64,000 nucleotides of DNA from Holophagaceae bacterium (GTDB lineage: Bacteria > Acidobacteriota > Holophagae > Holophagales > Holophagaceae): positions 1 through 64,000 of the forward strand of contig JALRCU010000041.1 of the NCBI GenBank assembly GCA_023257195.1. The letters are read 5' to 3'. Shown here piece by piece: positions 1 through 64,000 of this stretch (its first letter is position 1; the number at the start of each line of letters is the position of its first letter). The translations under genes and the position numbers were made by a program. Below the pieces are notes generated by a model that was given only the letters and a program-made list of their open reading frames with translations, was not told the DNA's origin and searched no databases.

Positions 1-636
1 ATCGCCACCAGTTTGTCGGGTGCATCGCTCATGTGTATTCCGGCAAGCATCGGTCTTGCCCTCTTAGCCGGTCCGATCATCAGCATGATTTTTTATACCG
101 GGGCCTATTCCCTCTCGGCTGTTCAATGGACTGCTTCGACGCTGGTCTTTCAATGTGTAGGGATTTTGTTTATTGCGACCCAACGCATTGGGACTCAAGC
201 TCTCTATGCCTTCAAAGACTATCGAGGCGCCATGATCTCGGCGTCCATCAGCCTCATCAGCAATATCGCCTTTTCTCTTTGGCTTATTCAACCCTTAGGA
301 ACTCAAGGATTGGCTCTGGCCAATGGCCTCTCTAGTTTGGTCGGGGTTGCGGTGTTGCTGGTGCGTCTCCCACGACACACGGAAAGTTTTCCCTATGGCC
401 GCGTCCTTCGATCCTGGGGGCGTTACGGGGTCGCCGGAGTGGCAATGGGCTTTGCGGTGCAAACGCTTGATTACGCTTTCGTTCATCTCTCCATTGAACA
501 ACCCAGACTCACCCTGATGGCCGGGGTCCTCCCCTTAGTCGTCGTCGGAGCGTTCGTTTATTTTGGTCTGCTATTAGTGATGAAAGATCCCTTAGCGAAG
601 CAACTAAGAAATCAATTAACGCAACGCTTTCGCTAA
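1..636 (+). CDS. murJ: MurJ/MviN lipid II flippase, C-terminal part
   Basis: This is the last 211 codons of an integral membrane protein of the MurJ (MviN) branch of the MOP superfamily, which flips lipid II across the inner membrane for peptidoglycan synthesis. The frame is open from base 1, so the gene begins upstream of the window. The visible part has about six hydrophobic segments separated by short basic loops, including the typical IGTQALYAFKDYR-like cytoplasmic loop and a motif with GLALANGLSS. It ends with a basic tail (QLRNQLTQRFR). A family member would be about 510 residues, so roughly 300 are missing. The next gene runs on the opposite strand, 10 bases away. Assignment is confident at family level. 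Confidence 0.85.
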   Translation: MATSLSGASLMCIPASIGLALLAGPIISMIFYTGAYSLSAVQWTASTLVFQCVGILFIATQRIGTQALYAFKDYRGAMISASISLISNIAFSLWLIQPLGTQGLALANGLSSLVGVAVLLVRLPRHTESFPYGRVLRSWGRYGVAGVAMGFAVQTLDYAFVHLSIEQPRLTLMAGVLPLVVVGAFVYFGLLLVMKDPLAKQLRNQLTQRFR

Positions 637-646
637 CCGTCGCAAA

Positions 647-1078
647 CTAACGCTTGGGTTTCCACGCTTGAGCGAGGTCTTCGGCTTGTTTGACTTGTGG
701 CGTCGCTAATTTTTCGGCCAATAAAACTTTCAGCCGAGCCGCGTATGCATCCCCTCGTAAAGCTGCAATACTCGACCACACGTACGCTTGGAAAAAATCT
801 TGAGGGAGGCCTTGGCCTCTGCGGTAGAGATCGGCTAGGGCTACTTGAGCTTCGAGAAATCCTTGTTCCGCCGAACGACGAATCCACGAAGCAGCTAATT
901 GATTGGTCTCCTCAACACCTGGAGTCGTCAGATACTGCAACCCTAAAGCATATTGAGCAAAAGCATCGCCTTGATCCGCTTTTGCTTTAAGGGACTCACG
1001 GTATACATAAGGCGTCTGAGCATTGAGAGAATATGCGAAAGCTAGAGTCGTGATCACCAAGAGGAGAATTTTTTTCAT
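647..1078 (-). CDS. Exported Sel1-repeat protein
   Basis: A 143-residue protein with an N-terminal signal peptide (MKKILLLVITTLAFAYSLNAQ) followed by two or three Sel1-like helical repeats. They are recognised by the A-x-YxLG-x-x-Y and A-x-x-x-LA-x-x-Y-x-x-G-x-G-x-x-x-D patterns in residues about 35-115. Sel1 repeats are protein-interaction solenoids; no enzymatic residues are seen. The ATG at 1078 was preferred over one 21 bases upstream because AGAGG precedes it at six bases. It converges on murJ and its function cannot be deduced from neighbours. Confidence 0.75.
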   Translation of the reverse strand: MKKILLLVITTLAFAYSLNAQTPYVYRESLKAKADQGDAFAQYALGLQYLTTPGVEETNQLAASWIRRSAEQGFLEAQVALADLYRRGQGLPQDFFQAYVWSSIAALRGDAYAARLKVLLAEKLATPQVKQAEDLAQAWKPKR

Positions 1079-1130
1079 GGAGGGCCTCTTTTTTATCATG
1101 CCTAAAGGTTACCCGAGTAAGGGCAGCATT

Positions 1131-2654
1131 CTAAACCGGTGTTACCGACTTGCGCTTCGCCGGAGAGAGCGCTCGCCGCTGGGCCCTTCCCACTCTTGCA
1201 ATCAGGTTGGCTCGTAAATCTTCAGGTGCGACCACTTCGTCAAGATGAAGTTCGGAAGCCAGCTTTAAGAGATCGACGTCTTCTCGGTATTCTTTTTGAA
1301 GCGCCGCAACGTAATCAGCCCGCTCGGCTTCGGGCTTCTCTTGAATTTTATTAAAATAGACGGCATTCACGGCTGCCTCGGCACCCATCACCGCGATGGA
1401 AGCGGTGGGCAGTGCCAGCGTTGCGTCCGGATCAAAACCCGGGCCGCTCATGGCGTAAAGACCCGCCCCGTAAGCCTTGCGAACAATGACGCAGAACCGA
1501 GGAGTGGTGCAACTCGACATGGCGCTGATCATTTTAGCTCCGTGACGAATGATGCCCTGCTTTTCTACCGCCGATCCAATCATGAAACCGGGAACGTCCG
1601 ATAAGAAAATAAGAGGGATCCCAAACGCATCGCACAAATTAATAAACCGTGTCGCTTTGTCCGCAGAGTCGACAAACAGCACACCCCCCTTGACACGCGG
1701 TTGATTGGCGACAATCCCTACGGGCGATCCATTAAGACGAGCCAGACCTGTAATCAATTCGGGCGCAAAGAGTTTTTTGATTTCGAGAAAGGAGTCCTGA
1801 TCGATGAGACCTTTAATGAAGTCGTACATCTGGAAAGGAGAATTAATATCGTCCGGAACGATTTTCTCAATGGGCACTTTGAGGGCTTGGGGTTCTTGGG
1901 CGGCAACCGTGGGCAGTGCGGCCTCGCAGTGCTGGGGGAAATAGCTCAAATACCGTTGACAGAGCGCGATGGCTTCCTCTTCGTTGGCGCAGAGGAAGTC
2001 GCCACATCCGCTGATCGAACAATGCATCTTGGCGCCGCCGAGATCTTCGAGGGAGATCTTCTCTCCAATGACCGACTCGGCCATACGCGGACTGCCGAGA
2101 TACATCGAGGCATTTCCTTCGACCATCAGGACGACGTCGCAGAAAGCAGGAATGTACGCCCCGCCCGCCGCGCTGGGTCCAAACAAAAGACAAATCTGGG
2201 GAACCAGTCCCGAGAGTGCCACTTCATGATGAAAAATCGTTCCGGCATGACGACGACCGGGAAACATGTCGATTTGATCCGTAATGCGAGCCCCCGCACT
2301 ATCGACGAGATACAACATGGGGATGCGTTGACGAAGCGCAACTTCTTGAATGCGAATGATTTTTTCAACGGTTCGAGCGCCCCAAGATCCCGCTTTGACC
2401 GTACTATCGTTGGCCATCAAGGCCACCGCCCGGCCGGCGACGAGCGCCGTTCCCGTGATCACTCCATCACTCGGAAGCGCAGGGGTCACGGCATTCGCGA
2501 GCAGTCCGTCTTCAATGAAGGATTCTGCGTCCACGAGGCGGGCAATACGCTCACGGGCAAAGAGCTTACCTTGAGCAGTATTTTTGGCATGATCCTTCTC
2601 GGATCCCCCTTTTAAAACGCGGTCTTTAATTTTTTTAAAGTCATCAGCCTGCAT
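1131..2654 (-). CDS. Acyl-CoA carboxylase, carboxyltransferase (beta) subunit
   Basis: A 507-residue carboxyltransferase of the PCCB/MCCB family, which moves a carboxyl group from carboxybiotin to an acyl-CoA. The N-terminal half has the GK-x-x-ARERI signature. It also shows the oxyanion-hole stretches DSAGARI and FGPSAAGGAYIPA, and later PGFMIGSAVEKQGIIRHGAKM and the C-terminal KAYGAGLYAMSG. The ATG at 2654 has AGGA seven bases upstream; an in-frame GTG at 2705 is the alternative and would add 17 residues. No biotin carboxylase subunit is in the window, but a biotin carrier lies at 12.2 kb. Substrate (propionyl-, methylcrotonyl- or other CoA) is not certain. The nearby acyl-CoA dehydrogenase and AUH-like hydratase make branched-chain degradation plausible. 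Confidence 0.85.
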   Translation of the reverse strand: MQADDFKKIKDRVLKGGSEKDHAKNTAQGKLFARERIARLVDAESFIEDGLLANAVTPALPSDGVITGTALVAGRAVALMANDSTVKAGSWGARTVEKIIRIQEVALRQRIPMLYLVDSAGARITDQIDMFPGRRHAGTIFHHEVALSGLVPQICLLFGPSAAGGAYIPAFCDVVLMVEGNASMYLGSPRMAESVIGEKISLEDLGGAKMHCSISGCGDFLCANEEEAIALCQRYLSYFPQHCEAALPTVAAQEPQALKVPIEKIVPDDINSPFQMYDFIKGLIDQDSFLEIKKLFAPELITGLARLNGSPVGIVANQPRVKGGVLFVDSADKATRFINLCDAFGIPLIFLSDVPGFMIGSAVEKQGIIRHGAKMISAMSSCTTPRFCVIVRKAYGAGLYAMSGPGFDPDATLALPTASIAVMGAEAAVNAVYFNKIQEKPEAERADYVAALQKEYREDVDLLKLASELHLDEVVAPEDLRANLIARVGRAQRRALSPAKRKSVTPV

Positions 2655-2784
2655 GGGATTCCTAAAAGATTTGCAAAGATCTTCTAGGTTATCGAGTAAC
2701 CCCACGGTTCGACTAGGGGAGAAATGAACTTCAGCATTAGAAGGGTTAAACTAGGGGACTTAGCCGAGTCCCAAAGGAGCCGTT

Positions 2785-3948
2785 TTGAATCCAGAGTCGA
2801 ATGAACCCATCTGGACCCCTTCGTTTATTCTTATTTGGTGCTTTGCGCTGCTTACTTTTTTTTCTGCGTTTCAACTTTTTCCTACCGCCCCGCTTCGTCT
2901 TCAGGAATTAGGTTCCTCCCTGGCAGAGAGCGGTCGCTTTCTCGCGGTCTTTACCCTCGGCTCTTCCGTCGGCGCGTTATTTACCGGTGCCATCGGTGAT
3001 CGCATCGGCCATCGACGCATGATGATTTTTTCGTCCTTAGTTTTTATGGGGATCTCCGGTATTTATGGATTCACCACGTCTTTGGTGACCTTCTATGCTT
3101 TGGCTCCGTTCCATGGCGTGGTGTGGTCGGGCATTCTGACTTCCGCTTCGGCGAAAGCCGGGGGGATCATTCCTGAATCTCGACGGACCCAAGGGTTTGC
3201 CCTCTACGGACTTGCGGGACCCATGGGAGTTATCCTAGGTCCCACCGTTGGCGTCACGATCTATCAGTCCGGGGGATGGAGGATGGAGTGTCTGGGTCTC
3301 GTCCTTTGCTTTGGAGCGCTGTCCTGTTTGGGACTCCTCATTCCTAAAGATCCTCCCTCGGTGGATCGTCACGCTTCGCATCTCCAAAAACCTAATCGCC
3401 TGATTCTCGAACTCTCGTCCTTACTCTTTGTTCAAGCGATTGCGTACGGCGCCATGAACAGCTATTCCGCTCAGGAGGGTCTTGGACTTCAACTCCGTTG
3501 GCCGGCGGCCGGATTAGCATCGATGGGACTTGGAATGGTGATCATGCGCATCGCGGTCGGGATCACCGGACTGGGATCACAACCCATTACTCACCTGCCC
3601 CGCATGACCACCCTTGCGACGCTTGGATTGGTGGTTCTATCCCTTCCTTACGGAGGTCTCGAGCGTTTAGTCATGGCCGGTCTGCTTTTTGGTGCCGGCT
3701 ATTCCATGGTCTTCACGCTCCTCAACACGGCACTCTTAGATACGGTACCCGAGGAGAGTCGGGGGACCGCCTTTGGAACCTTTATGTTTGCTTTTGACGC
3801 CGGCATTGGACTTGGTTCATGGTTTTTGGGCTACCTCATTGGAACGTATTCGTACCAATTGGGTTGGAGTGTGGGCGCTGTCTTTATGACCCTTGGAATT
3901 CCGCTGGCGTATCATATCCGACGTCAGCGACTCGCACTCTCGCCGTAA
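2785..3948 (+). CDS. MFS transporter
   Basis: A 387-residue major facilitator with about 12 hydrophobic segments and the MFS loop 2-3 motif (GAIGDRIGHRRMM, residues about 68-80). The start is TTG with AAAGGAG five bases upstream (2773-2779). MFS drug/metabolite:H+ antiporters look like this, but no substrate can be read from the sequence. It stands alone on the plus strand between minus-strand genes and its stop abuts the SDR gene stop. Confidence 0.85.
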   Translation: MNPESNEPIWTPSFILIWCFALLTFFSAFQLFPTAPLRLQELGSSLAESGRFLAVFTLGSSVGALFTGAIGDRIGHRRMMIFSSLVFMGISGIYGFTTSLVTFYALAPFHGVVWSGILTSASAKAGGIIPESRRTQGFALYGLAGPMGVILGPTVGVTIYQSGGWRMECLGLVLCFGALSCLGLLIPKDPPSVDRHASHLQKPNRLILELSSLLFVQAIAYGAMNSYSAQEGLGLQLRWPAAGLASMGLGMVIMRIAVGITGLGSQPITHLPRMTTLATLGLVVLSLPYGGLERLVMAGLLFGAGYSMVFTLLNTALLDTVPEESRGTAFGTFMFAFDAGIGLGSWFLGYLIGTYSYQLGWSVGAVFMTLGIPLAYHIRRQRLALSP

Positions 3949-4725
3949 TTATTTTCGGCGATGAACTTTTGCGCCCGTATGACTCGCTTGATCGAGCGGC
4001 TTAATGATCATCTCGTCGATATTGACATGCTCAGGAAGGGTGAGTAACCATTGCACGCACGTGGCAATGTCCTGACCCGTAAGAGGGGTCATCCCTTGAT
4101 AGACTTTTTGGGCTCGGGATTTATCTTTGAATCGCACCACGGAAAAATTGGTTTCCACCATGCCCGGATCGAGACTCGTGACGCGAATATTGTGACCGCA
4201 GAGTTCTAGACGAAGGGTTTGCATCAGCGCCTTGACGCCGTGCTTGGTGGCACAGTAGGTTCCGCCCCCTTCATAGACGGCATGACCGGCGGTGGAACCA
4301 ATCGCCATGACATAACCCCAGCCGCTTTTCTTCAGGTGAGGGAGCGTTGCACGAAGGGTTTTGACTAGACCTTCGACATTCGTCCGAACCATTTCTTCTA
4401 ATTCATCATCCGTGATGGTTTCAATGGGCTCTAGGCCCCGTGCCAGGCCCGCACAAGCCAAAACCACATTCAAGGACCCTAGGGATTTAAGCCCGAAAGC
4501 GGTGAAGGCTTTCACGCTCGCGGTACTTTGAACATCCACCGTCTTAGCGACGATTTTTCCGGACGCTTTTTTGGAAAGTTCTTTTTGTAATTTTTTTAAC
4601 TTGTCAGCGCTTCGTGCCCCCAAGACCAATGAATGACCTAAGGGAGCCAACGCCCGAGCGCAGGCTTCTCCCATACCGGAGGAAGCGCCGGTAATGAGAA
4701 TGTTGAGTTTGGCGGGGCGTCTCAT
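3949..4725 (-). CDS. Short-chain dehydrogenase/reductase (SDR)
   Basis: A 258-residue classical SDR. It has the cofactor motif TGASSGMG (residues 12-19) and the catalytic S144, Y157 and K161 (Y-x-x-x-K in YCATK). The GARS turn after beta-2 favours NADP. The usual NNAG motif reads ACAG here. It overlaps the alanine dehydrogenase stop by four bases (ATGA), so the two are probably translated together. The pairing does not reveal the substrate; YdfG-like 3-hydroxy acid dehydrogenases are the nearest-looking subgroup. Confidence 0.85.
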
Positions 4726-5843
4726 GAGCCGCGAAGAAACGAAGTCGGCGAGGTATAGGTTAGTTTTTGTTCTTGGGCAACGGGTTCACACGTCAGATGT
4801 CCTTCGTGCGTATTCAATCCGAGAAGAAACCCCGGGTCATCGGTGAGCGCTTTTTTCCAACCGGCATTCGCCAACTTCAGCGCATAAGGCAGCGTCGCAT
4901 TCGTCAGAGCAATCGTACTGGTTCGAGGGACGGCCCCGGGCATATTGGCCACGGAATAATGAAGGACGTCCTCCACCACATACACCGGGTCCGCATGGGT
5001 GGTCGCATGGGTGGTTTCGACACAGCCGCCTTGATCCACCGCTACGTCCACGATGACCGAACCTTTTTTCATGAGTTTCAACATGGCCCGGGTGATCAAT
5101 TTGGGAGCCGAAGCCCCCGGCACCAACACGGCGCCAATGACGAGATCCGCCGAGGGCAACGTTTCTTCAATATGAGCTTGGCTACTCCAAAGCGTTTCAA
5201 TGGACGAGCCAAAAATATCATCAAGATATCGAAGTTGAGGCAAGCTGCGATCGAGAACCGTCACGCGCGCTCCCATGCCCACCGCAATCTTAATGGCATT
5301 GATACCCACGACGCCACCCCCCAAAACGAGCACGTGCGCAGGCGGCACCCCCGGGACCCCGCCGAGCAACATACCTCGGCCTCCCATGGTTTTCTGAAGA
5401 TATTGGGCACCCACTTGGACGGACATTCGGCCGGCCACTTCGGACATCGGCGTCAACAAGGGTAAACGATGGTCTCGATCCGTGATGGTTTCATAGGCAA
5501 TGGCCGTGACTTTGGACTTTAGGAGCCCTTGGGTTTGCTCTGAATCCGGTGCGAGATGCAGATAGGTGAATAAGACTTGACCCTGTTTTAATTTTTTAAT
5601 TTCACCGGCTTGAGGTTCTTTCACTTTGATGATCATCTCGGCTTGATCAAAGACTTCATCCGCCGTCGCAAGGAGATGGGCACCGGCTTGGCTATATTCG
5701 GAGTCTAAAAATCCCGAGCCTTCGCCGGCTGTTTTTTGGAGATAAACCTCATGCCCCGAGGCCACCAGCGCTTTGGCGCCGGCCGGGGTTAACCCCACAC
5801 GGTTTTCATTATTTTTGATTTCTTTGGGGCATCCAATGCGCAT
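4722..5843 (-). CDS. ald: Alanine dehydrogenase
   Basis: A 373-residue NAD-dependent alanine dehydrogenase, interconverting L-alanine with pyruvate and ammonia. It begins with the family signature [18 protein letters not shown], including substrate-binding R15, and carries K75 and H96, the catalytic/substrate residues. The Rossmann motif is [11 protein letters not shown] near residue 173. Length equals the family norm (about 370). It is first in an operon with the overlapping SDR gene. The promoter would lie in the 121-base gap shared with the divergent acyl-CoA dehydrogenase. Confidence 0.95.
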
Positions 5844-5964
5844 AGATTCGCCTTCACGTTCAACCTCTATTCTACTAGTTTTTGGACAGTCTTTCTTATT
5901 CCAAGTACAACGGTGGGGCTTCTGTATAAACTACAAGGGTGCAAATAGAATTCGTGGAGGATGT

Positions 5965-7110
5965 GTGATCGGTTTTTCGCTTTCGGATGAACAAAAACAG
6001 TTACAAGCGGACGCTCATGCCTTTGCGGTCGAGGTCATGCGTCCCGTTTCACGGCACTACGATCTCACCGGAGAATGGGCCGTCCCGGTCTATCAAAAAG
6101 CATGGGAAGCCGGCTATCTCCAATCCCTCGTCCCCAAAGCCTACGGAGGCCCCGGTAAAAGCCAACTCGACGAAGCCATTGTATGTGAGGAACTCGCGTG
6201 GGGCTGTGCCGGTCTCTACACTTCCATCATGGCCAACGGTTTAGCCATCACGCCGATCCTGATTGCCGGATCGGATCAGCAAAAGAAAACGTGGTTATCT
6301 AAATTAGTGGAAGCGCCTTTGTTCGCCGCCTTCTCGCTCTCGGAACCCAATGCGGGATCCGATGCAGGAGGCATGACCTGTCGCGCCGAGAAAAAAGGGG
6401 ATGTCTACGTCATCAACGGAACGAAGTGTTACTGCACCAACGGCGGCTATGCCGATTTCTACACCCTCTTTTGTTCCACCGATCCCTCTCGGGGCGCTCG
6501 AGGTTCAAGTGCCCTCATCGTCCCTCGCAGTACCCCCGGCCTCACCGTGGGAAAGGCCTTAGACAAAATGGGGCAACGAGCCTCCAATCAAATCGAACTG
6601 CATTTTGAAAACGCCGAAGTCCCCGTTGCGAATCTCTTAGGCAAAGAAGGCATGGGCTTCATTATCGCGATGAAAACGCTCGATCAAACCCGCGCAGCCG
6701 TTGCCGCCGGCGGCGTCGGCGTGGCCCGGGCGGCCTATGAAATTGCGCTCGACTATGCCAAGACTCGGATCCAATTTGGAAGTCCCATCATTATGAACCA
6801 AGGCGTCAGCTTTATGCTGGCGGATATGGCGGTAAAAATTGAGGCGAGCCGCCTTCTGACCTATCAAGCGGCGTGGATGACGGATCATCAAATTAAGAAT
6901 TCAAAACAAAGTGCTATTTCAAAAACCTTTGCAACGGATACCGCCATGGAAGTGGCCACCGATGCCGTTCAAATTTTGGGGGGTAATGGATATAGTCGCG
7001 AGTTCTTGGTCGAGAAATTTATGCGCGATGCCAAACTGCTCCAAATTTACGAAGGGACCAATCAGATTCAGCGACTCGTCATTGCTAAAGAGATTCAACA
7101 GGGTAATTAG
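5965..7110 (+). CDS. Acyl-CoA dehydrogenase
   Basis: A 381-residue FAD-dependent acyl-CoA dehydrogenase that introduces the alpha-beta double bond in acyl-CoAs. It has the FAD-binding LSEPNAGSDAGG and Y-x-x-x-G-T-K-x-x-x-TNGG motifs. It also has the R-x-x-FG-x-x-I segment, the QILGGNGYSREF motif, and the terminal YEGTNQIQRLVIAKE with the usual catalytic glutamate. The start is taken as the GTG at 5965, four bases after GGAGG, because it gives the normal family length; the frame stays open upstream but without homologous sequence. Substrate chain length is unknown. With the carboxylase and hydratase nearby, short- or branched-chain substrates are plausible. Confidence 0.92.
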   Translation: MIGFSLSDEQKQLQADAHAFAVEVMRPVSRHYDLTGEWAVPVYQKAWEAGYLQSLVPKAYGGPGKSQLDEAIVCEELAWGCAGLYTSIMANGLAITPILIAGSDQQKKTWLSKLVEAPLFAAFSLSEPNAGSDAGGMTCRAEKKGDVYVINGTKCYCTNGGYADFYTLFCSTDPSRGARGSSALIVPRSTPGLTVGKALDKMGQRASNQIELHFENAEVPVANLLGKEGMGFIIAMKTLDQTRAAVAAGGVGVARAAYEIALDYAKTRIQFGSPIIMNQGVSFMLADMAVKIEASRLLTYQAAWMTDHQIKNSKQSAISKTFATDTAMEVATDAVQILGGNGYSREFLVEKFMRDAKLLQIYEGTNQIQRLVIAKEIQQGN

Positions 7111-7122
7111 CGGAGCATAACC

Positions 7123-7950
7123 ATGGGTCTCTGTCGGCTCTGTCAAGAAAAAGCGGGTTTCTTTCGAAGTGAACACTCCGCATGCGTGGAAAAGCAAAAG
7201 AATGCCGATGCCGTATTGCGCGATTTGTTTTTCAAACACAAAGACGATCCACGGCCCATTTTAGGAGAGGCTCAAAAGATTGCGGAGGAGGGCTTCATCG
7301 CCAATCTCCAGTCCTATAAGACGGACCTCTTCTCGAGCATGGTTCATGAAGCCCTCGAGACCGACGGTTTGACCGAAGCCGAAGAAGCCAAACTCGATAA
7401 CCTTTTGGGGTATCTAGAGCTCACGCCGGAGGACTGCAAAGACGCTTTTATAAAAAAAGGTCAAGGAATCGTCATACGCGAAATCCTGTCCGGACGCCTA
7501 CCCGAACGCAGTGGGATCAATTTTGGAACCCCTGTGATTTTAGGAAAAGAAGAACAAATTATTTGGGCCTGGTCGGGGGTTGCGTTCTATGAAATGCGTG
7601 AACATAAATCCTTTGAGGGAGGCAGCCAAGGGGTCAGTCTTCGAATCGCCAAAGGGGTGTATTACCGTATAGGCTCTTTCAAGGGACACCCGGTGGTTAC
7701 CACTCGACAAACGCACGTGGGTGAGGGAGCTCTAATTTTCACCAATAAGCATTTGTTTTGGGTGGGAGACGGAACGACGAAATCGCTCAAAATGGCTTGG
7801 AAGAAATTAATTGCGGTTCAAGGCTATTCCGACGGCATTGGTCTTCAAGCCGAAGGGGCGCGCATGAAACCGATGACCTTCTCCTTTGGATCGGAGGACG
7901 GCTGGTTTGCTAAAAATCTAGCCGAGAATATTCCCCGTTTAGCAGACTAG
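7123..7950 (+). CDS. Zinc-finger / TerB-like / PH-like domain protein
   Basis: A 275-residue cytoplasmic protein I cannot name. Residues 4-21 form a C-x2-C-x10-H-x2-C knuckle that should bind zinc. Residues about 75-105 (EALETDGLTEAEEAKL...) resemble the helical, acidic TerB-type module. The C-terminal 120 residues look like a bacterial PH/GRAM fold (GEGALIFTNKHLFWVGDGTTKSLKMAW). It starts 12 bases after the acyl-CoA dehydrogenase and 16 bases before the formyltransferase, so it is probably co-transcribed with them. Domain calls come from reading motifs and are tentative. Confidence 0.6.
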   Translation: MGLCRLCQEKAGFFRSEHSACVEKQKNADAVLRDLFFKHKDDPRPILGEAQKIAEEGFIANLQSYKTDLFSSMVHEALETDGLTEAEEAKLDNLLGYLELTPEDCKDAFIKKGQGIVIREILSGRLPERSGINFGTPVILGKEEQIIWAWSGVAFYEMREHKSFEGGSQGVSLRIAKGVYYRIGSFKGHPVVTTRQTHVGEGALIFTNKHLFWVGDGTTKSLKMAWKKLIAVQGYSDGIGLQAEGARMKPMTFSFGSEDGWFAKNLAENIPRLAD

Positions 7951-7966
7951 ACTCCATGGACGATCG

Positions 7967-8887
7967 ATGAGCCCCACTGCCCTCGTCTGCGCCTATTCCT
8001 CGATTGGGACTGTGGCCCTCCAAAGTGTTTTGGATGCCGGGATCACCGTCAAGGCGCTCTATACTTACGAGCCCGCGGCAGATGATCATTGGTTTACACC
8101 GCCCGAAGTGCTCGCTCGGGCTCAGGGGATTCCTGTTTACAAAATCCCTGATTTTAATGAAGACGACAATTTTCAACGCTGTCAGGACCTTCAGCCGGAT
8201 CTTCTGTTTAGTTTTTATTTTCGAGAGATGATTCAGGGTCGATTTTTATCACTCCCGACGCTCGGTGCCTTTAATCTTCACGGCAGTCTCCTTCCACGCT
8301 ACCGCGGAAGGGCTCCCATTAACTGGGTCTTAGCCAAGGGCGAAGTGGAAACAGGTTTAACCCTACATTGCATGACGGAAAAACCGGATGACGGCGATGT
8401 GGTGGCCCAAGTGAAAATTCCTCTCGCCTGGAATGAAACCCCGCTCACTCTCTCCGAGAAAATGACGCAGGCAGCCCCTCCTTTGCTCCGCTCGGTCTTG
8501 CCACGGATTACCGCAGGGCAGCCCCCGAGACAACGACAATCAGCACTCGGTCCTTCGTCTTATTTTGGTCGACGACGTCCCGAGGATAGCGAACTTCGCT
8601 TTTCCATGACTGCGCAGCAGGCCTTCAACGAAATCCGGGCAGTGGCGGAACCTTGGCCCACTGCTTTTATAAAAGAAAAGGGGCGTACACTTTATATTCC
8701 CTGGGCGATACCCAGTAGCCATTCCTGCCCCGTTGGCCATTATCGAATCCACGAGGGGACTTGTCTGCTGGGCTTTCGCGAGGGCGCTTTGGCCCTCCAT
8801 CGGCTTCGCTTAGACCCAGAAAAAACATCGGTTGACCCTCAAAAACACGCAGAATGGATGCATCTTCTTGGGATTCCATCGGCCTAG
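7967..8887 (+). CDS. Formyltransferase (ArnA N-terminal / Fmt-like)
   Basis: A 306-residue N10-formyl-tetrahydrofolate-dependent formyltransferase. The catalytic N103, H105 and D141 are in place (FNLHGSLLPRYRGRAP and DDGD). They are spaced as in ArnA (N102, H104, D140) and in methionyl-tRNA formyltransferase. The wording of the NLHGS-x-LP-x-YRGRAP-x-NW segment is closer to the formyltransferase domain of ArnA, which formylates UDP-4-amino-4-deoxy-arabinose. The C-terminal OB-like region is shortened compared with Fmt. No other arabinose-lipid A genes are nearby, so the substrate is open. Confidence 0.75.
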   Translation: MSPTALVCAYSSIGTVALQSVLDAGITVKALYTYEPAADDHWFTPPEVLARAQGIPVYKIPDFNEDDNFQRCQDLQPDLLFSFYFREMIQGRFLSLPTLGAFNLHGSLLPRYRGRAPINWVLAKGEVETGLTLHCMTEKPDDGDVVAQVKIPLAWNETPLTLSEKMTQAAPPLLRSVLPRITAGQPPRQRQSALGPSSYFGRRRPEDSELRFSMTAQQAFNEIRAVAEPWPTAFIKEKGRTLYIPWAIPSSHSCPVGHYRIHEGTCLLGFREGALALHRLRLDPEKTSVDPQKHAEWMHLLGIPSA

Positions 8888-8921
8888 CGATATCTTAAGT
8901 TCTTGCTTGATAAGGAGTGCT

Positions 8922-10379
8922 ATGAAATTCAGAACGGATTTAATGGTTTCAATACTCATGTCCCTCTCTCTGGTGGCCCAAACGCCACCGTACAAGGTGG
9001 AACCCAACGTAGCTCGAATGAAAAAAGATCTCTATTATCTTGCCGGCCCTGAATGCATGGGGCGAGGCACGGGTGAAGTGGGCCAAACCGTGGCCGCCGC
9101 CTATATTGCCAAAGAATTTAAAGCCGCAGGGCTTGAGATGATCAAGGGCAATAGCATGAACGGTTATCTTTTTTCCTATCCGCTCAAGAAAACCACCGTC
9201 AATCCCTCCAAAATGAAAATGACCCTGGGAGCACTGTCGCTCAATTCGGGGAGTGATTACGAAACCATGGCCACGACTAACTTTGAAGGAGAACTCGTTC
9301 GCATGAACACCTCGGATCTCTCTAAGGTTGGGGATCTCAAGGGCAAAATGGTGTTGATGATTTTAGGCAGCGAGAACCCGATGCAGGCCATGCAAAGCGC
9401 CTCGCGCCCGCTCATGCAAGCAGGGGCCGTCGGCATTCTTTATGGATGGTCGAACTTTGGCCCGGATCAAAAAAAATTAATGGGGATGCTCAAATCTCAA
9501 GGGGGAGGTCCTCGCTTGTCCATCCCCAACGCCACGGGCCCCGCCCGCCCAGGTCGAACGCCTCGGTTCACGGCATGGCTCACCGAAGAAGGTCTCCAAA
9601 AGATTGAAGGCGCTTTCAGCGAAGGGCTCAAAGTTTCTTTTCAAGCAGGCACCAACGAAGAAATGATTACTGCCACCAACGTCGTAGGCGTCATTCCCGG
9701 GACGGATCCTGTGCTCAAAAATGAATACGTGGTCATCTCCGCCCATCACGATCACTTAGGCGGAACCAAAGAGGATTACTATCCCGGAGCCGATGATGAC
9801 GCATCCGGAACCACCGGTCTGATGGAGTTAGCTCGACAATTGCGTGCGACGAAAAACAAGAGAAGTATTTTGTTTCTCTCTGTTTCGGGTGAAGAAAAAG
9901 GACTTCTAGGATCCGAATCCTTTCTACTCAATCCTCCCATCCCCATCAATCAGATGGTGGCCAACGTGAATATCGATATGATTGGCCGCATGGAAACGAC
10001 CCGGGTGGATGTCGCGCCGGCGCGCGTTGAGAAAGGAGTCAGCGAACTCACGCAATACGCGCGGGAAATTGCCGCCTCCATGGGCATTAACCTCACCGCT
10101 GAAGCCGATAAATATTGGTTGCGCTCCGACCACTATAACTTCTTTAAACGAGGTATCCCTGCCCTGTTCTTCTTTGACGGTATGGGCGATGTGTTGGATT
10201 ACCACCAGAAGACCGATACGGCGGATAAGATCAATTACGAAAAGATTGCGCTGATCGTCAAGATGACCTATGGGCTGTTACGAACCACCGCGAATGCCGA
10301 CAAAGCCCCTCGGATTTTAGAAAAGAGCGAATACGAATCCTGGACGTGGGCGACCCCCCCAACAGGAGCAGGTCAGTAA
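8922..10379 (+). CDS. Exported M28 family zinc metallopeptidase
   Basis: A 485-residue secreted aminopeptidase-like protein. After a signal peptide (residues 1-20) there is a PA-domain-like insert (about 100-260). The M28 core carries the di-zinc ligands in order: H in SAHHDHLG, D in GADDDASGT, EE in SGEEKG, D in VNIDMIGRM and H in RSDHYNF. The ATG at 8922 follows AAGGAG by six bases. M28 enzymes remove N-terminal amino acids outside the cytoplasm. Together with the M1 and S46 enzymes in this window it points to peptide-based nutrition. The CDF gene converges 15 bases downstream. Confidence 0.88.
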   Translation: MKFRTDLMVSILMSLSLVAQTPPYKVEPNVARMKKDLYYLAGPECMGRGTGEVGQTVAAAYIAKEFKAAGLEMIKGNSMNGYLFSYPLKKTTVNPSKMKMTLGALSLNSGSDYETMATTNFEGELVRMNTSDLSKVGDLKGKMVLMILGSENPMQAMQSASRPLMQAGAVGILYGWSNFGPDQKKLMGMLKSQGGGPRLSIPNATGPARPGRTPRFTAWLTEEGLQKIEGAFSEGLKVSFQAGTNEEMITATNVVGVIPGTDPVLKNEYVVISAHHDHLGGTKEDYYPGADDDASGTTGLMELARQLRATKNKRSILFLSVSGEEKGLLGSESFLLNPPIPINQMVANVNIDMIGRMETTRVDVAPARVEKGVSELTQYAREIAASMGINLTAEADKYWLRSDHYNFFKRGIPALFFFDGMGDVLDYHQKTDTADKINYEKIALIVKMTYGLLRTTANADKAPRILEKSEYESWTWATPPTGAGQ

Positions 10380-10394
10380 CCTCGAACTCTTGCC

Positions 10395-11378
10395 TCAGTC
10401 GTGTTGATGAGGATGGGAATGGAGATGGGGACCCTTATGAATGGGGTCCTCGACTCCAGCTGAGTCGTGATTATGAATGAAGAGATGATGATGGCGATCG
10501 GCCATCGTTTGATTTTCAAAATGGATCGTTAAATGACGTACTTTGTATTTCTCCCAAAGAAGATGTTCAATATCCTCCAGATAAGCTTCTGTTTCCTCCA
10601 AGCGTTCCGCCTCGATCACCACATGAGCGGTGGCGACCGCTAAATGACTGCAGATTTTCCAGCTGCGCATATCCTGGACGTCAAGGATCCCGGGTAATTT
10701 TTTAAGGTCGGCAATGGCCTCTCCGTGATTGAAAGCAGCCCAATGAAGCAAGATGGACAGAATATCTTTCAACAGCACAAACATACCGCGAGCGATCAAG
10801 CCTAGGATCAAAAGGGCAATGAGAGGATCAATCCACGTCCAGCCGGTCAAGCGAATGACCACCATGGAGATCATTAAGACAAGACTGGTCACGCTATCAA
10901 GCAGAGCATGGATATAAGCGCCCTTCAAATTGAGATTATTTTTTGCTAAGTCTTCTTTATTGGGAACAAGAATACGCGTTGCCAAGAGATTTAAGAGCAG
11001 TCCGCACAAGGCGAAGAGAAGGACTTTTCCTGTTTGAATTGGCTGGGGGTTCTGGAGCCGATCGAGGGCTTCGGAACCCACGAAAAACCCAAAGAGACCC
11101 AACAAGATCACAACGATTAAACCGTTGACTACCTCAAGGCGATGGAGACCATAGGGCCATCGGTGATCCGGACTTTGTTTGTGGGCAACCCATAAGCTGC
11201 CCATGCTGAGGGTATTCACGAATACGTCATTGAGATTTTCTAAACTATCGCTGATTAATCCCACGGAGCCGGTTAAAAAACCTCCCAGGCCTTGAATGAG
11301 AAAACTCAGGAAAAAAATTAAAGCGCTCAGCCATAACCGGCGCAGCGTCAAGCCATGATTGGAGTGGCCGTGAAGCAT
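10395..11378 (-). CDS. Cation diffusion facilitator (CDF) metal exporter
   Basis: A 327-residue CDF transporter with six membrane segments in the first 210 residues, a cytoplasmic ferredoxin-like domain, and a His-rich tail (HHHLFIHNHD and HLHSHPHQHD). The intramembrane metal site reads D44, E47, D51 in TM2 and H157, D161 in TM5. The TM2 position that is usually His (zinc) or Asp (manganese) is Glu here, which makes the metal preference uncertain. It starts two bases after the enoyl-CoA hydratase stop and is the last gene of that run, an unexpected partner for acyl-CoA enzymes. Confidence 0.85.
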   Translation of the reverse strand: MLHGHSNHGLTLRRLWLSALIFFLSFLIQGLGGFLTGSVGLISDSLENLNDVFVNTLSMGSLWVAHKQSPDHRWPYGLHRLEVVNGLIVVILLGLFGFFVGSEALDRLQNPQPIQTGKVLLFALCGLLLNLLATRILVPNKEDLAKNNLNLKGAYIHALLDSVTSLVLMISMVVIRLTGWTWIDPLIALLILGLIARGMFVLLKDILSILLHWAAFNHGEAIADLKKLPGILDVQDMRSWKICSHLAVATAHVVIEAERLEETEAYLEDIEHLLWEKYKVRHLTIHFENQTMADRHHHLFIHNHDSAGVEDPIHKGPHLHSHPHQHD

Positions 11379-11380
11379 GG

Positions 11381-12160
11381 CTATCGCCCTTCAAAACGAG
11401 GACGTCGCTTCTCTCGAAACGCGGCTAATCCCTCTTGGCGATCCGAGGTCTGAAGCAAGCTGAGGTAATGTTGGCGTTCGATGACGAGCCCTTCCGAGAG
11501 GGGAGCGAGGGATCCCTCTTGTATAGCGCGCTTGGCCGCACGCAAAGCAAGAGGGGCGTTGCGAAGAATACGCTGGGCGAGTTCTTGCGCTTCACTTTCT
11601 CCATTTTCACTCAGGCTGATTTCGTCTACAAGTCCAAGCTGATAGGCTTCGTCAACGGAGAGACGTTGCGCGGTATAAATCATCTGCTTGGCCCGAGACA
11701 TCCCGAGCAAACGCGTCAGTCGCTGGGTCCCTCCGGCGCCGGGAATAATCCCAATGGACGTTTCCGTCAAGCCCACCTGAGTCAAGGCGGTTCCAATCCG
11801 AAGATCGCACGCAAGGGCGAGTTCTAAACCGCCGCCGAACGCGGCCCCGTGGAGAATCGCTACCGTGGGAAACGGCAGCGCTTCAATGCGAACCAAAAGA
11901 TGACCTAATCGATCCAGAAACTTCACGACGTCGGCCTCCGTCATCTGAGCTCGTTCTTTCAGGTCAGCGCCGGCACAAAAAACACCGGGGACCTTCGAGC
12001 GCAGAAGGAGTACGCGGGTGGCTTCAGTTTCAAGTTGATCGAGGGTCTGATGAAAGGCTTCGAGAAAAGATCGGCTGAAGGCATTTTTCCCCTCGGGGCG
12101 ATTCATGGAGAGTATGACAATTCCTTGGTCGTCCCCGTGAAGGTCCTGACGTTCAATCAT
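11381..12160 (-). CDS. Enoyl-CoA hydratase/isomerase family protein
   Basis: A 259-residue crotonase. The oxyanion-hole GAAFGGGLELAL and both catalytic glutamates are present: one in GGGLELALACD, the other in TETSIGIIPGAGGTQRL. That makes a hydratase more likely than an isomerase. The wording resembles AUH-type methylglutaconyl-CoA hydratases of leucine breakdown, but that cannot be proved by eye. It lies seven bases downstream of the biotin carrier gene and two bases upstream of the CDF gene, in one minus-strand operon. Confidence 0.88.
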   Translation of the reverse strand: MIERQDLHGDDQGIVILSMNRPEGKNAFSRSFLEAFHQTLDQLETEATRVLLLRSKVPGVFCAGADLKERAQMTEADVVKFLDRLGHLLVRIEALPFPTVAILHGAAFGGGLELALACDLRIGTALTQVGLTETSIGIIPGAGGTQRLTRLLGMSRAKQMIYTAQRLSVDEAYQLGLVDEISLSENGESEAQELAQRILRNAPLALRAAKRAIQEGSLAPLSEGLVIERQHYLSLLQTSDRQEGLAAFREKRRPRFEGR

Positions 12161-12166
12161 ACGGTC

Positions 12167-12379
12167 TTACTCAAGATCAACAAGGGCATCGCCCTCATTG
12201 ACAAATTGACCTTCCGACACCCGCACCGCCTTCACGCGTCCTGCGCTCGGGGCTACCACCGGAATTTGCATTTTCATAGATTCCATAATGATCACATCTT
12301 GATCCGAGTCGACGGGATCGCCGACCTGAACACGAATTTCAAGAACTTTTCCAGCCATCTCGGCGCGAATAGAATTCAT
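12167..12379 (-). CDS. Biotin carboxyl carrier protein (acyl-CoA carboxylase)
   Basis: A 70-residue stand-alone biotinyl domain. It has the canonical ESMKM biotinylation motif, with the lysine to be modified by biotin ligase, and the second half-motif VAPSAGRV. This carries carboxyl groups between a biotin carboxylase and a carboxyltransferase, probably the beta subunit at 1131-2654. The start has AGGTG eight bases upstream. No biotin carboxylase gene is present in the window. A second, degenerate relative lies 36 bases upstream in the same direction. Confidence 0.88.
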   Translation of the reverse strand: MNSIRAEMAGKVLEIRVQVGDPVDSDQDVIIMESMKMQIPVVAPSAGRVKAVRVSEGQFVNEGDALVDLE

Positions 12380-12415
12380 AAAACACCTAAAGACCTAGTT
12401 TAACGACTTTTTGAT

Positions 12416-12658
12416 CTAGATGTCCTCGTTAGACTCATCGCCCTCAAGGGTGACGAGTTCATCATCCACCTGAAGAAGATCTCCTTCTTCAACGTGAATT
12501 TCAACGACCACCCCGGCCATGGGCGCATAGACCGTTTCGGGAATCCCCTCCATGCTTTTATTCTCAATGAGGACCAACGTTTCGTCTTCATCCACCTCCG
12601 AACCCAAGCGGACGCGTACTTCAACGACTTGGCCACTCCAGGGGGTTCGAACGATCAC
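12416..12658 (-). CDS. Biotinyl/lipoyl-like domain protein with atypical modification motif
   Basis: An 80-residue protein with the hammerhead fold pattern of biotinyl/lipoyl domains: TPWSGQVVEVRVRLGSEVDEDETL, then YAPMAGVVVEIHVEEGD. Where a biotin carrier has ESMKM it reads IENKSMEG, with three extra residues before the AP-x-x-G turn. Lipoyl domains have E-x-DK-S/A, so the lysine in NKS could be a lipoylation site, or the protein may be unmodified. The GTG at 12658 is preferred because GGGAG precedes it by six bases; a GTG at 12685 lacks one. It heads the operon biotinyl-like, BCCP, enoyl-CoA hydratase, CDF. Confidence 0.7.
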   Translation of the reverse strand: MIVRTPWSGQVVEVRVRLGSEVDEDETLVLIENKSMEGIPETVYAPMAGVVVEIHVEEGDLLQVDDELVTLEGDESNEDI

Positions 12659-12768
12659 GAAAGTCTCCCAAATAAAATGAAGCACGGAACTTCATCTGTT
12701 TAAAAAATACTCTCATTATTCGAGTTCAAACATTTTTATTTTTGGGATACTAAAGATGAGGTGAAGTT

Positions 12769-13869
12769 ATGGCCGTAGCCTGTGGCATTGTCGGTTTACC
12801 CAACGTGGGTAAATCCACGCTTTTTAATGCGCTCACCCGAGCGGGGGCGGCCAGTGCTAATTATCCTTTTTGCACCATTGAGCCGAATACCGGGGTGGTG
12901 GATGTTCCGGATGAGCGCCTCGACGCGCTCGCTCAGATTGTTCATCCGGAACGAATTCTTCCCGCGAGTCAAGAGTTTGTAGATATTGCAGGTCTCGTTC
13001 GAGGCGCGTCTAAGGGGGAGGGGTTAGGTAATGCTTTTCTAGCCAACATTCGAGACACGGATGCGATCGTACAAGTCTGTCGTTGTTTTGAGGACGCCAA
13101 TGTTACGCATGTAGAGGGATCGGTGGACCCGGCTCGCGATATCGAAATTATTGAAACCGAACTCATGCTTAAAGATTTAGAATCGGTGGATAAAGCCTTT
13201 CAAAAACATAGTAAAACCGCGAAGGGGGGCGATAAAGAATCGATCGCCATCTTAGCGATTCTTCAGCGCATTCTAGAGGCTCTGAACGGGGGGAAGCCGG
13301 CAAGCTCGCTTGGCCTTAAAGCCGAGGATCGAGCGTTGGTGAAATCCTTTGGACTCCTCACTCTGAAGCCGGTCCTTTTTGTCGGCAACATTAGCGAACA
13401 AGATATTGCTGACCCTCTAAAAAATCCTCATTTTGTTCGTCTCCAGCAACTCGCCCAAGAGCGACATGCGCCCGTGATCGGCCTGTGCTCGAAATTAGAA
13501 GCAGAAATTCAAGAACTCGATCCGTCGGAGCGCCCTTTGTTTCTCCAGGAATCCGGACTCCAAGAACCCGGCTTGAATACTTTAATTCGATCGAGTTATG
13601 ACCTCTTGGGTCTGCAGACGTATCTCACCGCCGGTGAAAAGGAAGTACGCGCTTGGACGATTCCCAAAGGGGCCACTGCTCCCCAAGCAGCCGGCGTGAT
13701 TCATACCGATTTCGAAAAAGGATTTATTCGAGCGCAGGTGATTGCTTATACCGATTACATTGCACACCAAGGTGAACAAGGGGCTAAAGACGCGGGGAAA
13801 ATGCGAACAGAAGGGAAAGACTATATCGTCCAGGATGGCGACGTCATGCACTTCTTATTCAACGTTTAG
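12769..13869 (+). CDS. ychF: Redox-regulated ATPase/GTPase YchF
   Basis: A 366-residue Obg-family P-loop NTPase. The N-terminal G domain has GLPNVGKST (residues 9-17) and the [10 protein letters not shown] switch. The G4 motif is the YchF/OLA1 type NISE rather than NKxD, which is why the family prefers ATP. A helical insert follows, and a C-terminal TGS domain begins near residue 280. Length is exactly the family norm. The protein binds the ribosome and is linked to stress responses. The ATG follows GAGGTGAAG. The stop overlaps that of htpX by four bases. Confidence 0.97.
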
Positions 13870-14708
13870 CCGCGGATTTTCATAGCCCGTAGGCGCTTGA
13901 TACGCTCTTTTACCGGAGGGTGGGTACTAAATAAAGACATGAGTCCACCGCCCGAGAGGGGATTCACAATCATCATATGCGCCGTGGCAGGTTCGGCATC
14001 CATCATGGGAACCCGTTGATTGAAATTCTCAAGTTTTTCAAGAGCGGAGGCGAGCATATCCGGTCGACCGGTGACCGTAGCGCTAAATTCATCCGCCATA
14101 AATTCACGAGAGCGACTTAGGGCCATTTGTAACATCATCGCTGCAACGGGGCCTAGAATCATCACCGCAATGGCTCCGGCAGGGCTCGCACTTCGTCCTT
14201 CTTGATCTCGCGAGCCACCAAACCACATGGCCATACGGGAGATAAACATAATCGCTTGGGCTAAAACCGCCGCAATAGATCCCACTAAAATATCACGATG
14301 ATTAACGTGACCGAGTTCGTGAGCCAACACGGCTTCTAATTCTTCTCGATTCATAAGACGACGAATGCCCTCGGTCACCGCTACGACGGCACGTTCAGGA
14401 TTACGTCCCGTGGCGAATGCATTCGGAGTGTCGTCAGGAATGATGGCAATGCGTGGCATCGGCAAGCGGGCACGGCGTGCTAAATTTTGCACCATCTCGA
14501 AAAGCTGAGGGTCATCGGACGACGTGATAATTTTGGCGCGATAGGCTTTTAAAACAATTCGATCTGAGAAAAAATAGCTAACGCCGTTCAATAGAATTCC
14601 AATGCCTAAAGCCATGACAAGGCCCTGTTGGCCATAAAAGACATCGCCAATCAGCATGAGCAGGGCCGACATGGCCACAATCAAAACTAAGGACTTAAAA
14701 CGGTTCAT
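13866..14708 (-). CDS. htpX: Membrane zinc protease HtpX
   Basis: A 280-residue M48-family integral-membrane metalloprotease that takes part in membrane protein quality control. It has two N-terminal hydrophobic segments (residues about 5-48) and the zinc motif HELGH at 130-134. Two further hydrophobic segments follow, with the third ligand glutamate in FMADEFSA. The start at 14708 has GAGG eight bases upstream. Longer in-frame starts add 46 unrelated residues. Confidence 0.95.
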
Positions 14709-14795
14709 GTGTGTAACCTCAATAACCCATTTTAGCCTATTAGATACGGCGATTTGAAGAGATCCGGGGTGGAAAAGGCTCGACAGCACAAAGGG

Positions 14796-14828
14796 GACTC
14801 TGAGCGACCAAAAGGGTCCGCTCAGGTC
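14796..14828 (+). other. Strong stem-loop in the htpX-FYDLN intergenic region
   Basis: In the 204-base gap between htpX and the next gene, CTGAGCGACC (14800-14809) pairs with GGTCCGCTCAG (14815-14825) around a five-base AAAAG loop, with one bulged base. Flanking GAC/GTC lengthens the stem. A smaller perfect hairpin (GACTTTC-AACG-GAAAGTC) lies at 14838-14855. Neither is followed by a T-run, so they do not look like terminators. They may be a structured leader of the downstream gene or a small RNA. Confidence 0.4.
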
Positions 14829-14912
14829 TTGAAGAGTGACTTTCAACGGAAAGTCTGTTATTTAGAAACCTGAAGTACTTTTGAAACCTACGAATTAAGG
14901 ACTCAACCCTCC

Positions 14913-15194
14913 ATGGCAAAACTCGGAAAAAAATGGTCGTGTTTCAGCTGCGCTACGAAGTTTTATGACTTCGAAAAAGCTGAAGCCGTCTGTCCCAAAT
15001 GCGGCACGAATCAAAAGGCCTCGGCATCTAAAGTAAAAGCCGTAAAAAAGACTAAGACTGCACTAGATATTGATGATGATCACTCGGAGCAGGACGAAGC
15101 ACTGGACGAAGTCGCGCTGGGAGATAGCCCACTTGAACCCGAAAAAGAAGGGATCGATCCCGGGGGACTCAAGATGGATGACTACGACGAATAA
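14913..15194 (+). CDS. FYDLN-acid (TIGR02300-like) zinc-ribbon protein
   Basis: A 93-residue protein whose N-terminus is a two-knuckle zinc ribbon (C-x2-C near residues 10-13 and CPKCG near 28-32) containing the KFYDF signature of the FYDLN-acid family. A lysine-rich linker follows, then a strongly acidic tail ending DDYDE. The function of the family is unknown; a nucleic-acid or protein scaffold role is only a guess. It is 24 bases upstream of the adenosine deaminase gene and probably co-transcribed with it. Confidence 0.8.
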
Positions 15195-15218
15195 AAGAAC
15201 TATAGGAAGGATCTCCTA

Positions 15219-16160
15219 ATGTCGATGCATCCTCCTCGCCACATTGATCGTCATGTTCACCTCGAGGGAGGTCTTGATCCAACTTGGATCCGCGCACGTG
15301 CGCAGGAGCAGGATAAAAAACTGCCCGACTCTTTAGAGGGTTTGTGGAAAGGCGCCGATCGTTCGTTTGAGGACTTCATTGAATCTTTTTTATTCATCGC
15401 TTCACTCATTCGTAGCCGGGACGCCATTCGAGACGCCGTCCGATCCATCACGACTCGAACCCTCGCATCCGGCGGGCACGGTTTTGATCTTTGGTGTTCC
15501 CCCCATTGGCTCGTGGTACAAGAAAAACAATTACCCCTCGAAGAATTTTGGAAAGGCCTCGAGGAGGGGTTGCAAGAAGCTCGGACGGAAGGGCTCGCTA
15601 CCGCAGTGGTCATCGATGCGGTGAACCACTTTGGCATAGACCATGGTCACGAAGTCATTGACCTGATCCATCAGGATCTTCCAGACTATGTCGTCGGATT
15701 CTCCACCGGGGGGCTAGAGCGTGTACCTTTTCGAGAGTGGGCTCCCGTCTTTGATCGAGCCAGAAAGTTAGGTCTTCGAATTTCCGCCCATGCGGGAGAG
15801 AACGGACATCCCAATAATGTGCGAGAAGCGATCATGGAAGGGGGCGTATCCCGGATCGTGCATGGAGTCCTATCGGATGATGAAACGCTTCAACTCCTCC
15901 AAGTGAAATCGATTCCGGTGGATATCTGTATTTCATCGAACCGTATTTTAGTCCCTTCCCTCGTGCAGCATCCCTTGCCCCACATGCTTCGCTCCGGGGT
16001 TCGTTGTGCTCTCGGCACTGATGATCCTGGAATTATCCCTTGCTCCCTCAGTACCGAAGAAACGCACGCCCGTCGTTTGGGCCTGACCGAAGAAGAACTT
16101 GAAAAACTTTGGGTTCACGGAGAAGCGGACGCATGGTGCCTCCTGGGACGAGCCCATTAA
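15219..16160 (+). CDS. add: Adenosine deaminase family protein
   Basis: A 313-residue metal-dependent amidohydrolase of the adenosine/adenine deaminase family, deaminating a purine (deoxy)nucleoside or base. Metal and catalytic motifs are present in order: H12-x-H14 (RHVHLEGG), HAGE, the downstream HG pair (RIVHGVLS), and the TDDPGI loop that holds the fifth ligand. It is slightly short for adenosine deaminase (about 330-350). Adenine deaminase or an aminodeoxyfutalosine deaminase are alternatives that need phylogeny. SD AGGAAGGA precedes the ATG. Confidence 0.82.
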   Translation: MSMHPPRHIDRHVHLEGGLDPTWIRARAQEQDKKLPDSLEGLWKGADRSFEDFIESFLFIASLIRSRDAIRDAVRSITTRTLASGGHGFDLWCSPHWLVVQEKQLPLEEFWKGLEEGLQEARTEGLATAVVIDAVNHFGIDHGHEVIDLIHQDLPDYVVGFSTGGLERVPFREWAPVFDRARKLGLRISAHAGENGHPNNVREAIMEGGVSRIVHGVLSDDETLQLLQVKSIPVDICISSNRILVPSLVQHPLPHMLRSGVRCALGTDDPGIIPCSLSTEETHARRLGLTEEELEKLWVHGEADAWCLLGRAH

Positions 16161-16200
16161 AAGGCCAAGCCCTACCAACCCCCAAAATAGCGATTCTTTA

Positions 16201-16235
16201 AGTGGAAACTAGACGATACAATGAGGGTTTCCACT
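16201..16235 (+). repeat. 9-bp inverted repeat abutting tRNA-Arg
   Basis: AGTGGAAAC at 16201-16209 and its exact reverse complement GTTTCCACT at 16227-16235 flank 17 bases. These contain TACAAT (16217-16222), a likely -10 hexamer. The right arm ends exactly one base before the first base of the mature tRNA. It may be an operator-like element or a coincidental palindrome. Confidence 0.5.
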
Positions 16236-16312
16236 GCGCCCTTAGCTCAGCTGGATAGAGCTTCAGGCTTCGAACCTGACGGTCGGGCGTTCGAATCGCT
16301 CAGGGCGCACCA
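16236..16312 (+). tRNA. tRNA-Arg (anticodon TCG)
   Basis: A 77-base cloverleaf. The acceptor GCGCCCT pairs with AGGGCGC, the D arm contains AGCTCAGCTGGATAGAGC, and the anticodon stem TCAGG/CCTGA encloses CTTCGAA (anticodon TCG, reads CGA). The T loop is TTCGAAT, the discriminator is A, and CCA is encoded (16310-16312). It lies 15 bases upstream of tRNA-Leu and is presumably co-transcribed. Confidence 0.95.
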
Positions 16313-16327
16313 TCAAAATTTGACAAT

Positions 16328-16413
16328 GCGAGTGTGGTGGAATTGGTAGACACCCAGGTCTTAGAAGCCTGTGCCCACAAGGCGTCGCGGTTCGAGTCCG
16401 CGCACTCGCACCA
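16328..16413 (+). tRNA. tRNA-Leu (anticodon TAG)
   Basis: An 86-base class II tRNA with acceptor GCGAGTG/CACTCGC, anticodon stem CAGGT/GCCTG enclosing CTTAGAA (anticodon TAG), and a long variable arm around TGCCCACAAGGCG. The T loop is TTCGAGT and CCA is encoded. The trigger factor gene begins 33 bases downstream. Confidence 0.95.
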
Positions 16414-16446
16414 AGTTTTTTCCTAGTCTTACCCCATGAGGTCACC

Positions 16447-17883
16447 ATGCAATACACCCTAAACACCCAAAGCAGTACTCGCCAATCGCTCGATGTCACG
16501 GTCCCCTCGGCTCAGGTAGACGAAACCTTTGCGCGGATTACAAATCGGCTAGCCTCGACGGTGAAATTACCCGGGTTCCGAAAAGGTAAAGTACCGACTC
16601 AATTCATCATGGAACGCTTCAGTAAAGAAGTTCATCAAGAGGTAGCTGAAAGTCTTGTGCGTGATTTCTTCTGGGAAGCGTCTCGAAAAGCGGGGGTCAC
16701 ACCCATTTCGAATCCCTCCATTGAGAAACTTGAACTGAAACAAAATAAGGATGCGACCTTTGTGGCGAGTTTTGACGTTGCACCCGAACTAACGCTTCCA
16801 AACTATAAAAATTTATCGCTGACCAAAAAGAAACGACAAGTGGATGACGCCTTGATCGAAGAACAATTGAAGGAACTCCAAGGTCGCGCTGCCAAGCTCA
16901 AGTCGGTCGATTTGCCGGTGGCCGCCAAGCTTTTGGTCACGTGTGATCTCAAAGTAACCCCCTTTCGAGTGGACGGAAAACCTGAGAAAACGCGGTCCTT
17001 CAAAGAGCAAGTGATTCAAATTGACGAAACCCGACCGCTCGACGCGGCCTTAGTGGGTTTGAAAGTTGATGAAGTTAAAGAATTCACCCTTCAGCATTCG
17101 GATCAAGACGCGAATACCCATTTCGCGGGCAAGACGGTGAAGTATCACGTGGTCGTGAAGGATGTTCGCGAGCGAGTCCTCGCTGAAATCAATGATGACT
17201 TCGCAAAAGATGCGGGAGCATTTGAAAATCTACAAGCCTTAAAAGATCGCTTAAAACAAGATCTAGAGGAGGCCTCGGAGCGCGATGCCAACGGCCGGCT
17301 TCAAGCGGATCTTTTAGACCTTCTTTTGGATAAAACCACCTTTGATATTCCTGCTTCCATGATTGCGATGCAGTTAGATGATTATTGCCGTGAATTCTCT
17401 CAACAATTTGCCGAGCAAGGTATGGATCCTCGGCGAATTAATTGGCAAGCCTATCGAGAACATCGTCGCAAAGAGGCTGAACGAAGCGTCAAGTGTGGCT
17501 ATCTCCTCAAACAATTAGGGGATGCTGAAAAAATAGAAGTTCCCGAATCTGCGGTGGATGCCGATATTGAAAAATTTATGAAAGAGAACCGCATTCAACT
17601 CACCTTAAAGCAAGTTAAGAGTGAACTTGAGAATCGAGGCGCCCTAGGAGAAATTAAAGGTCGCATTCGAACCGAATTGATCTTTAAGCGACTACTCGAA
17701 TTATCGACCGTTCAAGAAACCCTTCTCGACAAGAAGGGCTATGACGCTCTTTTAGAGTCCGAGCGTAAACAAGACGAAGCCTCGACCCTCCATCCTTTCG
17801 ATGAAGGAGAAAGTAGCGAGGGTACCTCCACCGATCCCCATGCCCATCATGATCACGGAAGTCATGAAGGTCATTCCCACTAG
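16447..17883 (+). CDS. tig: Trigger factor chaperone
   Basis: A 478-residue ribosome-associated chaperone and peptidyl-prolyl isomerase. The ribosome-binding signature GFRKGKVP is at residues 43-50. A PPIase-like domain spans about 150-245, though its usual hydrophobic pocket motifs are poorly conserved. The rest is the helical C-terminal arm domain. The protein ends in an unusual tail, acidic and then His-rich (seven His in the last 14 residues), suggesting metal binding in the manner of SlyD. It is followed 33 bases later by clpP, the classic tig-clpP arrangement. Confidence 0.95.
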   Translation: MQYTLNTQSSTRQSLDVTVPSAQVDETFARITNRLASTVKLPGFRKGKVPTQFIMERFSKEVHQEVAESLVRDFFWEASRKAGVTPISNPSIEKLELKQNKDATFVASFDVAPELTLPNYKNLSLTKKKRQVDDALIEEQLKELQGRAAKLKSVDLPVAAKLLVTCDLKVTPFRVDGKPEKTRSFKEQVIQIDETRPLDAALVGLKVDEVKEFTLQHSDQDANTHFAGKTVKYHVVVKDVRERVLAEINDDFAKDAGAFENLQALKDRLKQDLEEASERDANGRLQADLLDLLLDKTTFDIPASMIAMQLDDYCREFSQQFAEQGMDPRRINWQAYREHRRKEAERSVKCGYLLKQLGDAEKIEVPESAVDADIEKFMKENRIQLTLKQVKSELENRGALGEIKGRIRTELIFKRLLELSTVQETLLDKKGYDALLESERKQDEASTLHPFDEGESSEGTSTDPHAHHDHGSHEGHSH

Positions 17884-17916
17884 GCTTTTGTTATCCTGAG
17901 AGCCATAAGGAGTCTT

Positions 17917-18528
17917 ATGTCGTCCCTTCCTGAAAAAAATTATTACCCTCCGATTGTTATTGAACAAACCCCTCGCGGCGAGCGGAGCTACGATATTTAT
18001 AGTCGTCTTCTTAAAGACAATATTATTTTTCTGGGTACCGCCATTGATGATTCCGTAGCGAATGCCTTGGTCGCCCAAATGCTTTTTCTCGAGAGCGAAG
18101 ACCCCGATAAAGATATTCAAATTTATATCAACAGCCCCGGGGGGAGCGTCACGGCCGGCTTGGCTATTTATGACACCATGCAGTTCGTCAAGAACGATAT
18201 TGTGACGTATTGTGTCGGTCAAGCAGCCAGCATGGGAGCTTTATTGCTCTCGGCGGGAACCAAGGGTAAACGCTTTGCCCTTCCTAATGCACGCATCATG
18301 ATTCATCAACCCAGCGGTGGAGCTCAGGGTCAAGCGAGTGATATCGAGATTACCTATAAAGAAATTCAACGACTCAAGGATATCCTCAACCAAATGTTAG
18401 CCACGCATACCGGTCAACCCTTAAAGAAGATTCAAAAAGACAGTGACCGAGATTATTTTATGAGTTCACTTGAAGCCATGGAGTATGGCTTAATTGATAA
18501 GGTTCTCAGCAATCGTCCCGTAGCTTAA
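17917..18528 (+). CDS. clpP: ATP-dependent Clp protease proteolytic subunit
   Basis: A 203-residue serine protease subunit that forms the two-ring tetradecamer capped by Clp ATPases. The catalytic triad is S105 (GQAASMG), H130 (MIHQPSGG) and D179 (DSDRDYF), with the same spacing as the E. coli enzyme. INSPGGSV supplies the oxyanion region. AAGGAG precedes the ATG by seven bases. No clpX follows; cmk is next, 11 bases away. Confidence 0.98.
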
Positions 18529-18539
18529 AGCGAGGTCCC

Positions 18540-19211
18540 TTGTCCTCACGCCTTGACCTGATCGCCATTGACGGTCCCTCGGGATCAGGGAAATCGACGA
18601 CGGCCAAACGAACCGCAGAGCGTTTAGGTTGGTCGTATCTCGATACGGGAGCGATGTACCGAGCCACCGCTTTGGCTCTTCACCGTGCAGGCGTTGAACT
18701 GGCAGAGACGGCACAGGTCAAAACCATCCTCGATCAAATCAACATCAATCAAGAGGGAACCTCTATTTTTCTCGACGGCGAAAACGTGAGTGACGCCATT
18801 CGGACGATGGAGATTAATCAGATGGTGACCCCGGTTAGTGCTGACGCTCAGGTTCGCGAGGCCATGGTCCGACAGCAGCAGCGTCTAGGGCAACGAGGTC
18901 GCTGGGTCGTCGATGGACGGGATATCGGTACCGTGGTGTTCCCCGAAGCCGTGAGTAAAATCTTTTTAGTCGCTTCCCTTCGGGTACGAAGCGAACGTCG
19001 GTTCAAAGAATTAAGCGATAAAGGGATCCTCACCACCCTCCAAGAGGTTGCAGAGGATCTTGAGCGGCGGGATCTGGCGGATCGAACCCGAGCCATCAGT
19101 CCTCTCCGTAAAGCGAAGGATGCCCTTGAGATCGACACCTCTGACCGAGCCGTGAGTGAAGTAGTCGATTTAATCGTCTCTCATTACGAGCACTGCCGAA
19201 CCTTACCCTAA
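18540..19211 (+). CDS. cmk: Cytidylate kinase
   Basis: A 223-residue (d)CMP kinase. It has the P-loop GPSGSGKST at residues 12-20, the YLDTGAMYRA substrate motif, the WVVDGRDIGTVVFP segment, and the R-x-x-D-x-x-R lid (RRDLADRTRA). It starts at TTG, with GCGAGG upstream and no better in-frame start. It is the third gene of tig-clpP-cmk and its stop overlaps that of the convergent rhodanese gene by four bases. Confidence 0.96.
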   Translation: MSSRLDLIAIDGPSGSGKSTTAKRTAERLGWSYLDTGAMYRATALALHRAGVELAETAQVKTILDQININQEGTSIFLDGENVSDAIRTMEINQMVTPVSADAQVREAMVRQQQRLGQRGRWVVDGRDIGTVVFPEAVSKIFLVASLRVRSERRFKELSDKGILTTLQEVAEDLERRDLADRTRAISPLRKAKDALEIDTSDRAVSEVVDLIVSHYEHCRTLP

Positions 19212-19501
19212 ATCACCCGAGGATCTCGCTCCCAGGGTCCAAGGTTATAAACTTCTTTAAATCCTTGTTGGGCCAAAAACATTTGGGCGGTCCCACTTCG
19301 ACCTCCGCTTCGGCAGCACAATAAAAGCGGTCGGTCCGAGGGAACCAGTTGGGGATTTTCGATGAGTTGATCCAAGGGACAATGCAAAATAGGTTCGGGC
19401 CCGTGACCCGCTAACCACTCGGCTTCAGTCCGTACATCAACGACCAAAGCATTTTGGGCCAAGAGTCGCCGTGCATCTTCGAGAGGAATAAAAGAAGACA
19501 T
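19208..19501 (-). CDS. Rhodanese-like domain protein
   Basis: A 97-residue single rhodanese domain with an active-site loop around C63 (LCCRSGGRSG) and the N-terminal VVDVRTEAEW motif. Single-domain rhodaneses move sulfane sulfur (GlpE/PspE-like). The start at 19501 is chosen because homology begins there; the open frame extends 156 codons upstream antisense to kdsC without meaning. Divergent from kdsC, with a 39-base gap holding both promoters. Confidence 0.85.
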   Translation of the reverse strand: MSSFIPLEDARRLLAQNALVVDVRTEAEWLAGHGPEPILHCPLDQLIENPQLVPSDRPLLLCCRSGGRSGTAQMFLAQQGFKEVYNLGPWERDPRVI

Positions 19502-19540
19502 CTTGTTATTCTGACCTAAATCTTTCCGAAGGTGAACACC

Positions 19541-20071
19541 ATGGACGTCGAAACTCGTGCCCGTCAGATTAAACTCGTGGCTACCGATGTCGACGGGGTC
19601 CTTACCGATGGCCGCCTTTATTACCCCATCGAAGGGGGCGCGCACTGTAAAGCATTCCACGTCCGAGATGGGGCAGCGATCAAATGGCTTCAGGGTCAAT
19701 CGATTCCCGTTGCCTTCATTACGGGGCTCGTCTCCGCTTCGGTCCAACAGCGGGCGCAGGATCTCGCCATCACGGATTGCTTCATGGGAATCGGCGATAA
19801 AACCAAGAGCATTGAAGCGCTTCTTCCTAAATATCAGTGCACGTGGGAGAACATTGCATATCTCGGGGACGATCTTCAGGATCTGCCTGTCCTCCAACGA
19901 GTGGGCTTGGCAGTCTGCCCCTCGGATGCCTGTGCCGAGGTCCGATCGAGCGTGCACCAAGTGCTCCAAGAACGAGGAGGCTCGGGGGTTTTTAGAATCT
20001 TAGCCGAATTGATTCTCAACGCTCAAGGCTCGTGGGACGCGGTGGTGAAACGCTATGATATTAGGGCTTAA
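19541..20071 (+). CDS. kdsC: 3-deoxy-D-manno-octulosonate 8-phosphate phosphatase
   Basis: A 176-residue HAD phosphatase that makes Kdo for lipopolysaccharide inner core. It has the nucleophile motif DVDGVLTDG (D16, D18), the second motif FITG, and the third motif YLGDDLQDLPVL. The small, cap-less size fits KdsC. The ATG at 19541 has AAGGTG seven bases upstream; a GTG nine bases earlier is possible. lpxB converges on it with a four-base overlap, so two LPS genes lie tail to tail. Confidence 0.92.
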   Translation: MDVETRARQIKLVATDVDGVLTDGRLYYPIEGGAHCKAFHVRDGAAIKWLQGQSIPVAFITGLVSASVQQRAQDLAITDCFMGIGDKTKSIEALLPKYQCTWENIAYLGDDLQDLPVLQRVGLAVCPSDACAEVRSSVHQVLQERGGSGVFRILAELILNAQGSWDAVVKRYDIRA

Positions 20072-21207
20072 CGCGATCCCCGAATCTGCTCAAGAAGGTC
20101 CTCGGCAATCCGTTCCATCGCCCCGGAGCGGCCCAAGCGTTCGTGAAGAAGAGTCATTCCTCCTATCTGGGCTGCACTACCCTCAGGACCTAAGATCTTT
20201 TTTAATTCGACCCAAAGCGTTTCACTTTGAACTTCTTTTTGTAAAAGCTCCGGAATAATTTTTGAGCCCATCACAACATTAGCAAGAGAAAAATAAGGGA
20301 GTTTCACAAGGTGCTTCGCCATCCAAAAACTAAAGGGGTGCAAACGGTATACGGCCAAAAAAGGGACTTTGAGCAATGCGGTTTCAAGCGTAGCCGTTCC
20401 CGAAGCGACCACGGCGGCCTGTGCGTAGGCTCTCGACGCATACGATCGGTCGGTCACCACATGAATGGGAAGCCCGTGGATCAGAGGATTCACTAAATCA
20501 ATGGAGATGGTTGGGGCAAGGGCTAATACCCATTGAAGGGTGGGCATGTCGCGTTGAGCTCTCGAGACCATGGCCGCCATCGCAGGAAGCAATCGTCGAA
20601 TTTCTTCGGGTCGACTCCCCGGCAAAAGCGTCACTAACGGTCGGTAGGGATCGAGTCGGAGTTCGTTAAAGAATTCATCACGACTCACTTCGGGCTTCAC
20701 CCAATCGAGCAGCGGATGACCCAAGCATACTGCACGCACCGCATAATTTTTGAAAAGGGGAACTTCGAAAGGAAATAAACAATAGAGAGTTGTGAGAGTT
20801 TGACCCAGTAACGGAATACGTTGGGGTCGCCAAGCCCATACTTGTGGACAAACATAATGATGCAGTCTTACCTGAGGGAAGGCCCGTCGAAAGGACTGCG
20901 CTAGACGTAAATTAAAACCTGGATAATCAATGAAAAGGACATCGTGAATATCTCCGTGACTTAACCGCTGATGAAGTTGTTGTTTGAGTCGCCACAAGCG
21001 AGGCAAATGCCTCAGGATTTCGAGGAAACCCACGACACCTAAATCTTTCAGATCCGCTATTTTTTCGTCCAAGTATGGGGTCATTGAACCCCCACCGATC
21101 CCCACTAGGGTTAAGTCGGATTGGCGCTTTTTTAATTCGCGTAGTAGGTGGCCTCCATGAAGATCGCCGGAGGCCTCGCCTGCGATCACGAGTAGTTTAG
21201 TTGCCAT
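20068..21207 (-). CDS. lpxB: Lipid-A-disaccharide synthase
   Basis: A 379-residue GT19 glycosyltransferase that joins UDP-2,3-diacylglucosamine and lipid X. It opens with LLVIAGEASGDLHG (residues 5-18), and carries LFIDYPGFNLRLA and the C-terminal nucleotide-binding VVASGTATLE. It is a peripheral inner-membrane enzyme. The ATG at 21207 gives the conserved N-terminus; a GTG at 21240 is the alternative. Its presence shows that the organism makes lipid A. The upstream TIM-barrel-like gene ends 10 bases before this start. Confidence 0.96.
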   Translation of the reverse strand: MATKLLVIAGEASGDLHGGHLLRELKKRQSDLTLVGIGGGSMTPYLDEKIADLKDLGVVGFLEILRHLPRLWRLKQQLHQRLSHGDIHDVLFIDYPGFNLRLAQSFRRAFPQVRLHHYVCPQVWAWRPQRIPLLGQTLTTLYCLFPFEVPLFKNYAVRAVCLGHPLLDWVKPEVSRDEFFNELRLDPYRPLVTLLPGSRPEEIRRLLPAMAAMVSRAQRDMPTLQWVLALAPTISIDLVNPLIHGLPIHVVTDRSYASRAYAQAAVVASGTATLETALLKVPFLAVYRLHPFSFWMAKHLVKLPYFSLANVVMGSKIIPELLQKEVQSETLWVELKKILGPEGSAAQIGGMTLLHERLGRSGAMERIAEDLLEQIRGSR

Positions 21208-21217
21208 ACGATCTATC

Positions 21218-21886
21218 TTACTGAAGGTTCCAATGTTCACCGAGTGACACTTCGGGGTCCGAGGGTACCTCGGGTAACTGCTTGGGAAACAAAGGGTCAG
21301 GATAGAGTTTGCTTAAGCGCGGGTAGGCGATTTTGAAATCATCCGGACTGGTAACGTCTAGGCCAATATCCCACCGATAGCCGAATTCATAAAGCGGTTG
21401 AAATGAATCCTCTGGGGTCCCATGAGCGACAAAGAGTCGATCCGTAATAGCCTCTGAATTGCCATGGCGGGCATCCCAACAATAACCCACGGCATCAGCA
21501 CGAATACTTTTAACCAAGGCAACGAGCGGGCGAATCTCGGCTTCAGATCGCAATGCGATCTTCATGCCTCGGCCTCCAAGAATTTCGAGGAATAACTCAA
21601 GAGTGGAGAGCAATTGAAATTGAAGGGCTCGATCCGGCAAGGCCGGGACGGGAAGAACAAGAAAATCCAAATCCAAAGGCGGCTTCAGGAGCGGACTCAC
21701 GACATCCATCGAGAACGTTTGAGGATTCCATGGGGGAAGATGTAAAGTTCGTATCTCGAGTCCTTTGCGAATACGGTCCATCCATGCCGGATCCAGAGAG
21801 GGTTCTTCTAACCGAAGCTCGAGTCGCGGAAAAGCTTCCCATAACACTGGGGATGAACGAGATTTGACACTCGGAATGAATTGCAT
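21218..21886 (-). CDS. Hypothetical protein, TIM-barrel-like
   Basis: A 222-residue protein I cannot name. Alternating hydrophobic strands and helices (for example LDFLVLPVPALP, GMKIALRSEAEI, ADAVGYCWDARHGN and WDIGLDVTSPDDF) suggest a shortened sugar-isomerase/AP-endonuclease-type barrel. A full set of metal ligands is not evident. No signal peptide. It sits directly upstream of lpxB on the same strand with a 10-base gap and is likely co-transcribed, so a cell-envelope sugar role is conceivable but unproved. Confidence 0.55.
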   Translation of the reverse strand: MQFIPSVKSRSSPVLWEAFPRLELRLEEPSLDPAWMDRIRKGLEIRTLHLPPWNPQTFSMDVVSPLLKPPLDLDFLVLPVPALPDRALQFQLLSTLELFLEILGGRGMKIALRSEAEIRPLVALVKSIRADAVGYCWDARHGNSEAITDRLFVAHGTPEDSFQPLYEFGYRWDIGLDVTSPDDFKIAYPRLSKLYPDPLFPKQLPEVPSDPEVSLGEHWNLQ

Positions 21887-21915
21887 ATGTCTATGATGAT
21901 AGAGGGAGCGGCTTT

Positions 21916-22299
21916 ATGGGCAGAGTATTCAGTCTGGAAGAAGCGAAACAATTAACCCTACGGGTTCGTTCTCTAACCGCCCCTGTCACCCAGTTGGCTG
22001 AAAGTATGGCAAAAGAACTGCAGCGCGCCGAGAATCAAGGTCAACTGGCCCTGGCGGAAGACCTCAAGGAAAGACTTAAGAGTCTGGTGGAAAGTTGGAC
22101 CGAGGGGGTTGAGCAACTCGGGGGTGAAGTCAAGGGACTCTGGCTTGTGGATTTTGATGCAGGACACGGTTATTGGTGTTGGAGTTGGCCGGAAACAGAA
22201 CTCTCGTTTTGGCATACCCATGAGGGAGGGTTTCGCTCTCGGAAGCCCCTGGATCCCAAAAAACATTTGATCGCTACGGATCAGGATTCGCTTGCCTAG
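21916..22299 (+). CDS. DUF2203 family protein
   Basis: A 127-residue cytoplasmic protein with the DUF2203 pattern: an N-terminal FSLEEAKQL segment and a long helical region. The C-terminal VKGLWLVDFDAGHGYWCWSWPE motif is followed by FWHTHEGGFRSRKPL. The function of this family is unknown. GGGAG precedes the ATG. The following alkyltransferase-like gene overlaps its end by eight bases, which suggests co-translation. Confidence 0.75.
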   Translation: MGRVFSLEEAKQLTLRVRSLTAPVTQLAESMAKELQRAENQGQLALAEDLKERLKSLVESWTEGVEQLGGEVKGLWLVDFDAGHGYWCWSWPETELSFWHTHEGGFRSRKPLDPKKHLIATDQDSLA

Positions 22300-22642
22300 C
22301 GTTCATTCCACTCAAAAATTGGAGGCCTCCCTTCGCCGGAGACGAATTCAAAATATTCTAGCGGTGGTTCAAAGGATTCCTCGGGGCAAGGTGGCCAGTT
22401 ACGGTCAAGTCGCCGAACTAGCGGGCTACCCGAATCAAGCTCGTTTAGTCGGTTGGATCTTGAGGGGATTACCCTTGGAAACCTCCATTCCATGGCAGCG
22501 AGTTGTGAATCACCGTGGGCATATTCCTAGTCGTGGACGGATCAGCGGGAGTGTTGAACAGATTCAAAGACTCCGGAATGAAGGGGTTCGCGTGACCCAT
22601 CTCGGTGACATCGCTTTGTCGATCTATCGTTGGGTTCCGTAA
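22292..22642 (+). CDS. Alkyltransferase-like protein (ATL), MGMT fold without the acceptor cysteine
   Basis: A 116-residue protein matching the DNA-binding domain of O6-alkylguanine-DNA alkyltransferase (IPRGKVASYGQVAELAGYPNQAR, split here by its helix-turn-helix). The PCHR acceptor motif reads P67-W68-Q69-R70: tryptophan replaces the cysteine that accepts the alkyl group. That is the hallmark of ATL proteins, which flag alkylated bases for nucleotide excision repair instead of repairing them. It starts at TTG with AGGA upstream, overlapping DUF2203. Confidence 0.88.
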   Translation: MPSVHSTQKLEASLRRRRIQNILAVVQRIPRGKVASYGQVAELAGYPNQARLVGWILRGLPLETSIPWQRVVNHRGHIPSRGRISGSVEQIQRLRNEGVRVTHLGDIALSIYRWVP

Positions 22643-22692
22643 CCCAGAGCCCTCAGGGGATCTGAACTACTGACGGATAGTCATAATATCCC

Positions 22693-22721
22693 TTGTCAAA
22701 TCAATGGATCACAAGTATATT
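22693..22721 (+). promoter_or_regulatory. Sigma70-type promoter of the porin gene
   Basis: TTGTCA (22693-22698) and TATATT (22716-22721) are separated by exactly 17 bases, 117 bases upstream of the porin ATG. Transcription should begin near 22728, leaving a leader of about 110 bases. This is the best-formed promoter in the 195-base gap before the porin gene. A Fur-like box overlaps the last base of its -10 element and the start site. Confidence 0.65.
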
Positions 22722-22735
22722 GATACTGAGTCTAA
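22721..22735 (+). promoter_or_regulatory. Fur-like 7-1-7 operator upstream of the porin
   Basis: TGATACTGAGTCTAA is a 7-1-7 inverted repeat (TGATACT / AGTCTAA; five of seven positions pair). It runs over the end of the -10 hexamer and the predicted start of transcription. The same 13-base core, TGATACTGAGTCT, recurs at 45245-45257 inside another promoter. Layout and sequence fit a Fur-family repressor site (compare TGATAATNATTATCA). Confidence 0.6.
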
Positions 22736-22837
22736 ATATTATTAAAAAAATACACTAATAATACCCTTTGGTCACCTCCCATTTACACGCCGAGGTAAAA
22801 CTTTCAACAATGTCCTCTTCGGACTAAGGAGATTTTC

Positions 22838-24043
22838 ATGAAACGTTCCCTTTTTCATAGTGTCTTTTCTGTACTTGTCTTAGTCGGTACCTTCCCTCTT
22901 GGGGCGCAACCAAAAATGAGTGGCTTGCTTCAAATTTGGCAGACACAAATGTTGGATAACAATTTACGTTGGAATAGTGGTTTTGGTAAAAAATATTACA
23001 ATCTTCGTTCTGAATTTTCCGAAAACGGTACCTCGCTTCGACGATCTGAATTCAAGATGACAGGTAGTATTGCGCCGGATGTGGACTGGGAATTAATGAT
23101 TGATCCCTCCATTGCATCGGGTTCAATTGTTCAAGATCTCACCCTGTCTTATAAAAATATTTTTTCTTCGGGTATTGAACTTCGTGCCGGTCAAATGAAG
23201 AATTATCAAAGCTTTGAGGGTCTAACCTCGTCGTCCGAATTAATGACTGCCGAGCGTTCCCAATTAGCTCGCGTTTTTGGGGATAATCGAGACCGAGGGT
23301 TTGCACTCATCAAACCCTTCACCTTAGAAGGGGATCTGTCCGGTCGGGTTGTAGTAGGTTCCTTTAATGGAGCAGGAAAGTTAGCCGATGCCAATTCCCA
23401 AAAGGACCTGGTTTGGCGTGTGGAACTCAATAATGGAAAATTTAACAAGTTTGGTTTTTATGGATTAGAGGGTGCTACCGATATTAAAGATACCTTCACC
23501 GCTACCAGCACCCCTCAGGCTTTTGGAACATCGGGACCCACGGCAACTGCTATTTATGACAATCTCGATGCGACAAGAAATATGGGGGTTTTCTATCAAT
23601 TCATGAACTCTGAATATCGATTTGAATTGGAGTACATGTCGGGTTTATTGGGACGTCGTTTCCAGTCCTATGGTCTGACCTCGTCGGCCGTGAAGCGAGA
23701 TCACCTCGATCAAAAATTCCGAGGAATGGTCGCCAGCTTGTCCTACACCCTTGATGGCGGACATACGTTTGTTGCACGGTATGATTCGATGAATTACAAC
23801 GTGGGCAATCAATTCTATGGCCCCACCAATCCTTATCTCCCGTCTGCGGGTGGGAATTTTTCTCCTGACTATAAAGAAGCAACCTTGGGATACACCTATG
23901 CCTTCCTGCCAGAAGCCAACCGAAAAGCCAATATCAAGATCAATTACATCAAGCGATCCGGTAATTTCTTGGCTCCTCGAACCGGTCAGACCGGCGCACA
24001 GGGTGGCGATTCTATCGTGATCGCCCTTCAGGTGGCTTTCTAA
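22838..24043 (+). CDS. Outer-membrane porin (OprO/OprP-like)
   Basis: A 401-residue beta-barrel protein with a signal peptide ending near ALGAQ-like residues 22-25, many alternating amphipathic strands, and a terminal aromatic strand ending in VALQVAF, typical of outer-membrane barrels. The arrangement (SFEGLTSSSELMTAERS, RDRGFAL) resembles phosphate-selective porins O and P, but solute specificity is not readable. It is monocistronic, between its own promoter with a Fur-like box and a strong terminator. Control by metal availability is inferred from that box. Confidence 0.8.
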   Translation: MKRSLFHSVFSVLVLVGTFPLGAQPKMSGLLQIWQTQMLDNNLRWNSGFGKKYYNLRSEFSENGTSLRRSEFKMTGSIAPDVDWELMIDPSIASGSIVQDLTLSYKNIFSSGIELRAGQMKNYQSFEGLTSSSELMTAERSQLARVFGDNRDRGFALIKPFTLEGDLSGRVVVGSFNGAGKLADANSQKDLVWRVELNNGKFNKFGFYGLEGATDIKDTFTATSTPQAFGTSGPTATAIYDNLDATRNMGVFYQFMNSEYRFELEYMSGLLGRRFQSYGLTSSAVKRDHLDQKFRGMVASLSYTLDGGHTFVARYDSMNYNVGNQFYGPTNPYLPSAGGNFSPDYKEATLGYTYAFLPEANRKANIKINYIKRSGNFLAPRTGQTGAQGGDSIVIALQVAF

Positions 24044-24063
24044 ATCGGGTCTTTGACGAATCA

Positions 24064-24093
24064 TCAAAAAGACCCCTCCGGGGGTCTTTTTGA
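24064..24093 (+). terminator. Rho-independent terminator after the porin gene
   Basis: A 13-base perfect stem, TCAAAAAGACCCC and GGGGTCTTTTTGA, with a TCCG tetraloop, 20 bases after the porin stop and followed by TTTT. The A-run/T-run symmetry would let it work in both directions. Confidence 0.93.
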
Positions 24094-24162
24094 TTTTGGA
24101 ATTATCCAACGGGTTGGCGTACCCGAAAGGACATGTGAAAATACTAATTAGGGAGATCCTTC

Positions 24163-24402
24163 GTGAAAATCAAGGTAACGGTTCAGCTCAAGCCTGCCAT
24201 TTTGGATCCCCAAGGAAAAGCCGTGGAACAGGGTCTCCAGACGCTCGGTTTTAATGCCCGCCATGTTCGGATTGGTCGGGCAATTGAATTTGACGTAGAA
24301 GCTCCCACGCCTGAAGCCGCTCGAGCCGAAGCTCAGAAGATGTGTGAAGCCCTCTTAGTGAATCCCATCATGGAAAAAGCGATCATTGAGGTCCTTTCTT
24401 GA
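24163..24402 (+). CDS. purS: Phosphoribosylformylglycinamidine synthase subunit PurS
   Basis: A 79-residue small subunit of the three-part FGAM synthase, bridging PurL and PurQ. The family pattern is clear: [20 protein letters not shown] at the N-terminus, then [13 protein letters not shown] and a terminal [11 protein letters not shown]. It starts at GTG with AGGGAGA upstream. The stop overlaps the purQ start (TTGA), so translation is coupled. A small CGGGT/ACCCG hairpin lies in the leader. Confidence 0.95.
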
Positions 24403-25100
24403 AAGTTGCGGTTCTTGTTTTTCCAGGATCCAATTGTGATCATGACGCCCTCCATGTAAGTCAAATCGTCATGGGTTGGGAGGCGCATCCCGTTTGGCAT
24501 CAGGACACCGAACTGCCAGCCCATACCGATTTAGTCATTGTCCCGGGGGGGTTTAGTTATGGCGATTACCTGAGATGCGGAGCGATTGCATCGCTTGCCC
24601 CCATTATGAAAGCCGTTCATCGCCACGCCGATGAGGGCGGATGGGTGTTGGGCATCTGTAATGGATTTCAGATCCTTTGTGAGGCAGGACTCCTTCCGGG
24701 CGCTCTTCTTCGCAATCGGGGACTTCGATTTCTTCACCAGCGCGTGCATCTTCGTGTCGAGCGTAATGATTTACCTTACACTGCTTCGCTGCGTCAGGGT
24801 CAGATACTTGAAATGCCGATCGCGCACGGTGAGGGTAACTATACCTGCGATGAAGAAACACTGGCTTCGCTCCATGCAAATCGTCAGATAGTTTTTCGCT
24901 ACGCCCATTCCTCCGGTGACGTGAACGAAACTTCAGCAGCGAACGGATCCTTAGAACAAATTGCCGGCATCATCAATCCATCAGGGAATATCTTAGGTCT
25001 CATGCCCCACCCCGAGCGTGCTTGTGAGGCAAGTCTCGGTATGGTGGATGGATTGGGTATTTTCCAATCCCTAGAACACAGTCGTCGTTACGTTTCTTAG
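24399..25100 (+). CDS. purQ: Phosphoribosylformylglycinamidine synthase subunit PurQ
   Basis: A 233-residue class I glutamine amidotransferase that feeds ammonia to PurL in purine step four. It has the PGSNCDHD start, the [14 protein letters not shown] segment, the nucleophile C87 in GICNGFQ, and the His-Glu pair in MPHPERA. The start is TTG within the purS stop. Its last four bases overlap the amidase stop on the other strand. purL is not downstream but lies beyond the amidase in reverse orientation. Confidence 0.96.
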
Positions 25101-26704
25101 TTCGGTACTTCAGCTGACGTTAAGAAGCGAGGGGCAAAACGAGCCTGAGTGATTTTTTCGAACGCATAGCCCAGTTGCAAGATACGATGATCTGACCACG
25201 CATTCCCAATCAAAGACATACCAATAGGTAGGCCATAAATAGCACCCATTGGAATCGTCAGATGAGGATAACCCGCAACGGCTGGAAGGGACGAACAACT
25301 AAATCCTCCACCGCCGGTCACATTGATATGATCCGTTAGCCATGCGGGTGTTGACGTGGGTGAAATCAGTGCTTCGACTTTATATTTCTCAAGATAGGCA
25401 TCAATCCCATCTTGACGAGCCCCGCGCGCACAGATCGCTAACGCTTTCAGATACGCTTCATCCTTTAGGTCTCCTCGAGCCTGGGCATTCAAGAAGATCT
25501 CCTGTCCAAAAAAAGGCATTTCGGTTTCTTTATTTGCTTCATTGAAGTCAATTAGATCTTTCAAAGTCTTCATGGCTCCTCCACGCTCAGCAAGGTAGGC
25601 ATTGAGATCCGCTTTGAATTCAAAAGAAAGAACTTCTCTTTCTGCTTCTCCAAAAATTGAGCGTTCCGGTAATTCCACATCCACGAGAATAGCCCCTTCG
25701 GCACTCAAGCGTTCTAAAACTCTACGGGCCACTTTTTCCACTTCCGGATGACGACTTACATACGTTCTTAAAAGACCAAGGCGAACGCCCTTCAGTGATG
25801 CGCTCTCGAAGCCTTCGGTGTAGTCCTTTTTAATTTTTCCCTTGGCCATGAGCGTTGCGGGGTCCTTGGGATCAACTCCGGCAATAGCGGAGAGGACCAG
25901 CGCTGCGTCACGAACGCTTCGGGTCATGGGGCCAGGGGTATCTTGAGTGTGTGAAATCGGGATAATCCCACGACGACTGACGAGACCCACGGTAGGCTTG
26001 AACCCGACGAGTCCATTCGCATTACTCGGACTCACGATGGATCCATCCGTTTCGGTTCCAATACCAACCGTCGCTAAATTTGCACTGATGGAAGAGCCTG
26101 TACCCGAGCTGCTTCCGCTTGGATTTCGATCGAGAGCATAAGGATTTTTTGTTTGAAGACCTCGACCACTCCAGCCACTAGAACTTCTCGTTGACCGAAA
26201 ATTTGCCCACTCACTTAAATTAGTTTTACCCAAAATAACCGCGCCTGCTTTACGAAGCGATACGACGAGGGGAGCATCTTCTTTGGGCGTTGGGGCATGG
26301 ACGAGTGCCAAGGAACCGGCCGTCGTTTTCATTTTATCGGCCGTATCAATGTTGTCTTTAATGAGAACCGGAATGCCGTGCAAGGGACCGCGGGGGCCTT
26401 TTGTTTTTCGCTCGAGGTCGAGGCTTCGTGCAATATCTAAAGCATCAGGATTGACTTCTAAAACACTACGCAGAGTGGGGCCGGAACGATCGATCGATTG
26501 AATACGCTGGAGATATTGTCGAACCAGCTCTACCGAGGTGGTGCTTCCTAATGTCATGGCCTTCTGAAGAGATTCGACCGAGGCTTCTTCAATCGGAACC
26601 ACGGATGCTGAAACTTTCCATCGAGCCCAAAGGGGTGCTGTACTTGCAAAGAGACCCCCAACCAAGAACGATCGACGATGCAAAGCCTTAAAGATAGACG
26701 CCAT
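25097..26704 (-). CDS. Exported amidase (amidase-signature family)
   Basis: A 535-residue amidase-signature hydrolase with the Ser-cisSer-Lys triad K116 (IPVLIKDN), S199/S200 (GSSSGTGS) and S222 ([11 protein letters not shown]). The N-terminus has a twin-arginine-like HRRSFLVGG followed by a hydrophobic stretch ending near LWARW, so export by Tat is likely. Glu-tRNA amidotransferase GatA shares the fold, but the leader and length argue for a stand-alone exported amidase. AAGGAG precedes the ATG. It is inserted between purQ and purL, 15 bases downstream of purL on the same strand. Confidence 0.88.
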
Positions 26705-26719
26705 GGTGAGCTCCTTTAT

Positions 26720-29038
26720 CTAAGACGTAAGACCAAGTTGTCGCTCCAGAGCCCCGCGATGAAGGCGTTGGAGGTCAACACAAGGGATATCGAGGACCTT
26801 AACATCATCAATCGAAACGGAAAATGATTTCCCACCCACGACCCCTAGTTTAGTGAAGGGAACCCCATAATTATGGGCTAGTTGTTCGAGATCTCGGATC
26901 GCTTCACCGTGCACACTAATCACCGCACGACTCGCCGACTCCCCAAAAAGTAAACTATCCAATCGCAAGTGACCACGGCGAAGCTCTAATTGAAATCCTA
27001 AGTTCCCCTGAAATGCCGATTCGACACATCCGATGAGGAGACCTCCTTCCGAAAGGTCATGGGCACTTCTGATGAGACCCATTCGAATACCTTCGCGGAG
27101 ACATTGTTGTAAAGATAACTCATCATCCAAATGAAGTTCAGGACAGGGTCCTGTGACCCGACCCAGTCGCCATTTCAAATACTCTGAGCCGCCTAGTTCA
27201 TTCCTCGTCGTTCCAAGAAGATAGATCACATCGGCGGCGGAGCGAAAGGAGGATCCTGAATAATAATTCACATTTGCTGAAAAAGATTCGGGGTGATCTT
27301 CCTCGAGAGGAACCGAGGTAAAACACCGTTCAATCAGTCCCACGGCCCCGATCATTGGGGTCGGGAAGATACTTTGCCCTTCCGTGTCGTTATAGAGACT
27401 GACATTGCCGGAAACCACCGGCACACCAAGCGCAAGACAGGCTTGCCGAATTCCTAGGCATCCCTGCTCAAAGGTCCACATATTTTCAGGTTTTTCAGGA
27501 TTTCCATAATTTAAGCAATCCGTTAATCCAATGGGCTCAGCCCCAACGCAAGATAAGTTGCGACACGCCTCCGCGACTGCATGAGCAGCTCCCCAAAAAG
27601 GATCCAGATAACAAAATCGACTATTACAATCACTCGTTACAGCGACCACTTTACCCGAGGGTGATCCGTCTTCATTTTTGATTCGAATCAGACCCGCGTC
27701 TCCTTCACCCATACCGAGGAGGGTATTCCCCCTCACGGTTCCATCGTATTGTCTTAAGATCCAATGCTTACTCGCCAACGTGGGGGTCTGGATCAAAGAC
27801 TGAAGGGCAGCTGAAAGATCTTGAGTTTGAAGATCGGTAGGATAAGGGGCCTCCGCCACCGTCGCTAAATACTCAGGAACTTTTTTGGGACGATCATATT
27901 TAGGCGCTGCATCGGCCAGGGGTTGAATGGGAAGATCAATCACGACCTCGCCATGCCAACGCCCAATAAAGCGTCCGCTGTTCGTGACTTCACCCACGGA
28001 AACAGCGTCTAATCCCCATTTATGAAGTACGCGAATAACATCCTGCTCATGTCCGGGCTTGGCCACCAATAACATCCGCTCTTGGCTCTCAGAAAGCATC
28101 AGTTCAAAGGGGGTCATGCCCTCTTCTCGCATAGGAATAGTATCCAGACGTAATTCAAGTCCAGTACCGGCTCGACTGGCCATCTCGAAACTACTTGAGG
28201 TTAATCCTGCAGCACCCATATCCTGTATACCGACAATCCAATCGTGATTAAAAATTTCAAGACAAGCTTCTAGCAATAATTTTTCGACAAAAGGATCACC
28301 GACTTGTACGGTGGGACGCTTTTCATCATCTCCTTCAGAAAATTCTGCGCTAGCCATGCTGGCTCCATGAATACCATCCCGTCCTGTTTTAGAACCAATA
28401 TACAAGACCGGATTACCCACACCGGAGGCAGTTCCTCTGAAAATTCGATCCGAGCGGAGTAGTCCAAGCGTAAAAGCATTCACGAGAATATTGCCGTTAT
28501 AGCATCCATCAAAACCCACATCACCACCGAGCATCGGAATTCCCATACAATTGCCGTAACTCGAAATACCTTCAACCACGCCCTGAACTAATGAAGACAT
28601 CCGAGGAGCCTTTAATTCGCCAAATCGTAGTGAATTTAAATTTGCAAGAGGCCTGGCACCCATGGTGAACACATCGCGCAAAATACCTCCCACGCCCGTA
28701 GCAGCTCCTTGGAAGGGCTCAATGAAACTGGGGTGATTGTGGCTCTCCATTTTAAACGCCACCGCCCACCCGTCTCCAATATCCACGACACCGGCATTTT
28801 CACCGGGTCCTTGAAGTACACGGGGGCCTTCAGTGGGAAGGTTCTTGAGATGGATACGGGAGGATTTATAAGAACAATGCTCACTCCACATCGCTGAAAA
28901 GATACCTAATTCGGGATAGGTGGGGGTTCGGCCTTCGGTGAGTCGAAGGACAGATTTCCACTCTTCCGCACTTAGTCCTAATTGAAGAGCAAGGGTTTCG
29001 GTCACCTCAGGATCTTGCACCAACGGCCTGACGGACAT
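26720..29038 (-). CDS. purL: Phosphoribosylformylglycinamidine synthase subunit PurL
   Basis: A 772-residue synthetase subunit that converts FGAR to FGAM with ATP. This is the small, PurS/PurQ-dependent form, as expected from purS and purQ in the same window. Motifs include MWSEHCSYK near residue 50, [28 protein letters not shown] (read in parts), LGGDVGFDG, and the second half [11 protein letters not shown] and [10 protein letters not shown]. It is divergent in position from purSQ, tail to tail across the amidase, so stoichiometric expression must rely on two promoters. Confidence 0.97.
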
Positions 29039-29088
29039 ATTCGCTCCTCTCTCTTTATTTTATCTCGGAAGGGTTTATGATCCCGAAC

Positions 29089-30072
29089 TTAAGAACTCAA
29101 AGAGTAGGCTTTCTTTTTCACTACACTTTGAATTTCTTGAATCGCCGATGCTAAACGCTCTTCGGGACTACCCGCTACAAGGACAAAGGGCTCGTGTCGC
29201 TCTTCGAGTAGATGAATAAATCGCTCCGTCATCCAATGGCGGATCCGTTCACCGTCTCGAAATCCATCCTGAACAAATGGAATTTCGTCTCCTGTTACTA
29301 GGGTGAGATCGTAATGCTGAGTCGATCCAAAATTGGCAACCACCGGAGACCAAAATTTCATATACCGCTCATGCCAAACCGCCGTCGCTAACGAATCCGT
29401 GTCACAAATTAACAATCGATTCGCTTGCCGGGCCATTTGATCCTCGAGACGATTTTGTTCTCGCGCAATATGAATAAATTCTTGACTGGTCCACATGCCT
29501 TCCGAAAAACCTTTTTTGACTCGTTCGGTATACTCTCGACCATATTCAGGAACCCAAGAGGTTTTATAGCAACGAGCAAGATCTTGGCATAAGGTTGTTT
29601 TACCCGTGCTCTCCGCTCCCAAAACTCGAATACGAAGCGCAAAATAACTTCGGACACAGGGTTCAAGATAGTTCCAATAGCGAAAGGGGTCCTTTCGAAC
29701 TTCTGCTGCATAGACCGGGAAAGCCAGGCGTGCCTGGTCGACCATAAAGTGGCGGATGCCTAAAATTTTAGCGAAGTCATCTCCATAGGTCTCTGAACTG
29801 AAGAAGATATCCGGAGTGAAGCCCAAGAATGATTGAGTATGCGTCACCCAAGCTTGTGTATCTAAATCGTCTTCTAGATCGGGCATCCCAATGACCTGAG
29901 CCTCGGGGTACATTTCCTTCAGCCAAGCCATTCGGGTTGTAAGGGGAATCGTCGCATCTTGAGTATCGCGGACACAAATAGTTAAATGAGACACAATTGT
30001 GAGAGCGGTATCGATTAAGTATTGATGGCCTCGATGTAATGGAAGGAATCGTCCAATGATGAGTCCTCTCAT
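29089..30072 (-). CDS. nadR: Bifunctional NMN adenylyltransferase / ribosylnicotinamide kinase (NadR-like)
   Basis: A 327-residue two-domain enzyme. The N-terminal nucleotidyltransferase has G-R-F-L-P-L-H-R-G-H (residues 7-16). The C-terminal kinase has the P-loop GAESTGKTT (152-160) and a Walker-B-like LLICDTD. It phosphorylates nicotinamide riboside and adenylates NMN to NAD. The E. coli-type DNA-binding N-terminus is absent. The ATG has AAGGAG eight bases upstream and overlaps the pnuC stop (ATGA), tying uptake and phosphorylation together. Confidence 0.92.
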   Translation of the reverse strand: MRGLIIGRFLPLHRGHQYLIDTALTIVSHLTICVRDTQDATIPLTTRMAWLKEMYPEAQVIGMPDLEDDLDTQAWVTHTQSFLGFTPDIFFSSETYGDDFAKILGIRHFMVDQARLAFPVYAAEVRKDPFRYWNYLEPCVRSYFALRIRVLGAESTGKTTLCQDLARCYKTSWVPEYGREYTERVKKGFSEGMWTSQEFIHIAREQNRLEDQMARQANRLLICDTDSLATAVWHERYMKFWSPVVANFGSTQHYDLTLVTGDEIPFVQDGFRDGERIRHWMTERFIHLLEERHEPFVLVAGSPEERLASAIQEIQSVVKKKAYSLSS

Positions 30073-30656
30073 AGGGTGGCTCCTTCGCGGTAACTCTTTG
30101 TCCAAAGTCGCAAACCCGACCAACAGAGCCCTAAGAAGATCATATAAAGAGTGGCCGTAATATACAAATCTCTCACGACACTACTCACGGCCGACAAGAT
30201 ATTAAACAGAATCCATATCCACCAATTCTCAAGTTTTTTGCGGGCCATAAGGATTTGGGCCACCAACCCTAGAATCAAAATTAAACCATCCAGAAGAGGA
30301 ACGCGACCGTCCGTCCAATCACGAAGACCGGTGCTGATGGCCCACCACGCAAATCCAACGATCACGATCCCTGCGATCCATTGGGATGAACTCAATCGAG
30401 AGATGGGGGTCTTAGGGCGATCCGAAAGAACTTGAGACCAATACCACCATCCGTAAATACTAACCAGAAAAAAAATGAGCTGAAGGATAAATTGACCGTA
30501 AAGTTTTGATGTATAGAAAACGAATCCAAGAACTAGGTTATTTATCATTCCAATCGGCCAATTCCAAATATTTTCTCGGGTGATTAGCCACACGCAAAGA
30601 GCGCCCGACATCCAGCTATATATTTCAAGTTGATGGTAGGTCAGAAAGTTAATCAC
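30069..30656 (-). CDS. pnuC: Nicotinamide riboside transporter PnuC
   Basis: A 195-residue membrane protein with seven or so hydrophobic segments and the PnuC motifs WPIGMINNLVLG and LIFFLVSIYGWWYW, followed by W-x-I-L-F-N near residue 150. It admits nicotinamide riboside, trapped by the kinase domain of the overlapping nadR. It starts at GTG and overlaps the upstream membrane protein gene by eight bases. Confidence 0.92.
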   Translation of the reverse strand: MINFLTYHQLEIYSWMSGALCVWLITRENIWNWPIGMINNLVLGFVFYTSKLYGQFILQLIFFLVSIYGWWYWSQVLSDRPKTPISRLSSSQWIAGIVIVGFAWWAISTGLRDWTDGRVPLLDGLILILGLVAQILMARKKLENWWIWILFNILSAVSSVVRDLYITATLYMIFLGLCWSGLRLWTKSYREGATL

Positions 30657-31209
30657 TGGGATCAGTCCATTTTAGATGGGGGCTTTTATTGACAATAATC
30701 GTAATAAGTTCCTCAAGATATTCGACAAGCACAAAATGAATCCGAAGAACCTTAAGGGATCCTGGGGTTTCAGGATCGGGTTCAGCCTTGAGTTGAAATA
30801 AAAAGAAATGTCTCTTAAGTCGTACAATTCGCTTCCAAGTTAAACGGCCTCCTCCCAACTGCCGCGATAACCAGAGTGGAATCAAGTGATGCTGGACGGT
30901 GATCCCAATATCATCAATAACCACCTGGGTCGTCTCCATTAAGATCAAAAAAAGGAGGCTTAATAGGAGTACGACCAAGGAGGCCAAGCCACTGATCGCA
31001 AGGATTCCAATGGAGCCGTAGAGAAAGGAGGCGGATTCTCCTTCGAGTTTAAGAAAGTGCACTTGAGTCCATAGCGAAGGGAGCTTTTCAGCCACCTGTC
31101 GCAACATGCTCATCGAGGATAGCCAACAACCACAAAAAATCACGAACGATAAACTACGCTGAAAAAAAGAGGCTCGGAAAATTGAAGGACTTGGTGATGA
31201 GGTCTGCAT
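30649..31209 (-). CDS. Hypothetical membrane protein with PH-like domain
   Basis: A 186-residue protein of unknown function. Two hydrophobic segments (about residues 17-37 and 63-92) are followed by a soluble C-terminal part reading as a short bacterial PH-type fold (TQVVIDDIGITVQHHL ... WKRIVRLKRHFFLF). It lies five bases downstream of pyrF and overlaps pnuC, so the run M1 peptidase - pyrF - this gene - pnuC - nadR may be one transcript. Confidence 0.6.
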   Translation of the reverse strand: MQTSSPSPSIFRASFFQRSLSFVIFCGCWLSSMSMLRQVAEKLPSLWTQVHFLKLEGESASFLYGSIGILAISGLASLVVLLLSLLFLILMETTQVVIDDIGITVQHHLIPLWLSRQLGGGRLTWKRIVRLKRHFFLFQLKAEPDPETPGSLKVLRIHFVLVEYLEELITIIVNKSPHLKWTDPSD

Positions 31210-31214
31210 GGGAC

Positions 31215-31934
31215 TTATTGAAACGATGCGACTAAGGCACGAGCAGCTTCGCGAGGATGACTCGCTGCTGTGATCGGTCGTCCAACCACTAAATAATCAG
31301 CCCCGGCCTGGAGTGCTGATCTAGGATCGGCTATCCGAACTTGATCCCCGAGGTCGGTTCCGGCCGGCCGAATACCCGGACACACCAAACAAAAAGATGA
31401 ACCCAAGTGTGCCCGAAGTTGGGAAGCTTCTTGAGGGGAGCATACTGCTCCGTCCATTCCGGATTGGTGGGCAAGGCGACTAAGACTTAAAACCGACGTA
31501 CCTATATCCTGGGTATGGCCGATGTGTTTCCATTCCGTCTCATCAAAACTAGTGAGAACGGTCACCGCTAAAGATTGCGTCTGACCTCCCTGTTGGCGAT
31601 GGGTATGAAGAAGTTCACTCACCGCTTTCATCATGAGTCTTCCCCCTGTCGCATGAACGGTCAGGAAGTCAGGGTCGAGGGGAAGCACCGATCGAAGGGC
31701 CCCGGTCACCGTGTTAGGAATATCTAAAAATTTAAGATCTAAAAAAATACGGGCGTGTCGTCTGAGGGCCTTCACTAATTCAGGACCCTCCGCACAGAAT
31801 AATTCGAGACCAACCTTAAATAAACCCACTTCTCCTGAGAGTTCCTCCGCCAGTCGAAGAGCCTCCGAGGCACGGGGGACATCGAGGGCCACGATAAGGC
31901 GTTCTCGGGGATGCTTGGGGCGAGAAGAAGACAA
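31215..31934 (-). CDS. pyrF: Orotidine 5'-phosphate decarboxylase
   Basis: A 239-residue enzyme making UMP from OMP. The active-site set is K40 and D66-x-K68-x-x-D71 (FLDLKFLDIPNTV), with the phosphate-binding VGRPI near the C-terminus. The only credible start is the TTG at 31934, because an in-frame TAG lies a few codons upstream and no other start codon precedes the conserved ERLIVALDV. AGGA is six bases before the TTG. Both are buried in the 3' arm of a long hairpin (31933-31980), an unusual arrangement. Confidence 0.95.
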   Translation of the reverse strand: MSSSRPKHPRERLIVALDVPRASEALRLAEELSGEVGLFKVGLELFCAEGPELVKALRRHARIFLDLKFLDIPNTVTGALRSVLPLDPDFLTVHATGGRLMMKAVSELLHTHRQQGGQTQSLAVTVLTSFDETEWKHIGHTQDIGTSVLSLSRLAHQSGMDGAVCSPQEASQLRAHLGSSFCLVCPGIRPAGTDLGDQVRIADPRSALQAGADYLVVGRPITAASHPREAARALVASFQ

Positions 31935-31980
31935 GGTATTTCCTGAATGAGTCTGCTTCTATTCTCTCAGGAAAAACCTT
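31933..31980 (-). promoter_or_regulatory. Hairpin sequestering the pyrF ribosome binding site and start
   Basis: Read on the minus strand, AAGGTTTTTCCTGA (31980-31967) pairs with TCAGGAAATACCTT (31946-31933) at 13 of 14 positions (one U-U mismatch) around a 20-base loop. The 3' arm contains the Shine-Dalgarno AGGA and the first two bases of the TTG start. No T-run follows, so it is not a normal terminator. It begins 15 bases after the M1 peptidase stop codon. A translational switch or coupling device is inferred. Confidence 0.6.
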
Positions 31981-31995
31981 GCCTTCCAATGCGAG

Positions 31996-33936
31996 TTAAA
32001 GGAGTCCAATGCCCTGCAAGCTATAGGTTAAAAAGGACATGACCATATGAGCCCAGTAGGCGATACCACGCGTCGGGGCCTTGGGACTCCAAGAAGCATA
32101 GAGGCGGTTATTTAAGATCGGGTATTCAAAATCGGGATCCAACTGAGCTTGTACAATGGGAGCGGGGAAATCAAAATGGACCCAACGATCTTTCCCATCC
32201 CATCGTACTTTTCGTTCTTCGCCTGTAGAGAGCCTAACCCAAAGCGTGATGGGCGATACAATTTCCCCTCGACGTTGGAGTTTGATTCGCCCCTGCGGCA
32301 TCAAGGTCGTGATCGGTTCAAATTCGGCCTCTAACTTCTGATTAATATCCCACCCACCCTCTTGGGTATTCAGGACACTGACCTCTTCAATTTGGTAATC
32401 CAGTATTCCCGTCCCCATGACGTAATCCGACCAAAAAGAATCGAGGTTACGACCTGAAATACGTTCGGCAATACGCTTGAAGTCTAAATGGGTGGGATGC
32501 TTAAACGCCATCTCGCGCGTATAAGTCATCATCACCTGACTCATGGTTTGATGCCCCAACCTCGCTTCGAGTTGCTGTAAGACCATATCGGGTTTGGTGT
32601 AGGCGGTATTCCCATAGGTGGCACTTTCATAGCCCTTGCGGGTCAGTGGATCGGAATTGGGCGTCATGAGATAGCTCATCAGGGATGAGAAATTTCCAGG
32701 AAGTTGGAAACGACGCGAATTGAGAAGGCCTGAATAATGCCGCTGCATGACCTTCGATTCAAAATAACTAGTAAACCCTTCATCGAGCCAAGGCTCGTTC
32801 ACTTCGTCACTGGCCAGCATCCCATAGAAATACTGATGCCCGAACTCATGCACTGTGACCACTTCAGGGATTCGGAAATTAAAGGGATCAAAGGCACTGG
32901 TTCCCGCCATGATCAGGGTGGGGTATTCCATCCCGTCGGCTCCCGAAGCGTTGGCGGGAGGGTCGACGACCGTTAACACCGGATACGGATATTTGAAGTA
33001 CCACTCTTCCGCCAACCTCAAGCTGGTCTCAATCGCCGCCACATGTCGATCAATCATCAAATGATGGCTAGGCTCATAAAAAAGAGAAACTCTTACTCCA
33101 CGATAAGTAAAGTCTCTTCGCTTCCAATCTAAGTTACTTTTCATGGCAAAGGCAAAGTCATGAATATCTTCGGCATACAATTTATAGATCATGCGCTTAT
33201 CATCCAACGGATCCGGCCAAGCATCTTTCTTGAGGCCATCCGCAGGATCGATGTAAGTGATCGCTTCACCTGAGTGAGCCAACCAAAATCCTCGGGGAAC
33301 ATTCACATTGACCGCATAGGTTCCAAAATCTGAAAAGAACTCTGTATTGGCGTGATGGGCATCACAGGTCCATTGAGACCCTTGATAAACTCCAACTTTA
33401 GGAAACCATTGGGCGGCCATTAGGAACCCATCGGACCACCCCGTTCGGGCAAAGACGCGAGGAAACTGACTCACCCATTCGATCTCCAGCGTAACGGTTT
33501 CTCCAGGCGAAACGGCTCGCGTTAAATTGACCCAATACACCGACTCGTCTTCACCGTAGGATCCTTGGAGGGAGCGACCTTCTAATCGAATCGACTCGAT
33601 ACGACAATAGCCCCAAGATGATTGATCATTCTCGTCTCCCATGCGATCACCCCGCAGGCTCCCGCCTCCTTCTCGCATAAAAATGGAATTGGGTCCCTTA
33701 AAGGCATTGAGGTAGAGATGGAGAGGCATCTTTGTCGTAGCTTGTGTTCCTGCATTTTTCCAGGTCAACTTCAAAGAGCCTTTCAGGGTGTGCTCTTCAG
33801 GGGTTACATACGCCTCGATTTCATAGTTCGCAAGGCGAGGAGCCAAAGGCGCCTTAAACCACACGGGATTTGAGGCCTGGCCCCATAGCGTTAAGGGGAG
33901 GAGTCCGAGGAGTAGGCGACAAAATAACTGCTTCAT
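31996..33936 (-). CDS. Exported M1 family metallopeptidase
   Basis: A 646-residue secreted zinc aminopeptidase-like protein. It has a signal peptide (residues 1-19, ending WGQA), a beta-rich N-terminal domain, and the catalytic motif TVHEFGHQ, followed 18 residues later by the third ligand in EPWLDEGF. The exopeptidase GAMEN motif is replaced by GADGMEYPT-like sequence, as in bacterial ERAP/LTA4H-like relatives. A hydrophobic segment closes the C-terminus. The start at 33936 has GGAG upstream and overlaps the upstream membrane gene by four bases. Confidence 0.88.
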   Translation of the reverse strand: MKQLFCRLLLGLLPLTLWGQASNPVWFKAPLAPRLANYEIEAYVTPEEHTLKGSLKLTWKNAGTQATTKMPLHLYLNAFKGPNSIFMREGGGSLRGDRMGDENDQSSWGYCRIESIRLEGRSLQGSYGEDESVYWVNLTRAVSPGETVTLEIEWVSQFPRVFARTGWSDGFLMAAQWFPKVGVYQGSQWTCDAHHANTEFFSDFGTYAVNVNVPRGFWLAHSGEAITYIDPADGLKKDAWPDPLDDKRMIYKLYAEDIHDFAFAMKSNLDWKRRDFTYRGVRVSLFYEPSHHLMIDRHVAAIETSLRLAEEWYFKYPYPVLTVVDPPANASGADGMEYPTLIMAGTSAFDPFNFRIPEVVTVHEFGHQYFYGMLASDEVNEPWLDEGFTSYFESKVMQRHYSGLLNSRRFQLPGNFSSLMSYLMTPNSDPLTRKGYESATYGNTAYTKPDMVLQQLEARLGHQTMSQVMMTYTREMAFKHPTHLDFKRIAERISGRNLDSFWSDYVMGTGILDYQIEEVSVLNTQEGGWDINQKLEAEFEPITTLMPQGRIKLQRRGEIVSPITLWVRLSTGEERKVRWDGKDRWVHFDFPAPIVQAQLDPDFEYPILNNRLYASWSPKAPTRGIAYWAHMVMSFLTYSLQGIGLL

Positions 33937-34850
33937 AGCACTCTCCTCTTCAGATCTTCCACGGTCTTTAAAACAAAATGTTGATTTGATAAGAAATGAA
34001 CAACATTTACTAAGAGGCATCGTAAAATTCCAGCATTAAGAATAGTGACACCCACTTGAATGAGGATGACGGATCCCAATGCAGCGGAGGTTCCCGCTCC
34101 CCATCGCCATGCCATCCAAAGGGCTCCATAAGAAAGAGCGACTCGCAAGGCGGTTGACATAATGGCTAGGCTGAGCCATGAGCCTATGTTTTTCCAAATC
34201 ATATAGAAACAAAAACGGAGATGATCTTTGTAGCTAGTCACGGGCTCTAGGAGTCGCTGGACTCGACAGATCGACCATTGCATCATCCAAAAACTAGTGA
34301 GCGCCATGGGCAGTAAGATAGTCCACACAAAAGCCGCCCACATCATGGGTAAGGACCCAATCCAACGGAGGCTATCGGTAAGCCAACTTAAGAGCCAACC
34401 GAGCAAGATCGTCGGAAGAAAGCCTATGATGAGCGCATCGCCTAAGCCTTTTATCCAAGGAGAAAAGCGGGCGGATTGTCCAAGCATATGAGCTTGTAGA
34501 CGCCAACCGCTTCTTAGGATGAGAAATAAAATTCCTGACGATAAAAGAATGAAGACTGATCCTACCCATGATTCAACATTGGTAATCGTCGGACTTCCTT
34601 TAATAAAATAAACTAAATCATTACCGCTGAGACGCGTACCCCAATCCTGAGCCAGCATGCTAGATCCATTAGAATAAGTCATCAAGTCGAGCCATCGACT
34701 TTTCAGGCTCCACGCTCCTGCTAGTGTCAATGCGACCCAGCTCAAAATAAATTCTGCATCTTCGCGACTGCAGATCGGTATCAAAGATTTTTTAATAAAA
34801 GCCCAGGGTCCTTGCGGACTATACTCGTTACTGGTCTGAAAGGTTTCCAT
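33933..34850 (-). CDS. Hypothetical multi-spanning membrane protein
   Basis: A 305-residue inner-membrane protein with about six hydrophobic segments (near residues 35-50, 95-112, 135-160, 165-190, 220-250 and 255-280). I recognise no family motif. Its stop overlaps the M1 peptidase start (ATGA), so the two are translationally coupled, and it may assist or localise that enzyme. Upstream lies the 64-base stretch shared with the umuD side. Confidence 0.65.
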   Translation of the reverse strand: METFQTSNEYSPQGPWAFIKKSLIPICSREDAEFILSWVALTLAGAWSLKSRWLDLMTYSNGSSMLAQDWGTRLSGNDLVYFIKGSPTITNVESWVGSVFILLSSGILFLILRSGWRLQAHMLGQSARFSPWIKGLGDALIIGFLPTILLGWLLSWLTDSLRWIGSLPMMWAAFVWTILLPMALTSFWMMQWSICRVQRLLEPVTSYKDHLRFCFYMIWKNIGSWLSLAIMSTALRVALSYGALWMAWRWGAGTSAALGSVILIQVGVTILNAGILRCLLVNVVHFLSNQHFVLKTVEDLKRRVL

Positions 34851-34958
34851 GGACTCATGCTCCTAGATCGAGTTGGCAGATCTTTAACTCTACATAACCT
34901 ATCGTCTCTTTTATATGGCCTCCCTCCCCAAGAGATCATTTATCAGGGGGATCGGTAT

Positions 34959-34982
34959 TTTGAATAGTGTACACTATTCAAA
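34959..34982. promoter_or_regulatory. Perfect 24-bp palindrome, candidate SOS operator of umuDC
   Basis: The half-site TTTGAATAGTGT is followed directly by its exact reverse complement, ending 10 bases before the umuD ATG and just upstream of its AGAGG ribosome site. Position and symmetry fit a LexA-type dimeric repressor site. The sequence is not the E. coli, Bacillus or alphaproteobacterial SOS box. Confidence 0.65.
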
Positions 34983-34992
34983 TAGAGGTTTT

Positions 34993-35601
34993 ATGACGAC
35001 TAAATCAAGGCAGGGAGGTGCTCGGATTGGAGCGGGACGAAAACCCGGCCAAGGCCCCTACGGCGAGCGAACGCAAGCCCTTCGAGTTCCCGAAAGCCAA
35101 CTCAGCCTTCTTAAAAAATACTTATCTCAGTATCGTCAATCTCCAGAAACTCCTCGACTCAAAAGGGGCGAAGTCATCGCGCTCGAGCTGCATGAAGTTC
35201 GGCGTGATACCCATCCACGCTTCATTCCCCTCATTCCCTCCAGTGTTCCAGCGGGGTTCCCTTCTCCGGCCGATGATTATTTTCATGGATCGATTGATTT
35301 AAATGAACATCTAATTCATCGACGTGAATCGACGTTTATCTTAAGAGTCTCTGGTTGGTCGATGTTGCGAGCAGGTATTCACGACGGCGATGAACTTATC
35401 GTCGATCGATCACTCGAGCCCCAAAACGGTCATGTTGTGATTGCCGTGGTAGACAATGAGTTGACCTGTAAGCGTCTTCTAAAATCAGGATCGGTGATTC
35501 GTCTCATTTCTGAAAACCCAGACTATCCCGAGATCATCGTAGATAAAGCCCAAGAAATTACGATTTGGGGTGTGGTCACACGTGTCCTGCATAAGGTATG
35601 A
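34993..35601 (+). CDS. umuD: UmuD-like S24 self-cleaving mutagenesis protein
   Basis: A 202-residue S24-family protein. The catalytic dyad is S123 (VSGWSM) and K160 (ELTCKRL); the cleavage site is probably A87-G88, followed by FPSPADDY as in E. coli UmuD. Compared with UmuD (139 residues) it has about 60 extra N-terminal residues, basic and glycine-rich ([12 protein letters not shown]) with a short helical region, possibly a DNA-binding module. The ATG at 34993 has AGAGG four to five bases upstream. It overlaps umuC by four bases. After DNA damage the cleaved form would partner UmuC. Confidence 0.9.
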
Positions 35602-36917
35602 ACGGTCGCCCTCTCGTCGCTTTGATCGATGTCAATAACATGTATGTTTCTTGCGAGCGGGTCTTTCGGCCTGATCTGGCTCGAACCCCGATAGTCGTGC
35701 TGAGCAACAACGATGGCTGCGTGATCTCGCGCAGTGCAGAAGTGAAAGCCCTGGGGGTTCCCATGGGCGTCCCTTGGTTTAAGGTTCGAGATCTTGCTAA
35801 AACTCACCGTATTCTAGCGCTCAGTTCCAATTACGATCTTTACGGTGATATGAGTGATCGATTCATTTCCACGTTACGTCATTTTAGTCCCACTCAAGAG
35901 GTCTACTCTATTGATGAATGTTTTTTAGGTGTGGGCGATATGCCTGAGTCTTCCATCATGGATTTAGGCCGCGACATCCGTCAGACGATTCAGCAATGGA
36001 TTGGTCTTCCCGTGTGTGTAGGCCTTGGGCCCACCAAAACGCTTGCAAAACTTGCGAATCATGCCGCCAAAAAACAGGAACATCGACAAGGGGTCTGCTT
36101 TCTAAAGTCCCCTGAGGACGTCACTTCAATTGCGCAAAGCTTTCCCGTTCGGGATGTTTGGGGTGTAGGCGCTCGTTATAGCAAGCATCTGACGAGTTTA
36201 GGTCTTCGAACCATCGAGGATCTCCGACAGTGGTCGCCCGACTTAGCGCGTCAGCACTTTGGGGTCAACCTCGCTCGTACGATTTGGGAATTGAGAGGCG
36301 AAGCCTGTTTTAAATTCCAAGAGATTCCTGAAGATAAGAAGTGTATTACATCCTCCCGGTCTTTTGGTAATGCCTTAACTAGCTTGGAACATTTAATGGA
36401 AGCGATAAGTCTTCATGTCACCCGAGGATCCGAAAAGTTACGCGCGCAAGGATCGGTGGCTCGAGCGATTCGGGTTTTTATTATGACGAATCGACATCGA
36501 ACCCAAGACCTGCAATATTATCCAGGCGTGATCATTAGCCTAGAGTCACCTTCCGACGATACGCGTAGTCTGATGCAAGCAGCCGCTGAAGGCTTGCGTC
36601 GAATCTATCGGCCGGGGTTTCGCTATGTCAAAGCAGGCATTAATTTAATTGACTTAACTCGGAAAGATCTTCAACCGACGCCCTTATGGGGGATGCCTCG
36701 AACGGGAGAGAACTTAATCTCGGTCATGGATGCTTTGAATGATCGCTTTGGATCGAGAACAGTTGGACTTGGAATCATGGGGCTCTCACAAGAACGAAAT
36801 TGGTCTATGAAACGAGAAAATAAAACGCCAAGTTATACGACGGAATGGGACGAACTCAGGTGTGTCTTTGCGACGCGACATAAAAAGCGAATCCCTAGAC
36901 TTTGGAATCACAATTAA
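35598..36917 (+). CDS. umuC: DNA polymerase V catalytic subunit UmuC
   Basis: A 439-residue Y-family translesion polymerase. Metal ligands are D11 ([13 protein letters not shown]) and the DE of [10 protein letters not shown]. The steric and nucleotide region is [10 protein letters not shown], and helix-hairpin-helix and little-finger domains follow. ATGA overlaps the umuD end, so the two form an operon under the palindrome at 34959-34982. The C-terminal region lacks an obvious beta-clamp motif by eye. Confidence 0.95.
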
Positions 36918-36939
36918 AGAGTCTCTACTTCATGTGGAT

Positions 36940-37602
36940 TCAGGATCCTATCATATTCTTCTTGTTGAGTGACTTAGTAACAAGAATAAAGAGTACCGTT
37001 GCGGACACCTGAGAGACAATAAAACCTATAATGCTACCGGGGTGAATGCCCACAAAGGTATTCGTCATTGACCGTGCAACCGTGACTGCAGGATTACACA
37101 AGAAAGTAGACGAAGTAAACCAGTAGCCTGCAGTGACTATCAGGGCTACCGCTAGGGGAACTTCTTGCTGAGCGGATTTTGAGCGGTGATGAATAACGAA
37201 TAATAGAATGAGGCTACCTAAGAATTCACTCATCAATATACCAAAGCCCTCCCGCACCTGACTTGATAACTGTATGAGGGGAAGACCAAACATACTATGC
37301 GTGATCCATACACCTACAATGGCTCCCAAGAACTGAGCCATGAAACAAAGAAACAAAGTTGGAGTATCAATTAACTTTTTCGACCAAGCCACCATGCTGA
37401 CGAGCGGATTAAAATGAGCAAAAGAGAAAGGCATGACCGTAGAAATAAGGACATAGAGACCCGCACCGGTCACAATGCTGTTTCCCAAGAGGGTTAGAGC
37501 TGGGTTGTCAGGACCCAGAGAGGTCCCCATATGCCCTGACCCGGTCACCACACTAAGTAAAAATGCAGTTCCAAAAAACTCATACATAAAATGTTTTTTC
37601 AT
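36940..37602 (-). CDS. aqpS: Aquaporin-family channel, AqpS-like (arsenite exit)
   Basis: A 220-residue MIP channel of six membrane segments. The first NPA box is NPL (residues 65-67) and the second is NPA (170-172). The arginine that normally follows the second NPA in the selectivity filter is valine (V173), a change also known for arsenic-related AqpS of Sinorhizobium meliloti. It directly abuts arsC with no gap. No ArsB or Acr3 pump is in the window, so arsenite made by ArsC probably leaves through this channel. Confidence 0.82.
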   Translation of the reverse strand: MKKHFMYEFFGTAFLLSVVTGSGHMGTSLGPDNPALTLLGNSIVTGAGLYVLISTVMPFSFAHFNPLVSMVAWSKKLIDTPTLFLCFMAQFLGAIVGVWITHSMFGLPLIQLSSQVREGFGILMSEFLGSLILLFVIHHRSKSAQQEVPLAVALIVTAGYWFTSSTFLCNPAVTVARSMTNTFVGIHPGSIIGFIVSQVSATVLFILVTKSLNKKNMIGS

Positions 37603-38091
37603 TTAGAATCCATGAATGTCAGTAAGTTTTTTTTGTAATACACCCCTGTCCATTACATCCAGGGGTAAGGCACAGAGATCTTCAATAGACTTTCTTAGAC
37701 GATTCGTTAAATCAAGGAATGCTTTTCGTTTGAAAACATCGTCTCCTTCTAGTCGCGATGGATCGACGAATCCCCAATGAGCTCGGATCGGTTGACCTAG
37801 CCAGACAGGACAAGATTCATTTGCGGCTTGATCACAAACCGTGATAACAAAATTCATTTGAGGAGCATTAGGTCGAGTAAACTCAGACCAGTGTTTTGAT
37901 CGAAGTTTATCTGAAGGATACCCCATCTCAATGGCTAACTCGGCCGCGATAGGATTTACAGTATTGCTAGGATGTGAGCCTGCTGAATAGCCAACTAGCC
38001 GACCTCGTGAGTAGACAGTGGCCGTAGCTTCAGCCAAGATGGAGCGGGCAGAGTTATGGGTGCATAAAAATAAAATGTTGTAGTTTTTCAT
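37603..38091 (-). CDS. arsC: Thioredoxin-type arsenate reductase (LMW phosphatase fold)
   Basis: A 162-residue enzyme with the phosphatase P-loop C10-x5-R16 (CTHNSAR) and the redox pair C86 and C94 (VCDQAANESCP). The layout matches the low-molecular-weight phosphatase type of ArsC that uses thioredoxin and reduces arsenate to arsenite. The start at 38091 is chosen because the fold begins there. It is first in a two-gene operon with aqpS. No ArsR regulator gene is present nearby. Confidence 0.88.
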   Translation of the reverse strand: MKNYNILFLCTHNSARSILAEATATVYSRGRLVGYSAGSHPSNTVNPIAAELAIEMGYPSDKLRSKHWSEFTRPNAPQMNFVITVCDQAANESCPVWLGQPIRAHWGFVDPSRLEGDDVFKRKAFLDLTNRLRKSIEDLCALPLDVMDRGVLQKKLTDIHGF

Positions 38092-38226
38092 AGTCACTCG
38101 AACATTTTGGACATACAAATCTTTTTTTAGAATATCTCACATCATCAGTCCCTAGTCTCAAGTTATAGAGTCTTTACGGGATGGACTATGGAGTGGACAT
38201 ACTCTAGTTGGGATCTAACCAAAGAT

Positions 38227-38303
<77 letters not shown>

Positions 38304-38346
38304 ATTGAGTCCCTTAGTCTATCGCAAAATAAACGACCGACAAAGC

Positions 38347-41300
38347 CTAGATGTCTAAGTCGGCAAAGGGGACGGACTCCAAGGTATCCGTTAGAACATT
38401 ATAAAGATAACCTTCGATTTGGGCCTTTGGATGGAGGATCTGAAGACGAGCCATATAACGCCCCACTTGCTTTCGATAATCGTCGAGTTTGAAATCAGGA
38501 ATACTACGTTTGTAATCGACCACGATTACTCGGTTGGGATTCGCACGATCGGGTTCCCACATCACTAAATCCGCAAATCCGGTTTCCAGGGAGACTGCGG
38601 TTCCTTCTAGAGGATATTCGGTACGTCGAGGAAGTGACAACCATCCTTTTTCATCAAGTTTTTTCAAACATCGCTCAGCTTGAGGAATGACGTCTTCATA
38701 AAAAGGGATGGATTGATACGGTTGGAGCCAGGCAGCCCGGGCACCGGGGGCGATGAGTAAAAGTTCACGGACGAGTTCATGGAGGGCAAGGCCTTGTCTT
38801 CGTGCGCGGTCTTCCTCTGGGGTGGACTCATGAAAAACCTTCTCAGCGTAATTGATAGAACAGGGATGGTCGGGGGGGGATTCATGGATGGGCACAAATC
38901 CCGAGGGAACTCGATCTACGGCGAGAGGTATGTGATCGTCAAAAATTTTAACGTCTGAAACGCCTTCTCTGATTTCAGTTCCTAAGACTGCCCAATCATT
39001 CGACCGCGCTTTCTTCTTCTTACGCTCTTCATTCAGATGCCAAGGCATCTCCCAGCGATTCTCGGGTACTCCGTCCCATTCCTCTTTACTTTTTACACGA
39101 GCTTTTTGGATCAACATCAGTCGTGATTTAGCTCGAGTGATCGCGACGTAGAAGAGATTTGTAGAATCTTCGAGCTCTTTGGTGCGCGTTTGAGACTTCA
39201 CGCTTCTTAATTGGCTCCCATTAAGTTTCCCCAGAGACCAACCCGTCTTGAACACTTGATCCTCATTCAAGGAATAGAGACTTCCCTTCGGAACCCGATT
39301 GGGCGGGGTTCCAAATAGAGGCAGAATGACACTGTCGAACTCGAGGCCTTTCGATTGGTGAATCGTCGAGACGATGAGGTCGACCGAAGCGACATCTAAA
39401 AGCGCATCCCCTTTATCAGAAGCCTGATAATTTTCTTGAATCTGGAAGTAAGCTACGGCCGGAGAGTCACTTAGTTGTCGTGTAGCGGTCATCCATTCTT
39501 CAAGATTCCGTCGCGCCCTTTCGGCCTCTAGGCGACCGAAAACTTGTAACGCATTGATCAACTCCAAGACTCCAGATAGCCGTATGAATGCTTCGGAAAG
39601 AATCCTCGCTGTCGTCTGTCCTTCTAGGGAAGCTAACCATTTGAGGGCGTCTGAATAAGTTGAGGGCTGTTCGATTAGATAATGCAAGCGTTCTAACCCC
39701 TGCGTATAGCCGCTGTCTTTACATAGACGTGCGGCGTTGAGTAAATCTTGATCGGTCATCCCTATCCATGGCGAACGCAAGAGAACAAAGAGATGTCGGG
39801 GCTCTCGGGGTTCTGCAAAAAATCCTAGCAATGCATTCATAAGTCGGACGCCGGGGCTCTCGAGGCGCCCTTCATTGGTTCGAAGCATGGCCGCAATGCC
39901 GTGTTCACGAAGATGGCGCATCAATTTGTGCACATTCGTTCGGCGAGCGATCAGAAGAGCTCGGGTAGGCTTCGTTTTATCCGTCACTGGTCCATAGCCC
40001 GCTTCTTGCCATCCCTCTTCTTTAGCCAACGCGGTGATCCATGGGAAAGCAGGGGTGAGATCAAAGCCCTGATTTTTCTCAGGCTTCACTAGCGTCATCC
40101 CCAGGGTGACACCTTGATGGTGATCCGGGTGTTCCGCCCGTTGATCGTCATCATAAATTTCATAGTTTGGGAGAATTTTTGGAAACAAATTACGGACAAC
40201 AAAATTAGCGAGCGCCACGATCGGTGCTTGCGATCGATAGTTGGTTAACAGCGAATAGGCTTGCCCTTCGGGGGCCGCCTGTAGAATCTTATTCCTCAAC
40301 AGCGTGGAGTCGCCCCCACGAAAGCTATAGATCGCTTGCTTGGTATCTCCTACTACGATCAGTCGATCCGGCCGGAGGTAAGTCAAGAAGGTATCTTGAA
40401 CAGGATTAGCGTCCTGATATTCGTCGATTAACAGCAATTTAGGAGGGGTAGAAAGGGGATTGTTGGATAGGTACCGGCAAGCTTGTCGAACGATATCTCC
40501 GTAGGTCATCCAATGGTATTGGGACTTCTTCTTGCCAAAGGTGATGAGGGCTTTTTCAAGACCTTGCGCCACATGCTGCTCTAAAAGATTTGTGAAATCA
40601 CGAAGGGCTTGAATAAAGGCATCAAGATCGGGACGATCCTCTGCAAAATAGGATTTAATTAATTCTTCATCATTAAAGAACAAGCGATTCCATCGAGCAA
40701 TCTGTTTAATGGCAGCACGTCCATCGGTTGCGAGAGGAACGGGGTGTAATTGAGGCAAAATATTTTTAAAATGTTGATGAGGGGTACCCGCCCTGGTTAA
40801 TTTTCCGAGCCGCTGAGGTTCAACTACGAGTGCATTGAAATCTTGGACCAACCGCTGTGCCGTGGTCTCTAGCGAGTCAAGAGTGGGCCATGTTTCTCTC
40901 CAGTTTCCTTGTCCATCCATAAAACTGTCGTAAATTTGAGCGAGACGAGACCAATCGTGACCTACCGCGGAGAGCATCTCTGCGCCCAACCCTTGGGGTA
41001 GAGATTTCCAGGTCGAGCGACAGGCTGACTTGAGGAGCCGTGTTAGTTTTGGATGCGTGATTTCAATAATTCCTTTTTCCGGAAGACCAATGATCCCGAG
41101 TGCCGCTCCATGAATGGTGGTAACGGGCAAGAGTTGAGCTTCACGTCGAATCGAAACCCAATAATTACGAGCCGCACGAGAGGATTGGGTCCAATCGGGT
41201 CTTATCCCCTCAGAGGATTTCCATTGACGAGCGGCGTACGCAAACTCAGTGTCGATCTCGTAGGCCTGGCAGGCATTATCCCACCCTACCCAATCCTCGA

Positions 41301-41583
41301 CCTGCAGAGGCTCGAGCAAAGATGCCCATGTCTTTTCAGATAAGGTCGAAATTTTTTCGAGTGGTCGAATAATGCGATCTTTAAGATCGTTGGCGGAATC
41401 ATTGGTGTAACTCATGGCCATCAATTGATGCGGACGGACTGAACCTTGACCTAAAAATCCCAGCATGAAGGTGACTAAGGAGAAGGTTTTTCCGCTCCCC
41501 GCGCTAGCCGAGAGTACTAATAAAGACTCCGGGAGAGTTCCTACCTGGACCGCCTCTTTGAGTTTGAGTTCAGGAAGCTTCAT
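38347..41583 (-). CDS. addA: AddA-like helicase-nuclease (UvrD/RecB family)
   Basis: A 1078-residue SF1 helicase with a C-terminal RecB-type nuclease. Helicase motifs in order: SASAGSGKT (K32), LLLIDEYQDANPVQ, VGDTKQAIYSFRGGD, STIHQSKGLEFD and LFYVAITRAKSR. The nuclease core near the C-terminus has ETGFADLV and VVDYKRS. The ATG at 41583 is preceded by AGGAG at seven bases and lies 14 bases inside addB, so translation is coupled. With AddB it processes double-strand breaks for recombination. tRNA-fMet lies 44 bases downstream. Confidence 0.9.
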   Translation of the reverse strand: MKLPELKLKEAVQVGTLPESLLVLSASAGSGKTFSLVTFMLGFLGQGSVRPHQLMAMSYTNDSANDLKDRIIRPLEKISTLSEKTWASLLEPLQVEDWVGWDNACQAYEIDTEFAYAARQWKSSEGIRPDWTQSSRAARNYWVSIRREAQLLPVTTIHGAALGIIGLPEKGIIEITHPKLTRLLKSACRSTWKSLPQGLGAEMLSAVGHDWSRLAQIYDSFMDGQGNWRETWPTLDSLETTAQRLVQDFNALVVEPQRLGKLTRAGTPHQHFKNILPQLHPVPLATDGRAAIKQIARWNRLFFNDEELIKSYFAEDRPDLDAFIQALRDFTNLLEQHVAQGLEKALITFGKKKSQYHWMTYGDIVRQACRYLSNNPLSTPPKLLLIDEYQDANPVQDTFLTYLRPDRLIVVGDTKQAIYSFRGGDSTLLRNKILQAAPEGQAYSLLTNYRSQAPIVALANFVVRNLFPKILPNYEIYDDDQRAEHPDHHQGVTLGMTLVKPEKNQGFDLTPAFPWITALAKEEGWQEAGYGPVTDKTKPTRALLIARRTNVHKLMRHLREHGIAAMLRTNEGRLESPGVRLMNALLGFFAEPREPRHLFVLLRSPWIGMTDQDLLNAARLCKDSGYTQGLERLHYLIEQPSTYSDALKWLASLEGQTTARILSEAFIRLSGVLELINALQVFGRLEAERARRNLEEWMTATRQLSDSPAVAYFQIQENYQASDKGDALLDVASVDLIVSTIHQSKGLEFDSVILPLFGTPPNRVPKGSLYSLNEDQVFKTGWSLGKLNGSQLRSVKSQTRTKELEDSTNLFYVAITRAKSRLMLIQKARVKSKEEWDGVPENRWEMPWHLNEERKKKKARSNDWAVLGTEIREGVSDVKIFDDHIPLAVDRVPSGFVPIHESPPDHPCSINYAEKVFHESTPEEDRARRQGLALHELVRELLLIAPGARAAWLQPYQSIPFYEDVIPQAERCLKKLDEKGWLSLPRRTEYPLEGTAVSLETGFADLVMWEPDRANPNRVIVVDYKRSIPDFKLDDYRKQVGRYMARLQILHPKAQIEGYLYNVLTDTLESVPFADLDI

Positions 41584-44533
41584 GGGTTTCTCCTGAGTCA
41601 TCACTTTCATCGTCCTCGTTGTGTGCGTCAAAGAGATCGACGGGGCGTCCACACAGAGCAGAAAAATCACAATATCGACAAGCCTCGCTGGGGGTGACTC
41701 GATAATGCCCTGACTGAGCTTCGGTCACGAGGTGAGCAATCACTTGTTTGAGACGTGCTTGGTGTTCGAGGCCTTCCTCGTCGTTTCCAAAGAAAGAAGA
41801 AACAATCTGCTCGTTAAAATCTTTGAGAGGAACCAGCGCTGCGCTGGTTTTTATGGATGTCTGCTGCTGAATGATGAGTTGATATACAAAACCCTGCATA
41901 AAGGTTCCCCAGGGACCCTCGGAGTCTAATTTTAGTTTCGATCGTAGACTGTTTATCGCTGAGGATTTAAAATCTAAAACACGATAAAAAGAATGATTGG
42001 GATCAGAGCAGACCATTTTCTCTAAACGATCGATTTGTCCTCCAAGCCAAAAGGTTTTTCCATCCATCTCGATAGGAATGGCTGAAGATTTCATTTCGGA
42101 TTGTACTTCTTGTCGGAGCCAAGTGGCATTCGTTGGCAGGCCTAATTGAGTTACCTCGTCTTTGGTGGGAACATCCAGTCCTCCTCCAAGATCCCAGACG
42201 ACAAAACGAGCTAATTCATAAAGTCGCTCTCGAATAAAGAAATCCATATTAGATTTTTGAATACGATTTAACCCCTCCTCATCCATCCAGGCAGAGCCTC
42301 GCTTTGTCCAGAGTGCTTCGAAGTGCTGGCGCATCGAAAGTTCTGACGAAGGATCAAGACCCTGCCCTTGGAGAGCGGTCACTTGAGCGGCGGTCCAATT
42401 CTCAGCGGTGGGATGGTCTTGATGAAGATTACTGAGAAGCCGATGCAGGTAGGTCCCTCCTATGAGCGTAAGATTATTTTTTTCTTTGGGCGATTTTAGT
42501 TCGAGCATCTCTTCACTGAAAGAACGAAAAGCACAGCCGGCCAATTTTTGAAGTTGGGTAGGTGAGATTGGATCATTCGGGCTTAGGCCCTTAATCCAAG
42601 GGGATTCGGCAATACGATCTGCAGGCGTACTCTCGCTAGAGAAAAATTGTGTTTGGCGTTGTTCAGTCAACGGGTGTTGAGTATGGCCTGCCCATCGATG
42701 GGCTAAATGGGAATGCGATCCAGCCTGCCAATCCCCAGCGCCTTCCAGACTTCTCCAGAAAACACTTGAGGATTGTTGTTGCTCGGCAGAATTAAAGGTT
42801 GAGTAGAGCGCCACCAGATGACGCCGGGTTAGGGCCAGTACTTTATTAAACCCAAACGCATCTCGTTGATACGCTCGAGGCATGGTTTCTTGTTCTTCCG
42901 TACGGGGTAACCAAAAGGTTTGGACCAAATGTAGAGGATTTTGAGTATCGCGATACTGTTGTCGTAAGGCTTGATTGATTAAAAATTTTCGGTCCCAATC
43001 AAGAAAGGGATTCGCTGCTGCATTCGTGGGCCATACCCCATCTTCGAGGTCTAAGATTAACGTCACCTCGCTACCCTGCCAATGACGAAGGAGGGCCGAT
43101 GGGGTGATAAGTTGAACTCCTTTCTTGCCTTGCACAATGGAATCCGAAAGGGCTGTCTCTAAAAAAAGCTTGAGGGCACTCAGCATGTAGTCAAAGCTGA
43201 CGGGCTCTTGTAAATCCCGCCAGGCTTCATCCAGTAACCCTTGCGTAGTGAAATAACGGCCTCGATGGTGGATGAGATCGAGCCCTAAGATCAATTCACG
43301 AATACGACAGGACCAAGCCCAACTATCCTCTGGTTGATCCGTTCCTAAGGGCATAGGGGGGCTGTTTTTCAATTCGATTAGTCTGAGCCACAGAATCTTC
43401 AGCTCTGCGTCATGGGTTAAAAGGATCTTTTCGAGAAACGACTCGTTGAGGTCGGCCATCTCATCATGATCTTGGAGTTTACGAATGAGATTCTGCAGAT
43501 GAACTTGCCGATCTACTTCCGTCGTTTCATTAGGCTTCAAGGTGGAACTCAATCCATGGGCGACATGAATGGGATCATTTTCAGCCAGTCCTTCGAGTAT
43601 GGTTAAGAGGGCAGACCATTCAGGAGCATAAATTAATGGGCGTCCCTTGACTGATCGAAGGGTAATTCCTTCGTGGTTGAGCATGGATTCTAAAAGGGGA
43701 GCGATCTCGGTAGGATTTGCATGCACGACAGTGATCGCCGAGGAAGGGATTCGATCTTGAGCGGGTTCATGTAGATGAACCCAATACACAATTTCATCGA
43801 CCGCAGCGCGAAGCGTTGCGAAGGGGCTCGCAACTTTCCCCCTCTGCAAATGACGCTGGCCTTCTGCATCCAGTTCTAGCGGACCTTCAAAAAGATTGGA
43901 GAGACTTTGGCCCCAGGGATTTTTTCCCCATAGGGCAGGTGTTTCAATCTCGACATGATTGGCATCCGCTAAATAGCCCTCGATGGGATCCAAAATATCC
44001 TTGATGAGATAGGGCTGTTGACGTGCTTCTTTATCTTTTCCAAGAGCTAACTCAAATCGAAACTTAAATTGAGTCAATCGGCTCACCGCTTGGAGATAGA
44101 TCGGTTTCATCTGGTCGAGCCCTAAAACAATAGGTCCATCTTCCTCAATATCTCGGTCCGACCATACGGTACTCTGGTCGATCGGTTTTTGGAAACGAGT
44201 CCACAGTTCGTCGGGGATCTCCACGTAAGACGATTGATGGACTTCCTGAAGATAACCTTCTAGATGACGAATCAAGGCAGCTAAGGAATGAGGATCACGA
44301 ACCTCGCCTATAACTAAATTGAGTGATTTCAAGAAGGGGGGAAAAAGCCCCTGTTCCATGAGTTCTCGACATGCGCGGGCACGGGCTTGCAGGTGAGCAC
44401 TGGAGAGAATCGGTCGACCATCTATTTTTGACCAATGGTGTTCAACTTTGAGGTGAAGCATCATGGCCACCGAGCCCGGAATGGCACCTCGATGGGTGGG
44501 GACGACCACCCCTTCAAATAATTGAAAACTCAT
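41570..44533 (-). CDS. addB: AddB-like nuclease subunit with Fe-S cluster motif
   Basis: A 987-residue partner of AddA. The C-terminal third holds a PD-(D/E)XK nuclease (GTYLHRLL, GGQIDRLE, VLDFKSS). The cysteines that clamp a 4Fe-4S cluster in AddB proteins are present: one in LAGCAFRSF and three in CRYCDFSALCG. The N-terminus has no P-loop, so the helicase-like half is probably catalytically dead, unlike Bacillus AddB. It is transcribed into addA. A terminator just upstream separates it from the small cysteine-rich genes. Confidence 0.85.
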   Translation of the reverse strand: MSFQLFEGVVVPTHRGAIPGSVAMMLHLKVEHHWSKIDGRPILSSAHLQARARACRELMEQGLFPPFLKSLNLVIGEVRDPHSLAALIRHLEGYLQEVHQSSYVEIPDELWTRFQKPIDQSTVWSDRDIEEDGPIVLGLDQMKPIYLQAVSRLTQFKFRFELALGKDKEARQQPYLIKDILDPIEGYLADANHVEIETPALWGKNPWGQSLSNLFEGPLELDAEGQRHLQRGKVASPFATLRAAVDEIVYWVHLHEPAQDRIPSSAITVVHANPTEIAPLLESMLNHEGITLRSVKGRPLIYAPEWSALLTILEGLAENDPIHVAHGLSSTLKPNETTEVDRQVHLQNLIRKLQDHDEMADLNESFLEKILLTHDAELKILWLRLIELKNSPPMPLGTDQPEDSWAWSCRIRELILGLDLIHHRGRYFTTQGLLDEAWRDLQEPVSFDYMLSALKLFLETALSDSIVQGKKGVQLITPSALLRHWQGSEVTLILDLEDGVWPTNAAANPFLDWDRKFLINQALRQQYRDTQNPLHLVQTFWLPRTEEQETMPRAYQRDAFGFNKVLALTRRHLVALYSTFNSAEQQQSSSVFWRSLEGAGDWQAGSHSHLAHRWAGHTQHPLTEQRQTQFFSSESTPADRIAESPWIKGLSPNDPISPTQLQKLAGCAFRSFSEEMLELKSPKEKNNLTLIGGTYLHRLLSNLHQDHPTAENWTAAQVTALQGQGLDPSSELSMRQHFEALWTKRGSAWMDEEGLNRIQKSNMDFFIRERLYELARFVVWDLGGGLDVPTKDEVTQLGLPTNATWLRQEVQSEMKSSAIPIEMDGKTFWLGGQIDRLEKMVCSDPNHSFYRVLDFKSSAINSLRSKLKLDSEGPWGTFMQGFVYQLIIQQQTSIKTSAALVPLKDFNEQIVSSFFGNDEEGLEHQARLKQVIAHLVTEAQSGHYRVTPSEACRYCDFSALCGRPVDLFDAHNEDDESDDSGETHEAS

Positions 44534-44560
44534 AGGACTACTAGTCTAGATCAGGAAGAT

Positions 44561-44590
44561 AAAAAAAAGCGGGCATGGCCCGCTTTTTTT
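44561..44590 (-). terminator. Rho-independent terminator of the small cysteine-rich gene pair
   Basis: GCGGGC (44569-44574), loop ATG, and GCCCGC (44578-44583) form the stem, extended by an A-run on one side and a T-run on the other, so it can act in both directions. It lies 17 bases downstream of the 72-residue gene and upstream of addB. Confidence 0.92.
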
Positions 44591-44607
44591 ATGGATAGCA
44601 GAACGCC

Positions 44608-44826
44608 CTATTTCTTGGGGGCGTTTTTGGGGGTACCGTCGGCATTTAGGTATTTTTCCGGTGAGCCGGTTAACTTTCTCTCACAGGAACCACAACAGAT
44701 GCGGTACTCGGTGTCCTTGACTTTGACAATTTGACTCTTGTCGTTGACAGGTGAGCCCATGACGGGGCAGATCGTGTTAGTTGCGGGTGTGCTGAGCAGC
44801 ACAAGGGCGGCAAGAATTTGAAACAT
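44608..44826 (-). CDS. Small exported YHS/TRASH-like cysteine protein A
   Basis: A 72-residue protein with a short signal sequence (residues 1-19). The rest is a single metal-binding-type knuckle: CPVMG near residue 20, then YRICCGSCERK, P-x-KYL and a lysine-rich tail. The pattern C-P-V ... Y-R-x-C-C-x-S-C-x-x-K resembles YHS/TRASH domains, which bind copper or other soft metals. AAGGAG precedes the ATG. It is a paralogue of the gene at 44935-45204, and both probably lie on one transcript starting at the Fur-like promoter. Confidence 0.72.
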   Translation of the reverse strand: MFQILAALVLLSTPATNTICPVMGSPVNDKSQIVKVKDTEYRICCGSCERKLTGSPEKYLNADGTPKNAPKK

Positions 44827-44934
44827 GTAAACTCCTTTGGGGGCTACGTGAGTTTGAGCCCAATCATCATTTTACTAGAAGATGATCAGGATATGAAAGA
44901 GGGTTATCTCGACAATCCGAAAGCCCTATTTACC

Positions 44935-45204
44935 CTAGAACTTACAGGGAGCGCATTCGCTACTCTTCTTTTTCTTAGGTGGCTTAATGGCGGGTTTTAT
45001 CGCACCGACCTCATCGATGTATTGATCGGGATTCGCGTTGAATTTCTTTACACAACTAGCACAGCACACGCGATATTGACGCCCTCTCGCTTCTACAACT
45101 CGCCGAGTTTTCTCGGTTACTTTTACCCAAGGCTCCACCGGGCACACCGAATTAGAGGGTTCGATGCCGGTGATCATGAGAAAGACGATCAAAGAAAAAA
45201 ACAT
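44935..45204 (-). CDS. Small exported YHS/TRASH-like cysteine protein B
   Basis: An 89-residue relative of the neighbouring 72-residue protein. It has a signal sequence, then CPVEP, YRVCCASCVKK and NPDQYI in the same order, and a lysine-rich stretch with a further C-x-x-C (SECAPCKF) at the very end that the other copy lacks. Exported metal handling is inferred from the cysteines. It is the promoter-proximal gene, 32 bases downstream of a strong -10 element whose promoter contains a Fur-like box. Confidence 0.7.
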   Translation of the reverse strand: MFFSLIVFLMITGIEPSNSVCPVEPWVKVTEKTRRVVEARGRQYRVCCASCVKKFNANPDQYIDEVGAIKPAIKPPKKKKSSECAPCKF

Positions 45205-45236
45205 ATTAGGCTGAGCTCCATGGAGTGTTAGACTTC

Positions 45237-45266
45237 ATTATAAATGATACTGAGTCTCAATTTCAA
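45237..45266 (-). promoter_or_regulatory. Promoter of the small cysteine-rich gene pair
   Basis: On the minus strand TTGAAA (45266-45261) and a perfect TATAAT (45242-45237) are 18 bases apart, with a predicted start near 45230 and a leader of about 25 bases to the ATG at 45204. The spacer is filled by a Fur-like box. Confidence 0.7.
45245..45259. promoter_or_regulatory. Fur-like 7-1-7 operator within the promoter spacer
   Basis: TGATACTGAGTCTCA (plus strand) is a 7-1-7 inverted repeat with six of seven half-site positions matching. It lies exactly between the -35 and -10 elements of the promoter for the cysteine-rich genes. It shares TGATACTGAGTCT with the porin operator at 22721. A repressor bound here would block RNA polymerase. 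Confidence 0.65.
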
Positions 45267-45416
45267 TATTTTTTTCTCCCTATCCCAGCGATCTCAAGCC
45301 AACCCCCCGAATATCAATATCGAAGAAAGGCCCATAAACATTGGTCTTGCTAGTATATTGTTCCAAAAGTTGCCATGATGAAGGTTTACCGTCACTAAGC
45401 CTATTAGAAGGACCAC

Positions 45417-46472
45417 ATGATTGAACGTGAATATGTCATCATCGGCGGGGGTATCGCCGGTCTCTCTACAGCTATTGCTCTCGCCAAAGAAGGCAAGCGC
45501 AGTATTGCCCTTATTGATCGTGAACTCAGTTCGTCTTATCATTCTTCGGGAAAAAATGCAGGGATTGTTCGGACCCTCACTGGTGATTTAGATTTGACTG
45601 CAATCACCAAAGAAGGTCGAAACATGCTTGTTCAAGCAGGACTGATGAAACATACTGGGGGTCATTTACTCTCGGACAAACGTGAACTACTCTCCCCTTA
45701 CCTCAAGGAAGCTCGCAAATTAGGAATCTCTGCAGTGATGGGCAAAGGCTCAGGGATCATGGGTTTGAGATCGGAAGAGCACCTCAAGATTGAAGATGAC
45801 GGTACATTAGATATTCCTGCTGTTCTCAAATATTGTTCTGAGAGTTTAGAACGCTCCGGTATTGATTTATTTTTTAATTCGCCCGTATCTGCCATTACAC
45901 CCACCGAAAAAGGCATGATCGTGACGATTCCGAGTAACGAGATTCGCGCCAAAACACTTATCAATGCTGCGGGGGCTTGGGCCTCGCAAATCAGCCTCAT
46001 GGCAGGGGGAATGCCTTTACCCCTGACGACCCATCAACGCCATCTTTCATGGTCTGCAGCCCCCTACCCGTCCAAGGGCCCATGGGCATGGTGGATGGAT
46101 CGATCACTCTATCTTAGAGCCCTGGATGGGGGCGTCCTTTTTTCTCCTTGTGATAATGCTCTGGCCGAACCCCCGCCTTCCCATGTCTACCCAGTCAATG
46201 CACCCGTGATCGAAGAACTCGCAAACACCATTAAAAGCGTTGCCCCCGTCTTTAAAGATACGCCCCTAGGAAAAACATGGAGCGCTCTTCGAACGTTTGC
46301 TCCCGATAAAAAGTTCATTGTTGGTTGGGACAAGATTAACCCTCGACTTTTTTGGGTAGCGGGGCTTGGAGGTCATGGCATGACTGCAGGCTTTGCTCTT
46401 GGCGAACTTGCCAAAAACCTTCTCCTGAATCCTCAAAAGCATCCTCTCAATCCTGATCGGATCAAGCTCTAA
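45417..46472 (+). CDS. FAD-dependent oxidoreductase (DAO family)
   Basis: A 351-residue flavoprotein with an N-terminal Rossmann motif (VIIGGGIAGLSTAIAL, residues 7-22) and a substrate domain characteristic of D-amino acid/glycine oxidases and dehydrogenases. The closing FAD motif is WVAGLGGHGMTAGFALGELA. The early S-S-Y-H-S-S-G-K-N-A-G-I stretch fits the DadA/SolA group. The exact substrate is not readable. AGAAGGA precedes the ATG; a strong terminator follows immediately, so it is monocistronic. Confidence 0.85.
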   Translation: MIEREYVIIGGGIAGLSTAIALAKEGKRSIALIDRELSSSYHSSGKNAGIVRTLTGDLDLTAITKEGRNMLVQAGLMKHTGGHLLSDKRELLSPYLKEARKLGISAVMGKGSGIMGLRSEEHLKIEDDGTLDIPAVLKYCSESLERSGIDLFFNSPVSAITPTEKGMIVTIPSNEIRAKTLINAAGAWASQISLMAGGMPLPLTTHQRHLSWSAAPYPSKGPWAWWMDRSLYLRALDGGVLFSPCDNALAEPPPSHVYPVNAPVIEELANTIKSVAPVFKDTPLGKTWSALRTFAPDKKFIVGWDKINPRLFWVAGLGGHGMTAGFALGELAKNLLLNPQKHPLNPDRIKL

Positions 46473-46502
46473 AAAAAATCCCCCTGGGCAGGGGGATTTT
46501 TT
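46473..46502. terminator. Bidirectional terminator between oxidoreductase and S46 peptidase
   Basis: AAAAAATCCCCC and GGGGGATTTTTT form a 12-base perfect stem with a six-base loop directly after the oxidoreductase stop. The S46 gene converges from the other side and ends 10 bases away, so it serves both. Confidence 0.93.
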
Positions 46503-46511
46503 GGTTGGGTT

Positions 46512-48623
46512 CTACTTTTTTACAGGGGCGGGACTCGGCAAAGTCTTAGGGACCTCGATGGGGCTTTTACCTTGCAATTCGTTCGCCAAGTTACTTGCGC
46601 CGTAAATCTTGTTCAGAGACTCAATGATGACTCGTGTATCAACTGAGACTGCACGATTCGCCGTACCCTCGTATACATATTTGCCAGGGAGCGATTCAAT
46701 GTTGCCATCGAAGATCAGTCCCACTAATTCTCCTTTGGTATTGGTGACCGGAGAACCGGAATTACCGCCGATAATATCCACGCTATGTACAAAATTAAAG
46801 GGCGTCGTCATATCAAGTTTAGAAGCAGCGTCTTTCCAGGTAGGCGGGAGTGCCCAGGCACCGTTCTCTGCTTTATCTCCCCATCCCCAGGCGCGATCAT
46901 AGAGGCCGGCAATCGTGGTGAAGGGTTGTATTTTGGTTCCATTGGCGGGATAGCCTTCGACAATACCATAGGTAAGACGGAGGGTGAAAGTCGCATCAGG
47001 GTAGAGTTCTTTTCCGTACACCGCAAAACGCGCTTTAGCAATTTGCGTATTTTGTTCATTGATCACTGCACGAAGATCATCGGCTTTTTTCGAAATCACT
47101 CGGCTCATAGGCTCGAGGATTAATGCCATTTTGACCAATGGATCTTGGGAGGCTTGTAGGGCCTGCAAGCCTCCTTCCAGTAAGGCCTTGCGAACTTCGG
47201 GTTGTTGTAGCGTTGTGCTAGCTAAAGCTTCTTTCGCCACTTGAGCGGCCGATTTACCTCCGAGCATCTTTTTTACAAACGGATGATTCGCTCCCAATTC
47301 CTCTTGGGCTTCTTCGAGGCCTCGTGTGAAATTGACTAATTCTAAATCCGCATCATAGTTAGCGGTAGGCATCGCCAAGCGGGCCATCGTGGCTTTTAGA
47401 TTTGCATCCTTGAACATGGTCGCTCGTTGATTATCGGGCTTAGCGACTTCGATGGCCATACGGGCCATCGTGCTGGCGGCACTCAGCAGACTGCTGCCCC
47501 GCGTATTCACGTAGGTCAAATCTTTCGCCATCGCAGTAAGACCTTTTTGCGCTTGGGAGATCTTGGTCCACGAATTTTTAGCATAGGCTAATTGAGGATC
47601 TTTCGCGACGGCGGCTTTCAGGGCCGCTTCTTGGGCTTCTAATTTTTGAACGGTGGCAGCATTACGGAGTGTTTCCGCATAACGAATGGTTCTTTTTTGA
47701 TCGTTTTCAATGCTGAAGACCGTGGTGGATATTTTACGGGATGCTTCAGGAGACGTCTGGCCATAAGCCCGGAGCGCTTTGAGGCGACCGGCATAACTCT
47801 TGAGAGTCATCGGAAGGGTGACATTGGCATCGGCTTTCATTTGATCCACAGTCAATAGTCGCGAAGTAGATCCCGGATGACCCATGACAAAGGTCAGATC
47901 TCCATCTTTAAGACCCGTGCTGCTCCACTGAAGAAAATGCTCAGGGCGATACGGTTTACCATTTTCGTAGACACGAAAGATGGCGAAGTCCGTATTGTGA
48001 CGAGGATAGGTAAAGTTATCAGGATCTCCCCCAAAAAACGCGATCTGCTCCTCGGGTGCAAAGACTAAACGGACATCCTTGTGAACTTTGTAACCATAAA
48101 TCCAGAACTCTCCACCTTGATAAAGACGAACGACCTGACAATCGAGGCCGGTCTTTTCGCTCATGGTCTTGGAAAGATTAGCCAGGGCTTCATCACGCAT
48201 CTTTGCCGCGGTTTTATCGTCTTGGCCAACCGTGACCCGATTCACCTCTCCGGTCACATTGGTCATCGTCATCAGGGTACGAAGTTCAAGGCCTTTAACT
48301 TGAATTTCTTGTGCTTGGGTTTTGGCATAAAAACCATTTTTAATGTAGTCATTTTCAGGGCCAGAAACTTGCTGAATCGAACCTCGTCCCACGTGATGAT
48401 TAGTCAAAATAAGACCATCTTTACTTACAAAGCTTCCAGAGCCACCGGGAAAGCGAACGGACGACAAGCGGGCATGATCTAGCCAAGCTTGATCGGGAGC
48501 AAATCCATATTTAGCTTTCATTTTGGCGGCAGGAATATTATCAAAAGTCCACATGCCTTCTTCAGCATTCACACCAGAGACAAGCATTAAAGCAATTAAA
48601 GATAAGCGAATGGCGCGGTTCAT
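46512..48623 (-). CDS. S46 family dipeptidyl-peptidase, DPP7-type
   Basis: A 703-residue periplasmic or outer-surface serine peptidase that takes dipeptides off peptide N-termini. It has a signal peptide (1-20), a catalytic His in LILTNHHVG (76/77), Asp in RHNTDFAIF, and Ser622 in GGNSGSPV. Eighteen residues after the serine, at the position that sets specificity in the family, is Gly640 (LIFDGN). Gly there goes with DPP7 (hydrophobic P1), whereas Arg marks the Asp/Glu-specific DPP11. It lies downstream of the TonB receptor gene on the same strand after a 133-base gap. Confidence 0.9.
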   Translation of the reverse strand: MNRAIRLSLIALMLVSGVNAEEGMWTFDNIPAAKMKAKYGFAPDQAWLDHARLSSVRFPGGSGSFVSKDGLILTNHHVGRGSIQQVSGPENDYIKNGFYAKTQAQEIQVKGLELRTLMTMTNVTGEVNRVTVGQDDKTAAKMRDEALANLSKTMSEKTGLDCQVVRLYQGGEFWIYGYKVHKDVRLVFAPEEQIAFFGGDPDNFTYPRHNTDFAIFRVYENGKPYRPEHFLQWSSTGLKDGDLTFVMGHPGSTSRLLTVDQMKADANVTLPMTLKSYAGRLKALRAYGQTSPEASRKISTTVFSIENDQKRTIRYAETLRNAATVQKLEAQEAALKAAVAKDPQLAYAKNSWTKISQAQKGLTAMAKDLTYVNTRGSSLLSAASTMARMAIEVAKPDNQRATMFKDANLKATMARLAMPTANYDADLELVNFTRGLEEAQEELGANHPFVKKMLGGKSAAQVAKEALASTTLQQPEVRKALLEGGLQALQASQDPLVKMALILEPMSRVISKKADDLRAVINEQNTQIAKARFAVYGKELYPDATFTLRLTYGIVEGYPANGTKIQPFTTIAGLYDRAWGWGDKAENGAWALPPTWKDAASKLDMTTPFNFVHSVDIIGGNSGSPVTNTKGELVGLIFDGNIESLPGKYVYEGTANRAVSVDTRVIIESLNKIYGASNLANELQGKSPIEVPKTLPSPAPVKK

Positions 48624-48756
48624 AAAGGACTCCTTGGATAGACTTTAAGATTCTCACTGATCAGGAAAAAAAGTAGGGCGATCCCTCTCAACTGCCGCAA
48701 TCAAGGGGGTGAATGGATGGCTGTGCACCTAAAAAAGGGCATCTTTTAAGAGCGGT

Positions 48757-51132
48757 TTAGAATTGATATTTAATCCTCAGGGTCAGCATACGAGGAGGGA
48801 TCACGTGAGTGCCCCCAAACACCGACAAGAAGTTGTAGAGCCCCTTTTTATCGAACATATTAAGGGCGTCGATACTGATATCCACGTTCTTTTTTTCAAA
48901 TTCGGCTAGACGAAATCCAATACTCAGATTCCAAATCGTTCGTGGTTTGATTCGATAGAGTGAGCCGAATGTGGAGTCATAGTCCTCTTCAATATAAGCC
49001 GCTCCAAAAGCATAGTCTGAACCTTGACCCTCCATCGGATCTCCGGCGACGAGACCCGAGTCATATCGACCCATTAATTGGATGTACGTACTATCTTTTT
49101 GGTAGCGCAGACCCAAAACAGTGCTTAGTTTTTGATCGTGATCAATCAGAAATGCGGTGCCGGGAGCGTTTTCGGGTTCCTCAAGCATGAGACCCCCCGT
49201 CACGGGAGCCACAAAAATAGCTCGTGTTTTACCCAGGCTCAAAAAACTAGACCAGGTCTTGTAGCGCGCATCGAACCGAGCATTCCATCCCCGAAACTTA
49301 CCCTTATCGACATGAATGGGAAATAAAATACCCGTGTTGAATAGTTGCTCGGAATCTGCACTGTTTGACGATTGCTTCTCCCAGTATTCAAACTGCACAC
49401 GACCGAAAGAACCAAAGCCTTGTTCCATGCCGAGAGTAAAACTGTTTTGTAGCTCGGGTTTTAAGAGGCTGCCGCGTGATGAAATAGCGAGGTATTCATT
49501 ATCAGGAATGATCAATAAGCGATCATACGACCCGCGGATGAGTGAATTGGTATCCCTGAAACGATAGGACATCCCAAGACGGGGCTGGACCTCGGAAGTT
49601 TGAAGGGTACGGTAGCGATAGTCATCTCCCCGAAGACCCATATTAAACGTCCATGGCCCCCGATGATAATTAAATTGAGCAAAGACAGAAAATAATTGAG
49701 GTTTAATAGAATCCTCAAAATTGTTGAGGGTACCGGGTTCAAATTCGAGAGCAGAATTAGTTTCAACCGGGCGACGATTGCGGTTCTTGGTAAGAGCCTC
49801 ATTCTCACTATCAGATTCAACGAAGAATTGTATCGATTCCTTGATGGGATAGGCGACATATTCAAGGCCCGACTTAAATTCGCCCAACTCAAAAAAACGG
49901 TGGTAAACAAGGGAGGCGCCCTTCGATTCTAGAGTTCGATTTGCCCGAATCCATGCAGGGAAATCCGGGCCTCCCAAAGGCTCGTCAGAATCCAAGGGCT
50001 CGGTGGGATTGACTTGATTTGTGCCCCTTCGATAAAACGAACGAAGTTCAAGACCGGAACGATCCGTTAACGTCCGAACATAAGACGTGGACAAATTGAA
50101 GTCCTCATTGCGTTGAGTTTGATTTTGGCCCCGCTGCTCTTGGGAGACTAGATTAGGGATCTGAAAAGAAGAACTTCCGCCACTTAAATTAAATTTAAGA
50201 ATATTTTTTTCATCGAGTACCCAATCAACACGAGTATAAAAACGATTGCTACGACCTTGATTATTAAGATTGTCAAAATTTACCGGGTCTAAATAGCGAT
50301 CGGTTTTAGATTGAGCTGCCGAAACAAAATAACCCACATAATCCGATCCGCCACGAACCTGCGCGGTGGTCTCTGCCATATTAAACGAACCCATGCTGAT
50401 TGCTGCATTCCCACCCTGATCGCCCGAACCCAGGCCTGACTTACTAGTAAGGTTAAAGACCGCGACCGGCTTCCCACCAAATTCTGCAGGGACTCCAGCG
50501 GTAATAATTTCAATATTTTGGAGATCTTCTGGATTAAGAACATTCGAGAAGGTCGATTGAATTTTATCGGTGACCGGCATACCATCCATCACGTAGGTGG
50601 ACTGACCGTGGCTTCCCCGAAAATGAAAACGGCCGTTCTCGTCGGCCATAAAGCCCGGGGTCATCATTAAGAGCTGCTCAAGTCCCCGGCTTCGAGAACT
50701 CGAAGGTATCGTATTAATGAGATTTTGTTCGACGTTGATAAAGCTCGAAGGGGTATCGGGAATGAGCATCGCTTCTTCCGTGATCGCTACCGTAGCGGAG
50801 GCACTAGGCTTAAGCACCAATGTGAGCTTAATAGGAAGCGATGCTGTAATTTCAATCGTTGTGTGACTCTCTCCGACTCCGTCTTTCGAGGCCTCTAGAT
50901 GGTATGCTCCCGACGGTATGTTACTCAAAACGAAACTACCGTCCTTGGAGGTTTCCGTGATGTTGCTATAGCCCGAAATTTTATTGTCGATGCGAACTTG
51001 AGTCGCTCCCACCGGTCGACCCTGTCCGTCCAAAATCTGTCCTCGAATCGTGCCGCTATTCGCCGAAGCCATCATGATAGAACTCGCCCCTAATAGAAGG
51101 GCCAGAGATCGGAAATCGGGGGGGAGGATCAT
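48757..51132 (-). CDS. TonB-dependent outer-membrane receptor with carboxypeptidase-regulatory-like domain
   Basis: A 791-residue receptor. A signal peptide (1-24) precedes a carboxypeptidase-regulatory-like Ig-type domain (GTIRGQILDGQGRPVGA, residues about 27-110). The plug (about 115-235, with VMDGMPVTDKI and PEDLQNIEII) and the beta-barrel follow, the barrel ending in LTLRIKYQF. Such proteins import siderophores, vitamins or oligomers using TonB energy. This domain order is common in Acidobacteriota and Bacteroidota. The cargo is unknown. A 7-5-7 inverted repeat lies 12-30 bases upstream of the ATG over the predicted transcription start. Confidence 0.88.
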   Translation of the reverse strand: MILPPDFRSLALLLGASSIMMASANSGTIRGQILDGQGRPVGATQVRIDNKISGYSNITETSKDGSFVLSNIPSGAYHLEASKDGVGESHTTIEITASLPIKLTLVLKPSASATVAITEEAMLIPDTPSSFINVEQNLINTIPSSSRSRGLEQLLMMTPGFMADENGRFHFRGSHGQSTYVMDGMPVTDKIQSTFSNVLNPEDLQNIEIITAGVPAEFGGKPVAVFNLTSKSGLGSGDQGGNAAISMGSFNMAETTAQVRGGSDYVGYFVSAAQSKTDRYLDPVNFDNLNNQGRSNRFYTRVDWVLDEKNILKFNLSGGSSSFQIPNLVSQEQRGQNQTQRNEDFNLSTSYVRTLTDRSGLELRSFYRRGTNQVNPTEPLDSDEPLGGPDFPAWIRANRTLESKGASLVYHRFFELGEFKSGLEYVAYPIKESIQFFVESDSENEALTKNRNRRPVETNSALEFEPGTLNNFEDSIKPQLFSVFAQFNYHRGPWTFNMGLRGDDYRYRTLQTSEVQPRLGMSYRFRDTNSLIRGSYDRLLIIPDNEYLAISSRGSLLKPELQNSFTLGMEQGFGSFGRVQFEYWEKQSSNSADSEQLFNTGILFPIHVDKGKFRGWNARFDARYKTWSSFLSLGKTRAIFVAPVTGGLMLEEPENAPGTAFLIDHDQKLSTVLGLRYQKDSTYIQLMGRYDSGLVAGDPMEGQGSDYAFGAAYIEEDYDSTFGSLYRIKPRTIWNLSIGFRLAEFEKKNVDISIDALNMFDKKGLYNFLSVFGGTHVIPPRMLTLRIKYQF

Positions 51133-51143
51133 AAATACCTGTT

Positions 51144-51162
51144 AATGCAAATTAGTTGCATT
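51144..51162. promoter_or_regulatory. Inverted repeat, candidate operator of the TonB receptor
   Basis: AATGCAA-ATTAG-TTGCATT is a perfect seven-base inverted repeat. Its inner 15 bases also read as 7-1-7 (TGCAAAT-T-AGTTGCA, six of seven). It sits just downstream of the predicted -10 of the receptor promoter and 12 bases from its start codon. A metal-responsive (Fur- or Zur-like) repressor site is plausible. Confidence 0.5.
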
Positions 51163-51166
51163 TACA

Positions 51167-51196
51167 ATATTAATCCCAAAAAGACTACCGGGTCAA
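51167..51196 (-). promoter_or_regulatory. Predicted promoter of the TonB receptor
   Basis: On the minus strand TTGACC (51196-51191) and TAATAT (51172-51167) are separated by 18 bases, giving a start of transcription near 51160 inside the inverted repeat and a short leader to the ATG at 51132. Confidence 0.5.
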
Positions 51197-51213
51197 GGCC
51201 TAAACTAAAGGGC

Positions 51214-51849
51214 ATGATTGCCGAACTACTCTCCCATGGGACCCTCCGTACCCGATGGGCTCAGCTCGAGGATATCGAAAGCCTCCTTCCCCTCATCAAT
51301 GGGAGTTATCGCGGGGATTCATCTCGGCTTGGATGGACCACTGAGGCGGATCTTCTCGAGGGTCAACGAACGGATCGCCCCATGCTCGAGACCCTTCTTC
51401 ATGAAAAGGATAGTTTTATTTTTTTAATGGAGGCTGACTTTTCCCTCCTTCGCGGCTTAGATCAGGATAAGGATTTCATCGTCGCTCTACGAACCTTAGC
51501 ACCCCCAAGTACAAAAGTATGGAGAATTGTCGCTTGTGCGCATCTCAAACAATCAGAAGCAGGTCTGTATTTTGGAATGCTTTCGGTAGAACCTCGACTT
51601 CAATCCTTTGGTCTTGGCCGCTTTTGCTTGGAGCACTTCAAAGGGTTGGCCCAATCCTATGGATCTTCGAGACTATGGATGACGGTCATTGATCAGCGAC
51701 ATGATTTAATTGCATACTATGAGCGTCGGGGTTTTCATAGAACAACCCGACGACATCCCTTCCCCAACCACGATCCTCGCTATGGAATCTCCAAGGTAGG
51801 GGATTTGCAACTGATCGAAATGGAGCAACAAATCCCAACGAATTGCTAG
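51214..51849 (+). CDS. GNAT family N-acetyltransferase
   Basis: A 211-residue GNAT-fold protein. The acetyl-CoA loop region reads MLSVEPRLQSFGLGRFCLEHF (Q/R-x-x-G-x-G/A type, slightly degenerate) and motif B is IAYYERRGFHRT. The N-terminal half has the usual IRWAQLEDIESLLPLI-like opening (here TRWAQLEDIESL). The substrate is unknown. The ATG at 51214 fits homology; AAAGGG is close upstream. It is divergent from the TonB receptor and followed by xseA. Confidence 0.72.
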   Translation: MIAELLSHGTLRTRWAQLEDIESLLPLINGSYRGDSSRLGWTTEADLLEGQRTDRPMLETLLHEKDSFIFLMEADFSLLRGLDQDKDFIVALRTLAPPSTKVWRIVACAHLKQSEAGLYFGMLSVEPRLQSFGLGRFCLEHFKGLAQSYGSSRLWMTVIDQRHDLIAYYERRGFHRTTRRHPFPNHDPRYGISKVGDLQLIEMEQQIPTNC

Positions 51850-51914
51850 GATAGTTTAAGCCTTCTCTCGTACTCCTATCCTTATCTCTAGTGTCCATTT
51901 TTATCGAGCCTCTC

Positions 51915-53207
51915 ATGCCAACCAGTGTTCCCGACCAACTGATGTCTGATCTTCAGGCACCCCTTTCGGTCTCTTTCTTTCTGGAGCATCTGAAAAAAAA
52001 TACGGAGCCTCGATATCGAAGCCTCTATTTAGTAGGTGAAGTATCCGGCGTGAAATCATCCGGCGGTCATCTCTACTTTAATCTCAAGGAAGATAATGCA
52101 GCCGTCTCCTGCGCTATTTGGAGGACTGTTCTTCCAACCTTGAAGCATCTTCCAAAGGATGGAGAGCGCATTATCATTCAGGCTAATTTAAGCGTATATA
52201 TTCCAAGAGGAACTCTGACACTCGCCCTCACTTATTGTGAATTAGCTGGTCAAGGAGATTTGCAGGCGAAACTAAAGCAATTAGAGGCGCAACTTCGCAT
52301 TGAAGGAGTCTTTGATCGAACGCGTAAAGAGTTGCCGCTCTCTCCAAAAAAAGTTGGGGTGATCGCCGCCTTGGGCGGAGCAGCGCTTCAGGATGTCCTG
52401 CGAGTCACCGCCCGCCGAGCCCCCGGGATGGACGTCTTAATCTTTCCCGCTGCGGCCCAGGGAGAGCGGTGCGTCTCTGAAAACCTTCAGATGCTAGAAG
52501 AAGCTCAGCAACCTCATTGGGAGTGTGATGTTCTTTTGATGGTCCGCGGAGGAGGATCTCCCGAGGATCTTTGGGGCTTCAACGACCCTGATCTTGTTCG
52601 AGCTGTAGCCGCTTGTCGATTACCTTTGGTGACCGGCGTCGGACATGAAATTGATACCACTCTTGTCGATCTCGCCAGCGACCAACGAGCGGCTACACCC
52701 TCGCAAGCAGCTGAAATTATTACAACCGAACGTAACGAACTGTCACTCCAGGTTCTCGCTCAAATTCAAGAATTAAATCGAGTGATGAAAGAAGTGATAG
52801 GACGTTGTGAAACCGAGTTTAATTTATTAAGTGATCGCGACGGGCTTTATGCCGTCCCCAATCGAATCACTCAACTAAGGCATCAATTAGAAATTCATCA
52901 AGCCCGTCTAGCGGGTAGAGATCCCATCCGTCGAGTGGAGCTTTTCAAGACCCAATTAACCCATCAGCGGCAAAGACTTCGTCAATTCGAAATTCGCCCC
53001 CTTATCAAAGAGCGTTATGTCACTGCAACCACACGAATGATCTCGCTTAACCCCGAGGCCCCTTTATCTCGCGGGTTTGTCCTCACATTAGATACTAAAG
53101 GACGACCCATTATCTCGGCCAAGCAGGTTCATATCGGTGAGGAACTCACGTTGAAATGGGCGGATGGCACTCAAATGGCTCAAATTATCAAGCCGACTAA
53201 GCCATGA
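51915..53207 (+). CDS. xseA: Exodeoxyribonuclease VII large subunit
   Basis: A 430-residue nuclease subunit that degrades single-stranded DNA. It has an N-terminal OB fold (LVGEVSGVKSSGGHLYFNLKED) and the catalytic middle domain, with LLMVRGGGSPEDLWGFND and VTGVGHEIDTTLVDLASD-RAATPSQAAE. A long coiled coil and a short C-terminal strand segment (LSRGFVLT) follow. The ATG at 51915 is used; a GTG at 51891 or an ATG at 51942 are possible. The small subunit XseB is not in the window. It converges with fabG, overlapping by 11 bases. Confidence 0.93.
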   Translation: MPTSVPDQLMSDLQAPLSVSFFLEHLKKNTEPRYRSLYLVGEVSGVKSSGGHLYFNLKEDNAAVSCAIWRTVLPTLKHLPKDGERIIIQANLSVYIPRGTLTLALTYCELAGQGDLQAKLKQLEAQLRIEGVFDRTRKELPLSPKKVGVIAALGGAALQDVLRVTARRAPGMDVLIFPAAAQGERCVSENLQMLEEAQQPHWECDVLLMVRGGGSPEDLWGFNDPDLVRAVAACRLPLVTGVGHEIDTTLVDLASDQRAATPSQAAEIITTERNELSLQVLAQIQELNRVMKEVIGRCETEFNLLSDRDGLYAVPNRITQLRHQLEIHQARLAGRDPIRRVELFKTQLTHQRQRLRQFEIRPLIKERYVTATTRMISLNPEAPLSRGFVLTLDTKGRPIISAKQVHIGEELTLKWADGTQMAQIIKPTKP

Positions 53208-53943
53208 ACATGCCGCCGTTGACCCCTAGGGTTTGGCCGGTAATATAGGCGGCTTCCTCAGAGCAAAGAAAAGCTACGGCATGGGCGACGTCGGAAGATT
53301 GACCAAAGCGTTCCAATGGAATTTTCTGGATAAAACCCGCGGTCACATTCTCCCCGAGATCTTGTGTCATCGCCGATTCAATATAGCCTGGGGCCACTGC
53401 ATTACAGGTAATATTTCGTGATCCGAGTTCACGAGCGACTGTTTTGGTTAAACCTAGGAGACCCGACTTGGCGCTGACATAATTGGCTTGACCGGCATTA
53501 CCCATTTGCCCCACGACAGAGGCAATATTCACGATACGACCCCAACGTTGTTTCATCATGGGTCGCGTCACCGCTTGAGTCATTAGGAACGGGCCTCGAA
53601 GATTGGTGTTTAATACCGCATCCCATTCTTCGAGTTTCATTTGAATCATCAGTTTGTCTTTTGTAATCCCGGCATTATTGATGAGGCAATGAACGGCACC
53701 ATGTTTTTGAATCACGGCGTCCACAATTCGTTTCGCTTCTTCAGGCTGAGAAATATCACCGACCAAGTATTCAGCCAAACCACCCTCGTGCTGAATCATA
53801 GTCACGGTTTGTTTGAGTTTGACTTCATTACGTGCTACCGCTATCACTTGAGCACCCTGAAGAGCGAGAACTTTAGCAATGGCTTCTCCAATTCCCTGGG
53901 AAGCTCCGGTGACGATGGCAATTTTTCCTTGAAGTGAAAACAT
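53197..53943 (-). CDS. fabG: 3-oxoacyl-ACP reductase
   Basis: A 248-residue SDR that reduces 3-oxoacyl-ACP in fatty acid synthesis. It has VTGASQGIGEAIA (residues 11-23) and catalytic S142, Y155 and K159. Its position seven bases downstream of fabD in a plsX-fabD-fabG row supports FabG over other SDRs. acpP and fabF, which often follow, are absent: xseA converges instead. Confidence 0.94.
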   Translation of the reverse strand: MFSLQGKIAIVTGASQGIGEAIAKVLALQGAQVIAVARNEVKLKQTVTMIQHEGGLAEYLVGDISQPEEAKRIVDAVIQKHGAVHCLINNAGITKDKLMIQMKLEEWDAVLNTNLRGPFLMTQAVTRPMMKQRWGRIVNIASVVGQMGNAGQANYVSAKSGLLGLTKTVARELGSRNITCNAVAPGYIESAMTQDLGENVTAGFIQKIPLERFGQSSDVAHAVAFLCSEEAAYITGQTLGVNGGMFMA

Positions 53944-53950
53944 GGGTATC

Positions 53951-54901
53951 CTAGGTTTCCTTTAAGTTTAACAAGGCTAAGTCTTCTTCTGTTCCAATGG
54001 CAATACTTGTGATTCCATCCCGTTGGCGATCTAAGGCTTGCCGTTTCACTAAACCGCTCAGGACCTTTCCGGGACCACATTCAATAAACGTGGTAACGCC
54101 TGCTTGAAAAAGATAATCCACCGTGTCTTCCCAAAGGACCGAATGATCAATTTGTTGAACCAACCCTTGGCGGAGGAGATGGCTATCTTGCGTGGGTAAG
54201 GCATTAATGTTCTGCACCAAGGGGATGGTTGCATTTCTAAAAGGAAGGGCTTCAAGAATAGGGGTCATGGTTTGTCGCGCGGGGGACATTAACGAGGAAT
54301 GGAAGGGGGCACTAACCGGTAGTTCGATGGCTCGCTTACCTTTAATTTTTTTACCTTCATCGATCGCAGCGCGAACAGTAGGAACATGACCTGCAATGAC
54401 GATCTGACCGGGACCATTAAAATTCGCTGGGGCAACGACTCCACCCATTTTTCGGACTGCCGTTTCACAGCAGGCTAGGACTTCATCACGACTCATCCCA
54501 ATCATCGCCGCCATCGTTCCCTGACCTTCGGGGACGGCGGACTGCATCGCCTGTCCTCGTTGGTGAACGGTTCGAAGGGCCTCTTCGAAGGTTAAAGTGC
54601 CGCTGGCGACACAGGCGGAATATTCACCTAGAGAATGACCGGCAACAAAGTGGGGCGTAGGAAGTCGATCCTTGAAAGAGGTGAGGACCATCCAGGAGTG
54701 CATTAAAATAGCAGGCTGAGTATTTTCTGTCAGTTTTAGAATCGGTTCGGGTCCCCGCTCCATCAACTGCTGCAAAGAGAACCCTAAGATTTTTTCAGCG
54801 GTTTCAAGAAGGGCTTGATTTTCAGGTCGAGCACTTAAGGGCGTTCCCATCCCGACAAATTGGGACCCTTGACCTGGGAAAAGCCAAGCAACCTTTGTCA
54901 T
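53951..54901 (-). CDS. fabD: Malonyl-CoA:ACP transacylase
   Basis: A 316-residue acyltransferase that loads malonyl groups on ACP. It has the FPGQGSQFVGMG opening, the nucleophile S90 in GHSLGEYS, and the catalytic His in the APFHSSLM segment. The ATG overlaps the plsX stop by four bases. No fabH lies between plsX and fabD, where it is common in other bacteria. Confidence 0.96.
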   Translation of the reverse strand: MTKVAWLFPGQGSQFVGMGTPLSARPENQALLETAEKILGFSLQQLMERGPEPILKLTENTQPAILMHSWMVLTSFKDRLPTPHFVAGHSLGEYSACVASGTLTFEEALRTVHQRGQAMQSAVPEGQGTMAAMIGMSRDEVLACCETAVRKMGGVVAPANFNGPGQIVIAGHVPTVRAAIDEGKKIKGKRAIELPVSAPFHSSLMSPARQTMTPILEALPFRNATIPLVQNINALPTQDSHLLRQGLVQQIDHSVLWEDTVDYLFQAGVTTFIECGPGKVLSGLVKRQALDRQRDGITSIAIGTEEDLALLNLKET

Positions 54902-55920
54902 GCAGAGCCCATCTTGGTGAGCCCTTCAGCGATCCGCCGGGGGAGATCATGCTCGATATTGGTCATCGCAGCTCGGATGGCATTCTTGACAGCACGGGCA
55001 TCGCTACTTCCATGACCAATGATGGATACCCCTTTAATTCCTAAGAGAGGTAGGCCCCCGAATTCTTTATAGTCAAGCTTTTTGAAAAAAGTTCGCAGCG
55101 GCTTCATGATCAGAAGGGAGCCTGCGCGAGCAAGCCAGCTCGAAGTGAGAGCTTCTTTAATTCCATTCTTGAGGAGCTTGGCAGTCCCTTCGGCGCTCTT
55201 TAAGAGTGCATTACCGACATAACCATCACAGACAATTACATCAAATTTCCCATTCCACAAATCTCGACCCTCAGCATTGCCCTTGAAATTTAGGTTTGTC
55301 TTGCGTAAAAGTTCTGCCGCTTTTAAAGTCACTTCCGTTCCCTTTGTCTCTTCTTCCCCCACACTCATCACGGCTATCGAGGGGCGGTTAACCTGAAAGA
55401 CTTGCTCAGCATAAATAGAGCCCATCAGTCCAAAGCAGGCCAGGTGTTCGGGCCGAGAATCGATACTAGCCCCAACTTCGATAAGGAGGGTGGGGGTTGC
55501 TTTAGGACTTGGCATAGGGCTTGCGAGTCCCGGACGGTCAATGCCTTCTAATTTACCAATCACCAGCGTACTGGCGACCATGGCGGCCCCGGTATGACCT
55601 AGGCTTACCATTCCATCACAGACGCCCTCACGAACGAGTTGTGCAGCCACACGAATTGAACTATCTTTTTTTTCCTTGAGAATAATCGTAGGTTGATCAT
55701 GAAAGTCAACAACAGACGGAGCATGAGCAATGACCGTCCGCGCTTTGAGATCAGGGGTCCATTCCTTGGAGTTACATTTTTCACGAAGAAGATCCTCGGG
55801 ACCCACTAAGGTGATCTGCAACTCGGGCCAAGCCTTCAGGGCATCAAGGGCCCCTAAGAGGGTGGCTTCAGGAGCAAAATCGCCTCCCATGACATCGAGT
55901 GCGATCCGATAAGCAGACAA
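54898..55920 (-). CDS. plsX: Phosphate acyltransferase PlsX
   Basis: A 340-residue enzyme making acyl-phosphate from acyl-ACP for phospholipid synthesis. It has ALDVMGGDFAPEA at the N-terminus, then SLGHTGAAMVAS and IVCDGYVGNALLK, and a terminal segment with IGHGSSDARAVKNAI. It is a peripheral membrane enzyme. It sits 17 bases after rpmF, the widespread rpmF-plsX order. Confidence 0.97.
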   Translation of the reverse strand: MSAYRIALDVMGGDFAPEATLLGALDALKAWPELQITLVGPEDLLREKCNSKEWTPDLKARTVIAHAPSVVDFHDQPTIILKEKKDSSIRVAAQLVREGVCDGMVSLGHTGAAMVASTLVIGKLEGIDRPGLASPMPSPKATPTLLIEVGASIDSRPEHLACFGLMGSIYAEQVFQVNRPSIAVMSVGEEETKGTEVTLKAAELLRKTNLNFKGNAEGRDLWNGKFDVIVCDGYVGNALLKSAEGTAKLLKNGIKEALTSSWLARAGSLLIMKPLRTFFKKLDYKEFGGLPLLGIKGVSIIGHGSSDARAVKNAIRAAMTNIEHDLPRRIAEGLTKMGSA

Positions 55921-55937
55921 TCCGCTCTGTCCTTTTT

Positions 55938-56123
55938 TTAGACGGTAGCCGAGACTCGCGTAACGAGTTTACCTCGGTAAAAGCCACAATGCGTGCAGAT
56001 GCGGTGAGGTCGTTTAGGTTCTGAGCAATTGGAGCATTTTGTGACAGAAACAGGAACTAATGCATCATGAGCACGACGGCGGTCACGGCGGGCTTTCGAA
56101 TGGCGTCGTTTTGGATTTGGCAT
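55938..56123 (-). CDS. rpmF: 50S ribosomal protein L32
   Basis: A 61-residue protein with the MPNPKRRHSKARRDRRRAHDAL start and a zinc ribbon made of two C-x-x-C pairs (KCSNCSE and ICTHCGFYRG). It is the zinc-containing form of L32. It lies between DUF177 and plsX as in many bacteria. Confidence 0.97.
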   Translation of the reverse strand: MPNPKRRHSKARRDRRRAHDALVPVSVTKCSNCSEPKRPHRICTHCGFYRGKLVTRVSATV

Positions 56124-56153
56124 GACAAACTCCGAACTTCTAATGATAACAAA

Positions 56154-56675
56154 TTAGCGGTTTAAGTCTAGATTAAGTTTCTTCAAGGCAAGAGCCAAGG
56201 CAGAGGGTTCAGGGGTTACGTCCTCTTGGCAATGACAGAGACCCTTATTCCAATTCTTCCCGCACTGAGGACATAAACCGAGGCACTGTTCATCACAGAG
56301 TGCATAGGAGGGAATCTGAAGTTCGATCTGCTCACGTACAAAATCTTTTTCATTCATTTCATGGGATTCAAAATAAATTACATCCAGATCTTGTTTGCCG
56401 ATAGCATGATCACCACCGATCAAGAGATCGGGATCAAAGCTACCCATGAATTGGACATCAATCGAAAGGGGAACATCTACAGGGGCAAGGCAACGAGGAC
56501 AGGCACCCAGCCACGTCGCTTGGGATTTTAAATCAATGTAGACGTCTTCTTTAGAGGGCAATAAAAAGAGATCAAAAGTGATCTTATCTACTGCGGATCC
56601 ATCGGTTAATTCAAGCCGATCATACCGATCGCGTTGTCGCCAACCTTCTTCGGGGAGATTTTTGAGATCGATCAT
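56154..56675 (-). CDS. DUF177 (YceD) family protein
   Basis: A 173-residue protein of the YceD/DUF177 family, usually encoded next to rpmF and linked to 23S rRNA maturation in plants and bacteria. Visible are the CPRCLAPVDVPLSIDVQ segment with a C-x-x-C and a cysteine-rich end (CDEQCLGLCPQCGKNW then CHC) that could hold zinc. It starts inside the stop of the pilin-like gene (ATGA) and precedes rpmF by 30 bases. Confidence 0.88.
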   Translation of the reverse strand: MIDLKNLPEEGWRQRDRYDRLELTDGSAVDKITFDLFLLPSKEDVYIDLKSQATWLGACPRCLAPVDVPLSIDVQFMGSFDPDLLIGGDHAIGKQDLDVIYFESHEMNEKDFVREQIELQIPSYALCDEQCLGLCPQCGKNWNKGLCHCQEDVTPEPSALALALKKLNLDLNR

Positions 56676-57106
56676 TTTATGGAACTTCCCTCGCTCACTT
56701 CATTACCCGTGATTTGAGAAGGCGTCCGGGTTATCCCGGGATATTCTTGGGTACGATCGGGTACCCCTAAATATTTAAGCTCATAGGTATTTCTCGAAGC
56801 GCGCCCCTGATAGGGTTGACCGAAAGGATCATTATTTTTCATCCCCACTTTGATGAAATTTTCTTTCAGGAGGGGCGAATTGGTGGTCACCATGGATTCA
56901 TAGGAGGGTAAGTCAGGGTATTGACCATACTTCAAATAATATTGATCCAAGCCTTCGGCCACAATTTTCAGGTCGTCTTGGGCTTTGAGATGACGCGAAC
57001 TCATGGAGTAACGCTGATACTGTTTGAACCCCAATGTACCCAAAAGGGCAATGATGGTCATGGCCACTAATAGTTCGAGAAGTGAAAAGCCTTTACTGGA
57101 CATCAT
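56672..57106 (-). CDS. Type IV pilin-like / GspG-like prepilin
   Basis: A 144-residue prepilin with a very short leader and the prepilin peptidase site KGFSLLELLVAM (cleavage after G6; E at mature position 5). One hydrophobic helix is followed by a globular domain with YYLKYGQYPD and DPFGQPYQ, features of the T2SS pseudopilin GspG. Two adjacent ATGs are possible (57106 and 57103). No secretion genes are nearby; instead it is coupled to DUF177-rpmF-plsX-fabD-fabG, an odd partnership. Confidence 0.85.
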   Translation of the reverse strand: MMSSKGFSLLELLVAMTIIALLGTLGFKQYQRYSMSSRHLKAQDDLKIVAEGLDQYYLKYGQYPDLPSYESMVTTNSPLLKENFIKVGMKNNDPFGQPYQGRASRNTYELKYLGVPDRTQEYPGITRTPSQITGNEVSEGSSIK

Positions 57107-57244
57107 GAGGCCTCGCTGATCAAGTCGAACCCAAGAGGGTGTGCTTTAGTTTCTCACAATTCTTCTATAATTCAATTTAGATGTCCTTAGACTATTGATG
57201 TTAAGAGCGGCCATCTTTTTCCCTTCCTTTATCGGTGAATCTTT

Positions 57245-58372
57245 TTGAAACATATCCTGTTCGCTCATCGAAAACTATCCTTTGGAGGCGGCGAACGCGT
57301 TCTGGTTGAGCAGATCGCATCCCTTGCCCACGTTCCTGTAGAGATCTCGGTGCTTTTTCGAAAAGAGAAGCGCCGACGAGATCTAGAGTCTGAAATTCGT
57401 CAGCGGAATCCCCACGTAGTGGCTATCGAGTATCGCCCCTCGGTGTGGGGAGTCTATCGCTGGATCAAAACTCACCGGCCGGATGTGGTGGTGCTCTGTA
57501 ACCACAAGGGAGCGATGTTCGCCTTGCTCCTTCTTGCCCTTCAGGGTGTTAAGATCCCCTTGCTGGTCACTCTTCACGAGCACTACCCCCGCCATCTTAG
57601 AAGATACCGATGGATTGCACGCTGGGTTGATGCCTGGATCTGTACTTACGACTTCTCCTTGGCTGTTCGAAGGGAACTTAGCCCAGCCTCTTGTTACATC
57701 ATGCATCCCATCTATTTAGACCATCTCCCCCAACAACGGGTAGAAATCCATGAGGCTTCGCGTCAAGAGGCTCGAGCGCTTTGGTCGATTCCATCCGACG
57801 CTCTGGTGATGGGTTATTGTGGACAAGTAGATACCCGAAAAGATCCGCACGCTTTTATCCAATTAGGAGTCTGCCTAGAAGCGGCGTTGGGCCGGCCCGT
57901 AACCTTATTATTAGCCGGACGAATTGATCCCTTATTTCGAGATCAAATCCGAAGTTACGCCAAGAAAAGTCGACTGCGGGGCTCACTGATCATGACGGGT
58001 GCACTCGAACACTTTGATGATGCCTTTCGATGTTTGGATCTGTTCGCTCTTACCAGCCGAAACGAAGGTTTCTTTCCTATTTCACTCGTGGAGTCTCTTT
58101 TTTACGGAGTCCCCATTGTTGCTCCCACCGTTGGAGGCATTGAAGCCGTAGCGCGAGGACATCGGGGCGTTTTCTTGATCGACAAAGAGGATGACCGACA
58201 GGCTATTCCACTGTCCGCCCTTAAAAAAGTTTCTCGTCAAGTAGCCGAGGTGCTTCAACATAAACACCAATGGGACAATGAGAAAAAAGGAACGGCAGAT
58301 CTCTTGTTAACATTAATAGATGCGGTTAAACATCAGCCCACTCTTGAAAGCATCTTAGCTCCATGGATTTAA
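57245..58372 (+). CDS. Glycosyltransferase (GT-B, family 4-like)
   Basis: A 375-residue glycosyltransferase. It has the acceptor-side opening FAHRKLSFGGGERVL (GGxE motif) and, in the C-terminal donor domain, YCGQVDTRKDPHAF, LLLAGRID and the E-x7-E-like segment NEGFFPISLVESLFYGVPIV. The start is TTG. Its last ten bases overlap the heptosyltransferase gene, so a role in lipopolysaccharide core or similar glycan assembly is likely. Confidence 0.88.
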   Translation: MKHILFAHRKLSFGGGERVLVEQIASLAHVPVEISVLFRKEKRRRDLESEIRQRNPHVVAIEYRPSVWGVYRWIKTHRPDVVVLCNHKGAMFALLLLALQGVKIPLLVTLHEHYPRHLRRYRWIARWVDAWICTYDFSLAVRRELSPASCYIMHPIYLDHLPQQRVEIHEASRQEARALWSIPSDALVMGYCGQVDTRKDPHAFIQLGVCLEAALGRPVTLLLAGRIDPLFRDQIRSYAKKSRLRGSLIMTGALEHFDDAFRCLDLFALTSRNEGFFPISLVESLFYGVPIVAPTVGGIEAVARGHRGVFLIDKEDDRQAIPLSALKKVSRQVAEVLQHKHQWDNEKKGTADLLLTLIDAVKHQPTLESILAPWI

Positions 58373-59334
58373 TCCCTCAGCAAGCCACTTGGGTCCGTTT
58401 CCCTCGATTTGTCGGTGACGCAGCCATGCAGATGTCTGTCTTGAGGCTTCTGCGCATGCTTAACGTGGGTCCCTTAGTCGTCTGGGGTCCCCGCGCTACC
58501 GTTGAAATCCTCAAGGGCAGTGATCTTTGTGATTACCTGGTTGCAGAAGATCGTAAGCCCTCGGCTTGGATGATGGCGAAGACGTTACGTCAGTTTCAGC
58601 CTGCGCGCTCCATCCATTTCACCAAATCGATGCGTCCCGCGTTTGCAGCTTGGCTTGCAGACGTCCCTGAACGCATTGGTGTTTCTGAAAGTCTGGCAGG
58701 TTTTTTTAACACCATCAGTCAACCCTTTTGGAGTGCCACGGGTCCCTTTCTGCTTCGCTATCACCGAGTCTTGCGCGAGCGATGGCCCGAGAGCCCTGAG
58801 ATGCCCTTTGCAGACTTTAAACCTCATGTCAAGATTGCACGCCCTACCGAACCCTACATAGTTCTGATGCCGGGATCGACGTGGACCTCGAAGATGTGGC
58901 CAGCGGAAGCCTATCGCCAACTGCTTTTACTCTTTCGTTCCGAAGGTTTTCAAGTGGCTCTTCTTGGCTCGCCTGAAGAAATCGATTTATGCCGAACCAT
59001 CGCTCAAGAGGATGGGATCAATTTAGCGGGTCAAACGACACTGCAAGAAGCGGCTGCTTGGCTCCATGGTGCTCGCCTGGCGATTGGGAATGATTCGGGA
59101 CTATCCCATCTGGCTGCGGCCACCGGAACGAAGACGTTAACTTTTTATGGAGCCACGGATCCAAGAGGATCCCTGCCCTGGGGACCTCATAGCCATGAGC
59201 TTCATAAATCGGGCGTCATTTGTTCTCCTTGTTTCAAATCAACCTGTTTTGTCAAAGGTCACCCTTGCATGACAAAATTAACTGCCATGGATGTATGGAT
59301 AACAGCCAAGTCATTAGCGGGATCTATTTCGTGA
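58363..59334 (+). CDS. Heptosyltransferase-like glycosyltransferase (GT9)
   Basis: A 323-residue GT9 protein of the WaaF/WaaC group that adds heptose to LPS inner core. It opens with WVRFPRFVGDAAMQMSVLR and includes MPGSTWTSKMWPAE. The donor motif is IGNDSGLSHLAAATGTKTLTFYGATDP, followed by a cysteine-rich C-terminal stretch (CSPCFKSTC) common in this family. With kdsC and lpxB in the window it supports a complete LPS with Kdo-heptose core. WaaF is more likely than WaaC, but unproved. Confidence 0.85.
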   Translation: MDLIPQQATWVRFPRFVGDAAMQMSVLRLLRMLNVGPLVVWGPRATVEILKGSDLCDYLVAEDRKPSAWMMAKTLRQFQPARSIHFTKSMRPAFAAWLADVPERIGVSESLAGFFNTISQPFWSATGPFLLRYHRVLRERWPESPEMPFADFKPHVKIARPTEPYIVLMPGSTWTSKMWPAEAYRQLLLLFRSEGFQVALLGSPEEIDLCRTIAQEDGINLAGQTTLQEAAAWLHGARLAIGNDSGLSHLAAATGTKTLTFYGATDPRGSLPWGPHSHELHKSGVICSPCFKSTCFVKGHPCMTKLTAMDVWITAKSLAGSIS

Positions 59335-59999
59335 AAAAGAAATTTCTTCTCCTTCTACCCATTTTTTTTGGAATTCTTCAATCTCAAACTGTTAAGTTTG
59401 ATAACCCAATACTCGACCTAGGATCGGTCAAAAGTAATACGAAAGTCAAAGGAGTGTATAAAGTCACGAATCAGGGCAAAAGCTATCTTCAAATCTCTGA
59501 ATTGCGACCTTCATGTGGATGTACGTCCACGGTCTTGGGACAATGGGCCCTTCAGCCTCAAGAAAGTTCCCTAATTGAAGTCACCCTCGATACAACGGGG
59601 CTCAAGGGAGATGTGACCAAAAGCATTCAAGTGGTGACGAATGATCCCCAAAATCCTACCCCGTTACTGACTCTGAAAGCTAAAGTGATACCGGATCTCG
59701 ATATCAGCCAAGAAGCAGTTTTCTGGATCAATTTGTCGGCCCAACCCTTGGCTCAAACCATCATCCGTTTTCGATCCAATCTTGGTCAGCAAGTCGACAT
59801 TAATGCAGTGGATACTGGATCCTCCCCCTGGATCAAAACATCGACAAGGATTGAAGGAAAAGATGCGCTCCTAGTCATCGACGGTAATGCACAAAAAATA
59901 AATTCAAAAAAGCGTTATGGTATTGACATTATTAATGTTGATATTATTGGAGCTCATAAAATGCGTATTCCCATCAAAATCATTTGGGAACTTGATTAA
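59331..59999 (+). CDS. Exported DUF1573 protein
   Basis: A 222-residue secreted protein. After a signal peptide (MKKKFLLLLPIFFGILQSQ) there is a DUF1573/ASH-type Ig-like domain with FDNPILDLGSVKSN, the typical RPSCGCTSTVL cysteine pair and VVTNDPQNP. Its function is unknown; such domains are frequent in Bacteroidota and Acidobacteriota. The GTG start sits in the preceding stop (GTGA), so translation is coupled to the heptosyltransferase. A longer in-frame start inside that gene is unlikely because it would hide the signal peptide. Confidence 0.8.
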   Translation: MKKKFLLLLPIFFGILQSQTVKFDNPILDLGSVKSNTKVKGVYKVTNQGKSYLQISELRPSCGCTSTVLGQWALQPQESSLIEVTLDTTGLKGDVTKSIQVVTNDPQNPTPLLTLKAKVIPDLDISQEAVFWINLSAQPLAQTIIRFRSNLGQQVDINAVDTGSSPWIKTSTRIEGKDALLVIDGNAQKINSKKRYGIDIINVDIIGAHKMRIPIKIIWELD

Positions 60000-60008
60000 G
60001 GATTCTGA

Positions 60009-60935
60009 ATGAACGTACCGCAACGCGCCTCTCATTTTAGTGGTCTTTTTTTTATTTTATTAACGTCGCTGATATGGGGGCTCACGTTCCCCATCGCCAA
60101 ATATCTCTTAATGACCGGTTTGACTCCCGAATTGCTTCTAGGTCTGCGCTTTACCATCGGATCTTTAATACTTTTAGGATTCGTATTGACGCAACCCTTA
60201 CGGTTCCCCCGTCAGACTTATATCGATGGCTTGGTACTGGGAATTGGGCTGGCCGCTATCTTTTGGCTTCAAATGCACGGGCTGCAAACAACAACCGCGA
60301 CTAAGTCAGGATTTATCACCGGCTTCTATGTCATTTTCACGTTCATCCTTGCAACCCTTTTAGGCGACAAACTCAATCGATATCACATCATCGCCTCACT
60401 CATCGCTGTTCTCGGCTTAGGTCTTTTTGCGTATAAACCGGAAGAGCCCTTTGGAGGATGGACTGTGGGAGATTCGCAAACTCTCCTCTCTGCTTTTCTC
60501 ATTGGAGTGAATATCGTCTTAACGTCTATCTACGCTAAACGTACGGCTCCTCTGATCCTGGCTCTCCTTAAGTGTTCGGTGGTTGCTGTGGTTCTCAGCG
60601 CTATGGCCTTTGTTCAAACCACCCCAGAACAATTTGATCTTCTAAAGCAACTCAGCTATCAAAGTTCTTTTTGGATCCCACTGCTGTACCTAGCGATTTT
60701 TGCAACCTCCATAGCTTTCTGGTTTCAGTGTCGCTTTCAGCCCTCTCTCACCTCCACAGAGACAGGCGTGATCTTTTCTCTTGAGCCGGTCTTTGGGGCC
60801 ATCCTGGCAGCCACCGGGTGGATCCCAGGTATTCAGGATCACTGGGGAGCCGTTTCGTTAACGGGGGCGGCGCTCATGTTTATTGCAACCCTGGTGAGTC
60901 AATGGCCCTCCGGTAATACGGCTAAAACTCACTAA
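60009..60935 (+). CDS. EamA/DMT-family transporter
   Basis: A 308-residue membrane protein made of two EamA repeats, ten hydrophobic segments in all. The first repeat has LIWGLTFPIAKYLL and the second STETGVIFSLEPVFGAILAATGW, the end-of-repeat signature. Export of metabolites or amino acids is usual for the family; specificity is not readable. It begins nine bases after the DUF1573 stop and ends before a bidirectional terminator. Confidence 0.87.
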   Translation: MNVPQRASHFSGLFFILLTSLIWGLTFPIAKYLLMTGLTPELLLGLRFTIGSLILLGFVLTQPLRFPRQTYIDGLVLGIGLAAIFWLQMHGLQTTTATKSGFITGFYVIFTFILATLLGDKLNRYHIIASLIAVLGLGLFAYKPEEPFGGWTVGDSQTLLSAFLIGVNIVLTSIYAKRTAPLILALLKCSVVAVVLSAMAFVQTTPEQFDLLKQLSYQSSFWIPLLYLAIFATSIAFWFQCRFQPSLTSTETGVIFSLEPVFGAILAATGWIPGIQDHWGAVSLTGAALMFIATLVSQWPSGNTAKTH

Positions 60936-60956
60936 CCATCCACTAGAATTTCAGTT

Positions 60957-60986
60957 AAAAAAAGGGCGCTCCGGCGCCCTTTTTTT
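60957..60986. terminator. Bidirectional terminator between EamA transporter and atpE
   Basis: GGGCGC (60964-60969), loop TCCG, and GCGCCC (60974-60979), flanked by seven A and seven T. It ends both the plus-strand glycosyltransferase operon and the minus-strand nuoN-atpE run. Confidence 0.94.
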
Positions 60987-61004
60987 AAAAACTTTAATTG
61001 AGAT

Positions 61005-61307
61005 TTACTTGATAGCGAAAGCAGCCACCAGCGCGTAAATAACCAACGCCTCAATAAGAGCCAATCCAATGATCATAGTGGTACGGATTTCCCCCGCGGC
61101 TTGAGGATTACGCGCAATACCTTCGCAAGCAGCCGCAACGGCTTTACCTTGGGCCAAACCACAGCCCACAGCCGCAATGGCAAGTGAGAGATGAGCGAGG
61201 AATTGACCTTCAAAAAGTGACTTAGTCACGGTAGAAGTGGCATCTTCCATTCCAAAAAGCGCTACGGAAACCGTAAAAAGTAACGTGGTGGTGAAGAACT
61301 TTTTCAT
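61005..61307 (-). CDS. atpE: ATP synthase F0 subunit c
   Basis: A 100-residue proteolipid that forms the rotor ring. An extra N-terminal hydrophobic segment (residues 1-20), like a signal sequence, precedes the hairpin. The first membrane helix has G-C-G-L-A-Q53-G-K and the loop is ARNPQ; the ion-binding acid is E86 (ALIEALVIY). Q53 and Y91 occur in sodium-type rings, but the residue after E86 is Ala rather than Ser/Thr, as in cyanobacterial proton-type rings, so protons are the more likely ion. It is the last gene of the run. Confidence 0.95.
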
Positions 61308-61352
61308 AAAAACCCCTAAAAGATGAGCAGGATCAGCTGCTCCGTTAAGAAA

Positions 61353-62108
61353 TTAATGATCATGGGCAACAGCGCCCGACAAATAAATAATAGAAAGCAC
61401 AGTGAAAACGAAAGTTTGAATTAAACCAAAGAACAGACCTAAAAATAACATTGGGATGGGTAAAAAGAGAGGCAAAATTGCAAAAAAGATGCCCGCCACA
61501 AGATGTTCGCCTGCAATGTTCCCGAAAAGACGGAGCGAGTGGCTTAAATTACGACTCAGGAGACCTAAAATTTCCAAGGGGAACATGAGGGGAACCAGAA
61601 AAACCACAGGGCCTGCAAAATGGCTCCAATAAGACCAGAATCCTTTTTCTCTCATGCCGTGAAAATTGTAATAACAGAAAACAACGAGCGCCGCCCCGAG
61701 GGTGACATTCCAATTGCTAGTGGCGGGCGAAAGACCCGGCGTAATACCGAAGAGGTTATTGAAAAATACAAACAAGGCGATGGTACCAATAAAGGGTAAA
61801 TAGCGTTCAGCATGATGAGCGATACTCGCTTTAACCATATCGTCTAAACCGCCGATGACCATTTCAAAGACTTGCTGAAGAGGACCGGGGATCTTAGTCA
61901 TCCGACTACGAACCCACGTCGCAATGATCAAGGTAAAGAAAACGGCAAGCGATGCATTTAATAAATGATCATAGCGTTCCAGCACGGAAAAATATTCGTG
62001 AGCCGAATGGCCTTCTTCTTGAATAATGCCAAACCCCTCCCATTGGTATCGAGTTAAATGGAAGAGTTCAGTCAACCATTTAGCTAAGAAGGATGCGTGG
62101 TGTTCCAT
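61353..62108 (-). CDS. atpB: ATP synthase F0 subunit a
   Basis: A 251-residue stator channel subunit with five to six membrane helices. The essential arginine lies in SHSLRLFGNIAGEH, and FFNNLFGITPGLSPATSNWN carries the second family motif. It forms the ion half-channels with the c-ring. It is preceded by the AtpI-like gene (two-base gap) and followed by atpE after 45 bases. Subunit b and all F1 genes are missing from this locus. Confidence 0.95.
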   Translation of the reverse strand: MEHHASFLAKWLTELFHLTRYQWEGFGIIQEEGHSAHEYFSVLERYDHLLNASLAVFFTLIIATWVRSRMTKIPGPLQQVFEMVIGGLDDMVKASIAHHAERYLPFIGTIALFVFFNNLFGITPGLSPATSNWNVTLGAALVVFCYYNFHGMREKGFWSYWSHFAGPVVFLVPLMFPLEILGLLSRNLSHSLRLFGNIAGEHLVAGIFFAILPLFLPIPMLFLGLFFGLIQTFVFTVLSIIYLSGAVAHDH

Positions 62109-62110
62109 TG

Positions 62111-62503
62111 TTAGGCCTTTGGCGAACTTTTTGTCAACATCAAACGAAGGGCTTCGAAAAGGATACTAGCGGGAAAAAGACTTATCCCGAAAGCCAAAGG
62201 AATACCTTCACTCGGGTAATAACTCATAATCTCACGCACGAACCAAATGATCAATATCAGTTTGCTACCAAAAAGACTTCCATAAACCCAACGCTGTCTA
62301 AGATTTTCGCTGAGCATGCGATCTAAAAAGATCCGCTGGGTAGCCCAAAGCAATATGCTGAGGCTTCCCGATAAAGCAAAGACAGCGAGGCTCGAAAAAG
62401 ATTGAGTAAAAAAGATCAAGAGGCCTAGGATCCAGAGACCGACTTGAATGCTACCTAGCCTTTGAAGGGTCTGCCACCCAGGCGTACGGGAGGAAAAAAG
62501 CAT
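62111..62503 (-). CDS. AtpI-like ATP synthase assembly membrane protein
   Basis: A 130-residue protein of four hydrophobic segments after a short basic start (MLFSSRTPGWQTLQRLG). Size, topology and location between atpZ and atpB suggest the AtpI-type accessory protein that helps c-ring assembly, though the sequence itself is not diagnostic. The start at 62503 overlaps the atpZ stop (ATGA); a longer frame upstream merely shadows atpZ. Confidence 0.7.
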   Translation of the reverse strand: MLFSSRTPGWQTLQRLGSIQVGLWILGLLIFFTQSFSSLAVFALSGSLSILLWATQRIFLDRMLSENLRQRWVYGSLFGSKLILIIWFVREIMSYYPSEGIPLAFGISLFPASILFEALRLMLTKSSPKA

Positions 62504-62760
62504 CACTTGTTTTGAGGAAATGAACTCTTGGCGTTCAGTCGCTTTGATGTCTTGAATAGTTCCCAAAAGGCGCTCGCAATGCCCCACCCTAAACCTATCC
62601 ATTGCCCTAAGACCGGGCGCCCAAACCATCCCCCAATCCATTTTCCTAAAAAGAAACCCAAGGTAATGGCAATGGGAAAGACGAAGGCGATCGAGCTCAG
62701 ATCGCTCCAAAGGGCGCGCTCGTGAGGACCTGAATTCTTTGGTTTTGGATCAACTTTCAT
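62503..62760 (-). CDS. AtpZ/AtpI-type F0F1-associated small membrane protein
   Basis: An 85-residue protein with two hydrophobic helices rich in glycine (FPIAITLGFFLGKWIGGWFG and IGLGWGIASAFWEL), matching the AtpZ-like family encoded ahead of atpIBE. Some relatives have been linked to magnesium or calcium movement or to assembly. It overlaps the nuoN stop by four bases, so the respiratory complex I and ATP synthase genes are translationally joined here. Confidence 0.78.
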   Translation of the reverse strand: MKVDPKPKNSGPHERALWSDLSSIAFVFPIAITLGFFLGKWIGGWFGRPVLGQWIGLGWGIASAFWELFKTSKRLNAKSSFPQNK

Positions 62761-64000
62761 AATTTAATTTTATCAACGATGTCGATCAGCCATCCGCTAG
62801 CTGACACACCAAGCAAGACCATGAGTGCACAGACGCTCACCAACACGCCGGTCATGCGATCCATCTTAAGAGAATCTTTACCCGTCGACGATCTAAAGTA
62901 CATTTGATTGATTACACCCAAATAGTAGTAAGCACTGACGGCACTCGTGAGTACCGCAATAACCGTGAGAACGACAAAACCTCGCTCAAGGGCCATTTTG
63001 AAAAGGATAAATTTACTAAAGAATCCGATAAGAGGAGGGATACCCGCTAAGCTGAGAAGAAAAAGCATCATGGCAAAAGCTAACCATGGATTACGTTGCG
63101 ATAAACCCCGAAAGTCGTCGATTCGTTCGCCTTCGCCCTTCCCTTGGAGAAAGGTAATGATGGCAAATGCACCAAAATTCATAAAGAGATAGGCAAAGAT
63201 GTAGAGCCAAAGAGATTGAACGCCTGAAAAGCTTCTGATTGAAAGATTTGGATCATTAGAAAGAATAGCGAGCATCATATAGCCTACATGTGCGATAGAG
63301 GAATACGCCAACATGCGCTTCATGGATTGCTGACGTAGAGCTGCCACGTTTCCAAGGATCATACTGGCAGCAGCCATATACTCCATGCCGAAGGTCCATA
63401 CATTAGGAATATTATGAAAAGCTACCCCAAAGACTTTAGCAAAAGCAAAAATTGCCGCCGCTTTGGGCGCACTCGCCATGAACGCGGTGATCGGAGTGGG
63501 CGCCCCATCGTACACATCCGGCGTCCACATGTGAAAGGGGACCACCGCAACCTTAAACGCCATGCCCACGAGAACCATTAAAACACCTAGGGTCACCATG
63601 GTTCCTCGGGCATCCATCGCGGCCACCAAGGCCGTGGAAAGTCCCTCGAAGTTCGTAGTCGTGCCCCCGGTAGCACCATAAAGCAAACTGATACCGTAGA
63701 TCATAATGCCGCTAGAAAAAGCACCGAGCAGAAAATATTTCACACCAGCCTCAATACCCCGTTCTTGATCACGAAAATAGCCTACTAATACGTAAATGGG
63801 GAGTGCCATCAACTCGATAGAAAAGTAAAGCGTCACTAAGTCGGTAGCACCGCATAGTAATAACATTCCTGATAAGGTGAAGAGCAATAGCGTATAAAAC
63901 TCCACGGTATGCTCATTCATGAGATCCAAGAGTTTCTTCGATAAGACTACGGTTGCCAACGTGGCAACAGTACAAATCAACTGAAAGGCTTGCGTCATTG
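62757..64000 (-). CDS. nuoN: NADH-quinone oxidoreductase subunit N, 5' end outside window
   Basis: About 413 residues of an antiporter-like complex I membrane subunit that runs off the window edge. Visible are the essential glutamate region YFSIELMALPIYVLVGY, the discontinuous helix region with lysine in VGMAFKVAVVPFHMWTPDVY, and later LSLAGIPPLIGFFSKF. The full family length is about 480, so roughly 70 N-terminal residues are missing. It would be the last nuo gene and leads without a gap into atpZ-atpI-atpB-atpE. Confidence 0.94.
   Translation of the reverse strand, partial: MTQAFQLICTVATLATVVLSKKLLDLMNEHTVEFYTLLLFTLSGMLLLCGATDLVTLYFSIELMALPIYVLVGYFRDQERGIEAGVKYFLLGAFSSGIMIYGISLLYGATGGTTTNFEGLSTALVAAMDARGTMVTLGVLMVLVGMAFKVAVVPFHMWTPDVYDGAPTPITAFMASAPKAAAIFAFAKVFGVAFHNIPNVWTFGMEYMAAASMILGNVAALRQQSMKRMLAYSSIAHVGYMMLAILSNDPNLSIRSFSGVQSLWLYIFAYLFMNFGAFAIITFLQGKGEGERIDDFRGLSQRNPWLAFAMMLFLLSLAGIPPLIGFFSKFILFKMALERGFVVLTVIAVLTSAVSAYYYLGVINQMYFRSSTGKDSLKMDRMTGVLVSVCALMVLLGVSASGWLIDIVDKIKL

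Follow-up and report, generated by a model that had tools for sequence, protein, structure and literature searches.

In Escherichia coli and Salmonella, pyrC and pyrD are controlled by nucleotide-sensitive start-site selection, in which a hairpin covering the Shine-Dalgarno (SD) sequence is present in only some of the transcripts. The 5' arm of that hairpin is made of the first transcribed bases, and adjacent C and G starts lie 7 to 9 nt past the -10 element. Fold-back inhibition of the IS10 transposase follows another route to a hidden ribosome site: transcripts arriving from outside the element fold and hide the site, and the element's own promoter starts inside. In phage T4 gene e, the ribosome site is locked in long early transcripts, and late promoters in the 5' strand of the hairpin give transcripts that do not carry this strand and are translated; soc, 49, and I-TevI share the arrangement (PMC3014915).

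We analyzed the start of pyrF in a 64,000-nt stretch of DNA from a Holophagaceae bacterium (the window). By analogy, this locus is likely a member of the T4 gene e kind, with the promoter and both transcripts as predictions. It differs from gene e in being a chromosomal biosynthetic gene of an acidobacterium, known from sequence alone, and in having a sigma-70-like extended -10 element where the phage has a late promoter. IS10 shares the logic of outside transcripts that fold, but the pyrF locus has no mobile element. The likeness to pyrC and pyrD lies in a pyrimidine gene with an SD hairpin limited to some transcripts. However, the arm in those genes is the beginning of the transcript, whereas the pyrF arm spans the -10-like element and lies upstream of the inferred start.

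The pyrF locus and the hairpin over its start

The identification of pyrF as the gene for orotidine-5'-phosphate decarboxylase was borne out by the PF00215 and NF001273 matches (Table 1). The genus comparison comprised the window genome and the congeneric genomes G001 and G002 (L002 and L001, respectively, are the same contigs). The gene order M1 peptidase-pyrF-186-aa protein is common to the window and both congeneric genomes, and the distance from the M1 end to pyrF is equal in all three. PyrF is 86% identical to the window protein in L001 and 72% identical in L002. The first-pass annotation had named TTG as the only plausible start; this holds in the window and L001, but in L002 codon 7 is an ATG in the same frame.

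Table 1. Features of the pyrF locus (positions in the window)
Feature	Position	Strand	Basis or remark
pyrF, orotidine-5'-phosphate decarboxylase, TTG start 31934-31932	31215-31934	-	Pfam PF00215, E 9.5e-54; NCBIfam NF001273 above cut-off
M1-family peptidase ORF, co-directional, upstream of pyrF	31996-34020	-	Pfam PF01433, E 8.6e-16
M1 stop codon	31998-31996	-	61 nt before pyrF TTG
Hairpin 5' arm, overlapping promoter-like element	31963-31987	-	
Hairpin 3' arm, containing SD and TTG	31926-31950	-	
Shine-Dalgarno AGGA	31941-31944	-	Sequence; CAGGAAATAC preceding TTG invariant in 3/3 genus genomes
-35-like TTGGAA, 17 nt ahead of -10-like hexamer	31984-31989	-	Invariant in 3/3; resemblance only
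Extended -10-like element TGA-GAGAAT	31961-31969	-	Family-wide TGNNA[GC]AAT
Inferred transcription start region, about -20 +/- 3, in hairpin loop	31951-31957	-	Inferred from spacing to -10-like element

The hairpin was originally described as a 14-position stem. Its arms, AAGGTTTTTCCTGA (31980-31967) and TCAGGAAATACCTT (31946-31933), lie on the minus strand where they had been placed, and the SD (31944-31941) and the TTG codon both fall within the predicted stem. The actual stem is longer, with 23 of 25 positions paired (3 of them as G-U) between 31987-31963 and 31950-31926, so it begins 8 nt after the M1 stop codon and not 15 nt as first noted.

The hairpin was confirmed and is out of the ordinary: the 63-nt RNA from 31988 to 31926 folds with -30.6 kcal/mol (z -6.1), and none of 200 shuffles was that low (-13.7 +/- 2.8); the plus-strand fold of a 151-nt stretch was unremarkable (z -1.5). 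For 464 kb of the same genome, a simple ORF caller, not a curated annotation, gave 396 gene starts; among them the pyrF leader (-65 to +15) had the lowest folding energy, and the pyrF start (-15 to +3) ranked fourth for inaccessibility. When 210 orthologue pairs from the window genome and G001 were compared, pyrF was first by both summed measures (folding energy and inaccessibility). The most inaccessible of the 396 starts belongs to a minus-strand gene at about 2654 of the window, where CCTAGAAGATCTTTGCAAATCTTTTAGGAATCCCATG hides the SD and ATG. A dispersed repeat was rejected as the origin of the hairpin sequence, the pyrF copy being the only one in its genome above 14-nt chance matches.

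Conservation of the stem

Both arms are kept in the two congeneric genomes, as the earlier proposal had asked of relatives, but outside the genus the stem is missing. All three genus genomes have the leader TWTTTCCTGAGAGAATAGAAGYAGACTC...CAGGAAATACSTTG. The pattern TTTCCTGN{10,40}CAGGAAA occurs at one place in each of them, though one is also found with its reversed control. By pair counting over the three genomes, 86.7% of the stem cells are paired, compared to 39 to 61% when the arms are slid. Sixteen of the 25 stem pairs are invariant; 9 vary, and in 8 of these at least one species has a mismatch. None of the 25 pairs changed on both sides; the arms are thus conserved, yet covariation, which had been suggested as a check, was rejected as support for the stem.

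Arms without covariation are also what would be seen if the 5' arm were kept as a promoter and the 3' arm as a ribosome site and start-proximal sequence, with no function in the pairing. The conservation of the 5' arm in genera that have no 3' arm agrees with such a by-product, as does the relatedness of the three species, which together amount to roughly a single independent case of the 3' arm. However, complementarity beyond the AGGA is rare under permutation: when the letters of the 3' side were permuted with AGGA and TTG kept, an equally low energy was reached in 42/5000, 0/5000, and 16/5000 cases in the three related species. The 11 nt preceding the TTG are identical between the window genome and G001, a level that only 9 of 114 gene pairs reach. 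The window stem also gains an outer helix at changed sequence. The permutations and the 11-nt identity favor selection on the pairing, though the three species share history, and we consider a functionless pairing unlikely.

A promoter-like element in the 5' arm

The 5' arm overlaps a promoter-like TTGGAA-17-(TG)A-GAGAAT, a coincidence that the first-pass annotation missed. TTGGAA-17-GAGAAT is invariant in the three genus genomes, and the first half of the spacer diverges. The element was followed through 77 family genomes, 73 of which had a PyrF match; 70 leaders were read, leaving out G028, G083, and G087. The motif TGNNA[GC]AAT precedes pyrF in 56 of these 70 leaders, almost none of which has the hairpin, and occurs in 10 of the 11 genera, compared to a mean of 0.37 and a maximum of 3 leaders in 200 letter shuffles; since the family genomes are related, the 56 leaders are not 56 independent events. 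The 5' arm letters TTCCTGAGAGAAT recur ahead of pyrF in genera without the hairpin. All five occurrences of the exact 15-mer CTGAGAGAATGACAG in the 77 genomes are at pyrF, and genera g3 and g8 share the longer TTCCTGAGAGAATGACAG in their pyrF leaders, exactly or nearly so.

We read the family-wide element as an extended -10 promoter and infer that it is active. Against this reading, a consensus promoter scan with a threshold of 9/12 found none here, the element matching 8 of 12 letters. Similar conserved hexamers, for example TGAGACAATGG and CTGTCAGAATAA, stand upstream of other genes in the alignments of the window genome with G001, but conserved AGAAT was counted 19 times forward and 17 times reverse, compared to 5.2 when permuted, and this near equality of the strands speaks against a promoter. 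So does TGNNAGAAT, which is not enriched ahead of genes at large in the 464 kb; a looser earlier count (6 forward and 1 reverse, versus 2.3 in shuffles) was not reproduced with a stricter gene set. Attempts to derive a genome-wide promoter consensus by k-mer counts or motif search drifted or gave no enrichment and were abandoned. Because the 5' arm coincides with the promoter-like element, the transcripts from pyrF's own promoter probably do not carry the hairpin, which probably acts only in read-through RNA.

A repeat that covers a promoter-like element could also be a DNA site, with TTTCCTGAGAGA-N12-TCTCTCAGGAAA as an inverted repeat bound by a repressor over the -10/start region and the RNA hairpin incidental. 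The 14 uninterrupted pairs in L001 would suit such an operator, and the window contains a likely palindromic operator (34959-34982) that likewise folds as RNA. However, no second site of this form was found in the three genus genomes. The inner 3' half (alignment columns 51-53) varies and the 12-nt loop hardly does, opposite to the expectation for an operator. We regard a repressor site at pyrF as improbable.

The palindrome at 34959-34982, TTTGAATAGTGTACACTATTCAAA, is perfect and lies just upstream of a UmuD-like gene (34993-35601, plus strand); it is likely a LexA-type operator. Its core occurs once, exactly, in each of the three genus genomes, and one site with 1 mismatch is found in the window's own genome at C10:175342.

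Predicted effect of read-through on ribosome access

The energy needed to open -14 to +3 was computed for an RNA from the inferred start, assumed to be 7 nt past the -10 (near 31954), and for an RNA with 60 nt upstream of it. For read-through and short RNA, respectively, the values were 19.3 and 2.6 kcal/mol in the window genome, 13.9 and 5.6 kcal/mol in G001, and 16.0 and 4.0 kcal/mol in G002. With the upstream 60 nt shuffled, the mean opening energy was 5.4 to 6.3 kcal/mol, and 0 of 150 shuffles reached the observed value in each of the three species. A repeat of the calculation over different sequence intervals was consistent with this in the genus. The predicted probability that the SD is unpaired in the long transcript is 0.00 to 0.01 in all three species; the short RNA, by one measure, leaves it no more than 26 to 31% unpaired.

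Elsewhere in the family, 67 of the 70 leaders had a -10-like match and were tested (G003, G013, and G021 were dropped). Outside the genus, 2 of 64 leaders passed p<0.05 for a lock, which is about the chance level. When direct pairing between the -10 region and the SD region was scored in the 67 leaders, G029 and G024 (g8) and G006 (g5) reached 10 to 12 pairs outside the genus. Both g8 leaders fail the energy test and G006 passes it weakly (6/150), so no lock is claimed outside the genus. From this distribution, the predicted lock is confined to the window's genus and laid over an older promoter-like element.

The explanation that we prefer, and to which we give about an even chance, places pyrF with phage T4 gene e: a lock on read-through messages, built across the promoter of pyrF itself. 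Polymerase running on from the M1 gene would make an RNA with both arms, which would fold and bury the SD and TTG, and such read-through messages would yield little PyrF. A transcript from the promoter with its -10 in the 5' arm would begin in the loop, without that arm and with an open SD. The output of pyrF would then follow its own promoter, insulated from transcription of the M1 gene.

The junction with the M1 peptidase gene

A scan of 31700-32300 found no intrinsic terminator-like site between M1 and pyrF, and the hairpin itself, having no T run, was rejected as an intrinsic terminator (0 sites). M1 adjoins pyrF in the genus; in L095 (g8) and L093 (g4) a divergent gene of about 320 aa separates them, and in many other family genomes the M1 end is about 1 to 1.2 kb upstream of pyrF. 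Loss of the intervening divergent gene would expose pyrF to read-through. However, M1 also abuts pyrF in G009, G016, G023, G032, and G035, none of which has a lock, so insulation is not generally needed and the argument from gene loss is only suggestive.

The M1 stop codon is 61 nt upstream of the pyrF TTG, a proximity that would also fit translational coupling, in which ribosomes finishing M1 unfold the stem and pyrF is translated from the shared mRNA. The first-pass annotation had considered opening by terminating ribosomes. For rpmI-rplT, coupling by unfolding is described at +52 nt, and coupling is reported to be lost when the stop is moved well upstream of the hairpin (PMC12548453). The hairpin in unfolding-type coupling lies partly inside the upstream ORF, but the entire stem at pyrF is downstream of the M1 stop, after the 8-nt gap, and a terminating ribosome reaches the outermost pairs only. 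This position makes coupling to M1 less likely, and we consider it very unlikely.

Possible pyrimidine control and the sister genus g4

As pyrF makes UMP, a ligand- or pyrimidine-responsive switch on its translation had been thought conceivable. In the window's genus we found no signal in its support. The only Rfam matches above the gathering score in the window are three tRNAs, and a known riboswitch or RNA family at the hairpin was discarded for lack of such a match. The start region reads AGAAGYAGAC in all three genus genomes and does not offer the adjacent C and G starts of pyrC and pyrD, and the inferred start comes after the arm. We judge such a switch at the window's pyrF to be highly improbable.

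The pyrF leader of sister genus g4 is closer to pyrC and pyrD than that of the window's genus. In g4 (L169, L093, L099, and 39 others), pyrF starts with TTG or GTG, and its leader hardly varies. Counted from the -10, C7C8G9 is present in 40 of 42 leaders and T6 C7 C8 G9 in 37 of 42. The exact 17-mer TCCGCATCATACGGGAG follows the -10-like CAGAAT directly in 35 of 42, and with at most 1 mismatch it was found at pyrF in all six genomes checked, among the matches listed. A small stem over the SD can form between TCCG and CGGG(A), a likeness to start-site switching in E. coli pyrC that counts in favor of pyrimidine sensing. However, the computed opening energy responds little to the removal of two 5' bases: the shift is no more than about 2 kcal/mol and in most cases far smaller. 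By analogy, the g4 leader is a candidate for pyrC-like start-site switching, and this differently built, conserved leader could support pyrimidine sensing. In another genus, the pyrF leader of L082 (G019, g10) contains the short frame ATG GAC ACT GGA AAA TCA GGG TGA, which ends just ahead of the pyrF start.

A wider proposal is that pyrF leaders of the family repeatedly hide the SD in a stem and that the transcription start determines the 5' arm of this stem, through promoter versus read-through in the window's genus and through C7/C8 versus G9, with sensitivity to CTP and GTP, in g4. The shared regulatory input of the gene would be the choice of start site, an idea that we hold to be doubtful.

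Implications

Among the matches listed in the literature search, no paper dealt with the leaders of pyrF in Acidobacteriota. If the proposal for g4 is true, CTP/GTP-sensitive control of pyrF would exist outside Enterobacteria. If the read-through lock is true, a phage-style trick, a ribosome site hidden solely in read-through RNA, would operate in a housekeeping gene, and in an acidobacterium with a small genome. The lock would also explain how pyrF keeps its own control beside an unrelated co-directional neighbor without a terminator. A strong start-site hairpin read from DNA may thus be missing from the main mRNA of its gene.
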